A stretch of 64,000 nt of DNA from the NCBI GenBank assembly GCA_032433765.1, contig JAVIAB010000159.1, forward strand, positions 1,550,001 to 1,614,000, in the 5' to 3' direction. The position numbers were made by a program, and so were the translations under genes. This document shows, piece by piece, positions 1 to 64,000 of this stretch (its first letter is position 1; each line of letters starts with the position of its first letter). Under the pieces are notes generated by a model. It was not told where the DNA came from. It saw nothing but the letters and a program-made list of their open reading frames with translations, and did no database searches. This DNA is from Megaustenia siamemsis. Taxonomy: Eukaryota > Mollusca > Gastropoda > Stylommatophora > Ariophantidae.

Positions 1-2133
1 TTCCACTTCTAAGTGAAAGTTTTGGTCTCTAAATGTTCCACTTCTAAGTGAGAGTTTTTGTCTCTACAGTGTTCCACTTCTAAGTGAAAGTTTTGGTCTC
101 TAAATGTTCCACTTCTAAGTGAAAGTTTTGGTCTCTAAATATTCCACTTCTAAGTGAGAGTTTTTGTCTCTACAGTGTTCCACTTCTAAGTGAAAGTTTT
201 GGTCTCTAAATGTTCCACTTCTAAGTGAGAGTTTTTGTCTCTAAATGTTCCACTTCTAAGTGAGAGTTTTGGTCTCTAAATGTTCCACTTCTAAGTGAGA
301 GTTTTTGTCTCTAAATGTTCCACTTCTAAGTGAGAGTTTTTGTCTCTAAATGTTCCACTTCTAAGTGAGAGTTTTTGTCTCTAAATGTTCCACTTCTAAG
401 TGAGAGTTTTTGTCTCTAAATGTTCCACTTCTAAGTGAGAGTTGTGGTCTCTAAGTGTTCCACTTCTAAGTGAGAGTTTTTGTCTCTAAATGTTCCACTT
501 CTAAGTGAGAGTTTTGGTCTCTAAGTGTTCCACTTCTAAGTGAGAGTTTTTGTCTCTAAATGTTCCACTTCTAAGTGAGAGTTTTGGTCTCTAAATGTTC
601 CACTTCTAAGTGAGAGTTTTTGTCTCTAAATGTTCCACTTCTAAGTGAGAGTTTTGGTCTCTAAATGTTCCACTTCTAAGTGAGAGTTTTGGTCTCTAAG
701 TGTTCCACTTCTAAGTGAGAGTTTTGGTCTCTAAGTGTTCCACTTCTAAGTGAGAGTTTTTGTCTCTAAATGTTCCACTTCTAAGTGAGAGTTTTTGTCT
801 CTAAATGTTCCACTTCTAAGTGAGAGTTTCTGTCTCTAAATGTTCCACTTCTAAGTGAGAGTTTTTGTCTCTAAGTGTTCCACTTCTAAGTGAGAGTTTT
901 GGTCTCTAAGTGTTCCACTTCTAAGTGAGAGTTTTGGTCTCTAAGTGTTCCACTTCTAAGTGAGAGTTTTGGTCTCTAAATGTTCCACTTCTAAGTGAGA
1001 GTTTTGGTCTCTAAATGTTCCACTTCTAAGTGAGAGTTTTGGTCTCTAAGTGTTCCACTTCTAAGTGAGAGTTTTGGTCTCTAAGTGTTCCACTTCTAAG
1101 TGAGAGTTTTGGTCTCTAAATGTTCCACTTCTAAGTGAGAGTTTTTGTCTCTAAATGTTCCACTTCTAAGTGAGAGTTTCTGTCTCTAAATGTTCCACTT
1201 CTAAGTGAGAGTTTTGGTCTCTAAATGTTCCACTTCTAAGTGAGAGTTTTGGTCTCTAAGTGTTCCACTTCTAAGTGAGAGTTTTTGTCTCTAAATGTTC
1301 CACTTCTAAGTGAGAGTTTCTGTCTCTAAATGTTCCACTTCTAAGTGAGAGTTTTTGTCTCTAAATGTTCCACTTCTAAGTGAGAGTTTTTGTCTCTAAA
1401 TGTTCCACTTCTAAGTGAGAGTTTTTGTCTCTAAATGTTCCACTTCTAAGTGAGAGTTTTTGTCTCTAAATGTTCCACTTCTAAGTGAGAGTTTCTGTCT
1501 CTAAATGTTCCACTTCTAAGTGAGAGTTTTGGTCTCTAAATGTTCCACTTCTAAGTGAGAGTTTTTGTCTCTAAATGTTCCACTTCTAAGTGAGAGTTTC
1601 TGTCTCTAAATGTTCCACTTCTAAGTGAGAGTTTTGGTCTCTAAGTGTTCCACTTCTAAGTGAGAGTTTTTGTCTCTAAATGTTCCACTTCTAAGTGAGA
1701 GTTTCTGTCTCTAAGTGTTCCACTTCTAAGTGAGAGTTTTGGTCTCTAAGTGTTCCACTTCTAAGTGAGAGTTTTTGTCTCTAAATGTTCCACTTCTAAG
1801 AGAGAGTTTCTGTCTCTAAATGTTCCACTTCTAAGTGAGAGTTTTGGTCTCTAAATGTTCCACTTCTAAGTGAGAGTTTTTGTCTCTAAATGTTCCACTT
1901 CTAAGTGAGAGTTTCTGTCTCTAAATGTTCCACTTCTAAGTGAGAGTTTTGGTCTCTAAGTGTTCCACTTCTAAGTGAGAGTTTTTGTCTCTAAATGTTC
2001 CACTTCTAAGTGAGAGTTTCTGTCTCTAAGTGTTCCACTTCTAAGTGAGAGTTTTTGTCTCTAAATGTTCCACTTCTAAGTGAGAGTTTTGGTCTCTAAG
2101 TGTTCCACTTCTAAGTGAGAGTTTTGGTCCCTA
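1..2133. repeat. 35-bp minisatellite array (about 61 copies)
   Basis: Head-to-tail 35-bp units containing TTCCACTTCTAAGTGAGAG followed by a TTTTTGTCTCT or TTTTGGTCTCT variant. Units differ mainly at the T/G/C before GTCTCT and at AAATG versus AAGTG. The array already runs at base 1, so its left end is outside the window. It stops at about 2133, in front of the duplicated block. No gene is visible in it. Confidence 0.97.
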
Positions 2134-2890
2134 AGTGTTTCTTTCTCCAAGTGTTCTCTGTCAAGTGACATTGTTCTTCTGAGCCTGTGTTTATATATAA
2201 CTCACATTTGAGGTCTTTGCCTTTTATGTCTATCTGCCTACGCTTTTCTCTGCTGACATGGTGTCTGATACCTATGCCCGTCTGCCTCATCTTAACCTAT
2301 TTCTATAATATTCATCCACCCATACGTGACCTTGACCCCCTGGACTGCCTGTAGTTATCCTTCCCTGGTCTCTCAGCAACCATCTAAAAATACATTGCTA
2401 TGACCTTGAATTTAATAATGTCCCTGTTCCCTTCTGTGCTTGCCTCGTAATCATGGAAGGTCTGACATTAAAGGGGAGAGCACTGGGATGTGCTCCCTTA
2501 ATAGCTGTGCCCATGATAAAAATGGAGGCTCCACACTCCACTCCCCTACGGCAGTCAAATACTGCTGTGAGACATCTTTTCCTTTAATATTAATATCTTG
2601 ATTTACTGATGATACAGTTGAATACCTTGATGGGACTGTTCTTGCTCTAATTGGATCTGATGGGACTTAACTCCCATTACTGTATACTTCTCAGTTGTAT
2701 GTCACTGATACTTTAGTCAATTTTCACATTTGAGTCCTAGCAGGCAGATAAAACACACATGCTTCTATTATACATTCACAATGATTAGAAGTTACATCTT
2801 ACAATTGAGAAACTTTTGCCATAAAAAGTGTAATATGCATCCACTGAAACTGCCAGATGTGTTAACCTTTGATCTGTTTGCTATAAGCAT

Positions 2891-3157
2891 TCTATCTATT
2901 GTCCTTTCGAGCTGAAGACGGCACATAGGGCAGAGCCACAATCTCAAAATCAGAAACCTTGCGTGCCAAAGCGGCACATATTGCAGAGATCACTGCTCTA
3001 AAATATATGGCGCTGTTTCCATAACAATACTTTTTACAATGACAGCTTGTCAAGCCATCGATCAACCTCCTTAGTCGCCTCATACGACATGCCTGGAAGG
3101 TCACAGTGTCACTATTCTTTACTTCCCTCATAATGAGGCCCCAGTAACACACGGGGG
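2891..3157 (-). repeat. Dispersed repeat with LINE-like tail (SINE-like)
   Basis: Read on the minus strand, this roughly 270-bp stretch ends in GGCTCGAAAGGACAATAGAT-like sequence. The same terminal motif ends LINE fragments at 7860-8166 and 39286-39600 and recurs weakly near 25515. It may be a SINE sharing a 3' tail with that LINE. The open frame on the minus strand matches nothing I recognise, so I do not call a gene. Confidence 0.4.
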
Positions 3158-3415
3158 ATGCTATAAGCATTAACTACTTCAAATATCATGCTTACATCAA
3201 TATAGATGCACTAAAAATGGTACTTTTGTGCGTGGAGTCACAAATTCAAACCACTTGCATAAAGTCTACATTTTTAGAATAAGTGGAATGTGTTAGGCTC
3301 AAGACATCATTCATAAAGACTGCAACATTTCCTAGATCATGAAACTAAACTAAAATTCCACTTTGAAAAGAAAACAAACAGCTGTGACTTTCTCTAATAT
3401 TAAAATTTACTGGAA

Positions 3416-3535
3416 ACAGTCAGTCTGTGCTTGGAGAAATGATGAGATGGGCAGTGGTGTAATATTATAACTTAATGTAACAATTAGTCTGTGTTTGGAG
3501 AAATGATGAGATGGGCAGTGGTGTAGATATAGGGA
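3416..3535. repeat. 64-bp repeat, two units
   Basis: About two units of CAGTCAGTCTGTGCTTGGAG plus AAATGATGAGATGGGCAGTG. The same place in the second duplicated block carries about eleven irregular units (60262-61010), so this repeat expanded there or contracted here after duplication. Confidence 0.85.
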
Positions 3536-4550
3536 TGCCTCGATTGCAGTGATGAAACAGATTCCATATATAGAAAGGAGATGTCTGTAACACACAGCAA
3601 CCTCACAATGTTGATGAGTATAATTCATCTGTGCTGGCTTGATCAATATATGTGCTAGTATTTCTCCATATTTTTGAAGCTATTATCAGATGTTGAGAGG
3701 AGAGTGTGCAGGGACTGTTTCACTGACTGAAAAGCTGGTGTATGGTGATCAAAACCTGGGGTAGACAGAAAGGATTTGTTCTATTGGGGGTGAAATAACA
3801 ATTATGCGCCTTATACGTCAAGGTCACTGCTTTGACCAATTGGCCTTTATTTCTTTGTTCCCGTCGAGAGGGCCCCTCCCCAACCTGACATATACAATCT
3901 GATGTATATTGTAGATGTTTCATAAGTGACACAGACATCTATGGTGTAGGCTCGCTTGTTAGCTCTCTATGAACTAGTTTGTCTGGCATCATCATTGTCT
4001 GTGACTGTCTCAATAATTCACTTTCTTTAGCTCCAGAAACAAGTCTAATTGTCTAGGTGGAGTGCCTGTCTGCTCTCTAAAAGCTAGGTCTAATGTTTTA
4101 TTCATTATTAAGGCACTGTTTCTGCTATTTAATTCAGTATTTATTGTGTCCATATTCTTGTAATCTGTGCTGGTAATTTACCTCCAATTTCACCCATTTT
4201 GATATCAGCCATAAGCAAATTCATTCCTGAAGATTTATGCATTGAACCACATGGAGCAAAGCACCATGCATTGTTATCTTGTAAAATGTGAATGAAGATG
4301 ATTTTATTTCCTCTATAATTATTGCAATATCTAACGTGTCAGTCAATAAGTTGTGAAGTAACATTAGAATGTGTTTTGTTTGATTATTTGTTGGTTTTTT
4401 CAATTGTTGTGTTAATGTTTCTACACGTCTGTTTTTGTGCTCTTCTATTTGTGTTCATGTGTCTACACATGTCTAGAATAACGAAATATATCATCACACA
4501 ATCTTACATTTATCTACTTTGTTAATGTTTGCCCATGTTTTAACATTTCT

Positions 4551-4658
4551 CTTTGTGTATGAGGGGCCAGCAATATTCGTTTATTATATTCTCAGACGTA
4601 TTATCTTTGTGTATGAGGGGCCAGCAATATTCGTTTATTATATTCTCAGACGTATTAT
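4551..4658. repeat. 54-bp repeat, two units
   Basis: Two perfect 54-bp units containing GTGTATGAGGGGCCAGCAAT. The period is a multiple of three, so all frames stay open and false ORFs appear on both strands. The duplicated block has eight units at 62029-62458. Confidence 0.95.
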
Positions 4659-4841
4659 CCACCCTCACGAATGTATGTGGAAGCAGGAAAATATCGAAGG
4701 AGATTGAGACAGAAACTGAGCTCATTGAAAGATAAATGTTTCAGTAAAATACTTTGCATTAAATGGAGTGAGTTCAAGACTAATGATGAAATAAGAGAAC
4801 TAGCCATGCAACCATTTACCTCGTCTATTTTTGCGAATATA

Positions 4842-6175
4842 CGTAGGGAGGTCAAAAAGTAATGCACACCAATTTTTTTCTCGGAAACTATTCGGGCAAA
4901 ATGTGTGAAATTTTCACAGATTGTAGCTGAACATCCCCTTTACACTACCTATTTTTCAACATAATCTCCGTCCAAGCGTATTGCCTTACGCCAACGCGAA
5001 ACTAGGTCATGAATGCCTCGTTTATACCAAGTTTTGTCCTGCTCGCGTAGCCATTTTTTAACTGCACGGATCACATCCTCATCATTGTCAAAGTGTGTCC
5101 CACGCAGGAATTTTTTGAGTGGTCCAAACAGATGGAAATCTGAGGGAGCCAGATCAGGGCTGTAAGGAGGATGGGGCAGTACAGTCCAACCACATTTGTT
5201 GATTGCTTCCCGTGTTACCAGACTTGTGTGAGGGCGTGCATTGTCATGTTGAAGCAACAAATCTGCAGATGGCTTATTAGGCTGAACTCTGTGGAACCGA
5301 TTTTTGAGTTTTGTCAGTGTATTGATGTAAGCTGTCGAGTTGATTGTCTCACCTCTTGTCATTACATCAACAAGAATCACACCATCAATGTCCCAGAAGA
5401 CAGTGATCATCACCTTTCCGGCTGATGGAGATGTTTTGAATTTTTTTCTTTTTGGTGACTGCGGATGATGCCATTCCATTGACTGCATTTTTGTTTCAGG
5501 CTCATAATGTGCCCACGTTTCGTCACCAGTAACAATTTTTGACAAAAACATTTCTCCTTCAACACCGAAACGCTCCAACAATTCAGAACAGAATGTTTTC
5601 CTTTGAACTCTGTGATCATTTGTTAGGCACCGAGGAACCCATCGAGCGCAAATCTTTGAATATCCGAGAGTTTTAAAAATTGCGATTACACTTCCCTTGC
5701 TGACTGTAAGCTGCAATGCCAATTGCTGACTAGTGATACGCCTATCCTTACGAATAATGGCATCAGCCCGGTTTAACATGTCTGTGCTGGTAGCCGAGGC
5801 AACACGTCCAGAACGCGGTAAATCATGCAGCTCCACTCGTACACTTTCTGCAGCTTTAATTCTCTGAACCCAGCGACTAACTGTGCTCCTATCGACTGCA
5901 GAACATTTGTACACTGCACACAGTCGTTTATGAATGTTTGCCACGGTTTCTTTTTCCGCAACCAGAAATTCTATGACAATTCGCTGTTTGTAACGGACAT
6001 TGTTGACAAGCTCCATTTTAACGGTTCATAGATTGCGTAATATTTATCAGAATGCTGTGCAATTTGGTGCACATAATTGGAACATGTCATATTCCAAGTG
6101 TGCAAAATTTCATATTCCTATCTTTATTATTAGTCGAGAAAAAAATTGGTGTGCATTACTTTTTGACCTCCCCTG
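4842..6175 (-). mobile_element. Mariner-family DNA transposon, copy 1
   Basis: A 1.33-kb element bounded by about 38-bp terminal inverted repeats. Both ends read GGGAGGTCAAAAAGTAATGC going inward. A TA dinucleotide lies directly outside each end (4840-4841 and 6176-6177), as expected for Tc1/mariner integration. The outermost bases of the two repeats differ slightly, by about a 1-bp indel. It holds one transposase gene on the minus strand. The same insertion with the same flanks is at 62642-63978, so it entered before the block was duplicated. Confidence 0.95.
4949..6016 (-). CDS. Mariner transposase (355 aa, open)
   Basis: Cut-and-paste transposase that would bind the element's inverted repeats and catalyse excision and TA-targeted integration. 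Two helix-turn-helix regions are visible, about residues 13-55 (ends STVSRWVQRIK) and 85-130, followed by the linker motif WVPRCLT. The catalytic triad is readable: D165 in VTGDETW, D258 in HDNARPHTS and D293 in YSPDLAPSDFHLF, with exactly 34 residues between the last two, the D34D signature of mariner. Length and the C-terminus (LDGDYVEK) fit a full-length protein, and the start MELVNNVRYK is the natural one. Compared with the second copy, one Tyr is missing just after the first catalytic motif (HYEPETK versus HYYEPETK), an in-frame 3-bp loss that may weaken activity. The single-exon frame has no internal stop. Confidence 0.93.
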   Translation of the reverse strand: MELVNNVRYKQRIVIEFLVAEKETVANIHKRLCAVYKCSAVDRSTVSRWVQRIKAAESVRVELHDLPRSGRVASATSTDMLNRADAIIRKDRRITSQQLALQLTVSKGSVIAIFKTLGYSKICARWVPRCLTNDHRVQRKTFCSELLERFGVEGEMFLSKIVTGDETWAHYEPETKMQSMEWHHPQSPKRKKFKTSPSAGKVMITVFWDIDGVILVDVMTRGETINSTAYINTLTKLKNRFHRVQPNKPSADLLLQHDNARPHTSLVTREAINKCGWTVLPHPPYSPDLAPSDFHLFGPLKKFLRGTHFDNDEDVIRAVKKWLREQDKTWYKRGIHDLVSRWRKAIRLDGDYVEK

Positions 6176-6199
6176 TATATATGTGTGTGTGGCCCTTTT

Positions 6200-6297
6200 C
6201 GTCTTGTCAGACGGTCTAGTGGAGGCTATTGTGTATTTTTTTTAGGTATTGTTTTTGCCGAACAGCTTCTCTCGTTGCTAATTCTACCAATGTTTGA
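6200..6297. other. Short spacer, nothing recognised
   Basis: Mostly T-rich sequence between the mariner flank and a LINE fragment. I see no feature here. Homology to the second duplicated block may continue through it, but the window ends before this can be checked. Confidence 0.5.
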
Positions 6298-6660
6298 CTA
6301 ACACACGCGGTCACATAATGAACAAGTCAGGCTCGCTGATCCACAGGGTTTACCATCCTTTTTCTTCAGTCTTTTCTCTTCTAAGTTTTGTCTTAGCACA
6401 GTCTCGAAAGTCGTTATACCGTTCCTTATACATGCTATCCATGATGTGCGATCACTTGCCAGATGTTCCCAGTCGTTTTCACAGATGGAAAAGTCTTTCA
6501 GAGATGATTTGCAGATAACTCTATATCGTAGTTTAGGTCTGCCGATTTGTCTTTTCCCGTGGGCTAGTTCACCATATAATAATTTCTTCCTCATTTCACT
6601 TTGCCTACTCTGCCTGGGCACGGAATATGGAGATAGTGCTTTACGATCTATCTATCTTTC
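6298..6660 (-). pseudogene. LINE C-terminal fragment (non-LTR reverse transcriptase)
   Basis: The minus-strand frame reads KKLLYGELAHGKRQIGRPKL, then LKDFSICENDWEHLASDRTSW and a K/R-rich end. This is the typical post-RT tail of non-LTR retrotransposon polyproteins (a GEL..GKR..GRP..RY block, then a D..W..LA.DR..W block). Catalytic RT motifs are absent, so this is only the 3' end of a 5'-truncated copy. It does not share the 3' end of the LINE fragment at 7860-8166. Confidence 0.75.
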
Positions 6661-6699
6661 GTTCGCCTGTGCTTTACGATAATATTATATATTATTATT

Positions 6700-7483
6700 G
6701 AAAATAGTAATTTTAATGCCATGAAAATTATATTAACAACAAAACAAATATCAACAGGGCTGAAACTAAGAATGGCAAAATGTTACATCTTCTCAATATT
6801 CCTGTACGGTGCGGAAACATGGACATTAGACAAGAAAACAGAACAGAAAATTGAAGCCTTTGAAATGTTGATTTATAGAAAAAGTAAACAAAAGTAAAGT
6901 ACCCCCGTCACGCCAAGTGGCGTATAGGGAATAAGGCGTTAGTGACCATAAATTTTACAGACCTTCAGCACATGATTTTTGGGGTAATGTGGTCGGTATT
7001 ACGCCCGTGCCGCTTCACTTTCCCAGAAAAAAAATCCGGTACCCATTTAAGGCTGGGTGAACCCGAAAGCCGTCGGTTGGGATCGAACCCTATCCCTTGT
7101 CCTTTGTAGTCAAGTTCACTAACCACTGAGCTATCGCGGCTCCCGGATTTATAGAAGAATAGGTAGAATTGGATGGAAACAAAAGATAACAAACGATAAA
7201 GTTTTAAAACAACTGACAAATTAAAAAGAGAACTACTAAATACAATTAAGACAAAACAAATGACATTTTTGGGGCATGTTAAAAGACAAAACAGCCTACT
7301 AAAAGTAATATTGGAAGGAAAAATACAAGGTAAAAGATGCAGACCAAGACTAACATGGACGAGTAACATCAAAAGATGGTCAAGTCAATCTATGACAGCC
7401 TGCACCATCAAAGCAAGAAACAGAGTAGAATGGCGATCCATGGTAGCCAACCTTCGTTGCGGAGAAGGCACACGATGATGATG
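6700..7483 (+). pseudogene. RTE-like LINE 3' fragment, split by a SINE
   Basis: Closely matches the C-terminal part of the LINE at 31045-32654: AKCYIFSIFLYGAETWTLDK and, after the interruption, MTFLGHVKRQNSLLKVILEG. The 3' end carries short GATGATGAT repeats, the tail seen on other copies. The frame is broken by the SINE at 6881-7145 and by indels. It covers about the last quarter of the ORF, a 5'-truncated insertion. Confidence 0.88.
6881..7145 (-). mobile_element. tRNA-derived SINE (type 1), minus strand
   Basis: On the minus strand the element starts with GGGAGCCGCGATAGCTCAGT, including an A-box-like TAGCTCAGTGGTTAG. A B-box GGTTCGATCCC follows, so it has a tRNA-like RNA polymerase III promoter. 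A body containing CACCCAGCC and AAATGGGTACC follows, and it ends in GTACTTTACTTT. An 11-bp direct repeat, GATTTATAGAA, flanks it (6870-6880 and 7146-7156). It is an insertion into the LINE fragment, whose sequence resumes cleanly on the other side. Confidence 0.93.
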
Positions 7484-7496
7484 ATTATTGAGAAAA

Positions 7497-7758
7497 ATGG
7501 GAGCCGCAATAGCTCAGTGGTTAGTGAACTGGACTACAAGGGGTAGGATTCGATCCCAACTGACGGCTTCCGGGTTCACCCAGCCTTAAATGGGTACCGG
7601 ATTTTTCTTCTGGGAAAGTAAAGCGGAACGGGCGTAATACCGACCACATTACCCCAAAAATCATATGCCGAAGGTCTGTAAAATTTATGGTCACTAACAC
7701 CATATTCCCTATACGCCGCCACTTGGCGTGACGGGGGTACTTTACTTTTTTTTTACTT
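7497..7758 (+). mobile_element. tRNA-derived SINE (type 1), plus strand
   Basis: Second copy of the SINE at 6881-7145, in opposite orientation. It has the A-box-like TAGCTCAGTGGTTAG, a B-box TTCGATCCC, the same body and the end GTACTTTACTTTTTTTTTAC. It is flanked by the 13-bp direct repeat ATTATTGAGAAAA (7484-7496 and 7759-7771). It landed in the few bases beyond the LINE 3' end. Confidence 0.94.
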
Positions 7759-7859
7759 ATTATTGAGAAAAGAAGATGGACATGTATTTGGAAGAAACGA
7801 TGAGAAAATTACTGAACAGCTCCAAAATGGGAAACATCCAGTCTAAGGAAAAGAACAAT

Positions 7860-8166
7860 CTATCTATTGACCTTTCGAGCCATAGCCGGCCCATAGGGTG
7901 TAGACCAAGATTCACCTTCTCCTATATGAATTTTTGTTCTAGCAGTTTTCTTTTAAAGATATTTTATCAAATCTCGCCATTTGTCTCTGTTCTGTGCAAG
8001 CAGTTCTATCTCATTGAGGGAGCCGATTCCTGCTGCTCTTGCCTCTCTCATCAATGTTCTTCTCATTGTCTTCCTCTTTTTCTCTTACCTGTTGTTTTCC
8101 ATATGAGGGCCTGCTTTGCTATTCGGTTATTATCTCTTCTCATTACATGTCCAACATAAGACCATC
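7860..8166 (-). pseudogene. LINE 3'-end fragment
   Basis: On the minus strand the translated pieces read SYVGHVMRRDNNRIAKQAL and, further on, EIELLAQNRDKW, the usual non-LTR RT C-terminus. It ends in CCTATGGGCCGGCTATGGCT and CGAAAGGTCAATAGATAG. The same family is present on the plus strand at 39286-39600. The frame is broken and only the 3' end survives. Confidence 0.8.
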
Positions 8167-8167
8167 G

Positions 8168-8745
8168 AAAAGAACAATAATATGATTTTTTTTTTTCTGT
8201 TGCTGATTATTTGTGATTTTTTTTCTCCGAGTGTTGTAAATACATCTCTTCCCCTGAAATGATTCTCTGATCTTTCAACTTGGAAGTTCCCTCTATATAT
8301 TCATGTGTTAGTATTATTTGTGGCCAGTCTAAACCACTGGAGACTACACTACGAGAAAGTTTTGTCCTATAGCTGTTGGCAACGCGAGTATTCAACCCTA
8401 CCCTATCCCGGAGATACTTGTCTTGATAGGGCAATACAGATATATAACTTCTTTCCAAGGTAGCTGAGTAGGCCGCCGTGAGCTTCAGCGTTTGGTTCTC
8501 GTGGCGCTGTGCTGAGGAGTATGGGTTTGATCCTGCTTTGGACCATCTGTTGTTCTATGTTTTTATGTTGCTGATTATTTGTGATTTTTTTCTGAGTGTT
8601 GTAAACATACCTCTTCTCTTGAAATGATGCACTGGTCTATCACCTCGGAAGTTTTCCTCCAGAAAGATTCCCATGCAAGAATTCCTCCAGAAAGTTTTCC
8701 TTCATAACGTTTCCCATGGACGTTTCCATCCATTTTTTTGTGTGT
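8168..8745. repeat. SINE-like repeat, one partial and one fuller copy
   Basis: Contains two copies of a GTTGCTGATTATTTGTGATT tail (about 8200 and 8570). Between them is a tRNA-like segment (8460-8555) with TAGCTGAGTAGGC as a possible A box and GGGTTTGATCC as a B box. A homologous copy is at 21028-21440. It is likely a tRNA-derived SINE family with a longer body. Clear target-site duplications were not found. Confidence 0.55.
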
Positions 8746-8764
8746 CTCCAGGGGGGAAGAGAAT

Positions 8765-11157
8765 GATATCGAGATGAGGTCACATCTTAGTTGTGGCCAC
8801 AGTCTAGAGGAGGCCACATCTTCGTGGTCAAAACCTATATTAGGTCACATCTTGGCTGTGGTCACAGTCTAGATGATGTAACATCTTGGCTGTGGTCACA
8901 GTCTTTATGAGGTCACATCTTGGCTGTGGTCACAGTCTAGATGAGGTCACATCTTGGTTGTGGTCACAGTCTAGATGAGGTCACATCTTGGTTGTAGTCA
9001 CAGTCTAGATGATGTAACATCTTGGCTGTGGTCACAGTCTTTATGAGGTCACATCTTGGCTGTGGTCACAGTCTAGATGATGTAACATCTTGGCTGTGGT
9101 CACAGTCTTTATGAGGTCACATCTTGGCTGTGGTCACAGTCTAGATGAGGTCACATCTTGGTTGTGGTCACAGTCTAGATGAGGTCACATCTTGGTTGTA
9201 GTCACAGTCTAAATGAGGTCACATCTTGGCTGTGGTCACAGTCTAGATGAGGTCACATCTTGGTTGTGGTCACAGTCTAGATGAGGTCACATCTTGGTTG
9301 TGGTCACAGTCTAGATGAGGTCACATCTTGGCTGTGGTCACAGTCTAGATGATGTCACATCTTGGTTGTGGTCACAGTCTAGATGAGGTCACATCTTGGC
9401 TGTGGTCACAGTCTAGAGGAGGCCACATCTTCGTGGTCACAGACTAGATGAGGTCACATCTTGGTTGTGGTCACAGTCTAGAGGAGGCCACATCTTCGTG
9501 GTCACAACCTAGATGAGGTCACATCTTCGTGGTCACAGTCTAGAGGAGGTCACATCTTCGTGGTCACAGTCTAGAGGAGGTCACATCTTCTTGGTCACAG
9601 TCTAGAGGAGGTCACATCTTCGTGGTCACAGCCTAGATGAGGTCACATCTTCGTGGTCACAGCCTAGATGAGGTCACATCTTCGTGGTCACAGTCTAGAG
9701 GAGGTCACATCTTCTTGGTCACAGTCTAGAGGAGGTCACATCTTCGTGGTCACAGTCTAGAGGAGGTCACATCTTCTTGGTCACAGCCTAGATGAGGTCA
9801 CATCTATGAGGTCACATCTTCGTGGTCACAGCCTAGAGGAGGTCACATCTTCGTGGTCACAGTCTAGAGGAGGTCACATCTTCGTGGTCACAGCCTAGAG
9901 GAGGCCACATCTTCGTGGTCACAGCCTAGAGGAGGCCACATCTTCGTGCTCACAGCCAAGAGGAGGCCACATCTTCGTGGTCACAGCCTAGATGAGGTCA
10001 CATCTTCGTGGTCACAGCCAAGAGGAGGTCACATCTTCGTGGTCACAGCCTAGATGAGGTCACATCTTCGTGGTCACAGCCAAGAGGAGGTCACATCTTC
10101 GTGGTCACAGCCTAGAGGAGGCCACATCTTCGTGCTCACAGCCTAGAGGAGGCCACATCTATGAGGTCACATCTTCGTGCTCACAGCCTAGATGAGGTCA
10201 CATCTATGAGGTCACATTTTCGTGCTCACAGCCTAGATGAGGTCACATCTATGAGGTCACATCTTCGTGCTCACAGCCTAGAGGAGGTCACATCTTCGTG
10301 GTCACAGTCTAGAGGAGGTCACATCTTCGTGGTCACAGCCTAGAGGAGGTCACATCTTCGTGGTCACAGCCAAGAGGAGGTCACATCTTCGTGGTCACAG
10401 TCTAGAGGAGGTCACATCTTCGTGGTCACAGTCTAGAGGAGGTCACATCTTCGTGGTCACAGCCTAGATGAGGCCACATCTTCGTGGTCACAGCCTAGAG
10501 GAGGTCACATCTTCGTGGTCACAGCCAAGAGGAGGTCACATCTTCGTGGTCACAGTCTAGAGGAGGTCACATCTTCGTGGTCACAGTCTAGAGGAGGTCA
10601 CATCTTCGTGGTCACAGCCTAGATGAGGCCACATCTTCGTGGTCACAGCCTAGAGGAAGTCACATCTTCGTGGTCACAGCCAAGAGGAGGTCACATCTTC
10701 GTGGTCACAGTCTAGAGGAGGTCACATCTTCGTGGTCACAGCCTAGATGAGGTCACATCTTCGTGGTCACAGCCTAGATGAGGCCACATCTTCGTGGTCA
10801 CAGCCTAGATGAGGTCACATCTTCGTGGTCACAGCTTAGAGGAGGTCACATCTTTGTGGTCACAGTCTAGAGGAGGTCACATCTTCGTGGCCACAGCCTA
10901 GAGGAGGTCACATCTTCGTGGTCACAGTCTAGAGGAGGTCACATCTTCGTGGTCACAGCCTAGATGAGGTCACATCTTCGTGGTCACAGCCTAGATGAGG
11001 CCACATCTTCGTGGTCACAGCCTAGAGGAGGTCACACCTTCGTGGTCACAGCCAAGAGGAGGTCACATCTTCGTGGTCACAGTCTAGAGGAGGTCACATC
11101 TTCGTGGTCACCGCCTAGATGAGGTCACATCTTGGTGGTCACAGCCTAGAGGAGGTC
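8765..11157. repeat. 31/34-bp tandem array
   Basis: Units read GATGAGGTCACATCTTGGCT plus GTGGTCACAGTCTA (34 bp) up to about 9415. After that a 31-bp variant, GAGGAGGTCACATCTTCGTG plus GTCACAGTCTA, dominates. Occasional units carry CTATGAGG insertions. The total is about 75 units. Inverted remnants are found at 12366-12490. Confidence 0.96.
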
Positions 11158-11558
11158 ACTGGAAATTAAAAAAACTCTAAAAATGGAGTAAGGTTGGCAG
11201 GCATAAACTCACTCTTTTTAATGAAACGACTTTCCCAGAATAGAGACGGGCTGTTGACTATGGGCCATATGTGCTGTTGAGTGGAATGATCACGAATGTT
11301 TATATTAATGGGTGAATGTATAAGCAGGGGAGATCATGACAAAATAGCAAATCGGACCAAAGATATGCCTATGGAAAATGAGATTTAGATTCGCGTCAGA
11401 GTGTGGTCAGACAATAATAGCACTAGCAGATTACGCGTTAATTGTCAGTATATGGGAAATGTCATTTCTGCCATCCACAAGGAACTTTTAAAATATAACA
11501 TATTTGTACACACATAATTACATTATATACATCATCTCAGCCCTGTCGGCTACATAAT
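11158..11558. other. Non-coding spacer, probably LINE-related
   Basis: No ORF or motif that I recognise. It directly precedes the RNase H relic and may be the decayed upstream part of the same retrotransposon. Confidence 0.3.
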
Positions 11559-12365
11559 TTGAAGTATGTCAATAAAATCTATGACAGTCTCTTGTTAGAC
11601 GATGTCACACAACTGCCTACATCACTTAGAGGGACATTCTTGTGTTTTGTCACACTCGACAGAAAATGTAGGAAGCAGAACTCAGCCGTGGTCAGTACGA
11701 AGGTCAACGGTCTCATCTGGGATAACACCGATGAGAAAGATGTAGTCATCTACACAGATGGATCTGTAATATTACACCAAACAAGTGCATGAGCATTTAC
11801 ATCGCGATTGGCTGGAAGAATAGTCAAAGAAGACTGGTGCGTACGTTATGACGATGGAGGTGATGGCAGTGACCAAGGCATTCATCTGGTTAGAGTCACA
11901 AGACTACACCCACGCCTGCATATTGAGTAGTTCGATGAGCATGATAAAAAAAAGTGGAGGTGAGCTCTGTACGCAGGCAATGAGTAGAGTCATTGCAGAA
12001 GTCAAAAATACGTAAGGTGACCCTTGTCTATGTCCCATGCCATGCGGGAGTACGGGGAAATGAAAGGGCGGACAGGTTGGCTAACTGCATTATCGTTGAG
12101 GACAGTCAACCAATGGATTGGGCGGACACTATCAATGCCCTCTGAGATATGGGATGGGCACAAAACTTCGACAACCATGAGTTCATGTCACTACTTCGGA
12201 TGAAAGAGATGGGCCCAGCCAGAAACGATAAACTTGGTGGACGTGTAAAAGGACTAATCAACCAACACAGAACTGGAGTCGTAGGTCGCTAGACACTGCG
12301 AGGCTTGCTGAAGAGGGTATCTGAGCACCTACCATGTTCGGAGTGCAATGATGACGGCAAAACAA
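11559..12365 (+). pseudogene. RNase H region of a LINE, decayed
   Basis: The first frame ends with DEKDVVIYTDGSVILHQTS, where YTDGS carries the first catalytic Asp of RNase H. After stops and frameshifts further pieces read SHAMREYGEMKGRTG-like sequence, the remains of a HAGVRGNERAD block, and then LINQHRTGVV. These match the better preserved minus-strand copy at 38815-39285. It would have degraded the RNA strand during retrotransposition. At least four frame breaks make this a pseudogene. Five copies or partial copies occur in the window (here, 38.8, 39.7, 52.0 and 55.3-56.2 kb). Confidence 0.8.
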
Positions 12366-12490
12366 ATTTAAGATGTGACTTCATCTAGACTGTGATCTCA
12401 TCCTGACTGTGAATACGAAGATGTGACTTCATCTAGACTGTGACCACAATCAAGTTATGACTTCCTCTAGACTGTGACCACGAGGATGTG
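12366..12490. repeat. Inverted remnants of the 31/34-bp array
   Basis: Three to four units reading GATGTGACTTCATCTAGACT plus GTGACCAC, which is the reverse complement of the array at 8765-11157. The RNase H relic is therefore bracketed by the same repeat in opposite orientations. Confidence 0.85.
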
Positions 12491-13174
12491 AGTAGTAGGT
12501 GTGGCTGTTTACCCAATCTAAAAGTGCACGGACATGCACCGAAAGGCAATAGATTTGGCACCGAAACCGCACGAAACTTGCACCAAACCCGTGCAAAAGT
12601 CCGATAATCGGCTTATTATCTCGGTGGTCGTGATCGGTAATCGGCTTATCTCGGTGGTGTGCGTTGGTGCGTGACGGTGATCGGCGCGTCGCTCGTGGTG
12701 TGCGTTGGTGCGTGGCGGCTTATCTCGTGGTGCGTCGCTAGCTCGCCGGTTATCGGACAGCGGTTCTAAAAGGGGTCGGGCGACAGCGGTTCTAAAAGGG
12801 GGATGGCGGTATCTCGCGGGTCGGATGGCGGGTCGTCGCGTGGCGTGCGGGTGGGGAAAGAGGGGTGCCTTTATTGGTCGAGTGTTATCATCATGTGTGG
12901 GTATTAGGCAACAGGAGGCGACATGTAAAAAACGCTGACAAGCAATTATTATTATCGTTAGCATCATGTACCAGGTGTGATTATAGCGATTTTTTTTCTC
13001 TCTATTGCATATCCAAGCTAACTCAAGTCAAATTAAAATCATGCGCCACCCTCATCATCATCATGTGCCACCCTCAACCTTCATATCCTATCATCATGTG
13101 CCACCCTCAACATCACCCTTCATGGCCTATCATCATCATCAAGCCACACCCTCAACACCATCATCATGAGGTTA

Positions 13175-13850
13175 CATTTCAATTTTTTATCGATTTCAGG
13201 GGCGTAACCCTCAAAAATGGTAAGGGGGTAAAATCCTAAAAGTGGTTTTTTATGTAAATTTTTGCAATGGGGATGTCTAAAATAAAGTTTTGGAGTATGC
13301 CTAGCGTGAAAATTCACGATTTTTACCGATTTTATGGGCGTAACCCTCAAAAATGCTAAATGGGTAAAATCCTAAAAATGTTTTTTTATGTAAATTTTTG
13401 CAATGGGGATGTCTAAAATAAAGTTTGGGGGTATGCCTAGAGTGAAAATTTACGATTTTTACCGATTTTATGGGCGTAACCCTCAAAAATGCTAAGGGGG
13501 TAAAATCCTAAAAGTGGTTTTTTATGTAAATTTTTGCAATGGGGATGTCTAAAATAAAGTTTGGGGGTATGCCTAGCGTGAAAATTTACGATTTTTACCG
13601 ATTTTATGGGCGTAACCCTCACAAATGCTAAGAGGGTAAAATCCTAAAAGTCGTTTTTTATATAAATTTTTGCAATGGGGATGTCTAAAATAAAGTTTGG
13701 GGGTATGCCTAGAGTGAAAATTTACGATTTTTACCGATTTTATGGGCGTATACCTAAAAATAGTAAGGGGGTAACAATTTCGAAAGTGAGTTATAAGTAC
13801 CTTTTTGCTACGGGGATGTCTAAAATAACGTTTTTTGGACCTTGAATATA
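13175..13850. repeat. 136-bp tandem repeat inside the inverted-repeat element
   Basis: About four and a half units, each containing GGGCGTAACCCTCAAAAATG and TGCAATGGGGATGTCTAAAA. Open frames on the minus strand repeat every 136 bp and are artefacts of the repeat. Confidence 0.92.
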
Positions 13851-14959
13851 ACTTTCTACTCGTTGTGTCTAACTATTATGACTATGTGAGTAGCTTTTTT
13901 TGGGATTTTTAGGTCGACTTTTTTAGTATGAGCCTAAATTGTTGTGTTCTGGAGGTAAAATGTTAGTGATTTGGCCACTCTTTTTGGACCTTGAATATAA
14001 CTTCCTGCTCGTTGTATCCAACTATTTATGACTGTCATGGAACTCCTGGTATTGGATCAGGGGTCAAAACGCGTTCAAGTAACCCGTCACTTGTATTATT
14101 TCCTCCCACCATTGACCCGCTAGGTGGATTGTATCAGGGACTCGATTTAAAGTAACCCACGCGTCAGACTCGACAGCACTCCAAGTTGAAAATGAGGTCA
14201 GTTGTCACGATAACAGTAATCTTTTTCTCTGTTTAGTTAATCCAGAGGTCAGTCATTTCGTTGGTGGGTGTCCGATAGAAATCCTCTCTCTGATTGGTTA
14301 ACCTAGATGTTAGTCGAGGGTGGAATAGTGTCGTCCAACTTTATTTACCAGATTATATTTAAACTAGTCGGATGTGAGACTTCGTGTTATAAGCGCGCTT
14401 GATTCACGACTGATGAAAATAAGGGTTAATTACTAAAAATACACATGAGCCAATAAATACACATGGTCCGAAATCTTTAAACCGCCATTGTACATTTATA
14501 AGTGTGAAGAATAAAATATATAGTAACTAACACATTTGTTTGTTTTATTTGTCTTCCGTTACTTGTTTTTTCCGCTCCTATATGCTCTTCTCCTATGAAT
14601 TAATAAAATATTTATTTACCATATTTTTAGTTCATAACTATACAGCTAAGGAAATAATTACCTGCTATAACGTCGATGGAATTAAGAAAAGTAACGTATT
14701 TCTACTTACGATTAGTTGATCGATTAGTACTTGTGTTAATACTAAGAGCCGTCTGCTTTGGAGGTTACTGTATTGAATGCGTGCTGGTATCACTTGGAAT
14801 ATATATTCACGGGGGCGACTTGACGTGTGATAGGTTAGTACTACACATGTGACCTGGTCGTGCGGTATCAAGCCCCATGTCCAAATTTGGATATGAGATT
14901 TGTACCTGCCCAAATTTGGCTACCCAATACAGAAATTTGTCCTTTGGTTGTCAGCAGTT

Positions 14960-15405
14960 TCTTTACATGTTACCCGCCCAACCGAGACCACCAAGTATTG
15001 GAAAAAAACGCTATGTCACGGGTCACCTTAAACGTCATCGATCATGTGAGCGGTCATGTTCCGGTCTTGTGACCGGAAGTCGACATTCAACAATCACAAC
15101 CTAGCCTTATCATCAATAGCCTCAGCAGTATCTTTACACGTTACCCACCCAACCGAGACCAACACGCACTGGAAAAAAACGCTATGTCACGGGTCACCTT
15201 AAACGTCACCGATCATGTGAGCGGTCATGTTCCGTTCTTGTGACCGGAAGTCGACATTCAACTAGCCTTCAATGTCATTGCTTGTCAGCATTTTTTTACA
15301 TGTCGCCTGGCCTGTCACGTACAGTACACCGTTCGACAAACTAACCTTCAACGTCATTGCTTGTCAGCATTTTTTTACATGTTGCCTGGCCTGTCACGTA
15401 GTAGA
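14960..15405. repeat. Two nested direct duplications inside the element
   Basis: A roughly 145-bp unit containing AACGCTATGTCACGGGTCAC and GTGACCGGAAGTCGACATTC occurs twice (about 14965 and 15140). It is followed by a second pair of units with TTGCTTGTCAGCATTTTTTT (about 15280 and 15358). No coding potential is apparent. Confidence 0.85.
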
Positions 15406-15844
15406 CCCGTGTTCGAATCCTGATGGGAGACTTTTTATTGTTTTTATTTATTTTTTTTTATTTTTTATTTTTAATAATTCTGAGTTTTTTACTTTCACAA
15501 ATACATATTTTAAAAATAATTCTGAATTTTTACTATCACAAATATACTCTTTTAAAATACTCTTTCACAAATTTTTTCCTCTAACACACCGCCGCACGAC
15601 CGTCCCGCCACACCGCGAAATGGGATCACCGGACGATTAGCACACGATCTTTTGAATTTACCTGAGTTAATCTCTCAGACACAGTAGACCGTTTCGACAA
15701 ACTGACGAACCCCAAAAAAAAAATTTCCCCCAAAAAAATAATGAAGTTCGAAAAAATCGCGAATTCGAAAATTTTTTTTTTTTTTTTTTTTTCGGTGCAA
15801 GTTTCGTGCACTTTTAGGGTGGGTAAACAGCCACACCTACTACT

Positions 15845-16045
15845 AGCCAGTCCTCCTTAATCTGGCCACTCCGAATACTAGCATTAAAATCATTGGCCAG
15901 TTTTGTCAAGTCGTCGTCAGCTAAATCGCCTATGTCATCGTACCGAACACCATCTGGACCAGGAGCAGTGTTGTGTGACCTTCTAAGTGTCGTGCGAATG
16001 GTATCGGTTGTGTTTTGGTATTGATATTTCTGTTCTAAGGTATAT
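15845..16045 (-). pseudogene. LINE reverse-transcriptase N-terminal fragment
   Basis: The minus-strand frame contains HNTAPGPDGVRYDDIGDL and ends in SGQIKEDWL. APGPDGV is the conserved block just before the RT fingers of I/jockey-type LINEs. The frame is cut at its C-terminal side by the inverted-repeat element and abuts an oppositely oriented LINE piece at 16046. Only about 60 residues survive. Confidence 0.75.
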
Positions 16046-16998
16046 AATAACTGCTGGAGACCCAGTACTTTCCCAAACGATATCGAAACCCTTGTGCTCA
16101 TCTGATATGTCTCCTCATGGAAAACATAAAATACCATAACTTTAGGAAAATATAACAGGAATCATGAAAAAAGGCACCCAATCAGACACAGAAAGAAAAC
16201 ACGTAGCAGAAAAACACATACACGATACCTACCCACAGGACTCTTTGTCCCACATATACACAGATGGCTCGGCTACAAATGCCACCAGAAATGGAGGGAG
16301 TGGTGTGTTCTTGACGCTGAATAATCAGGATGAGACCACCAAATCAAGAGCTACTGGGAAATTCTCAAACAACTTTAAAGCAGAAACTGAGGCCATCAGA
16401 GATGCTGCAACACTGGCTACTCAACACAAAAATAACATGCACAATAAATTGGTGATTCTGACTGATGCACTGTCAGTACTATCAGCTCCAAAAAGCCACA
16501 AGAACAATGAACTAGATGACTTGAGAACAACCTTGGACCAACTATTCAATAACTTCCAGAGTAGTCATCCAGTGGAAACCATCATACTGTAATATACACG
16601 GGAACGAACTCGCAGACAAATTAGCTAAAGAGGGAGGGAGATTACCACAAGAGAACCATCCGCTCAGTTATGATGAAGCCAAATTCATCCTCAAGGGTCA
16701 GTTCCATGAAAAATGGAAACGAGAACACCCAAAGCATAACGAGAGTGACGGATACCACCAACTATCAAGGAGGGATCAAGTCATCATACTTCGCCTACGC
16801 ACAGGCCACAATAGAATGATAAATCACATGTTCACCAAATTCAAAATAGGAACTACCAGCCTATGCCACTGTACACTGGACAAAATGACTACAAATCGTG
16901 TTCTTTTGATTGCCCCCAGTACACGGACCTGAGAAGAGCAATGTGGTCCACGCCCACTTCCCTGGAAAAGAAACTATATGGGGCAATCGATTCGCTTA
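16046..16998 (+). pseudogene. Ingi/I-like LINE fragment with RNase H domain
   Basis: About 90% identical by eye to 37380-38330 of the fuller LINE. RNase H motifs are visible: HIYTDGSA, AETEAIRDA and LVILTDALSVL, then HGNELADKLAKEGG in another frame. A Cys-His module (CHCTLDKMTTNRV) follows. In the third motif TDA replaces the TDS of the fuller copy but keeps the Asp. Frame breaks near 16590 and later make it inactive. It ends abruptly at about 16998, where a different LINE begins. Confidence 0.9.
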
Positions 16999-17002
16999 GA
17001 AT

Positions 17003-17355
17003 TGTAGATTTATAGAAGAATAGGAAGAATTGAATGGTTTGAAAAGAAAACAAACGATGAAGTCTTACAGGAACTAATAATGACAAGAGAACTACTAAAC
17101 ACAATTTAAACTTTAAACAAGAAAAGTGAGATTTTTGGTGCATGTTAAAAGACACAGCAGCCTACTAATAGTAATCTTGGAAGGGAAAATACAAGGTAAC
17201 AGAGACAGAATAAGACTAACATGGACGAGTAACATCAAAAGATGGACAAGAAACCTATGACAACTTGCACCATCAAAGCAAGAGACAGAGCGGAATGGCG
17301 CTCCATGGTAGCCCCAACCCGCGATACGGAGACGGCACTGAATGATGATGACGAG
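17003..17355 (+). pseudogene. RTE-like LINE 3' fragment
   Basis: Same family as 31045-32654, covering IYRRIGRIEWFEKKTN to the terminus and ending in a GATGATGA tail. It is fused without a gap to the preceding Ingi-like LINE piece. No shared frame continues across the junction. Confidence 0.88.
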
Positions 17356-17394
17356 AACCACCCCAAGCCCTATGGGACGTCTAGCGGGGCTAGA

Positions 17395-18108
17395 ATGATC
17401 AAGATTGGCCTTGCTAGAAGGATCAAGATTGGCCTTGTTAGGACTTGCTAGAAGGATCAAGATTGGCCTTGTTTGGCCTTGTTAGATGGATCAAGATTGG
17501 CCTTGTTTGGCCTTGCAGGTATGATCAAGATTGGCCTTGTTTGGCCTTGCAGGTATGATCAAGATTGGCCTTGTTTGGCCTTGCAGAAAGGATCAAGATT
17601 GGCCTTGTTTGGCCTTGCAGAAAGGATCAAGATTGGCCTTGTTTGGCCAAACTAGAAGGATCAAGATTGGCCTTGTTTGGCCAAACTAGAAGGATCAAGA
17701 TTGGCCTTGTTTGGCCTTGCAGAAAGGATCAAGATTGGCCTTGTTTTGCCTTGCTAGAAGGATCAAGATTGGCCTTGTTTGGCCTTGCAGGAAGGATCAA
17801 GATTGGCCTTGTTTGGCCTTGCAGAAAGGATCAAGATTGGCCTTGTTTGGCCTTGCTAGAAGGATCAAGATTGGCCTTGTTTGGCCTTGCTAGAAGGATC
17901 AAGATTGGCCTTGTTTGGCCTTGCAGGTATGATCAAGATTGGCCTTGTTTGGCCTTGCTAGAAGGATCAAGATTGACCTTGTTTGGCCTTGCAGGTAGGA
18001 TCAAGAACGGCCTTATTAGGACTTGCAGGTAGGATCAATATTAGCCTTTTTTGGCCTTGCTAGAAGGATCAAGATTTGCCTTGTTTGGCCTTGCTAGAAG
18101 GATCATGG
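17395..18108. repeat. 34-bp tandem array (left of EGF pseudogene)
   Basis: About 21 units of GGATCAAGATTGGCCTTGTT plus TGGCCTTGCTAGAA, with CAGGTAT and CAGAAA variants. The same repeat resumes for 3-4 units at 20878-20995. The apparent ORFs across it (for example GLAERIKIGLVWPC) are repeat artefacts. Confidence 0.96.
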
Positions 18109-18347
18109 GACGTCATGGGACGCACCAAAATGGACGCTTCTTGCGTCCAAGCCATGTAAACAATGTTGACTTTCCTTGTCTCCAACGGTTTATCTCATTC
18201 TATTAGAGAATTTCACGCTATCTGTTACCACAGTGAGATGGCGGATTTTTTTGCAAAGTAAACACGGGTTTGATAATAAATGTGTGTACACAGTTCGTTA
18301 ACCATCGCTGCAGTTCAAGTCTTTATTCGCTGGCTTCGTTAGCAACA
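18109..18347. promoter_or_regulatory. Possible promoter/5' region of the EGF pseudogene
   Basis: A 240-bp stretch between the array and the first ATG. It contains GAGATGGCGG near 18235, which fits a YY1-type core (AANATGGCGG), but I see no TATA box at a sensible distance. This is only a weak indication of promoter ancestry. Confidence 0.25.
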
Positions 18348-19797
18348 ATGAAAGCTAATGACCTTACTTGTGCAGCCGGTTGGTTTGGGACAAATTGTAC
18401 GTTACAATGTCACTGCTATAATGGCTTAGTTTGTGACAAAACTACAGGGACATGCCCAAACAATTACAGTTGTCAGCACACAATTTTTGGACCCCAGTGT
18501 CAGTACTTGGATTTTATTTGCAAATATGCCCAAAAATCTGAACCTACTTTCCTGTTTGATAACAACGACACCTCATGTAATCCGGTACAGATTCTACATC
18601 AGTTGAGGCAACTCTCAATCAATCTTTGCCGTGCTCCTGGTTTAGGATTTATGCGAATGACTTAAAATATCCGGACAGCTTCACGGTAAAACTGAATGGT
18701 TCTGCCTCATGTAACAATGTATCAAGGTTTGTAGTTAGTCCGCACGAGATTGATGCCTTCTGCCCTGGGGCTGGTCTGATCAACAAATTACGGATTGAAA
18801 GGGCGATAGTTGCAAATATCTGCTCCAACTACATTGGCGTTGGTCGGAAACTGGCTCTCAAACAGAACACAAACCAGACCGATTTAATGCACAAAACATT
18901 TGATGCTTGTTATACAGGAGACGGATGTGGACCAGAGGCCACAGTTAATAGCAAAAGAAAGACCAATCTCTATGACAATGACTGCACACACACACACAAT
19001 GTAGAAGTGGAATCAATTCTGTTTACTGGTATCTGAACTTTGCAACGTCCCAGAAGACTCACATCATTCGAATCTATCATCGAGCTAGCACTATGATTCG
19101 GATAAAGAATGCCACTCTAAAGGCTTTCTCTGACAGTGGCGGAGTAGTGTTCCAGTATAATGATATATCCTACCCTAATTTATCTGTCAACACTATTGTA
19201 GTCAAAACACAAACGTCAATGACACACATTAAGATTGAGTTCTCACCGACCATTTCGCAGACCGACAGTGCACTGACGGTATGTGAGGTGCAAACATTTA
19301 CAGACACCTATTGTCTCGACGAGCATTCTTGTCGTTTTGTGCAGTGTGTAGTGGGTGTAGTAAAGGCTGCAATGTCATCATCGGTACTTGTCACGGCTAC
19401 TGTTCACATGAGATCTATGGACACGACTGTTCCGGGTCTTGTCTCTGTGTCTGTCCTTTATTTGAGGAAAAATCTGGAAAATGCCTACAATGTAAACATC
19501 TTGGCTATACCTGTAATGACACTTGTCCAGATGGTAATTTTGGGCTACAGTGCGAACAGATGTGTTCTGATGGCTGTGACATCATATGTACTCTCAAATG
19601 TCCGGACAACTGTTTCAACGACACCTGTCAACAGTCAATCGGGAATCTGTACATGCAAGAGAACGTTCTATGCGTCAGACTGCACTCTCAAATCTCCGGA
19701 CAACTGTTTAACGAAACCTGTGATTCCCACGTTCAGAAGAGTCTGCCGACTACAACAAGCCCAAGCATATGGACACTTTAATGTGTTTCTGTGCTAG
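18348..19797 (+). pseudogene. Multiple-EGF/lectin-like receptor pseudogene
   Basis: The reading starts ANDLTCAAGWFGTNC followed by a Cys-rich EGF-like module, then a second with CQHTIFGPQCQY. A roughly 230-residue region with RKLALKQNTNQTD and SALTVCEVQTF resembles the fucolectin-type (F5/8-like) lectin fold found in snail multi-EGF proteins. Further EGF-like modules follow (CNVIIGTCHGYC, CNDTCPDGNFGLQCEQMC). Such proteins are usually secreted or membrane receptors proposed to act in recognition. The frame changes at about 18640, 19010, 19315 and 19640, so an intact product is impossible. No GT-AG introns fit at those points, and no signal peptide or transmembrane segment is visible. It may be a retrocopy or one large decayed exon; no poly(A) is evident. 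Confidence 0.8.
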
Positions 19798-20520
19798 ACA
19801 TGGTTCATTTTTTTGTGTTTTTTAGTGAAGCCATGGCTCATATCTTGCTGTGTTTCTGTCCTAGCCATGGCTCATATCTTAGCTTGTGTGTGCTGGCCAT
19901 GGCTCATATCTTGGTGTGTGTCATGTTAGTCATGTCTCATATCTCGGTGTGTCCGTGTTAATCATGTCTCATATCTTTATGTGTGTCTGTGTAGTCATAT
20001 CTCATATCTTAGTGTGTACCAGTGTTAGTCATATGTCATATCTTTGTGTGTGCATGTCTGGGTTAGTGATATCTCATATCTTTGTGTGCATGTTTATGTT
20101 AGTCATGTCTCATATCTTTGTGTGTGCATGTCTGTGTTTGTCACATCTATTATCCTTGTGTGTGCATGGCTATGTTAGTCCCATCTCATATCTTTGTGTG
20201 TGCATATCTATGTTAGTCATATCTCTTATCTTTGTGTGCATATCTATGTTAGGCATGTGTCATATCTTTGTGTGTGCATGTCAATGCCAGTTATATCTCA
20301 TATCTTTATGTGCATGTTTATGTTAGTCATGTGTCATATATCTTGATGTGTGTCAGTGTTAGTCATGCCTCGTATCGCTGTGTGCATGTCTGCATTAGTC
20401 ACACCTCATATCTTTGTGTGTGCGTGTCTGTGTTAGTCACATCTCACATCTTTGTGTGTGTATGTCTGTGTTAGTCACATCTCACATCTTTGTGTGTCCG
20501 TGTCTGTATTAGTCACCTCT
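19798..20520. repeat. Degenerate ~34-40-bp tandem array
   Basis: Irregular units built from TTAGTCATGTCTCATATCTT plus TGTGTGTGCATGTCTGTG. It starts directly behind the pseudogene and is less regular at its left end. Apparent His/Cys/Val-rich ORFs are artefacts. Confidence 0.9.
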
Positions 20521-20528
20521 AGTGACTC

Positions 20529-20870
20529 GGGCAGATGGTGCTCGTAAACCTGGGAGGGCCTACCATCTAAGGGCAGAATCCCCCTACAGAAAAGATCATC
20601 TGCTGCCTTGCAGGAAGATTGGGGACAATCAAAGGCTAGGGAAAGCAAACCCGAATAAAATGATGGCTGAAATCGGATGCACTGGGCCACTGGCGCAGAA
20701 CACAGTGCAACGTATTAACGGGTGTTCAGTCAGAGTGGATCTGACAGACTCTAATTGTGATGTTCTGTCTGTGGGGGCGATCAACACACTTAGCCTGACA
20801 GCTGACTTCATGTGGGAGTCTGGAATCCTTACTCTGATTGAGTCCTGAACGCAGAGAGAGAGAGAGGGGG
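20529..20870 (+). mobile_element. Internally deleted LINE derivative (5' end joined to 3' end)
   Basis: The first roughly 230 bp, starting GGGCAGATGGTGCTCGTAA, match the 5' untranslated region of the LINE at 34455-34690. The last roughly 90 bp, with CTGACAGCTGACTTCATG and GTCCTGAACGCAGAGAGAGA, match its 3' end at 38315-38400. The whole EN-RT-RNase H ORF is absent. It ends in a GA-rich tail like the parent. It resembles the trypanosome RIME/ingi pairing, in which a short element keeps both LINE ends. It has no coding capacity. Confidence 0.85.
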
Positions 20871-20877
20871 GGGGGAA

Positions 20878-20995
20878 GGATCAAGATTTGCCTTGTTTGG
20901 CCTTGCTAGAAGGATCAAGATTTGCCTTGTTTGGCCTTGCAGGAAGGATCAATATTGGCCTTGTTTAGCCCTGCTAGATGGATCTAGATTGGCCG
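20878..20995. repeat. 34-bp tandem array (right of EGF pseudogene)
   Basis: Three to four units of GGATCAAGATTTGCCTTGTT plus TGGCCTTGC, the same repeat and orientation as 17395-18108. Confidence 0.93.
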
Positions 20996-21027
20996 TGTTC
21001 TCTGAAAATTAGTCTAAAACCACAGGA

Positions 21028-21440
21028 AACTACTATTTGTTCTGTTTCGTCCTAAATGTGTGTCTGCAAAGCAAGTATTCAGCCCTACCCTATCCGGGAG
21101 ATACTTGTCTTATAGGAAAAATACAGATACACAATGTATTTCCGAGCTTTGATCGCAGCCTTTACTATAGTCATGAGAACACCTGCGCGAAAGACATTGT
21201 CTATGAAGCTAATTTTTTAGTTAGCTGAGTGGCAGTGTTCCCTAGCGTTTGGCTTTTCGTGGCAAGCGCTGTGCCACTGAGTACGGGTTCGATCCTGCTT
21301 TGGTCCATATATTGTTCTTTGTTTTTTTTCCTGTTGTTGATTATTTGCCATTTTTTTCCGATTGCTGTAAACATACCTCTTCATATAAATTGATTCGCAG
21401 ACTATCGCCTCGAAGTTTCCCTCTATAATAATATTCATTT
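21028..21440. repeat. SINE-like repeat, second copy
   Basis: Homologous to 8350-8700. It shares ATTCAGCCCTACCCTATCCG, the tRNA-like segment ending in a GGGTTCGATCC B box near 21287, and the GTTGATTATTTGCC tail with TGCTGTAAACATACCTCTTC. The A-box half is less clear. Probably the same tRNA-derived family. Confidence 0.55.
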
Positions 21441-21861
21441 ATTATTATTTGTCTCCACTCACCTCAAATCACCTGGTAGACCCGTTTCAACAAGTGACCG
21501 TTAGTGACGTCACTTCCTGTGAGCTCGGTCTCTTGTCAGGCAAGACGCCGTTAGTTTTCATCCTCCTCAAACCTCAAGTTTGGTTTCTTTTAATGGTCGT
21601 TGAGGTGCAGACCCGCTGCTGGTAAAATCTGTTTGTTCTGTGATAAACATTCTATTTCATTAGATCGTTCACGCTTACTCTTATTGAACGCAATCACCAC
21701 ACAGTTGGCAACCTCAAAACCATAATAATCTATTGAAAATATATTCTAACTTATAACTTTATAACATCAATTTATTTGTGAACCAGAACATTTAATTATT
21801 ATATATATTATAGATATATATATATACTTTTTAAATTCTTGATATTCATCATCAAGTACCG
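21441..21861. other. Non-coding, nothing recognised
   Basis: AT-rich sequence with an AT microsatellite near 21800-21830. I see no ORF, RNA gene or known repeat. Confidence 0.5.
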
Positions 21862-21980
21862 GGCCTGCTGGCGTATGTGATCATGTCTCTCAACAACTTT
21901 CGATCTCGACAGTTATTTATCGTTTTTGTTGACCTTCTGCCAAGCCATTCTCTTAAGCTGTCTGGTAAAGCTTCTTGATA
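21862..21980 (-). pseudogene. LINE 3'-end fragment
   Basis: The minus strand matches the end of the LINE at 43424-44463 (about 44340-44460): GACAGCTTAAGAGAATGGCT, then GAGAGACATGATCA. Only about 110 bp remain. Confidence 0.75.
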
Positions 21981-22884
21981 ATGCTGCTTCTGCTTGCGTG
22001 CACCCGATGACTAAAGTATTCTAGAGTATTCGTAGACGGTAGAATTCCTCTTCGTCATCCGTCCTTAAAAGGACGTTGAGTGGGCGTGTCTGCATTGTGT
22101 TGTAGTTTGCAATATAACTGTTATATATGCGCCTTTCGACCCAACACATCCGACTTCAGCACGACAATTTTGAGTACCGGGTTGTCTTCTCTCTTCGATC
22201 CCTGCTCGCTTGGCCAGACTAGACAGGTTAGTCTGTTTCTGGAGGCACCACAAAGAGGTGGAGCAGGGTCTGGATGGTTTTGGTTCACCGATCCTGGCGC
22301 AAGCCATCAACTGTGGGTCGCTGACAACTTCCAGCTGTGGTGCTGGGGGGCGTGCCTTTGCCTCCAAGCTTCTTGATATTAATTTAATGTTAATTAAAAA
22401 TTATTATAATTGAAATTTTTATCCGGGGCACATGTCTCGTGTTGCATACATGTAACATTTCAAAGCAAAATATATCATTTACTAATTTATTCTATTTTGG
22501 TCATCTCTCGTAGGTGTAGTGGTAAATTTAGAGTTTTATCTTCTTAGACGTAAGATGATCTGAGATCTCAAATAACTCAGAATCGATATGGACGAAATAT
22601 GGTGATTTATGAGTTTAGGATCCCAAATTATTTCTGCTCAGAATAATGTCCCCTTGCACTTTATTTGGTCGCTCTCGAATCTGTCATTAGAAGTCCCTTG
22701 GGTTGGGTAGTTTTTTTAAGTTTGTGGAATAGCAAACAAATAAACCTTGTGGAATAAAAATTTCCTTAAATGCACAAAAACTAGAAACAGCTGATAATTC
22801 AAATTTAGTATGTCCGGATTGTCTGGTCAGTGAGGGAAGATCACATATTTAGTGGAACTAATTTGGACTCATGTCCGATCGGAT
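21981..22884. other. Non-coding, nothing recognised
   Basis: A GC-richer patch at 22060-22370 has open frames on both strands, but no motif I can assign. The remainder is AT-rich. Confidence 0.45.
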
Positions 22885-23130
22885 CTATGTTCACCCAGCC
22901 AGTTAAACTTATTGTACTAGTACCTGATATTTTGCTGTTGTGGGGTGAAATATATTTTTAAGGCCAAGGTATATTATTTTCATTTTGATCATAAAATAAA
23001 AATTGAACAGCCTCAGTGTTCACCCAGCCTAACATACAATAAAAAAAAAAATAAAGTGGTCCAAGATATTAATTGTCCTGTAGTGGGCTGAAATATAAGG
23101 CATATTATTATTATCATAAAATAGCCCAAC
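22885..23130. repeat. Diverged direct duplication (~120 bp x2)
   Basis: Two successive segments each start TGTTCACCCAGCC and end with a TATTAT..TTATCATAAAATA block. The element boundaries are unclear. Confidence 0.5.
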
Positions 23131-23369
23131 CAGCTACTGTGGATTTCTGTAGAGGAAAGTGAAAGTCTGGAAAGTTAAGAAATGTGCCTGGTCTAGTGCT
23201 GACAATAATATATAATTTGTACAAAATATTCATGTGGTCAAGACAAATATGGACACACTGAGCCTAGTCAGCCCATGCAGTACAACACCACATTTAAAAT
23301 GGGACTTATTCTTTCTTTGTTTTTCTTTCCTAACTGGGAGATCTTTGAGTTATGACTACAATCATCATC

Positions 23370-23660
23370 AAGAACCAAGCAGGTGATCATGTCTCCCCAC
23401 ACTTTTCTATCTTAACAGCTGTTTATTTCTGTTATTGACTTCCTCCCAAACCATTCTCTTGAACTTAAACAATCATTGCACCTCTTCTTTCAGCTGCTCT
23501 CTCTTCTTCCTTTCCTTAATTTTTCCCATTTCCACAGTGTGTTTTAGCTGTTCCCTTGTCATTACTCATGATGACTGCATGGCTAAATATAATGATTGTT
23601 TTCTCCTGATGGTGACAGTGATTTTTCCTTTCTGCTTTGGCCTCTTTTAGAATGTCCTCA
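23370..23660 (-). pseudogene. LINE 3'-end fragment
   Basis: The minus strand aligns with the C-terminal and 3' part of the LINE at 43424-44463: an EDILKEAKAERK-like block, then AGAATGGTTTGGGAGGAAGT and GGGGAGACATGATCACC. The frame is broken and heavily diverged. Confidence 0.7.
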
Positions 23661-23749
23661 AGACACTTGTTAGCTCTGTGTTGACTACAATAAAATAATA
23701 GTCTTACATTGAGAGAGATTCCAGAAGAGTTTGTGTCATTAACAGAATC

Positions 23750-23960
23750 AGTCATTGTTTTCACCTGAGCAGTTCACTAGAGTCCATTGGGACTAAGCCA
23801 TTATAAACACAAGTTCTCATTTGAGAGGACTTTGTTCTTCTTGTTTTAATAAAGTAAAGGTTTCCTAGTCATGTCATTGACCCATGAGGAATATTCTTCT
23901 TCAGCTGAATTTGTTGTGTGATTACACATCTTCATTGAGGCCAAGCTGAGGAGTTCAGTG
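23750..23960. repeat. Dispersed repeat, paired with 27705-27920
   Basis: Shares an ordered series of matches with 27705-27920: CACTAGAG..CATTGGGACTA, then TCATGTCATTGA and ATATTCTTCTTC. The family is unknown. Confidence 0.55.
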
Positions 23961-24059
23961 AGATATTTGTTATAAACACCATGCTAGTTATACATTTGAA
24001 CAAATAAAGTAATCCACTTATTTTGTATGTCATACACCCACAAAAAATTTAGAGGCTCA

Positions 24060-25395
24060 CATATTCCAGTATTAGTTTTATCATCTCTCATTAACTTTAT
24101 TATGACACTATTCCAGTATTAGTATTATCATCTCTCATTAACTTTATTATGACACTATTCTAGTATTAGTATTATCATCTCTCATTAACTTTATTATGAC
24201 ACTATTCCAGTATTAGTATTATCATCTCTCATTAACTTTATTATGACACTATTCCAGTATTAGTATTATCATCTCTCATTAACTTTATTATGACACTATT
24301 CCAGTACTAGTATTATCATCTCTCATTAACTTTATTATGACACCATTCCAGTATTAGTATTATCATCTCTCATTAACTTTATTATGACACTATTCCAGTA
24401 TTAGTATTATCATCTCTCATTAACTTTATTATGACACCATTCCAGTATTAGTATTATCATCTCTCATTAACTTTATTATGACACCATTCCAGTATTAGTA
24501 TTATCATCTATCATTAACTTTATGATGACACCATTCCAGTATTAGTATTATCATCTCTCATTAACTTTATTATGACACTATTCCAGTATTAGTATTATCA
24601 TCTCTCATTAACTTTATTATGACACTATTCCAGTATTAGTATTATCATCTCTCATTAACTTTATTATGACACTATTCCAGTATTAGTATTATCATCTCTC
24701 ATTAACTTTATTATGACACTATTCCAGTATTAGTATTATCATCTATCATTAACTTTATTATGACACTATTCCAGTATTAGTATTATCATCTCTCATTAAC
24801 TTTATTATGACACTATTCCAGTATTAGTATTATCATCTCTCATTCATTAACTTTATTATGACACTATTCCTGTATTAGTATTATCATCTCTCATTCATTA
24901 ACTTTATTATGACACTATTCCAGTATTAGTATTATCATCTCTCATTCATTAACTTTATTATGACACTATTCCTGTATTAGTATTATCATCTCTCATTAAC
25001 TTTATTATGACACCATTCCAGTATTAGTATTATCATCTCTCATTAACTTTATTATGACACTATTCCAGTATTAGTATTATCATCTCTCATTAACTTTATT
25101 ATGACACTATTCCAGTATTAGTATTATCATCTCTCATTAACTTTATTATGTCACTATTCCAGTATTAGTATTATCATCTCTCATTAACTTTATTATGTCA
25201 CTATTCCTGTATTAGTATTATCATCTCTCACTAACTTTATTATGACACTATTCCAGTATTAGTATTATCATCTCTCATTAACTTTATTATGACACTATTC
25301 CAGTATTAGTATTATCATCTCTCACTAACTTTATTATGACAAAATTCTAGTATTAGTATTATCATCTCTCATTAACTTTATTATGACATTTTTCC
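24060..25395. repeat. 47-bp tandem array (about 28 copies)
   Basis: Units of ATTCCAGTATTAGTATTATC plus ATCTCTCATTAACTTTATTATGACACT (47 bp), with a CATT insertion in a few units. The array ends about 40 bp before a candidate exon acceptor. Confidence 0.97.
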
Positions 25396-25436
25396 AATTT
25401 ACTAATTATTAAACATCCACCATTTCTCTTTGACAG

Positions 25437-25501
25437 TCAAAAATATGGATATAAAGAGTTACATTCCGATTCTGAAAATTAAACAAGAGCCAGATAATGA
25501 A
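25437..25501 (+). CDS. Candidate 5' coding exon of the zinc-finger gene
   Basis: The acceptor CTCTTTGACAG precedes the exon and the donor GTGAGT follows at 25502. The ATG at 25445 opens MDIKSYIPILKIKQEPDNE and the exon ends in phase 0. It carries IKQE, a psi-K-x-E SUMO-consensus-like motif. The layout (short exon, acidic end, GTGAGT donor) repeats in exons at 28519 and 42079, which suggests one gene. If transcription starts upstream, this may be the first coding exon. The link to the zinc-finger cassettes is inferred from phase and style only. A short exon like this could also arise by chance. Confidence 0.5.
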
Positions 25502-25514
25502 GTGAGTTGAATCT

Positions 25515-25560
25515 ATCCATTTATTGTCCTTTCAAGCCAAAGATGGCACATAAGACAGCA
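25515..25560. repeat. Short copy of a LINE-tail motif
   Basis: TTATTGTCCTTTCAAGCCAA resembles the tail motif at 2891, 7860 and 39600. Only about 45 bp are recognisable. Confidence 0.45.
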
Positions 25561-25718
25561 CATTAAAAACTCTCCAAGTTTGATGATTCTTTGTTGTTAT
25601 TTGTCAGATTTTTCTCTGGAACTGCAGTTAGTTTCACCACATGTTCTTGTTCTGGGTGAGCTTCTCTGTCTTGGCAAGGGAGATGATATTGGCTGTTATA
25701 TCAGGTTCCAGTTAATGC

Positions 25719-26110
25719 TTCTCTATGTCACATGTGCCGGTCAGTGTTTCTCTGTCATATGTTCACTTTTGTGCTTCTCTATGTCACATGTGCCGGTCAG
25801 TGTTTCTCTGTCATATGTTCACTTTTGTGCTTCTCTATGTCACATGTGCCGGTCAGTGTTTCTCTGTCATATGTTCACTTTTGTGCTTCTCTATGTCACA
25901 TGTGCCGGTCAGTGTTTCTCTCTCATATGTTGACTTTTGTGCTTCTCTATGTCAAATGTGCCGGTCAGTGTTTCTCTGTGATATGTTCACTTATGTGCTT
26001 CTCTATGTCACATGTGCCGGTCAGTGTTTCTCTGTCATATGTTCAATTGTGTGCTTCTCTATGTCAAATGTTCTACTTAGTGGTTTTCTATGTCAAATGT
26101 TCTACTTAAT
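25719..26110. repeat. 56-bp tandem array (6-7 copies)
   Basis: Units of TTCTCTATGTCACATGTGCC plus GGTCAGTGTTTCTCTGTCATATGTTCACTTTTGTGC (56 bp), decaying after about 26065. Because 56 is not a multiple of three, three frames stay open by rotation; they are not genes. Confidence 0.94.
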
Positions 26111-26599
26111 GTTTCTGTATATCACATTTTACTTAGTGTTTCTCTAGGTCACATGTTTTACTTAGTGTTTCTCTGTGTCACAAATCCTTTTCTTCTTGCT
26201 CCATGATTCTCTTGTAATATTGTCTCATCACACAGCTGACATATGCCCACCTTCTTTTATTGGTTAAAGTTATTGTAAGCTGTGACAAATATGGCTCTTC
26301 ATTTCTGCTTGTGTATGACAGCATACCCCCTTCACCCGTGCATTGACCATCTCAACTACAGAGAACAAGTTAAGGGAGGAGTTTCCCTTCTACCACACAC
26401 ACAGCTGCTGGGGGAAGGACGTTGGATCAACTCAGTTGACAACTGTCTTAAAGCCAGGAGTTGGAATGATCCTATGTTGAGCTCAGGACAGACCTAATGT
26501 GCAAATTGTCAAGAACCGATCAGAAAGCAATGACATACTACTCTACAACCCACTGAGAAATCAAACAGCAAAAAAAAAGGAAAATGTTAAAAGATCTCA
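26111..26599. other. Non-coding, nothing recognised
   Basis: Intronic if the zinc-finger gene model is right. A short open frame at 26282-26497 has no motif that I recognise. Confidence 0.4.
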
Positions 26600-26940
26600 G
26601 GCTAGGCACATCAAACTTGCAAACTGAGAAAGTAAACAAAATCCTTAAGACATCTTTCATAATAAAAGAGAGGAAAGAAGACATACTAAAATATGTAAAC
26701 ATTAAATAAAAATGAACTGGCTTACAAACATCCTACACAGGAGATTAAAATACTATGGATGTGTCAGAAGACTCAGCTGGCTGGAAAGAACAGAAATGGA
26801 AGGCATGGTTCCTGTGCTACACATCAGAGGTAGACCAAGAAGAATGTGATTTCAGTACATCAAAGAGACCTTGAACATGAAAACAAAAGAAATGAAAGAT
26901 CTGGCTAGATATGAAGAATTTTTCAATGATGATGCATGGT
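26600..26940 (+). pseudogene. LINE C-terminal fragment
   Basis: The plus-strand translation includes RRLKYYGCVRRLSWLERTEM, then VLHIRGRPRRM and, after a stop, YIKETLNMKTKEMKDLARY. This is the usual LINE end block of GHV-like, R.RGRPR and LARDR-like motifs. It is broken by stops. Confidence 0.7.
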
Positions 26941-27002
26941 CAACTCTCTTATTTCTGCTCTAGTCTTGAAATCATTCCATGTTATATCAAGTTTTGTCCT
27001 GA

Positions 27003-27433
27003 GATTCATTGAGTGCCGTCTCTGCATCAAAGGTTGGCTACCATAGAGCGCCATTCCACTCTGTCTCTTGCTTAGATAGTGCTGATTGTCATAGGCTGAT
27101 TTGTCCATCTTTTGATGCTACTTGTCCATGTTAGTCTTTGTCTGCCTCTGCCTCTATTACCTTGTATTTTGCCTTCCAATATTACTTTTAGTAGGCTGTA
27201 GTGTCTTTTAACATGCTCAAAAATTTCATTGAAAATGTTCTAATTGTGTTTAGTAGTTCTCTTTTAATTTTTAGCTGTTTTAACATTTTCAACATTTGTT
27301 TTATTTTCTTTCCGTCAAATTCTACCTATTCCTTTATAAATCCACATTTCAAAGACTTCAATTTTCTGTTCTGTTTTCTTGTCTAATGTCCATGTTTCTG
27401 CACCATACAGGAATATTGAGAAGATGTAACATA
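27003..27433 (-). pseudogene. RTE-like LINE 3' fragment
   Basis: The minus strand matches 32225-32655 of the fuller copy, from the GAETW-like block to the terminus GGCACTCAATGA. It is diverged and frame-broken. Confidence 0.85.
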
Positions 27434-27704
27434 CTGCTTGAGATAGTGATCTGAATGGTTAATTTTTTTGTTTCACAGTTTGATAATTCAGAGAGCTTTG
27501 GAGGCAGGCAGATATTGATCTTTTCAAAGTAACATTCTGGCTCTATTTTGTTTAGTATCATCATTTCTTCTCCTGTCAATTTTATGTCTCTTATTTGATC
27601 TGATAGTTGAACTTCCTACAAATTGAGTGACAGCTAGCAGAACCTGTTATTTTCAGTAATATATATATTTTCAGTAATATATATATATATATATATATAT
27701 CAGT
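27434..27704. other. Unassigned; AT microsatellite at the end
   Basis: An open frame on the minus strand (27358-27579) has no recognisable domain. An (AT)n tract occupies about 27660-27705. Confidence 0.4.
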
Positions 27705-27920
27705 AATTATTGTCACTCCTCCACCTGGAGCAGGTCACTAGAGATCATTGGGACTAGGACATTATCAACTTTAATTTTGAGATGATTTTATTTTTCTTGT
27801 CTTATTATATATAAGGTAAAAGACAAAATAGTCTCTTCATCATGTCATTGAAGTATGAATGGGAGATATTCTTCTTCTCTTGCATTCATCCAATGACTGC
27901 TCCATCAGATCCATCCTCAA
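27705..27920. repeat. Dispersed repeat, paired with 23750-23960
   Basis: See 23750-23960: the same motif order, diverged. Confidence 0.55.
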
Positions 27921-28518
27921 GAGAACAGTATATGGAGTGAAATATTAATCAGATATGGTCCAATGAGTCTTCTGTGTTTTATCAAGTATTGATCAGAAAG
28001 TCAACATGATTTTGGAGCCAGTGCATGGAGGTTCATGCTGTGTGGACTACTTACCCATTGATTGAAGTGAAACAGTGCCAACTGTGCCGGGATATGTTAT
28101 CTGCGTTCGACTGCAAACTCGCCACCAACTGGACAGTGGTCAGATTCAGTGTTTTACTGAAGTGGAAGCCTGATTTCCTTTTTGGACTGAATACAGAATC
28201 CACACAGATTTAGGCACATGTAACGGTGTGCTGCCCATGGCATCCGTCACAGTTTTGTTTATTTTATGTTGTGACTTGGGTCAAAATAAAAATTACTTTT
28301 GTCCATGTTCTCAAAAAGTATGCAAATTGGGATTTATATCAGGTTGTCTTTATTTATAGGAGTTACATGTCCATTAATAGGCTTATTTTGTCAGTTGTGA
28401 AAGATTTCAAAGTTTAAATGTTCATATTAAATATAGCTATGTTCATTGTGTCCTTCATTGGTCTCATTATTCCAGTATTTGCTCTCACTAACATGAGACC
28501 TTATTCTTTCATTCTCAG
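27921..28518. other. Non-coding, nothing recognised
   Basis: Intronic if the gene model is right. Short open frames near 28025-28417 show no motif. Confidence 0.4.
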
Positions 28519-28587
28519 ACTGACAGAAATATGGAAACTCAGAATTTGATTAAAGTGGAAAATATAAAAGAAGAACCAGAGAATAAA
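28519..28587 (+). CDS. Candidate second exon of the zinc-finger gene
   Basis: A 69-nt exon (23 codons) between the acceptor TTTCATTCTCAG and the donor GTGAGT, in phase 0 at both ends. It codes for a peptide containing NLIKVEN and IKEEPENK, two psi-K-x-E motifs, and closely parallels the KIKQEPDNE end of the exon at 25437. Phase 0-0 means it can be skipped or included without a frame change. No other function is readable. Confidence 0.5.
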
Positions 28588-29266
28588 GTGAGTTGATAGT
28601 TTGGTATTAAAGACATGCAGTAACAGATGTACTTTATCAAATTGTGGAAGTATTTTGTTGTACAGTGAGATTGGTAAGAGAAAGGGCAGCAGGCTCAAAA
28701 TGAGAAAATCCTGGATGCTGCTGTGTAAGAAAAACTCCTTTACTTGTTGATGTTAGTGTTGTCTCTTCCAGAGTCATGTCCTTCGCATGAACACACCAAT
28801 AATGTGATGTACAAGCATGTCATCTATCTGACCATGACATCCATTCAACTCGTTGAGCTGTGGCCCACCAATGATTGTGTTGTGCTGTACGATTAATGGA
28901 TCGTGTCTGTGTTTCTGGCTTCTCATGATTGAGTGGTGGATGGGTACATGATGGAGGAATAACATTGTGAATGGAATGCTATGGCTTGACTCTCACCCTC
29001 TCTGTCTCTCTCTCTCTCTCTAACTTTTTCAGCTCCTTTCATTTCTGCTATGTCACTAAATTATAAAAGAGAGGTCTCAGTACATTTATTTAATTACATC
29101 ATTGGTGTAGACAATGACACCATGAGAAAGTTCTCTACATATATCTCAATCTATCAAAAAATTATTGAGTTTGTGGCTTTACCTTCCTCTGGTATCTGGG
29201 TAGTGAGATCTGATGTCTAGCCCTTTATGAAAATGGTGAAAAATAGGAATTTTGTTCATTCTGCAC
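28588..29266. other. Non-coding, nothing recognised
   Basis: Contains a (TC)n microsatellite near 28995-29022. Otherwise unassigned. Confidence 0.4.
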
Positions 29267-29279
29267 ACATTAAACAACC

Positions 29280-29603
29280 GGGGTCCTCGGTAGACTAGTT
29301 GGGAAAACCACCCGACTGGACTACCAATGTTCGGACAACCCGTGTTCAATTCCCGCTGGGAGCAGTGTGAATTGTACTTGTGGTTGGAAAAAAAAATACC
29401 CCCGCGGTCGACCCAGCCGTTGGCAGAAATGGGTACCAGGGTAATATCCTGGGAAGGTGAGGAATGTCGCCTGACATTGTGAGTTTCGATGCTTGAAATG
29501 ACACTATCCAGAAATCTCCTAACATTTCTGGATAGGCGGCCGAGCACATATGGATGGAAACTTACGTGCTAAGATGCCGGTTCAAGTCTCGTACTTTACC
29601 TTT
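29280..29603 (+). mobile_element. tRNA-derived SINE (type 2)
   Basis: It begins GGGTCCTCGGTAGACTAGTT and has a B-box-like GTGTTCAATTCCC at about 29341. The core CGACCCAGCC..AAATGGGTACC..CTGGGAAGGTGA resembles the SINE type 1 body. The tail GTACTTTACCTTT is also shared with type 1. Imperfect 13-bp direct repeats starting ACATTAAA flank it (29267-29279 and 29604-29616). A second tRNA-like half lies at 29530-29597 (GGCGGCCGAGC..GGTTCAAGTCTCG), so the element may be composite. Confidence 0.75.
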
Positions 29604-29616
29604 ACATTAAAAACCC

Positions 29617-30049
29617 TTTAGCAGTTGTGAATAAAAAACAGTAGGCCACTGCCTGGACAAGCTTTTGTAGAAAAAAAATCTACCCAAAAATATTAAAACT
29701 TTTAATGATAAAAATATTAGAGAAACCTCCTCTGAAGTCAGAGAATACCTGCCTGTATGATGGGAGACATCTGTGCACATGCCAGTGTGGAAAATATAAA
29801 AAAGTGATATTTGTGCAAAATTAGGTCTCTTGGGACTTTGCTAGAGATATAAAGTTGATGAATGCAAACAACAATGTAACAGCTAACGTCTCCGGGATAA
29901 AATTCCCATACCTATATATCAACTCATATTATAATAATAAAGTGTTTCTTTACTTGATGGTGACACTGTATTTGAATTATGTTGAACTTAATAATAGAAT
30001 TCCTTTGAATATTCTATTTTTGGATTATTGTTTGAGTAGTCTTTTGAAT
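29617..30049. other. Non-coding, nothing recognised
   Basis: AT-rich. No ORF with a recognisable motif. Confidence 0.4.
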
Positions 30050-30480
30050 CTTGCTGTGATAGTTTTGTATTTTGACTTCGTGTTGTGTTTTACTTTATCT
30101 TTATTAAGCACTTTTGCCTTTCTGAACACTTCCTTATGTTAAATATCATGCCTTCAACTTATATAATAATTGACAAGGCTGCAGGTGCATTACAACACCA
30201 ACTTCTGTTTATAAAATATATATATATATATATACAAATCTTGAATACTTAGATTATCTTCTTATTCTAAGTCATACATTAAGTCAAGTGTATTCGTCGG
30301 TGTGGACAGCCAGTTACTCACAAAATCCTAAATGTACATATTGACACAAATTCAAAAATAAATCACATCTCACAATCCTAGCAAGTTAATAAATCACACA
30401 CATCCTGGATATCTTAAATGTTTCTATCCAGACTATCTCTACTCAGTTTTAGAGGTGATTCTGTAATATTTATAACCTAT
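30050..30480. repeat. Dispersed repeat, paired with 58150-58660
   Basis: It shares a long ordered set of matches with 58150-58660: TACAACACCAA.TTCTGTTTAT, ATCTTCTTATTCTAAGT, ATCACATCTCACAAT and CTATCTCTACT. It contains an (AT)n tract at about 30213-30235. The family is unknown. Confidence 0.7.
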
Positions 30481-31044
30481 TTTTTGCCTGCAGTGGAATG
30501 TAATATTTCTTGGAAGGTGTGTGCCAAATCGGTCATGGTGACACGTCAGATTGCTTGACACTGGTGGCCGTTTCGATGGACGTCATTTAAATATGGACCT
30601 GCTTGATGTGCTGAGATAGCCTAGATACAACTTGTTTCAGGAACACTAGGAAGAGGACCATTGGCATCCCGTTCATTAAGCGCTCTCTTCGTTACACAAA
30701 GATTGACTGTGCTCACCCCAACTCCTCTGAACACCATCTGGTCTTTCTTCGCTACTCCCACGGTAACTAGGTTCAGAGCGACTTGACACTTAGCTCGCAC
30801 CTGATCATATGGATTACACATGTTCATCGGCCTCAGAATGTTTGCACTTCACGTTGTGTTGTTTGGCCCAAATCGGCCAACTGGAACAATCTATTACACA
30901 GCCATACACAATTGAGGTCACACAAGTCATGGATAATACAATACCTAACTTGCTTTATTTACAAGGTGCTGATTATAACCGGCTATATACATGTACTGGG
31001 CAGTATAACTATCTGCTCCAGGCTATCCAGTAATCAAGTTTTGG
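30481..31044 (-). other. Unassigned; possible helix-turn-helix transposase relic
   Basis: On the minus strand at about 30621-30840, one frame reads QVALNLVTVGVAKKDQ then GVSTVNLCVTKRALNE. This has the spacing of a homeodomain-like HTH of Tc1/IS630 transposases. There is no catalytic region, and I found no inverted repeats. The assignment is weak. Confidence 0.2.
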
Positions 31045-32654
31045 CTTACTACCACCTTATCATAGATAGATGGCAGGAATATATAACAGAACTATTTCAT
31101 GATCAAAGGGACAAGAAACCAGTTATAAAATGTACATCAGGCTATAAAATCTTAAAATCTGAGGTGGAAAAAGCTATAAAAACAATGAAAAGGGGAAAAG
31201 CAGCAGGACCTGAAAGCATACAGATAGAGAGGATACAGGCACTTGAAGATTTTGGCATTGAAGTGATTACAGACATATGCAACGACATATACCACACAGG
31301 ATACATACCAAATGAACTAAAAACATAAACTTTCATTGCATTGCCTAAAAAGAATGGTGCAGTTGAATGCAGTGACTTTAGAACAATAAGCCTAATGAGC
31401 CATGTTACAAAAATCTTGCTAAAAGTTATACAAGGAAGGGTTCAGAATAAAATCAATACTGAATTAGATGAGCAGCAATTTGGATTTAGGAAAAATAGCG
31501 GGACAAAAGAAGCCATATTCTGCATGAGAACATTAATCGAAAAATACACAGAAGTAAACAAACCAATATATGCCTGCTTCATAGACTACACCAAAGCTTT
31601 TGATAGAGTACACCACAAACAACTTATAGAATACCTAAAAGAGATACATCTAGATGACATGGATATACGACTAATATGCAATCTATACTGGGAGCAAACA
31701 GCAATAATAAAATATAACAAAGAGTTCTCTACACCCATTGATATAAAAAGAGGAGTAAGACAAGGATGCATCCTATCACCAAGCTTGTTCAATCTATACA
31801 CTGAGCAAATCTTTAAAAACATCATAGAGATGCCAGGCCTAGAAATTAATGGAAAGATAATCAATAACCTAAGATATGCTGACGATACTGTACTACTAGC
31901 AGAAAATCCTAAAGACCTACAACAATTACTTAATGAAATAAACACGACAAGCAAAAAATATGGACTAGATATGAATATCAAAAAGACTAAAACTATGATC
32001 ATAAACAAAGAAAATACTCAAAACCCACAAGTGGATATCAAAATTGAAGGAATAGACCTTGAGACAGTTCAGAACTATAACTACCTTGGACATACTATAA
32101 CCAGTGATGGAAAATGTACAACTGAAATAAACAAAAGAATAGGAATGGCAAAAAGTAATTTTAATGTCATGAAGGACATACTAACATCAAAACAAATAAC
32201 ACCAGAGCTAAAACTAAGAATAGCAAAATGTTACATCTTCTCAATATTCCTATATGGTGCTGAAACATGGACATTAGACAAGAAAACAGAACAGAGAATT
32301 GAAGCCTTTGAAATGTGGATATATAGAAGAATAGGTAGAATTGGATGGAAGGAAAAGAAAACAAATGACAAAGTCTTAAAACAACTAAAAATGAAAAGAG
32401 AACTTCTGAACACAATTAGAACAAGACAAATGCGATTCTTAGGCCATGTTAAAAGACACAACAGCCTACTGAAAGTGATCCTGGAGGGGAAAATACAAGG
32501 TAAAAGAGGCAGAGGCAGACCAAGATTAACATGGACGAGTAACATCAAAAGATGGACAAATCAACCGATGACAACCTGCACCATCAAAGCAAAAGATAGA
32601 GCAAAATGGCGCTCCATGGTAGCCAACCTTCGTTGCGGAGACGGCACTCAATGA
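31045..32654 (+). pseudogene. RTE-like LINE, 5'-truncated, single stop
   Basis: Reverse transcriptase plus C-terminal region of a non-LTR retrotransposon; it would copy its own RNA at a nicked target. The frame begins in the linker (WQEYITELF) at about 31045, so the endonuclease is missing. Seen in order: KRGKAAGPESIQIE, CFIDYTKAFDRV, RGVRQGCILSPSLFNLY, LRYADDTVLLA (catalytic YADD), AETWTLDK, RRIGRIGWKEKKTN, RFLGHVKR and RGRGRPRLTW. One TAA at 31326-31328 interrupts an otherwise continuous frame. A minus-strand relative at 44560-44800 has a sense codon at the same place, so the stop is a mutation. The C-terminus GDGTQ is followed by ATGATGATG. Related fragments lie at 6700, 17003, 27003 and 42345-44808. 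The RTE label is by resemblance only. Confidence 0.9.
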
Positions 32655-32831
32655 TGATGACCACCTTATGCCACCTGTTCCTGTATTCTAAATGTTCTTA
32701 GACCGTTAACTTCCTGCCATCGCCCTACACTTAACAGGTGACTTATCTAGACTGTCTCTAACTCACATCTGATCAATATATGTGTTTGGAATCTCCACCT
32801 AAACTCCTATTTAAGAAAGATTATTTTGCTC

Positions 32832-33612
32832 TATTCCCACTGAACGAGCCGACGCCTAGTAACGCTGCTGCCTCCTAGCTAGCTCTCTCTAAGTCTTGGA
32901 TCTGTTCCTACTGAACGAGCCGATGCCTAGTAACGCTGCTGCCTCCTAGCTAGCTCTCTCTAAGTCTTGGATCTGTTCCCACTGAACGAGCCGACGCCTA
33001 GTAACGCTGCTGCCTCCTAGCTAGCTCTCTCTAAGTCTTGGATCTGTTCCCACTGAACGAGCCGACGCCTAGTAACGCTGCTGCCTCCTAGCTAGCTCTC
33101 TCTAAGTCTTGGATCTGTTCCCACTGAACGAGCCGACGCCTAGTAACGCTGCTGCCTCCTAGCTAGCTCTCTCTAAGTCTTGGATCTGTTCCCACTGAAC
33201 GAGCCGACGCCTAGTAACGCTGCTGCCTCCTAGCTAGCTCTCTCTAAGTCTTGGATCTGTTCCCACTGAACGAGCCGACGCCTAGTAACGCTGCTGCCTC
33301 CTAGCTAGCTCTCTCTAAGTCTTGGATCTGTTCCCACTGTATGAGCTGACGCCTAGTAACGCTGCTGCCTCCTAGCTAGCTCTCTCTAAGTCTTGGATCT
33401 GTTCCCACTGAACGAGCCAACGCCTAGTAACGCTGCTGCCTCCTAGCTAGCTCTCTCTAAGTCTTGGATCTGTTCTCACTGAACGAGCCGACGCCTAGTA
33501 ACGCTGCTGCCTCCTAGCTAGCTCTCTCTAAGTCTTGGATCTGTTCCCACTGAACGAGCCGACGCCTAATAACGCTGCTGCCTCCTAGCTAGCTCTCTCT
33601 AAGTCTTGGATT
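32832..33612. repeat. 71-bp tandem array (11 copies)
   Basis: Units contain CACTGAACGAGCCGACGCCT and TCCTAGCTAGCTCTCTCTAA, with period 71 bp checked by position. Units are very similar, which suggests recent amplification. No coding sequence. Confidence 0.96.
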
Positions 33613-33639
33613 ACTCCATCTAGCTAAACTCCCTAAGCT

Positions 33640-33835
33640 GGATCTTGTCTCTCCATCTACACTGGACTACTAACCTCCACCTAAGCTGGAACCTGTCTCT
33701 CCATCTACACTGGACTACTAACCTCCACCTAAGCTGGAACCTGTCTCTCCATCTACACTGGACTACTAACCTCCACCTAAACTGGACTTCTCTCCACCAC
33801 CTAAACTGGACTTCTCACCATTACCTAAACTGAGC
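33640..33835. repeat. 48-bp tandem repeat (4 copies)
   Basis: Units of CTGTCTCTCCATCTACACTG plus GACTACTAACCTCCACCTAAGCTGGAAC (48 bp). The open Leu/His-rich frame through it is an artefact. Confidence 0.93.
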
Positions 33836-34454
33836 TTGTCTTTCCATCTCCCCAGCCATTTAAGTACCTTGTATTCCAACCAATCACAAATCACTTACAT
33901 CATCACTCAGCCAATCAAATCAATCTCACTATCTTAAGACAAATCAACAAGGTAACTTCCGGTAAGATGGAGGATCTAAGTCGCTTTCTCTCGATTGCTG
34001 CAGAAAGTGCATGCTGAATCTGATTAATTTCGGTTTTCCGTTGTAATTTTCTGCATCAAAGTATAAATGATGTTCCACTTATTACATATGTGCAGCTAGA
34101 GCGAAGTTGTATGCCTGCATCAGTCCTTTTTTGACAAATCAAGTATGTTGAATGCGACCTTCCAACGTCTAGACTTGATCTGCGCTTTGCGTCACAATGG
34201 TGCTGGTCATGACCATTGTTGGAATTCCTTGATGCAAGTTATTTCCATGTTACTTGTTAATGTGAAGTACTTTGTCAGCCACAGTTTGGTCTCTTTGGGG
34301 TATTTGCACCGTGTTTTGTTTGCCGTATGCTGCTTTCACTGCAGCAATTGGAAATCTAAAGGGAGCGAAATTGTGCGTACAACATTTTTGTGTGCTACGT
34401 CATCGTAATGATGGTGATGGTCTATCCACCAACTTACTACAATTACTACAGCTT
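33836..34454. promoter_or_regulatory. Possible promoter-like patch, otherwise unassigned
   Basis: Within 33870-33990 there are AACCAATCAC and AGCCAATCAA (CCAAT-type), ACTTCCGGT (ETS-type) and AAGATGGAGGAT (YY1-like) in close succession. This combination is typical of TATA-less promoters. No exon downstream is convincing, and the LINE 5' end starts 450 bp later. Confidence 0.25.
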
Positions 34455-34686
34455 GGGCAGATGGTGCTCGTAAGCCTGGGAGAGCCGACCATCTAAGGGC
34501 AGAATCCACCTACAGAAAAGACAATCTGCTGCCTTGCAGGAAGATTGGGGACAATCAAAGACTAGTTAGGGAAAGCAAACCTGAATAAAATGCTGGCTGA
34601 AATCAGATGCACTGGGCCATTGGCGCAGAACACAGTGCAACGTTTTAACAAGTAATCAATCAGACTGGATCTAACAGACTCTAATT

Positions 34687-36213
34687 ATGATAGAAACTAC
34701 CGCTGACAGGAAAGGCTTCAAGAAACAGCTGAATATAGTACACTGGAATGTGGAGGGCATATACCACAAAAAACAAGCTCTAACAATCAGACTAGCAGAG
34801 GAGGAGATAGACGTTGCCTGCATCCAGGAATCTCATCTTAATCCTCAGCACAGATTTATGATCAGGGGCTACCAAACATTTAGACAAGACAGGGAAGGTC
34901 ACAAGGGTGGAATTCTTATACTTATTAAAAATTCCATCCCAGCAAAACTGATAGATGTAGTCACAAACGGAGAGGCAGAGATCATTGGTACAGACCTATA
35001 CATTAACTCCGCTAGTATAAGGATATTTAATATATACTGTCCAAATGACAAATCACTGAAGCTGGAGTCAATGGAAATAACACCATCAAAGTGTCTGGTA
35101 GTAGGAGACATTAACAGTCACTCTGAAAGATGGGGATATAAGGAGTCCAATGTTCGAGGTGAAGAAGTGGAAGAATGGGAAATAGACAACAACCTATTCC
35201 TCATAAACTCTAGGGAGGACCCCCCAACCTTCTACTCAAGAAGATGGAAAACAACTTCCACTCCCGACCTAGCATTTGCAACTGGAGACATATCTATCAA
35301 AATAACCAGAAAAGTGCTGAACCAACTTGGTGATAGTGACCATAGACCAGTCAAACTTTCAGTGGCTCTTGCTCACAAACAGGAGTTGCAAATACCTCTT
35401 CCCCGCTGGAACTGTAAGAGAGCAGATTGGGCAAAGTTTGCAAGGCTCACTGATGCATATACTGCGCCTATCAACACCCACGAAAAGAGGGTCAATAATA
35501 TGATAGAGCGGTTAACAAATGGAATCCTGAGAGCTGCTAAAGAATCCATTCCTAGAGGAGCAAGAAGAAACTACAAGCCATACTGGAGCAAGGAAATACA
35601 AAGACTAGAAGAGGAACTGGACTCTGCCAGAGAACTAGCTGAAACATCACACAGCACAGAGAGCAACATTGTCTACAAAGCAGCCTCGGCCAAATACAGA
35701 CGAGAGGTCATGATATCAGCAAGACAGAGCTGGATAGACAAAACAGAGAGCCTTAATCTAGACACAAATGGTCATAAACTATGGAAACTTGCGAAAGCTC
35801 TGAGCGACGAAAACAACTGCCGACCTCCAATATCATTAACACTCAATCAGAACATCCTCACAGGCAAAAGGGCAGCAGATCTACTGATAGAGACTTACAA
35901 AAACATTCCAATAGACAAACAGAAAGCTGCAAGGCAGGAAAACCAAGATGCAAAACACATGCCTTTAGCACCAGAAAAGCATCAGACAACCATCTTTACC
36001 CTAACTGAATTAGATGTTGCCCTCAAAGGATTGAAGCTCAAAAGTTCCCCTGGTAAAGATGGAATCTCCAACGAAATGCTCCTAAATCTGGGGCAGAAAG
36101 CCAAGAGCCAGCTTCTAAGGATAATAAATGCTAGCTGGAAGAGAGGTCATGTGCTGGCAATCTGGAAAGAAGCTATTATGGTGCCACCGTCAAGCGTGGA
36201 AAAGACCCACTAG
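34687..36213 (+). pseudogene. LINE ORF, part 1: endonuclease and start of RT
   Basis: A 508-residue open part. The endonuclease (about residues 15-225) shows HWNVEG (N21), CIQESHL (E48), VVGDINSHSERWG (D141, N143) and GDSDHRPV (D217 and H219 of the SDH motif), so its catalytic set is complete. RT begins after about residue 430 with KLKSSPGKDGISNEMLLNLG. The frame is lost near 36190, just before the expected SSYRPISLL block, which continues at 36220 in another frame. The endonuclease would nick the target and RT prime there. Confidence 0.9.
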
Positions 36214-36957
36214 ACCCAAGTAGCTATAGACCAATTAGCCTACTGAGCTGCCTGAGTAAACTTATGGAAAGGCTGGTTAACAGAGGACGTATGTGGCATT
36301 TGGAGAGAAACAACAAATCGTACCACAACAAAGTGGCTTCCGTCAGCACAGATCAACTGAAGACCTGGTCACCTACATTGCACAGGAAATAGAGGATACT
36401 CTACTAGAAAAGAAACACACACGGCAGTGTGGGTCGACATGGAGAAGGCTTTTGACAGGGTTTGGCGAGAGGATTTAAAGAACAAGCTTTTTAGACTTGG
36501 CATCCAGGGTCATTTATTCAATTGGGTCTCTCAATACCTTCAGGATAGAATGGCCAGAGTACAAGTTCAAGGTCAACTAAGTAAGAAGGTCTCTATCGAA
36601 CAAGGTGTCCCTCAAGGCAGAGTTTTGTCCCCAACACTCTTTTTAATTTTCATAAATGACATCGTAAAGGACATTCCACCCAGGATACACTCAGCAATAT
36701 ACGCAGATGATCTGGCGTTATGGGCTCGCGAGGAAAGTATGTTGGTAGCTGGACCCAGGATGCAAGATGCCCTAGGTGAACTTGAAAAATGGACGAACAC
36801 CTGGTTCTTACCAATCAATGAAAGAAAACCTACATATACAATTTTCAGCCTATCAAGAAACACACTCTCTGCAAATTTGAAGTTAAAGGATCATACACTC
36901 CCTATTGACCACAATCCAACATATCTTGGTGTCACCATGAATCGCAGAATGCCTTGA
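36214..36957 (+). pseudogene. LINE ORF, part 2: RT palm
   Basis: Continues across shifted frames with SSYRPISLLSCLSKLMERL, QQSGFRQHRSTEDLV, WVDMEKAFDRVW (first catalytic Asp), EQGVPQGRVLSPTLF and AIYADDLALW (catalytic YADD). Catalytic residues survive, but at least two frame breaks and the stop at 36955 disable it. Confidence 0.9.
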
Positions 36958-38380
36958 AAAATCAGATAGACAGAGCAAGGATGAAAGCCAGACAATGAAC
37001 AAATATTATGAAGAAATTGGCAGGAACGGACTGGGGGGCAGACAGCAATATTTTGAAAAGACTATACGTAGGAAGAGTCAGGCCAGTTCTAGAGTATGGA
37101 GTCACAGCCTGGGCTATGGCTTCCAAATCACAACTTAGCAAAATTAACAGAACACAGAACCAAGCTGCCCGTATCATCACTGGTGCTATGAAATCTACGC
37201 CTATCAGGACTCTAGAAACAGTAACAGGTTTACAACCCTTAGATGATAGACGGGTCACTAAAGTATTGCAACAAGCAGAGAAATATAGAAGGCTCCTTAG
37301 CCACCCCATGCACCAAAGAATATCTGGTTCCGGAATTGTACGACTAAAGAGGAGCAACTTCGCTGCAATTGCCAATGAACTAACTACTGGAGACCCAGTA
37401 CTTTCCCAAACAATATCGAAACCTTTGAGCCCATCTGATATATCTCCTCATGGAAAACATAAAATACCAGAACTTAAGGAAAATATAACAGGAATCATGA
37501 AAAAAGGCACCCAATTAGACACAGAAAGAAAATACGTAGCAGAAAAACACATACACGATACCTACCCACAGGACACTTAGTCCCACATATATACAGATGG
37601 CTCTGCTACAAATGCAACCAGAAATGGAGGGGGTGGTGTGTTCTTGACGCTGAATAATCAGGATGAGATCACAAAGTCAATAGCTACTGGAAAATTCTCA
37701 AACAACTTTAAAGCAGAAGCTGAGGCCATCAGAGATGCTGCAACACTGGCTACTCAACACAAAAATAACATGCACAATAAATTGGTGATTCTGACTGATT
37801 CACTGTCAGTACTATCAGCTCTAAAAAGCCCCAAGGACAATGAACTAGATGACTTGAGAACTACCCTGGTCCAACTATGCAATAACCTCCAGAGAGTTGT
37901 CATCCAATGGATACCATCACACTGTAATTTACACGGGAACGAACGCTCAGATAAATTAGCTAAAGAGGGAGGGAGATTACCATAAGAGAACCATCCACTC
38001 AGTTATGATGAAGCCAAATCCCTCCTCAAGGGTCAGTTCCATAAAAAATGAAAACGTGAACACCCAAAGCATAACGAGAGTGACGTATACCACCAACTAT
38101 CAAGGAGGGATCAAGTCATCATACTTCGCCTACGCACAGGCCACAATAGAATGAGAAATCACATGTTCACCAAATTCAAAATAGGTACTACCAGCCCATG
38201 CCACTGTACACTGGACAATATGACTACAAATCATGTTCTACATGATTGCCCCCAGTACGCAGATCTGAGAAGAGCAATGTGGTCCACGCCCACCTCCCTG
38301 GAGGAGAAACTATATCGGGCAATCGATTCACTTAAACAGACAGCTGACTTCATGATGAAGTCTGTAATCCTACTCTGACT
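36958..38380 (+). pseudogene. LINE ORF, part 3: RT thumb, RNase H, Cys-His end
   Basis: Thumb: AGTDWGADSNILKRLYVGRV, VRPVLEYG. RNase H: HIYTDGSA, AEAEAIRDA, VILTDSLSVL and QWIPSHCNLHGNERSDKLA, so D, E, D and the final D are present. After a stop comes CHCTLDNMTTNHVLHDCP, a C-x-C-x8-H-x4-C module. The stop at 37578-37580 separates thumb from RNase H. The Cys-His module is the counterpart of the unit amplified in the 66-bp satellite at 45790-49405. Confidence 0.88.
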
Positions 38381-38400
38381 CTTGATCGCAGAGAGAGAGA

Positions 38401-38814
38401 GAAGACAAATCACTCTTGAGTTTCTCATCATTCACTTATCGCCACAAGGTTTTTCCGATCTGCACTCACCAGTATCAACCGTCCCGTGCCACTCTCTCAA
38501 CTCATGGCGGTTCTCAAATCTCACATTACCTACTATGGTTCTCACATTGTCTTTACCCTTTACCCAACTACATCTATTTCCTTACATCTCTAGTCTACAA
38601 TTCTACGTTCGGTGATGCTTTTCACATGTCTTATATAGTTCTGGCTAGACTATCTTCCTCTAGCTAATTAGTTCTGTCTTTCTCTCAATGTGCTTGAGAG
38701 TGCATTTCTCTCTCCAAGTGTTTTCCTTGTCTCTGGTTGACTTAGCTTATTGCCATTCTGGCGTGTTCTTTGACTTTTCTCTTGTCAATCACTCATCTAA
38801 GCTCTAATCTCTGG
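38401..38814. repeat. Dispersed repeat partly shared with 58640-58690 and 2140
   Basis: GCTTTTCACATGTCTTATAT followed by AGTTCTGGCTAG recurs at 58657. CTCTCCAAGTGTT recurs at 2144. This suggests one repeat family whose inner part became the 35-bp minisatellite at 1-2133. The boundaries are not clear. Confidence 0.45.
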
Positions 38815-39285
38815 TTATTGAGTTATTTGCGGGTCATCATCATTGCACTCCAAACATGTCCATAGGTGCTCAGATCCCCTCCTCAGCAATTCCCTCAGTG
38901 TCCAGCGACTGACAACTCCAGTTCTATGTTGGTTGATAAGTCTTCTTAAACGGCCACTAAGTTTCTCATTTCTGGCTGTGCCCAACTTAACTCCCATTTC
39001 TATCATCCGAAGAAGTGACGTGGATCTGTGTTTGTCGAAGTCCTGTGCTCTTCCCACATCTCGGAGGGCATTGATGATGTCCGCCCGATCCATCGGTTGC
39101 CCGTCCTCAATGACAGCGCAGCTAGCCAATATGTCCGCTCTCTCATTTCCCCGTACTCCCGCATGTCCAGGGACATAGACAAAGGTGACCTTACGTATTT
39201 TGGATTTCTGCAATGACTCTACCCATTGCATGTGTACAGAGCCCGCTTCCATTTTTTTAATCATGCTCATCGAATGACTCAGTAT
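38815..39285 (-). pseudogene. RNase H C-terminal fragment of a LINE
   Basis: A minus-strand open frame of 151 residues: SMSMIKKMEAGS (following a LSD-type Asp motif), VTFVYVPGHAGVRGNERADI (RNase H His/Asp motif), RLINQHRTGVVSRWTL, and an end with SEHLWTCLECNDDD. The first catalytic block (YTDGS) is absent because the copy is interrupted at about 39285 by the LINE piece that follows. This is the best preserved RNase H fragment of this family in the window. Confidence 0.82.
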
Positions 39286-39600
39286 ACAAGACGATGGTCA
39301 TATGTTGAACATGTGATGAGAAGAGATAATAATCGAATAGCAAAGCAAGCCCTCATGTGGGTACAACAGGCAAGAAGAAAAGAGGCCCAGAGAGACACTG
39401 AGAAGAACATTGACAAGAGAGGCAAGAGCAGCAGGAATTGGCTCCCTCAATGAGATAGAGTTGCTTGCACAGAACAGAGACAAGTGCCGAGATTTGATAA
39501 AAGATCTTTACAAGTATTGAAAACTGCTAGAATAAAAGGTAGGAGTATCTGGGTCTACGCCCTATGGGCCGGCTTTGGCTCGAAAGGTCAATAGATAGAA
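39286..39600 (+). pseudogene. LINE 3'-end fragment
   Basis: The plus strand reads WSYVEHVMRRDNNRIAKQAL then broken frames with LNEIELLAQNRDK. It terminates in GGGCCGGCTTTGGCTCGAAA plus GGTCAATAGATAGAAAGATAG. It lies exactly between two pieces of RNase H-type LINE (38815-39285 and 39640-40300), so it may have inserted there. Confidence 0.8.
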
Positions 39601-39639
39601 AGATAGATATTATGTTATGTTATGTTATGATTAGAGAGC

Positions 39640-40300
39640 CAATTTGTTGCTCTTAATTTTCATTTTCATTGTCCTGTGACTACTCACAAAGTAATCTCTG
39701 GTTGGCATAGCTGAATGCCATTCTGGCAAATTTCTGCCTTCCCACATCTTGGAGGGCATTGATGCTTTCCGCCTGATGCATTGGTTAACGGTCTTCAACA
39801 ATAATGCAGCCAGCCAACCAGTCCACTCTTTCATTTCCCTGTACTCCTGCATGTCCTGGGACATAGAAAAAGGTGAGGATATGTGTTTTTGACTTCTGCA
39901 ATGACTCTACTCATTGCATGCGTACAGAGCACACCTCCATTTTATTTTTCTTGGTCATCGAATCACTCAGTATGCAGACGTGGGTGTAGGTTTGTGACTC
40001 TAACCAGATGAATGCCTTGGTCACTGACATCACCACCATCATCATGCTGCTTGTGGTCATAACGTATGCACTACTGTCCTCCTTGACTATTCTGCCAACC
40101 TAGCGTGCTGTAAATGTCTATGCACTTCTTTGGTGTCATATTACAGATCTGTCTGTATAGATGACAGCATCTTTCTCATCGGTGTTATCCCAGATGAAAC
40201 TGTTTACCACGACTGAGTTTGTCCCCTTCTGAGAATGTCCCCTTGAATGGCATCGGCATCAGCATCCACTCCTCGCCAGCATTGACATTGGCATCGGCAT
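39640..40300 (-). pseudogene. RNase H fragment of a LINE, second piece
   Basis: The minus strand shows a GERRVDWLAA-like remnant of the NERAD block, then, upstream on that strand, an ETNLHPRLHTE-like region and a DNTDEKDAVIYTD-like first catalytic block at about 40170. It is the same family as 11559-12365, with stops and frame changes. It overlaps in content with 38815-39285, so this is a second insertion or duplication. Confidence 0.7.
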
Positions 40301-40311
40301 CAGCATACTCC

Positions 40312-40900
40312 TCGTCTTGCTCTGAGTCAGTAAGCCACATACTTGTTTGATGACAAGACATATGTGGCTTGTCTTGCTCTGAGTCAGTAAGCCACATACT
40401 TGTTTGATGACAAGACATATGTGGCTTGTCTTGCTCTGAGTCAGTAAGCCACATACTTGTTTGATGACAAGACATATGTGGCTTGTCTTGCTCTGAGTCA
40501 GTAAGCCACATACTTGTTTGATGACAAGACATATGTGGCTTGTCTTGCTCTGAGTCAGTAAGCCACATACTTGTTTGATGACAAGACATATGTGGCTTGT
40601 CTTGCTCTAAGTCAGTAAGCCACATACTTGTTTGATGACAAGACATATGTGGCTTGTCTTGCTCTAAGTCAGTAAGCCACATACTTGTTTGATGACAAGA
40701 CATATGTGGCTTGTCTTGCTCTGAGTCAGTAAGCCACATACTTGTTTGATGACAAGACATATGTGGCTTGTCTTGCTCTGAGTCAGTAAGCCACATACTT
40801 GTTTGATGACAAGACATATGTGGCTTGTCTTGCTCTAAGTCAGTAAGCCACATACTTGTTTGATGACAAGACATATGTGGCTTGTCTTGCTCTGAGTCAG
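40312..40900. repeat. 57-bp tandem array with internal hairpins (10 copies)
   Basis: Units contain AAGCCACATACTTGTTTGAT and GACAAGACATATGTGGCTTG. The two ends of each unit are near-perfect inverted repeats (AAGCCACATA and TATGTGGCTT), so each copy can form a hairpin of about 15 bp. The period is a multiple of three, which gives a 229-residue open frame on the minus strand that I do not consider a gene. Confidence 0.95.
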
Positions 40901-40940
40901 TTCACCTTCAGCCTACACAAGATGTCAATATCAATGTTAT

Positions 40941-41388
40941 CACAGTATATCTACTTCCCTGGTTGTGGACATTCCTTTATTGGGTGGATCTTAACTGTGG
41001 ACCTGCTGGAAACATCATAACAGATCTCTCACAGTATATCTACTTCCCTGGTTGTGGACATTCCTTTATTGGATGGATCTTAACTGTGGACCTGCTGGAA
41101 ACATCATAACAGATCTCTCACAGTATATCTACTTCCCTGGTTGTGGACATTCCTTTATTGGATGGATCTTAATTGTGGGCCTGCTGGAAACATCATAACA
41201 GATCTCTCACAGTATATCTACTTCCCTGGTTTTGGACATTCCTTTATTGGATGGATCTTAACTGTGGACCTGCTGGAAACATCATAACAGATCTCTCACA
41301 GTATATCTACTTCCCTGGTTGTGGACATTCCTTTATTGGATGGATCTTAATTGTGGGCCTGCTGGAAACATTATAACAGATCTCTCTC
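40941..41388. repeat. 89-bp tandem array (5 copies)
   Basis: Units contain CACAGTATATCTACTTCCCT and TGGATCTTAACTGTGGACCT, period 89 bp. It abuts the 57-bp array. Confidence 0.95.
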
Positions 41389-42078
41389 ATCAGTCACTAT
41401 TTTATTGCTCTTCTGTGCACCTCCTCTCGCTTGTACAATCAGCCAACTAATGTTAACTAAATCTTTGACATCATAAGTTCCCAGTGAACTCTTGAGATCA
41501 TATTTTCCCACGTGACCTTTCAGAGTCCATACAATATTTTTTCTCTCAATCAATGGAGACAGCATCAAAAATGCTTTTATTTATATAATCTCCCCTTCTT
41601 TTCATTTAAGATAACTCTCCTTATTTCCTTACTCATTAGCAGCTGGATGAGGACAATGTTGAACAGATTTTTCCCCTTCGGGACATTAAACCTTGAGAAG
41701 AGTGGATATGAGTGTCAGCAGAATGCTCTAGGTCCTTTTTGGTTTGCATCACTTTGAAGTTTTCACTCTTGTCTTTCAGAGTTGTTTATGTTGGCCAATG
41801 TTGGTAAAATAGGTAAATGTTTGGGTGATTGTTTCTGGGAATATTTGAGCAACATTTTTTGTCACACTGGTACTTTGGTGACAGCCAACTTCAGTGCTCC
41901 TGATGTCCCTTAGACATCAACATTATCTTGGATGACCAGAGCATACGTGCCATATGTTTCATATGATATGTGTTTCCAGTATTTCATATCTAGAATCTCA
42001 ATCATTGAACACCTTATGTCAACACAAACTGAAGCTACTAATAATGTAAGTATCAACATCATTTTTTTTAATTTTTAG
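41389..42078. other. Non-coding, probable intron
   Basis: No recognisable ORF. It ends in the T-rich acceptor region of the exon at 42079. Confidence 0.4.
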
Positions 42079-42153
42079 GCCACAGTGAGAGTAAAAATGG
42101 AAGCAAATATTCCTTTCCTACAAGACTATTTGACAAAACAACTTGCTGGTGAT
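42079..42153 (+). CDS. Candidate third exon of the zinc-finger gene
   Basis: A 75-nt exon (25 codons) between the acceptor TTTTTTTAATTTTTAG and the donor GTGAGT, phase 0-0. It codes for ATVRVKMEANIPFLQDYL and ends KQLAGD. VKME is again a psi-K-x-E motif. The wording VKMEAN recurs as VKTEAN and VKMEAN at the start of the cassette exons at 49541 and 52281, which supports membership of the same gene or an exon duplication. Confidence 0.55.
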
Positions 42154-42344
42154 GTGAGTGCATTTATTTATCTGTTTGTGACAATATTATTATGTTTATA
42201 AACTAAACAGGGATACAGAATGTTGATCTATTTTAAGCTCAGTGTTGCTGGATTCAAGATCTAGCAAGTTTATTTTATGTTACAACTCTTTGTGGCAAAT
42301 GTTTGGGATTATCAACAAATGTGATATGATTCTCTTAATAATGG

Positions 42345-44808
42345 ATTATCTTCTTCCTCATCAAGTGCCATCTCCACAATGAAGCTTGGCTACCATGGAG
42401 CACCATTTTTGCTCTGTGTCTTGCTTTGATGGTGCAGGTTGTCATAGACTGATTTGCCCATCTTTTAATGTTATTCGTCCATGTTGGTCTTGGTCTGCCG
42501 CTGCCACCTTGTATTTTCCCCTCCAAGATTACTTTTAGTAAGCTGTTGTGTCTTTTAACATGGCCCAAAAATTACATTTGTCTTGTTTTAATTGTATTTA
42601 GTCGTTTTTTTTTTCATTTTAGTTGCTTTAAGACTTCATCGTTTGTTTTATTTTCTTTCCATCCAGTTCTACCTATTCTTCTATATATCCACATTTCAAA
42701 GGCTTCAATTCTCTGTTCTGTTTTCTTGTCTAATGACCATGTTTCTGTACCATATAGAAATGTTGAGAAGATATAACATTTTGCTATTTTTTATTTTAGC
42801 CCTGATGTTATTTGTTTTGATGTTAGCTTATTTTTCATGACATTAAAATTACTTTTTACCATTTCTTTTATTTTGTTTATTTCAGTTTTACATTTTCCAT
42901 CACTGGTTATAGTATGTCCAAGGTAGTTGTATCTCTGAATTGTCTCCAGGTTTATTCCTTTAACTTTGATATCCATTTATGGGTTTTGAGCATTTTCTTT
43001 GTTAATGATCATAGTTTTAGTATTTTTGATATTCAAATCTAATCCATATTTTTTGCTTATCATGTTTATTTCATTAAATAATTGTAAGTCTTTAGGATTT
43101 TCTGCTAGTAATACAGTGTCATAACATAATTTAGGTTTTAGATTATCTTTCCATTAATGTTTAGGCCTGTCATCTCTGTGAAATTTTTAAAGATTTGCTC
43201 AGTGTATAGATTGACAAGTTTGGTGATGCATCCTAGTCTAAGTCTTATTTTCATCTCATTGGGTGTAGAATTCTGTTTGTTTTATGTTATTGTTGTTTAC
43301 TCCCAATATAAATTACATATTAGTTGTATGTCCATGTTATCTTAATGTATCTCTTTTAGGCATTCTATAAGTTGTTGGTGGGTTATTCTATCATAAGCTT
43401 TGGTATAGTCTATGAAGCAGGCAAAGTAAAGCACCAAGAAATAATCAAAATTTTAGAAAGCATAAACGTAGACAGCAAAGATCTAAGAATAATAAAGAAC
43501 ATGTACTGGCAACAAACAGCGGCCATAAGAACTGGAAACCAATTGGGAATGTTTCAACAAATAAAACAGAGTGTTAGACAAGGTTGTGTGCTGTCAACAG
43601 ATTTGTTTAATATTTATAGTGAGATTATTTTAAGATCCATAAGGGGCTTGCCTGGAATAACAATTGGAGGTCATAATATAAATAATCTAAGGTATGCTGA
43701 TGATACAGTATTAATCGCTAAGAGTGAAAATGAGTTACAAGAAATGTTGGACATTATAGTGAAAGAAAGCAAAAATAAAGGACTCAGCCTTAATAGCAAA
43801 AAGACAGGTAATGGTAACAAAAAAGAAAAAGACATCACCTCAGTGCAAAATAAAGACAAGTGGAACAATATTAAAACAGGTAAATGAATTTAAATATTTG
43901 GGAACTTTGTTAACCTCAGACGGAAGATGTACAAAAGAGGTGAGATGTAGAATGGCTCAGGCAAAAGCAGCTTTCCAAAAAATGAGGAAAATACTATGCA
44001 ATCCATTTTTGACAATAGAAACAAGAAAAAGAGTTCTTAAATGTTACATAGAGCCAGTCTTAACATATGGATGTGAATTATGGACAATAGGACAATAGGC
44101 AAGAAAATCACTGGCATCTGTAGAAATGTGGTTTTACAGAAGAATGTTGAGAATACCATGGACAGCTAAGAAGAGTAATGAAGAGGTTCTGAGAGAGGTC
44201 AAAGCAAAAAGAGAGCTAATTTCCAATGTTAGGAAGAGACAATCATCATTTTTTGGTCATGTAATGAGAAGAGAACAACTTGAATATATTGTAACAACTA
44301 GAAAAATTGAGGGATGAAGAGATAGAGGGAAGCAAAGAAAAAAAAAAATAACAGACAGCTTAAGAGAATGGCTTGGCAGAAGGTCAACAACAGAGGTGAT
44401 AAATAGCTGCCGAGATCGAAAATTGTGGAGAGACATGATCACCTACGCCACTAGGCCCATAAAGAAGCAGGCATATATATTGGTTTGTTTACTTCTGTGT
44501 ACTTTTCGATTAATGTTCTCTTGCAGAATATGACTTCTTTTGTCCAACTTATTTTCCTAAATCCAAATTGCTGCTCATCTAATTAAGTATTGATTTTTTT
44601 TCTGATTCCTTCGTTGTATAACTTTTAGCAAGATTTTTGTAACATGGCTCATTATGCTTATTGTTCTAAAGTCACTGCATTCAACTACACCATTCTTTTT
44701 AGGCAATGCAATGAAAATTGATATATTTAGTTCATTTGGTATGTATCCTGTGTGGTATATGTTGTTGTATATGTCTGTAATCACTTCAATGCCAAAATCT
44801 TCTAGATT
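42345..44808 (-). pseudogene. RTE-like LINE, minus strand, split by another LINE
   Basis: The minus strand aligns with 31250-32655 of the fuller copy in two pieces, 42345-43413 (C-terminal part) and 44474-44808 (N-terminal RT part, including HTGYIPNEL, IALPKKNGVVE and SDFRTISIMSHVTK). The copy is interrupted at the start of the CFIDYTKAFD block by the LINE at 43424-44463. Frames are broken by many indels. Confidence 0.88.
43424..44463 (+). pseudogene. LINE (5'-truncated) nested in another LINE
   Basis: Inserted with the 10-bp target duplication GAAGCAGGCA (43414-43423 and 44464-44473). RT motifs: SVRQGCVLSTDLFNIYSEI, LRYADDTVLIA (catalytic YADD), then in later frames FKYLGTLLTSDGR, MWFYRRMLRIPW, FFGHVMRREQLE, and an end with DRGKQRKK and CRDRKLWRDM. 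Frame breaks lie near 43805, 44095 and 44317. The 5' part (endonuclease, RT fingers) is missing. Short 3' relatives are at 21862-21980 and 23370-23660 (both minus). Confidence 0.9.
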
Positions 44809-45439
44809 GGATTTTAGTATCTAAAATAACATCATATTTCAACACTATAATCACATATCCACCTCTGGCCTGGAATTGATGTGTGTATATATATATATAT
44901 GTTGTTGATATTAGTTTGAGAAGTTAGTTGTTTGCTGTCTACATCTTTTCAATACTATTTAGTCTTGGTTCAGTTATTTCTTTACCATTTTCATCATTTA
45001 TGATTTTTGGTTGATCACAATATTCTGTCCAGCTTCTCATTCCTGTAAGTTTTTTTTATAGAAATTCCTGGTTTAATGTTTCACTAACATTTTATTATTG
45101 CATAAATGATTACTCTTTTATAGTGTACTCTGGCTTGTCTCTATGTAATGTTGTCTTGTTGCTGTTTTAACTTTTGGCTCATAATTTTGTTTCTATACCT
45201 GGGACATTTGTTGTCTCATCAAAGGGTTGGTTTACTTCTAGGATTTGTCATTTTCACAACTGAACATGTCTTCTTGCTTGTATTTATTATGCTGATCTTA
45301 TAAAAGTGCCACACTTCTTCAAATTTTTTTTTTTTTTTTTTTTTTTGGCAAATGATTAAAGAACTGTCTGACTCCTTTTTCACAGGCTTTGCTTGTTTCA
45401 GTGTTTCCAATTTCTTTATTGTGATATAGTGTTTTTAAT
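44809..45439 (-). other. Possible upstream LINE remnants, otherwise unassigned
   Basis: On the minus strand, SWTEYCDQPKIINDENGKEI is reminiscent of the linker between endonuclease and RT in RTE-type LINEs and would be the natural upstream part of 42345-44808. A poly(T) run lies at 45327-45346. The frames are too broken for a firm call. Confidence 0.35.
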
Positions 45440-45790
45440 TTGTTGTAGACATTGATCTAAGAGAAACACTCACCAATCTCTATCAGAAATGCAACTGATC
45501 TGTTGTTCTGTAGATCCCATCTCACTGCAATATCCCTGGAAATGATGAGCTTGACAATTTGGCAAAAAAAGGTGTCAAATTACACCATCCAAACACAAGT
45601 ACAACTTAAGAAGAGTCAGATAGTGCTGTCAGGTACACATTTATAAACATGCAATTCAGATCATCAGCTTTATCAGAAAAACGACATCTGCTGCCAGCTG
45701 AACAGAAAAGAACAAGTAACAATATTTTGTCTTTGAACAGACCACAACAGATTCATGGACCACCATTTTGACACACTGAGTATAGGAATC
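45440..45790 (+). pseudogene. Ingi-like LINE C-terminal region (RNase H end)
   Basis: Plus-strand pieces read IPSHCNIPGNDELDNLAKKG (RNase H end, matching IPSHCNLHGNERSDKLAKEG at 37910), then TDHNRFMDHHFDTLSIG (matching TGHNRMRNHMFTKFKIG near 38140), directly followed by NECDCGTDKMMSKHLLQSCP. Frame breaks lie between these pieces. It leads without interruption into the 66-bp satellite, whose first unit is this LINE's Cys-His module. Confidence 0.75.
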
Positions 45791-48700
45791 ACCAATGAAT
45801 GTGACTGTGGCACAGACAAAATGATGTCTAAACATCTGCTACAATCATGCCCAACATGTGATGAATGTGACTGTGGCACAGACAAAATGATGTCTAAACA
45901 TCTGCAACAATCATGCCCAACATGTGATGAATGTGGCTGTGGCACAGACAAAATGATGTCTAAACTTCTGCAACAATCATGCCCAACATGTGATGAATGT
46001 GGCTGTGGCACAGACAAAATGATGTCTAAACTTCTGCAACAATCATGCCCAACATGTGATGAATGTGACTGTGGCACAGACAAAATGATGTCTAAACATC
46101 TGCTACAATCATGCCCAACATGTGATGAATGTGACTGTGGCACAGACAAAATGATGTCTAAACATCTGCTACAATCATGCCCAACATGTGATGAATGTGA
46201 CTGTGGCACAGACAAAATGATGTCTAAACATCTGCAACAATCATGCCCAACATGTGATGAATGTGGCTGTGGCACAGACAAAATGATGTCTAAACTTCTG
46301 CAACAATCATGCCCAACATGTGATGAATGTGGCTGTGGCACAGACAAAATGATGTCTAAACTTCTGCAACAATCATGCCCAACATGTGATGAATGTGACT
46401 GTGGCACAGACAAAATGATGTCTAAACATCTGCTACAATCATGCCCAACATGTGATGAATGTGACTGTGGCACAGACAAAATGATGTCTAAACATCTGAT
46501 ACAATCATGCCCAACATGTGATGAATGTGACTGTGGTACAGACAAAATGATGTCTAAACATCTGCTACAATCAAACCCAACATGTGATGAATGTGACTGT
46601 GGCACAGACAAAATGATGTCTAAACATCTGCTACAATCAAACCCAACATGTGATAAATGTGACTGTGAATAGACAAAATAACTGCTGACCATCTGCTACA
46701 ATCATGCCCAACATGTGATAAATGTGACTGTGAATAGACAAAATAACTGCTGACCATCTGCTACAATCATGCCCAACATGTGATGAATGTGACTGTGAAT
46801 AGACAAAATAACTGCTGATCATTTGCTACAATCAAACCCTACATATGATAAATGTGACTTGTGGCACTTCCAAAATAAGAGCTGAACATCTACTACATTC
46901 ATACCCAACATGTGATGAATGTGACTGTGGTACAGACAAAATAAGAGCTGAACATCTACTACATTCATACCCAACATGTGATGAATGTGACTGTGGCACA
47001 GACAAAATAAGAGATGAACATCTACTACATTCATACCCAACATGTGATGAATGTGACTGTGGTACAGACAAAATAAGAGCTGAACATCTACTACATTCAT
47101 ACCCTACATTAAATGAATGTGACTGTGGTACAGACAAAATAAGAGCTGAACATCTACTACATTCATACCCAACATGTGATGAATGTAACTGTGGTACAGA
47201 CAAAATAAGAGATGAACATCTACTACATTCATACCCAACATGTGATGAATGTGACTGTGGTACAGACAAAATAAGAGCTGAACATCTACTACATTCATAC
47301 CCAACATGTGATGAATGTGACTGTGGTACAGACAAAATAAGAGATGAACATCTACTACATTCATACCCAACATGTGATGAATGTAACTGTGGTACAGACA
47401 AAATAAGAGCTGAACATCTACTACATTCATACCCAACATGTGATGAATGTGACTGTGGTACAGACAAAATAAGAGCTGAACATCTACTACATTCATACCC
47501 AACATGTGATGAATGTGACTGTGGTACAGACAAAATAAGAGATGAACATCTACTACATTCATACCCAACATGTGATGAATGTGACTGTGGTACAGACAAA
47601 ATAAGAGCTGAACATCTACTACATTCATACCCAACATTAAATGAATGTGACTGTGGTACAGACAAAATAAGAGCTGAACATCTACTACATTCATACCCAA
47701 CATGTGATGAATGTAACTGTGGTACAGACAAAATAAGAGATGAACATCTACTACATTCATACCCAACATGTGATGAATGTGACTGTAGTACAGACAAAAT
47801 AAGAGATGAACATCTACTACATTCATACCCAACATGTGATGAATGTGACTGTGGTACAGACAAAATAAGAGATGAACATCTACTACATTCATACCCAACA
47901 TGTGATGAATGTGACTTGTGGCACTTCCAAAATAAGAGCTGAACATCTACTACATTCATACCCAACATGTGATGAATGTGACTTGTGGCACTTCCAAAAT
48001 AAGAGCTGAACATCTACTACATTCATACCCAACATGTGATGAATGTGACTGTGGTACAGACAAAATAAGAGCTGAACATCTACTACATTCATACCCAACA
48101 TGTGATGAATGTGACTGTGGTACAGACAAAATAAGAGCTGAACATCTACTACATTCATACCCAACATTAAATGAATGTGACTGTGGTACAGACAAAATAA
48201 GAGCTGAACATCTACTACATTCATACCCAACATGTGATGAATGTGACTGTGGTACAGACAAAATAAGAGATGAACATCTACTACATTCATACCCAACATG
48301 TGATGAATGTGACTGTGGTACAGACAAAATAAGAGCTGAACATCTACTACATTCATACCCAACATGTGATGAATGTGACTGTGGTACAGACAAAATAAGA
48401 GCTGAACATCTACTACATTCATACCCAACATTAAATGAATGTGACTGTGGTACAGACAAAATAAGAGCTGAACATCTACTACATTCATACCCAACATGTG
48501 ATGAATGTGACTGTGGTACAGACAAAATAAGAGATGAACATCTACTACATTCATACCCAACATGTGATGAATGTGACTGTGGTACAGACAAAATAAGAGC
48601 TGAACATCTACTACATTCATACCCAACATTAAATGAATGTGACTGTGGTACAGACAAAATAAGAGATGAACATCTACTACATTCATACCCAACATGTGAT

Positions 48701-49405
48701 GAATGTGACTGTGGTACAGACAAAATAAGAGATGAACATCTACTACATTCATACCCAACATGTGATGAATGTGACTTGTGGCACTTCCAAAATAAGAGCT
48801 GAACATCTACTACATTCATACCCAACATGTGATGAATGTGACTTGTGGCACTTCCAAAATAAGAGCTGAACATCTACTACATTCATACCCAACATTAAAT
48901 GAATGTGACTGTGGTACAGACAAAATAAGAGCTGAACATCTACTACATTCATACCCAACATGTGATGAATGTGACTGTGGTACAGACAAAATAAGAGCTG
49001 AACATCTACTACATTCATACCCAACATGTGATGAATGTGACTGTGGTACAGACAAAATAAGAGCTGAACATCTACTACATTCATACCCAACATGTGATGA
49101 ATGTGACTGTGGTACAGATAAAATAAGAGCTGAACATCTACTACATTCATACCCAACATGTGATGAATGTGACTGTGGTACAGACAAAATAAGAGCTGAA
49201 CATCTACTACATTCATACCCAACATGTGATGAATGTGACTTGTGGCACTTCCAAAATAAGAGCTGAACATCTACTACAATCATACCCAACATGTGATGAA
49301 TGTGACTGTGGTACAGACAAAATAAGAGCTGAACATCTACTACATTCATACCCAACATGTGATGAATGTGACTTGTGGCACTTCCAAAATAAGAGCTGAA
49401 CATCT
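45790..49405. repeat. 66-bp satellite derived from a LINE Cys-His module (~54 units)
   Basis: Three blocks. 45790-46650 has 13 units translating to DECDCGTDKMMSKHLLQSCP-type repeats. 46650-46840 has three shortened units with GTGAATAGACAAAATAACTG. 46840-49405 has about 38 units of the type CDCGTDKIRAEHLLHSYPTC, with scattered 67-bp units carrying TTGTGGCACTTCCA. Variants (GCTGAACA/GATGAACA, ACATTAAATG/ACATGTGATG) recur in a higher-order pattern. The 66-bp period keeps all frames open, giving long false ORFs on both strands (up to 393 residues). If the zinc-finger gene model holds, the array is intronic, ending about 135 bp before the exon at 49541. Confidence 0.95.
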
Positions 49406-49540
49406 ACGTCCATTAACATTGCCAGGTCCTTTACCATTAATGTCTGCCTGATTTACCCAGCTGTATATGTTTATGTGCTCCCATAATTCTATTTTATTTT
49501 ACTTGTGATGTGTTCTAAATGTACAAAATAATATTTCCAG

Positions 49541-49658
49541 GGTCAGACAGTAAAGACCGAAGCAAACAGAGAGGAAGAAAGTGATGTGTCCACTGTTATT
49601 AAGATGGAACAGACTAATTCTCCATCTCTTTCTTGTCCTGACAATGACAGTTTTCTAT
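49541..49658 (+). CDS. Zinc-finger cassette A, exon 1
   Basis: A 118-nt exon with acceptor ATATTTCCAG and donor GTAAGT, entering in phase 0 and leaving in phase 1. It codes for GQTVKTEANREEESDVSTVI, then KMEQTNSPSLSCPDNDSFL. VKTE and IKME are psi-K-x-E motifs and the peptide is acidic, as in linker regions of transcription factors. A near-identical exon is at 52281-52398. Conservation of both splice sites and the frame between the two copies supports it as real. Confidence 0.75.
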
Positions 49659-49809
49659 GTAAGTTTTATCTGACAACTTGAGTATGTCTGTTTTTACTTG
49701 GTCAGTTCATGTTGACAATTATTTCACACTTTGTATCTCATTTCACATTGCCATCTTTGTCAGTCTGTATGTTAAAACCACTCCTTTGATAATCCATTTC
49801 TTTGTTCAG

Positions 49810-49886
49810 ATTGTGAGAAATATCAGCAGAAATTTGAAGGAAGTTGTCCTGAGCATGGACCTTTTGTCTATATGGATAATGCTGAG
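49810..49886 (+). CDS. Zinc-finger cassette A, exon 2 (PRDM-type knuckle, degenerate)
   Basis: A 77-nt exon, acceptor CTTTGTTCAG, donor GTAAAG, phase 1 in and 0 out. It codes for YCEKYQQKFEGSCPEHGPFV and MDNAE. The spacing equals the C-x2-C-x7-C-x2-H zinc knuckle that precedes the SET domain in PRDM9/PRDM11-type proteins. The second Cys is Tyr here (TGT to TAT), so the knuckle should not bind zinc normally. Cassette B keeps all four ligands. No SET domain follows. Confidence 0.75.
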
Positions 49887-50131
49887 GTAAAGTACACAAT
49901 TACAGCTAACAACACTTGTAGTCATCTATTAAGATATTGATGTTACTATTTGCACACACAACAGGGTCAGTCACTCATTTAGATTGTCAAATACAAATGT
50001 TATAGTTTTATTCCCACAATTCAAAGCTTCAAAATAAACAAAGACAATATTTTAGACTATAAGAGTTACATCCCACTTCAACATTTAAATTGGTGATTTA
50101 TTTTTATATTTTAATCTCTGCTTCTTCTCAG

Positions 50132-51277
50132 GCAGGTCAAGGTGATGACTACAGTCAAGATACTAATCTCCAGGTGGTAAATGACAGTAATCCTAGACAA
50201 GTGATAGGGAAAGAGAAGGTGTTTCAGTGTCAAGTTTATTTGACTGGTTGTGATGATTATCAAGGTACAGAGTTTCGAACATGCAAGAGAAAACGTACAG
50301 GAAAGAAGTCTTACAAATGTGATGTGTGTGGTGTAAGTTTTACTAAACATTGCACTCTAATAAGACACAAGAGAAAACATACAGGAGAGAAGCCTTACAA
50401 ATGTGATGTGTGTGGTGTAAGTTTTACTCAAAGTAGCAATTTAAAGATACACAAGAGAACACATACAGGAGAGAAGCCTTACAAATGTGATGTCTGTGGC
50501 ATAAGTTTTACAGAAACTGGCCATCTAAAGACACACAAGTGAACACATACAGGAGAGAAGCCTTACAAATGCGATGTGTGTAGTGTATGCTTTACTCGAA
50601 ATTGGAGTCTAACAGTGCACAAGAGAAAACATACAGGAGAAAAACCTTACGAATGTGATGTTTGCGATGAAAGTTTTGCTCATTCTGGCGATCTAATTAT
50701 ACACAAGAGAAAACATACAGGAGAAAAACCTTACAAATGTGATGTTTGCGATGAAAGTTTTGCTCACGCTGGCAATCTAATTATACACAAGAGAAAACAT
50801 ACAGGAGAAAAACCTTACAAATGTGATGTTTGCGATGAAAGTTTTGCTCACGCTGGCAATCTAATTATACACAAGAGAAAACATACAGGAGAGAATCCTT
50901 ACAAATGTGAAGTGTGTGGTGTAAGTTTTGCTCAAAGTGTACGTCTAATTGTGCACAAGAGAACACATACAGGAGAGAAGCCTTACAAATGCAATGTGTG
51001 TGGTGTATGCTTTACTCAAAATTGGAGTCTAACAGTGCACAAGAGACAACATACAGGAGAAAAACCTTACAAATGTGATGTTTGCAATGAAAGTTTTACT
51101 CACGCTGGCAATCTAATTATACACAAGAGAAAACATACTGGAGAGAAGCCTTACAAATGTGAAGTGTGTGGTGTAAGTTTTATTCGCAGTGCCAGTTTAC
51201 ATTGTCATAAGAGAAAACATACAGGAGAGATGCCTTACAAATGTGAAGTGTGTGATGTAAGTTTCACTAACACGTGA
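50132..51277 (+). pseudogene. Zinc-finger cassette A, terminal exon with ~11 C2H2 fingers and one stop
   Basis: The exon opens after TTCTTCTCAG in phase 0 with [16 protein letters not shown]. After a degenerate first finger come eleven C2H2 fingers of form [23 protein letters not shown] joined by TGEKP linkers; a partial twelfth runs into the stop at 51277. Nuclear sequence-specific DNA binding is the family role. One in-frame TGA at 50540-50542 (HK-stop-THTGEKP) replaces the AGA found in every other linker and cuts the protein after three fingers. Recognition helices vary (KHCTLIR, QSSNLKI, RNWSLTV, HAGNLII and others). Either a recent pseudogene, or a short three-finger product is made. Confidence 0.85.
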
Positions 51278-51790
51278 CAAATAATTAATCTACAGGAAAA
51301 AATATACATTCAAATGTGATGTATGAAGTGCATGTTTAAGTCAATACAACGATCTCATACAAGACAAATGAGAAAAGCCTCACAAACATGACTTATATGT
51401 TGCAAGTTTTGCTCCCAGTAACACTCTAACAGAACACAAAAGGACACATACAAGAGATTATTCTTTCAAATGTGATCTGTGGCGTTAGTACTTTTTGTTT
51501 TGGAGATGATGCCTAAATAAAAAAATAATAGAATACAAACAGGAGAGAAGGCCTGTAAATGGGATGTGTGTGAGGCATGATCAGAGTGACATCCTAATAA
51601 TCCACAAGAGAATACAAATGAGAGAAACCCTTTCAATGTGATGTGAGCAGTACATGTTTAGAGCATGCCTGGAATAAATCTAAATGTACACAAGAGAACC
51701 CATGCAAGAGTTCACTAGATTTCCACAAAACATTTCATCCAGGACACAAGCCTAATTAATGTGATATGTGTGGTGAAGTATTGAACTATT
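51278..51790 (+). pseudogene. Decayed zinc-finger continuation
   Basis: Remains of further fingers in shifting frames (TTCAAATGTGATG, AAAGGACACATACAAGAGA, CACAAGAGAACCCATGCAAG), so the ancestral array was longer. The corresponding stretch is mostly missing from cassette B. Confidence 0.75.
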
Positions 51791-51964
51791 ATCTTTAAAC
51801 ATACAAAAGTAGACTCACAGGAGAAAAGTTTTAATATTGTGTATTGAATTAGTTGCTGAAAGTGTGTCCGTTATTTGAAAACACAAGAAGCAATGAAAGA
51901 AATTTGCAAATGAATCTTTTTCTTTCAAATTGTCTGTAAATATTTATGCATATCAAACTATCAT

Positions 51965-52125
51965 TTCCCAGATGTTGAGTTGAGTTATTTGTGGGTCATC
52001 ATCATTGCACTCCCAACAAGTCCATAGATGCTCAGATCCCCTCCTCAGCAATTCATGCAGTATCCAGCGACTGACAACTCTAGTTCTGTGTTTTTTTATA
52101 AGTCTTCTTATATGTCCACTGAGAC
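51965..52125 (-). pseudogene. RNase H-LINE C-terminal scrap at the cassette junction
   Basis: The minus strand reads LIKKHRTRVVSRWILHELLR and SEHLWTCWECNDDD, the family of 38815-39285. It sits exactly at the junction of the two tandem zinc-finger units, and a longer version follows unit 2 at 55268. Confidence 0.82.
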
Positions 52126-52280
52126 AAAATAACTGCTGATCATCTATGTCCATTAGCATTGCCAGGTCCTTTACCATTAATGTCTGTCTGATTTACCCAG
52201 CTGTATATGCTTATGTGCTCTCATAATTCTATTTTATTTTACTTGTGATGTGTTCTAAATGTACAAAATAATATTTCCAG

Positions 52281-52398
52281 GGTCAGACAGTAAAGATGGA
52301 AGCAAACAGAGAGGAAGAAAGTGATGTGTCCACTGTTATTAAGATGGAACAGACTAATTCTCCATCTCTTTCTTGTCCTGACAATGATAGTTTTCTAT
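52281..52398 (+). CDS. Zinc-finger cassette B, exon 1
   Basis: Counterpart of 49541-49658, with acceptor ATATTTCCAG and donor GTAAGT conserved, phase 0 in and 1 out. It codes for GQTVKMEANREEESDVSTVI and KMEQTNSPSLSC. The only amino-acid change seen is T to M in VKTE/VKME, which keeps the psi-K-x-E pattern. Confidence 0.75.
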
Positions 52399-52550
52399 GT
52401 AAGTTTTATCTCACAACTTGAGTTATGTCTGTTTTTACTTGGTCAGTTCATGTTGACAATTATTTCACACTTTGTATCTCATTTCACACTGCCATCTTTG
52501 TCAGTCTGTATGTTAAAACCACTGCATTGATAATCCATTTCTTTGTTCAG

Positions 52551-52627
52551 ATTGTGAGAAATGTCAGCAGAAATTTGAAGGAAGTTGTCCTGAGCATGGA
52601 CCTTTTGTCGATAATAATTATGCTGAG
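52551..52627 (+). CDS. Zinc-finger cassette B, exon 2 (intact PRDM9-like zinc knuckle)
   Basis: A 77-nt exon, acceptor CTTTGTTCAG, donor GTAAAG. It codes for CEKCQQKFEGSCPEHGPFV then DNNYAE. All four ligands of the C-x2-C-x7-C-x2-H knuckle are present, with the HGP motif that follows it in PRDM9. In PRDM9 the knuckle belongs to a pre-SET segment; here the next exon goes straight to zinc fingers. Either the SET exons were lost, or this is a knuckle-plus-finger architecture. Confidence 0.75.
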
Positions 52628-52878
52628 GTAAAGTACACAATTACAGCTACCAACACTTGTAGTCATCTATTGATATTAAGATATTGATGTTACTATTTGC
52701 ACACACAACAGGGTCAGTCACTCATTTAGATTGTCACATACAAATGTTATAGTTTTATTCCCACAATTCAAAGCTTCAAAATAAACAAAGACAATATTTT
52801 AGACTATAAGAGTTACATCCCACTTCAACATTTAAATTGATGATTTATTTTTATATTTTAATCTCTGCTTCTTCTCAG

Positions 52879-55058
<2,180 letters not shown>

Positions 55059-55267
55059 TTAATGTGATATGTGTGGTGAAGTATTGAACTATTATCTTTA
55101 AACATACAAAAGTAGACTCACAGGAGAAAAGTTTTAATATTGTGTATTGAATTAGTTGCTGAAAGTGTGTCCGTTATTTGAAAACACAAGAAGCAATGAA
55201 AGAAATTTGCAAATGAATCTTTTTCTTTCAAATTGTCTGTAAATATTTATGCATATCAAACTATCAT
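55059..55267. other. 3' flank of cassette B
   Basis: Near-identical to 51765-51965 downstream of cassette A. Candidate 3' UTR. I do not see an unambiguous AATAAA here. Confidence 0.5.
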
Positions 55268-56170
55268 TTCCCAGATGTTGAGTTGAGTTATTTGTGGGTC
55301 ATCATCATTGCACTCCCAACAAGTCCATAGATGCTCAGATCCCCTCCTCAGCAATTCATGCAGTATCCAGCGACTGACAACTCTAGTTCTGTGTTTTTTT
55401 TATAAGTCTTCTTATATGTCCACTAAGTTTCTCATTTCTGACTGACCCATCTTATCACCCATCTCTTTTATCTGATGGAGTGACGTGGACTCATGGTTGT
55501 CAAAGTCCTGTCCCTATTCCAAATCTCATAGGGGATTGATGACACCCACTCAATCCATTGGTTGTATGTCTTCAACGGCATCACATATAACCAACCTGTA
55601 CTTTTATTTCCCCATACTCCCATATGCCCACTGGCATAGACAAAGGTGACTACAGATTTTTTACTTCTGCAGTGACTCTACCCATTGCCTGCATACAGAG
55701 CCCGCCTTCACTTTTCTTATTATGCTCATCGAATCACTTAATACACAGGCTTCGGTGTAACCTTGTCACTCTAAACAGATAAATGCCCTGGTAACTGCCA
55801 CCACCTCCATTGTCATGCTACTCATTATGGTTATAACGTATGCACCACTGCCTTCCTTGACTATTCTGCCTGCTGAGCATGCTCTAAATGCCCATACACT
55901 CCTTTAGTCTCATATTACAGGTCCATCTGTATAGAGGGCTACGTCTTCCTCATCGGTGTTATCCCTGATGAGAGCGTTGACCTCCACATTGACTATGGTT
56001 TAGTTCTGTTCCCCACATATCCTGTTGAATGTGATAATATACAAGAATGTGCCACTGAATGGCATAGTTACCGGTATACACTCCTCTTCAGTTTTGATAT
56101 TGGTGAGCCCACAGACACTTTTAGTGACATCTTCTGCTCAACCCGCCCATGATTTGCCTCTTTTTAGCCT
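55268..56170 (-). pseudogene. RNase H LINE fragment
   Basis: The minus strand contains, from the upstream side, a DNTDEEDVALYTDGPV-like first catalytic block (about 55930), the NERAD-like region near 55610, and the HRTRVVSRW end near 55380. It has many frame breaks. It is the most complete extent of this family here, and RT sequence of LINE type lies further upstream on the same strand at 57625-57900. Confidence 0.75.
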
Positions 56171-56345
56171 GTCACCTTTTCCTAATTAAACTCGTGGTGC
56201 AATGGATACTTATTTTCTGAACTTATCTTGAGGTATGCTCATGTCCTCCAGATCTTGATCCTGTCATCCATGGTTGGAAAGTCAAGAAGATACATCATTA
56301 CTATACAGGGAGTGTCCCTTATACACCCCAAGATAATGCATATAA

Positions 56346-57574
56346 TGTAACAGTGGAGGTTAAAATGGGTAACAATGAGGTGAGTGAGTGAGCAAAGTCA
56401 CGGGGAGAAAGTGGGAAAAGTAACTCAGATAGAATAACAGGTTTCCCGTGAATAGTGAGAGAATTCAGTTAGAAAGGGGCAGAGAATGTAAATGGATTTG
56501 TGATTGGCTGGAGGTGAAAGATATAGTCAAAGTAAAAGGTTAGATAGGGAAGATTTTACTCATGCAGACTTCCTGAGAGCAGTGTCGCTGGGAGGCGGTA
56601 GCCATTATGGCTTACCAAGCTCCATAGTGTTAATGTTAAATGTCTATGTTAGTTAGGTTCGAGCAAGGAGTTCAAGAATGAATTCAACTTTAGTTAAGAG
56701 TTGTTCTGAAGCTTTTTGTAACTTAGAGATAGTCTGGGTGACTGTAGGAGATTTACACAAGGGGCTGCCAATGTTATAGAGACCCTACCTAGATTTGGCG
56801 GTAGGCCAATGGCTCATAGAAGCAACAAGGGCTAAGAGTTCAAGAGTAGCTAGAGTGATAATAGTGCAGAAGTAAGTCTCGTGTTTAAAGTTAAGGCAGT
56901 TCTTGTGTTTAGACTGGAGATTAGATTTCAGTTACATATTAAAAGTATTCTTCAGTGTGGACAATTAGAGTGAGAGAGGCACGACTGTAATGAACCTTGC
57001 CTGCAGTACATTGCATGTGTGAGAAGCCGAGTGCAAAGTAAGTCACTGGCTTTTAACTGTTGTGTTACTTGACAAATTGTTGGATAATAAACTCAAGTCA
57101 TATTTTATGAGTGGACCTTTTGAATAGTACATTTTTGTCAGTGTTGTGGTTGATCAACGGTGTGGTGAAGAACGAACATTCAGGTCGTGGAGAAGACTGA
57201 GTCCTCAGATTTATGTAGGGAAGTTACATCGGAAAATCAGCGCAAAGTACACCATTTGAAGAGATCACGAAGGGTAGTGGAGCAAGTTCCTGGTAATTCA
57301 CGGGCTGCTGGCAGAGTCCAATTGAAAACAGTAATCAATAAACAAGAGTTCGGTCAAACAAAGTCTGACAGTGAGTATATCAGGCGGCCAGATTCGATGG
57401 GGCAGTGAGACGGCCAAGCAGAAAAGACTGCCATGGAGGCATAAAAAGAATCGAGTGAAGTACCTTCAGAACATTTTCAGCCATCAGCAGAGAAGCAGAA
57501 AATAGCCTTGTGTATCTGAATCGAAAAGGACGTAACACAAAGTACTACATTTGTATGGTTTCTGCCCTGTTACA
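56346..57574. mobile_element. Possible solo LTR (1.23 kb)
   Basis: The stretch begins TGTAACAG and ends CTGTTACA, an 8-bp terminal inverted repeat of the TG...CA type. An AATAAA lies near 57088. It sits between LINE RT (57625) and LINE RNase H (56170) on the minus strand, as if inserted. No flanking 4-6-bp duplication was found, and no second LTR is present. An alternative reading is that bases ending TAAAATGGGTAACAATGAG|GTGAGT at 56381 are an exon in the style of 42079. Confidence 0.4.
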
Positions 57575-57624
57575 ATTATTCACCTTGTAGGGCGGTGCAT
57601 GTAAGGGAGGGTTACTAAGTCCCA

Positions 57625-57900
57625 CTATAATCGACGACACAAAGCACACATTGATACAATAGCTTCATTCTGTATTTTCTCCGGCCTGTCAATTTGCATC
57701 ATACTGACAGTAAGAATTGCTAGTGCATACTCAATTGATGCAAGGACCATTCCCTCAAACAGAAAGGTAAGTAGCCTCTGCTCGATGTTGACAGCTGCCA
57801 TGACCTTCACTGCGGCTAATCCTTTGCGGGCTTTTGTTATCACATAGTCACTGAAACATGTTATATCTATAACCTCCAAGTGTGGGTGAGAATGTGCAGT
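57625..57900 (-). pseudogene. LINE RT thumb fragment
   Basis: The minus-strand frame reads ITKARKGLAAVKVMAAVNIE then FEGMVLASIEYALAIL and IDRPEKIQNEAIVSM. This is the I/jockey-type thumb region just before RNase H (compare RVRPVLEYGVTAWAMASKSQ at 37080). It fits as the upstream part of the RNase H copy at 55268-56170. Confidence 0.7.
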
Positions 57901-58149
57901 GCCCTATAAGCATGTCTTTTTAAATATACTTTTTGAAACATTTTGTTTGATTCATACTTCTGCAGCATTATTTAACAACTTCATGTTATGTGAACAATCA
58001 TGAGGCTTTATCATATTAATCAAGGGGACTGATTAGTGTACTTGTTGAGGCTTGCTTTTTACACCAAACTGCAGGTTTTGGCGCTTGTCCCCACCAGTCA
58101 AACCAGATGAAACAAAAAATTTGGGTACATGTAAAGAAGTTTCTTTACT
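57901..58149. other. Non-coding, nothing recognised
   Basis: No ORF or repeat motif identified. Confidence 0.4.
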
Positions 58150-58686
58150 TGATAGTGGATTTGATGATTTACTTTGTCTTGTTTCTTTGGACTGTTAATA
58201 TTATTATTATTAGGCACTCTCACCTTCCTGAACATTTTACAACACCAAATTCTGTTTATTGACACAATCTAATTTGAGTACATAAGACTTGGATACTTAG
58301 GTTATCTTCTTATTCTAAGTTAGACATAATGTCACATCTATTTAGTTGCGTGAACAACGGCGTAGTCACAAAATCATAAATGTACCTATTGACACAAACT
58401 CAAAAATAGATCACATCTCACAATGCTTATGAGTATATGATTTACACGTATCACTTACACACAAATGTTACACGTATCACTTACACACAAATGTTACACG
58501 TATCACTTACACACAAATGTTACACGTATCACTTACACACAAATGTTACACGTATCACTTACACACAAATGTTACACGTATCACTTACACACAAATGTTT
58601 CACAGTTTCTGTCCAGGCTATCTCTACTTGCTTTCCGAAATAATCTTATGGGTGAAGCTTTTCACATGTCTTGTATGGTTCTGGCT
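58150..58686. repeat. Dispersed repeat, paired with 30050-30480
   Basis: Shares ordered blocks with 30050-30480, interrupted here by the 26-bp array at 58440-58600. Its end (GCTTTTCACATGTCTTGTAT) also matches 38617. Confidence 0.7.
58440..58600. repeat. 26-bp tandem array (6 copies)
   Basis: Perfect units of ACACGTATCACTTACACACA plus AATGTT. Small ORFs through it are artefacts. Confidence 0.97.
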
Positions 58687-58718
58687 AGTGACAGTGTTCT
58701 TCTGAGTCTGTGTTTATA

Positions 58719-59034
58719 TATAGGGTGTCTCTTTAATGACTGTGCATTTTTTGTTGTTGAAATAATTACGCACCTAAATTTTATCTATGTATGACGTAAT
58801 AGTTCAAGCACCATTTACGTGTTCATTTAAACATCACTGCTACATGATAGATCTGGCTTACAATGGTGTTAACACAACTTTATTGTGTTAATACCAACAT
58901 TACCCATTATAAGCTCGCCGATAGCAGTCAAGTATATTTGAATAATACCATTTATTTTACAATTTGTGTGACGTGACGTTTTTTCTTCCGAGAGTATAAA
59001 TTCACTGCACTGCGACTTTAGAAACACCCTGTAT
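58719..59034. mobile_element. MITE-like insertion (~316 bp) with empty site in copy 1
   Basis: Begins AGGGTGTCTCTTTAATGAC and ends with the inverted counterpart GAAACACCCT, an imperfect TIR of about 10-14 bp, flanked by TA/TATA. Copy 1 has an uninterrupted GTTTATATATAACTC at the same place (about 2190-2204), the empty site. No coding capacity. Probably a non-autonomous Tc1/mariner-type element. Confidence 0.88.
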
Positions 59035-59736
59035 AACTCTCATTTGTGGTCTTTGCCTTTTATGTCTATCTGCCTACACTTTTCTCTGCTGACCTGGTGT
59101 CTGACACCTATGCCCGTCTGCCTCATCTTAACCTATTTCTATAATATTCATCCACCCATATGTGACCTTGACCCCCTGGACTGCCTGTAGTTATTTTTAA
59201 CCATCCTTCCCTGGTCTCTCAGCAACCATCTAAAAATACATTGCTATGACCTTGAATTTAATAATGTCCCTGTTCCCTTCTGTGCTTGCCACTTAATCAT
59301 GGAAGGTCTGACATTAAAGGGGAGAGCACTGGGATGTGCTCCCTTAATAGCTGTGCCCATGATAAAAATGGAGGCTCCACACTCCACTCCCCTACGGCAG
59401 TCAAATACTGCTGTGAGACATCTTTTCCTTTAATATTAATATCTTGATCTACTGATGATACAGTTGAATACCTTGATGGGACTGTTCTTGCTCTAATTGG
59501 ATCTGATGGGACTTAACTCCCATTACTGTATACTTCTCAGTTGTATGTCACTGATACTTTAGTCAATTTTCACATTTGAGTCCTACCAGGCAGATAAAAC
59601 ACACATGCTTCTATTATACATTCACAGTGATTAGAAGTTGCATCTTACAATTGAGAAACTTTTGCCATAAAAAGTGGAATATGCATCCACTGAAACTGCC
59701 AGATGTGTTAACCTTTGATCTGTTTGCTATAAGCAT

Positions 59737-60004
59737 TCTATCTATTGTCCTTTCGAGCCGAAGACGGCACATAGGGCAGAGCCACAATCTCAAAATCAGA
59801 AACCTTGCGTGCCAAAGTGGCACATATTGCAGAGATCACTGCTCTAAAATATATGGCGCTGTTTCCATAACAATACTTTTTACAATGACAGCTTGTCAAG
59901 CCATCGATCAACCTCCTTAGTCGCCTCATACGACATGCCTGGAAGGTCACTGTGTCACTATTCTTTACTTCCCTCATAATGAGGCCCCAGTAACACACGG
60001 GGGA
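59737..60004 (-). repeat. Dispersed repeat with LINE-like tail (copy of 2891-3157)
   Basis: Duplicate of the repeat at 2891-3157, part of the segmental duplication. Confidence 0.45.
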
Positions 60005-60261
60005 TGCTATAAGCATTAACTACTTCAAATATCATGCTTACATCAATATAGATGCACTAAAAATGGTACTTTTGTGTGTGGAGTCACAAATTCAAACCAC
60101 TTGCATAAAGTCTACATTTTTAGAATAAGTGGAATGTGTTAGGCTCAAGACATCATTCATAAAGACTGCAACATTTCCTAGATCATGAAACTAAACTAAA
60201 ATTCCACTTTGAAAAGAAAACAAACAGCTGTGACTTTCTCTAATATTAAAATTTACTGGAA

Positions 60262-61010
60262 ACAGTCAGTCTGTGCTTGGAGAAATGATGAGATGGGCGG
60301 TGGTGTAATATTATAACTTAATGTAACAGTCAGTCTGTGCTTGGAGAAATGATGAGATGGGCAGTGGTGTAATATTATAACTTAATGTAACAGTCAGTCT
60401 ATGCTTGGGAGAAGATGCATGAGATGGGCAGTGGGTGTAATATTATAACTATAATGTAACAGTCAGTCTGTGCTTGGAGAAATGATGAGATGGGCAGTGG
60501 TGTAATAGTGGTGTAATGATGTATAATATTTAATGTAACAGTCAGTCTGTGCTTGGAGAAATGATGTGATGGGCAGTTGGAGTAATAGTCATGATGTGAT
60601 GGGCAGTGGTGTAATATTATGTAACAGTCAGTCTGTGCTTGGAGAAATGATAAGTGTAACAGTCAGTCTGTGCTTGGAGAAATGATGAGATGACTTAATG
60701 TAACAGTCATGAAATGTGGTGTAATATTATAACTTAATGTAACAGTCAGTCTGTGCTTGGAAATGATGAGATGGGCAGTGGTGTTATAACTTAATGTAAT
60801 AGTCAGTCTGTGCTTGGAGAAATGATTGGGATGAAGTCAGTCTGTGCTTGGAGAAATGATGTGATGGGCAGTGGTGGTTATAACTTAATGTAATAGTCAG
60901 TCTGTGCTTGGAGAAATGATGTGATGGGCAGTGGTGTAATGTTATAACTTAATGTAACAATCAGTCTGTGGTTGGAGAAATGAGGAGATGGGCAGTGGTG
61001 TTGATACAGG
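60262..61010. repeat. 64-bp array, irregular (~11 units)
   Basis: Units of CAGTCAGTCTGTGCTTGGAG plus AAATGATGAGATGGGCAGTG and TAATATTATAACTTAATGTAA. Several units are truncated or scrambled (60640-60720). Copy 1 has only two units (3416-3535). Confidence 0.92.
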
Positions 61011-62028
61011 GATGCCTCGATTGCAGTGACGAAACAGATTCCATATATAGAAAGGAGATGTCTGTAACACACAGCAATCTCACAATGTTGATGAGTATAA
61101 TTCATCTGTGCTGGCTTGATCAATATATGTGCTAGTACTTCTCCATATTTTTGAAGCTATTTATCAGATGTTGAGAGGAGAGTGTGCAGCGACTGTTTCA
61201 CTGCCTGAAAAGCTGGCGTATGGTGATCAAAACCTGGGGTAGACAGAAAGGATTTGTTCTATTGGGGGTGAAATAACAATTCTGAGCCTTAGACGTCAAG
61301 GTCACTACTTTGACCAATTGGCCTTTATTTCTCTGGTCCCGTCGAGAGGGCCCCTCCCCAACCTGACATATACAATCTGATGTATATTGTAGATGTTTCA
61401 TAAGTGACACAGACATCTATGGTGTAGGCTCGCTTGTTAGCTCTCTATGAACTAGTTTGTCTGGCATCATCATTGTCTGTAACTGTCTCAATAATTCACT
61501 TTCTTTAGCTCCAGAAACAAGTCTAATTGTCTAGGTGGAGTCCCTGTCTGCTCTCTAAAAGCTAGGTCTAATGTTTTATTCATTATTAAGCCACTGTTTC
61601 TGCTATTTAATTCAATATTTATTTTTTTCCATATTCTTGTAATCTGTGCTGGTAATTTACCTCCAATTTCACCCATTTTGATATCAGCCATAAGCAAATT
61701 CATCATGAAGATTTATGCATTGAACCACATGGAGCAAAGCACCATGCATTGTTATCTTGTAAAATGTGAATGAAGATGATTTTATTTCCTCTATAATTAT
61801 TGCAATATCTAACGTGTCAGTCAATAAGTTGTGAAGTAACATTAGAATGTGTTTTGTTTGATTATTTGTTGGTTTTTTCAATTGTTGTGTTAATGTTTCT
61901 ACACGTCTGTTTTTGTGCTCTTCTATTTGTGTTCATGTGTCTACACGTCTAGAATAACGAAATATATCATCACACAATCTTACATTTATCTACTTTGTTA
62001 ATGTTTGCCCATGTTTTAACATTTCTCT

Positions 62029-62458
62029 TTGTGTATGAGGGGCCAGCAATATTCGTTTATTATATTCTCAGACGTATTATCTTTGTGTATGAGGGGCCAG
62101 CAATATTCGTTTATTATATTCTCAGACGTATTATCTTTGTGTATGAGGGGCCAGCAATATTCGTTTATTATATTCTCAGACGTATTATCTTTGTGTATGA
62201 GGGGCCAGCAATATTCGTTTATTATATTCTCAGACGTATTATCTTTGTGTATGAGGTGTCAGCAATATTCGTTTATTATATTCTCAGACGTATTATCTTT
62301 GTGTATGAGGTGCCAGCAATATTCGTTTATTATATTCTCAGACGTATTATCTTTGTGTATGAGGTGCCAGCAATATTCGTTTATTATATTCTCAGACGTA
62401 TTATCTTTGTGTATGAGGTGCCAGCAATATTCGTTTATTATATTCTCAGACGTATTAT
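62029..62458. repeat. 54-bp array (8 units)
   Basis: Eight units; the first four have GAGGGGCCAGC, the later ones GAGGTGTCAGC or GAGGTGCCAGC. Copy 1 has two units, both of the first type. The open frames (for example FVYEGPAIFVYYILRRII) are artefacts of the 54-bp period. Confidence 0.95.
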
Positions 62459-62641
62459 CCACCCTCACGAATGTATGTGGAAGCAGGAAAATATCGAAGG
62501 AGATTGAGACAGAAACTGAGCTCATTGGAAGATAAATGTTTCAGTAAAATACTTTGCATTAAATGGAGTGAGTTCAAGACTAATGATGAAATAAGAGAAC
62601 TAGCCATGCAACCATTTACCTCGTCTATTATTGAGAATATA

Positions 62642-63978
62642 CGTAGGGAGGTCAAAAAGTAATGCACACCAATTTTTTTCTCGGAAACTATTCGGGCAAA
62701 ATGTGTGAAATTTTCACAGATTGTAGCTGAACATCCGCTTTACACTACCTATTTTTCAACATAATCTCCGTCCAAGCGTATTGCCTTACGCCAACGCGAA
62801 ACTAGGTCATGAATGCCTCGTTTGTACCAAGTTTTGTCCTGCTCGCGTAGCCATTTTTTTAACTGCACAGATCACACCCTCATCATTGTCAAAGTGTGTC
62901 CCACGCAGGAATTTTTTGAGTGGTCCAAACAGATGGAAATCTGAGGGAGCCAGATCAGGGCTGTAAGGAGGATGGGGCAGTACAGTCCAACCAAATTTGT
63001 TGATTGCTTCCCGTGTTACCAGACTTGTGTGAGGGCGTGCATTGTCATGTTGAAGCAACAAATCTGCAGATGGCTTATTAGGCCGAACTCTGTGGAACCG
63101 ATTTTTGAGTTTTGTCAGTGTATTGATGTAAGCTGTCGAGTTGATTGTCTCACCTCTTGTCATTACATCAACAAGAATCACACCATCAATGTCCCAGAAG
63201 ACAGTGATCATCACCTTTCCGGCTGATGGAGATGTTAGGAATTTTTTTCTTTTTGGTGACTGCGGATGATGCCATTCCATTGACTGCATTTTTGTTTCAG
63301 GCTCATAATAATGTGCCCACGTTTCGTCACCGGTAACAATTTTTGACAAAAACATTTCTCCTTCAACACCGAAACGCTCCAACAATTCAGAACAGAATGT
63401 TTTCCTTTGAACTCTGTGATCATTTGTTAGGCACCGAGGAACCCATCGAGCGCAAATCTTTGAATATCCGAGAGTTTTAAAAATTGCGATTGCACTTCCC
63501 TTGCTGACTGTAAGCTGCAATGCCAATTGCTGACTAGTGATACGCCTATCCTTACGAATAATGGCATCAGCCCGGTTTAACATGTCTGTGCTGGTAGCCG
63601 AGGCAACACGTCCAGAACGCGGTAAATCATGCAGCTCCACTCGTACACTTTCTGCAGCTTTAATTCTCTGAACCCAGCGACTAACTGTGCTCCTATCGAC
63701 TGCAGAACATTTGTACACTGCACACAGTCGTTTATGAATGTTTGCCACAGTTTCTTTCTCCGCAACCAGAAATTCTATGACAATTCGCTGTTTGTAACGG
63801 ACATTGTTGACAAGCTCCATTTTAACGGTTCATAGATTGCGTAATATTTTTCAGAATGCTGTGCAATTTGGTGCACATAATTGGAACATGTCATATTCCA
63901 AGTGTGCAAAATTTCATATTCCTATCTTTATTATTAGCCGAGAAAAAATTGGTGTGCATTACTTTTTGACCTCCCCTG
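62642..63978 (-). mobile_element. Mariner-family DNA transposon, copy 2
   Basis: Same insertion as 4842-6175, with the same TIRs (GGGAGGTCAAAAAGTAATGC inward from both ends) and TA flanks (62640-62641 and 63979-63980). Confidence 0.95.
62807..63820 (-). pseudogene. Mariner transposase, C-terminally frameshifted
   Basis: The same protein as the copy at 4949-6016 up to about residue 320, with all three catalytic Asp residues (VTGDETW, HDNARPHTS, YSPDLAPSD) and the full HYYEPETK motif. One extra T in the poly(T) run at about 62853-62859 shifts the frame. The end becomes KKMATRAGQNLVQTRHS instead of continuing to DYVEK, losing about 35 residues. Probably inactive. An error in a homopolymer is possible. 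Confidence 0.9.
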
Positions 63979-64000
63979 TATATATGTGTGTGTGGCCCTT

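Follow-up and report, generated by a model that had tools for sequence, protein, structure and literature searches.

How does a tandem repeat begin, and from what sequence? The beginnings of satellites are usually hard to see and the founder state is normally lost. The question is raised here by a 3.6-kb array of 66-bp repeats in a 64,000-nucleotide stretch of gastropod DNA (Megaustenia siamemsis), referred to below as the window. A sequence-only reading had proposed that this array is an amplified Cys-His module from the protein of a LINE.

The array in the window and its LINE origin

Positions 45795-49407 were identified by TRF as one tandem array (period 66, 54.7 copies, 95% matches). When it is cut at a conserved anchor, starting from position 45797, the array (45797..49407, + strand) resolves into 54 full units of the Cys-His module segment, followed by a truncated 55th. 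Among the full units, 45 are 66 bp long, three are 65 bp (units 14-16) and six are 67 bp (units 17, 33, 34, 46, 47 and 53); there are 21 distinct sequences. Both TRF and unit parsing therefore describe head-to-tail copies of one highly similar unit, as in a satellite or minisatellite. The label minisatellite fits an array of 3.6 kb, lying beside zinc-finger genes, better than classical satellite, a name for long heterochromatic or centromeric arrays. The distinction between the two is a convention of size.

The units fall into blocks on the + strand. Block A (45797..46654) includes 13 units of the CDCGTDKMMSKHLLQSCPTCDE type, seven of which retain the complete motif. Unit parsing assigns to block B (46655..46849) three 65-bp frameshifted units of the ITADHLLQSCP type. 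Block C/D (46850..49407) is a mixture of 66-bp KIRAEHLLHSYP units and 67-bp units bearing ACTTGTGGCACTTCC, and its last unit is truncated. The sequence-only reading had also suggested higher-order structure. This holds for the first 13 units: units 1-5 (45797-46126) are repeated in the same order as units 6-10 (46127-46456), and lag 5 is prominent in block A (0.62 vs 0.16, a value reached by 4 of 2000 shuffles). It does not extend to units 18-54, where none of the lags between 1 and 12 stood out against shuffles (with a cut of 40 in 2000). The TTAAAT units (ACATTAAATG units), numbers 20, 28, 36, 40, 43 and 47, occur without regular period, and a regular higher-order repeat based on them is unsupported at lags 1-12.

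Immediately to the left of the array is a 356-bp remnant of a LINE ORF2 (45441..45796, + strand), in which the last part of RNase H (..IPSHCNIPGNDELDNLAKKG..) is followed by the stretch that leads up to the Cys-His module (TDHNRFMDHHFDTLSIG). It is frameshifted and carries stops. In a tblastn analysis of the whole window, IPSHCNIPGNDELDNLAKKG (IPSHCN..) at 45514 matches a LINE at 37911 (E 2e-7), while TDHNRFMDHHFDTLSIG (TDHNR..), taken with the first module at 45737, matches the same LINE at 38136 (44% identity, E 7e-10). The two matches are on the same strand and in the same order, with a spacing of 223 vs 225 bp, and for neither peptide did any of 2000 shuffled versions reach the score. A profile match from 45441 to 45868 places the start of the LINE part near 45441, and DNA resembling this left-flank remnant precedes arrays at other loci too. 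Since tblastn, profile match and shuffles agree, the upstream stretch is retrotransposon-derived, and its proposed alignment with the RNase H end and module of the LINE at 34455-38400 is confirmed. As in LINE ORF2-derived satellites, the unit is homologous to LINE coding sequence and the array has collinear LINE sequence next to it, which in the window is confined to the left. The reading of the array as an amplified LINE module is supported, and it withstood both of the tests that had been proposed to refute it.

The LINE in question is decayed (34675..38378, + strand). It retains endonuclease, reverse transcriptase and RNase H (domains Exo_endo_phos_2, RVT_1 and RNase_H) and carries the module CHCTLDNMTTNHVLHDCP at 38199-38252. 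The window also contains a second, truncated copy of this family with a single module (16146..16932, + strand). A DNA profile made from three array loci detects both the window LINE (E 5e-16) and the second copy (E 6e-18). In pairwise DNA comparison, the match of the array segment with the window LINE is not significant and that with the second copy is weak (E 0.004). The genome does contain LINE copies that match the unit better: type A units score 0.65 against the module of the window LINE but 0.69-0.86 against those of 15 unexpanded, single-module copies elsewhere (for type C units, 0.67-0.83). We have therefore rejected the window LINE as direct parent, given the 44% protein identity, the weak pairwise DNA match and the poorer module score. 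Judged from these comparisons, the LINE at 34455-38400 is best regarded as a relative, from a cousin family, of the array's parent. Of the parent family itself, the parts seen are only RNase H, module and tail, together with a reverse transcriptase-like piece in one locus (L014) and RNase H in another (L054). The latter is a truncated copy and yielded no full-length parent.

Related LINE proteins end in the same way. Among the 120 relatives listed (of 139) in public proteins, 67 have one C-x1-3-C-x7-10-H-x4-C motif, 53 have none and none has more than one. Where the proteins extend that far, the motif is near the end. The named relatives are mostly from molluscs, with two nemertean entries and one from a bivalve symbiont.

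Arrays elsewhere in the genome

A search of the host genome (2,591,239,911 bases in 155 contigs) for the same array was proposed by the sequence-only reading and proved productive. A three-unit query gave 211 matches. Those listed group into at least 25 further loci (numbered here with the prefix L), and 10 kb was fetched around each. With the window there are thus at least 26 array loci, across 14 contigs; these counts are lower bounds. The arrays include 4 to 67 units, with a spacing of mostly 66 bp.

The flanks were searched with real LINE copies, the run-up being sought on the left and the tail on the right. LINE sequence flanks the array on the left in 19 of the 26 loci, on the right in 20 and on both sides in 14. 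Some of these matches are short (14-22 bp for five on the left, in L012, L013, L015, L017 and L020, and 16 bp for one on the right, in L010); nine of the 26 loci have matches of at least 39 bp on each side. At many loci the array is followed by a common tail (GATGAA, then CAGAGAAGGCTCTTGTGGCC..), whose reading is QRRLLWPSPVPYQDKLYGDVTSLELTNAFFELINIDV followed by a stop. Matches obtained by tblastn with related LINE proteins cross the last unit into this tail (for example, in L009, L014, L015, L018, L022, L026 and L032). Because the LINE run-up is on the left and the tail on the right, the array is an expansion inside the C-terminus of ORF2, between module and tail. The upstream search from L009 chiefly hit an inserted repeat (query positions 174-363).

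Mean unit identity is higher within a locus than between loci at all 26 loci, which is the pattern of concerted evolution. In 14 of these, every unit has its nearest neighbour inside its own locus. This is true of 42 of the 54 units in the window, 8 of 15 in L027, 1 of 8 in L028, 0 of 4 in L031 and 0 of 20 in both L012 and L013, which are duplicates of each other. Tandem arrays of all kinds (counted at period >=10 and score >=80) fill 19,181 of the 64,000 window bases and 122,018 of the 247,525 bases of the 25 loci, which were themselves chosen for arrays.

Are the repeats translated? The possibility that they encode tandem Cys-His peptides under selection is extremely remote. It is true that frames in the window are open for 311 and 376 amino acids, but the opposite strand also has long open frames, as expected of periodic sequence, and the 65- and 67-bp units break the frame. 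Variable sites in the 45 window units of 66 bp are spread evenly over the codon positions (7/7/8). The full C-x-C-x8-H-x4-C motif is kept in just 7 of these 45, all in block A. Frame-shifting units, even variation over codon positions and loss of the motif led us to reject a protein-coding array. No homologous protein was found for the array at E 0.01 among 3390 candidates, a result in which composition filters may matter. Pfam matches to the reading frames of the array, among them GM_CSF, Sda and Homeobox_KN, were judged to be spurious repeat fits, and no single stretch passed by itself.

The other loci give the same picture. Units of 64 bp occur in L019 (5/5 steps), of 65 bp in L033 (5/5) and in one array of L016 (12/16), and of 58 bp in L027 (14/14) and L028 (5/7), while all five units of L032 contain a stop. 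Array growth is a DNA-level, non-coding process, and in several arrays the module was broken before it was amplified.

Candidate seed repeat, number of births and known systems

Since the array query favoured arrays, a search was also run with the LINE tail only. The tail query was taken from L015, which itself bears an array. Among the matches listed, there are at least 27 further places with a near-full-length tail, and 20 of these were fetched with roughly 950 bp before the tail. The list also included the query itself and L028, already known as an array locus. In the 950 bp or so fetched ahead of the tail, not one of the 20 tail-chosen copies has a 66-bp array. Two have other arrays derived from the unit (43/46 bp in L052 and 52 bp in L053), and three (L037, L041 and L045) have no readable module.

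The remaining 15 unexpanded copies were used to derive a majority sequence of 242 bp, in which direct repeats were counted at spacings of at least 20. TGATGAA, which flanks the module on both sides with its two copies 66 bp apart, is the longest exact one in this consensus. It is the sole 7-bp repeat; seven others are of 6 bp, including TGAACA at 33 bp. In L017 the spacing is 33 bp in 19 of 38 steps, and the array end repeatedly reads GTTGAACATCTG.., matching the prediction from the 33-bp repeat. The 52-bp array of L053 joins the CATC of the module to the CATC of the tail. Taken individually, only 3 of the 15 single copies have a repeat of this kind as their longest at spacings of 50-74 (L040 at 62, L042 at 67 as TGATGGA, and L044 at 66). 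That the 66-bp period is divisible by three would be due to the two heptamers sharing a frame and not to selection.

These observations are probably best explained by recurrent minisatellite birth, seeded by direct repeats, from dead LINE copies, and by the movement of at least one array from one locus to another. The source would be a single 66-bp segment of a dead copy, encoding the C-terminal Cys-His module of ORF2. Slippage, or microhomology-mediated repair, between the two copies of TGATGAA may have produced the first duplication. Later growth and homogenisation would have proceeded locus by locus, by unequal exchange or further slippage. To judge from their differing flanks, some twenty further insertions of this family may have given birth to arrays in the same way.

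How many births are there? Among the 25 loci, 6 of the 300 pairs are similar on both sides and only L012 and L013 are long collinear duplicates. The loci associated with zinc-finger genes (the window, L012, L013, L016 and L031) may represent one event. Setting this group aside leaves about 21 others, minus one for a transfer between L027 and L028. These two loci are 240 kb apart on one contig. Their 58-bp units are 96-100% identical, their tails are only 88.7% identical over 97 bp and they have no other flank in common. It follows that at least one array has moved between loci.

It might be supposed that such movement is general, one array having been copied among loci by gene conversion or re-insertion of circular DNA rather than reborn. 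The L027/L028 pair is an example, and unit identity between loci does not follow that of the tails (rho -0.13, p 0.21; 91 pairs from 14 loci). We nevertheless consider this explanation unlikely. With up to 12 units compared from each of these 14 loci, any unit pair of >=95% occurs in only 2 of the 91 locus pairs (L027/L028 and L015/L018), so recent copying is not the rule among them. Moreover, mean identity between loci is 0.80 for units against 0.75 for tails, and correctly ordered LINE sequence stands on both sides of the array in 14 of the 26 loci (clearly so in nine).

A second possibility is a mobile LINE with several modules, retrotransposition of which would have spread the arrays, followed by homogenisation at each locus. 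Most spacings at most loci are 66 bp, a multiple of three, and the 58-bp unit, a derived form, is common to L027 and L028 without other common flanks. Array-bearing copies also group on a tree of the tail (125 bp): the array labels require 6 changes, compared with a mean of 11.1 and a minimum of 7 in shuffled labels (0/1000 as low). This tree, which is too short, combines 14 array copies with 20 tail-chosen copies picked with different queries, and its clustering counts weakly against independent births. On the other hand, the absence of a 66-bp array from all 20 tail-chosen copies and of a second module from the 120 LINE proteins listed speaks against such an element, as does the amplification, in several arrays, of units already bearing a stop or frameshift. 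Comparison of six LINE proteins with 25 stretches of 10 kb detected no complete ORF2 beside an array; the 20 tail-chosen stretches are too short to show one. We regard spread by a multi-module LINE as quite improbable, and it is very unlikely that the satellites are fossil traces of LINEs forming a lineage that retrotransposed with a multi-knuckle ORF2 (that is, with tandem zinc-knuckle-like modules).

Satellites derived from LINE ORF2 are already known. The available text of one review names chicken HinfI (from CR1), Phodopus PROsat (L1) and seal Pvc 20 (L1), and considers how satellites may form through microhomology-mediated joining or slippage (PMC9659126). Like the present array, these are seeded by part of a LINE that includes ORF2 coding sequence, but they are given there as single named satellites, whereas here one 66-bp segment is arrayed at many LINE copies and the unexpanded copies show a candidate seed repeat. 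LINE untranslated regions are also named as sources of satellites in the corresponding part of PMC12628747. The cetacean common satellite and the HeT-A-derived satellite of Drosophila likewise arose from the 3' end of a LINE. In the same part of PMC9659126, they are traced to the 3' end or to 3' non-coding sequence, while the present unit derives from coding sequence. The tail of the present LINE may be compared with these 3'-end satellites: it too forms arrays, of 77 bp in L032, 94 bp in L015 and about 104 bp elsewhere (from hit spacing). Helentron arrays in Crassostrea gigas, as described in the relevant sections of PMC7492417 and PMC8268682, are also short, dispersed and contained within mobile elements. 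They are located centrally in rolling-circle elements; here the readable adjoining sequence is LINE and the array comes from its coding end.

In searches of the open-licence literature, we found no description of recurrent arrays of one LINE coding module at separate insertions. Satellites of this general kind are known; what we found to be new is the recurrence and the readable unexpanded state with its direct repeat. A single genome seems to preserve the founder state, in the form of single-module LINE copies with a short direct repeat in their consensus, alongside short arrays (4-6 units) and long ones (up to 67 units), all derived from one segment. The spacing of the repeats agrees with the array period, at 66 bp and, in one locus, at 33 bp, so that counting could test whether short direct repeats set the unit of a new satellite. 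These arrays may help to show how tandem repeats originate.

Local history beside the zinc-finger genes

In the window, the LINE tail is missing from the right of the array. A broken unit is instead fused directly to the 5' flank and putative exon of a zinc-finger gene (49408..49660, + strand, GTCCATTAACATTGCC..). The same junction between array and zinc-finger flank is found in L016, a duplicate of the window locus located 10.6-20.5 kb upstream on the same contig (97% identity on the left and 94% on the right). Also on this contig, L031 matches at 80% over 118 bp across the left LINE edge and at 96% in the zinc-finger flank. It has four units, 80% identical to each other, and retains the LINE tail.

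In L031, L012 and L013, the sequence that precedes the zinc-finger flank is not array (L031:6885 and L012:7486), and these positions probably show the ancestral junction. We infer a single LINE insertion in the zinc-finger cluster, with an array of few units that predates the duplications. It is less sure that L012 and L013 carry this same insertion, because little LINE sequence remains before their array. A later deletion in the window lineage probably removed the right end of the array, the LINE tail and possibly some 1.7-1.9 kb, which is how far the flank lies from the array in L031 and L012. It would have fused the array to the zinc-finger flank before that gene was duplicated. A tandem duplicate of the zinc-finger 5' flank lies at 52148. 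Before it, at the corresponding junction of the duplicated zinc-finger gene (52122..52145, + strand), is a remnant of 22-24 bp that matches the central part of a B-type unit.

Higher-order and tail-derived arrays

In two of the 25 further array loci of this genome (L009-L033), the array carries an internal insertion that we read as SINE-like (L016, 5048-6117; L025, 3407-7927). The insert has been amplified together with the array, with two copies in L016 and four similar spacers in L025, and this co-amplification has produced higher-order repeats of array plus insert. The tail of the LINE from which the 66-bp arrays derive also forms arrays itself. The unit is 94 bp long at L015 (5290-6042), 77 bp at L032 (5058-7087, oriented) and about 104 bp at the C26, C101 and C154 places, which were matched in the genome using the tail alone.

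Arrays of 58-bp units at L027 and L028

Arrays of 58-bp units occur at L027 (4486-5326) and L028 (4690-5176; both in oriented coordinates). They are separated by 240 kb and their units are 96-100% identical. The LINE tails of the two loci are 88.7% identical, and a comparison of the loci revealed no other flank in common. These sequence comparisons point to transfer of the 58-bp array between the two loci.

Other repeats and genes of the window

Two transposase copies, presumably of mariner type, lie in the same orientation at 4550-6025 and 62026-63829. A common 54-bp minisatellite adjoins each (2 versus 8 copies) and a similar 64-bp repeat is located farther out from both (3395-3530 and 60241-60507). 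The pair and its repeats suggest an element or segment with a minisatellite of varying copy number.

Other LINE copies have 3' ends near 17330 and 32654, and minisatellites begin shortly after (17405-18105 and 20875-20999; 32830-33611). Two of these arrays have a 34-bp unit in common.

The C2H2 zinc-finger genes (49540-51277 and 52280-55058) are tandem duplicates, and their contig carries more paralogs, at L012, at L016 and at L031.

Tandem repeats are abundant, occupying 19.2 of the 64 kb (1-64000) and, in the 25 loci, which were selected for having arrays, 122 of 247.5 kb.
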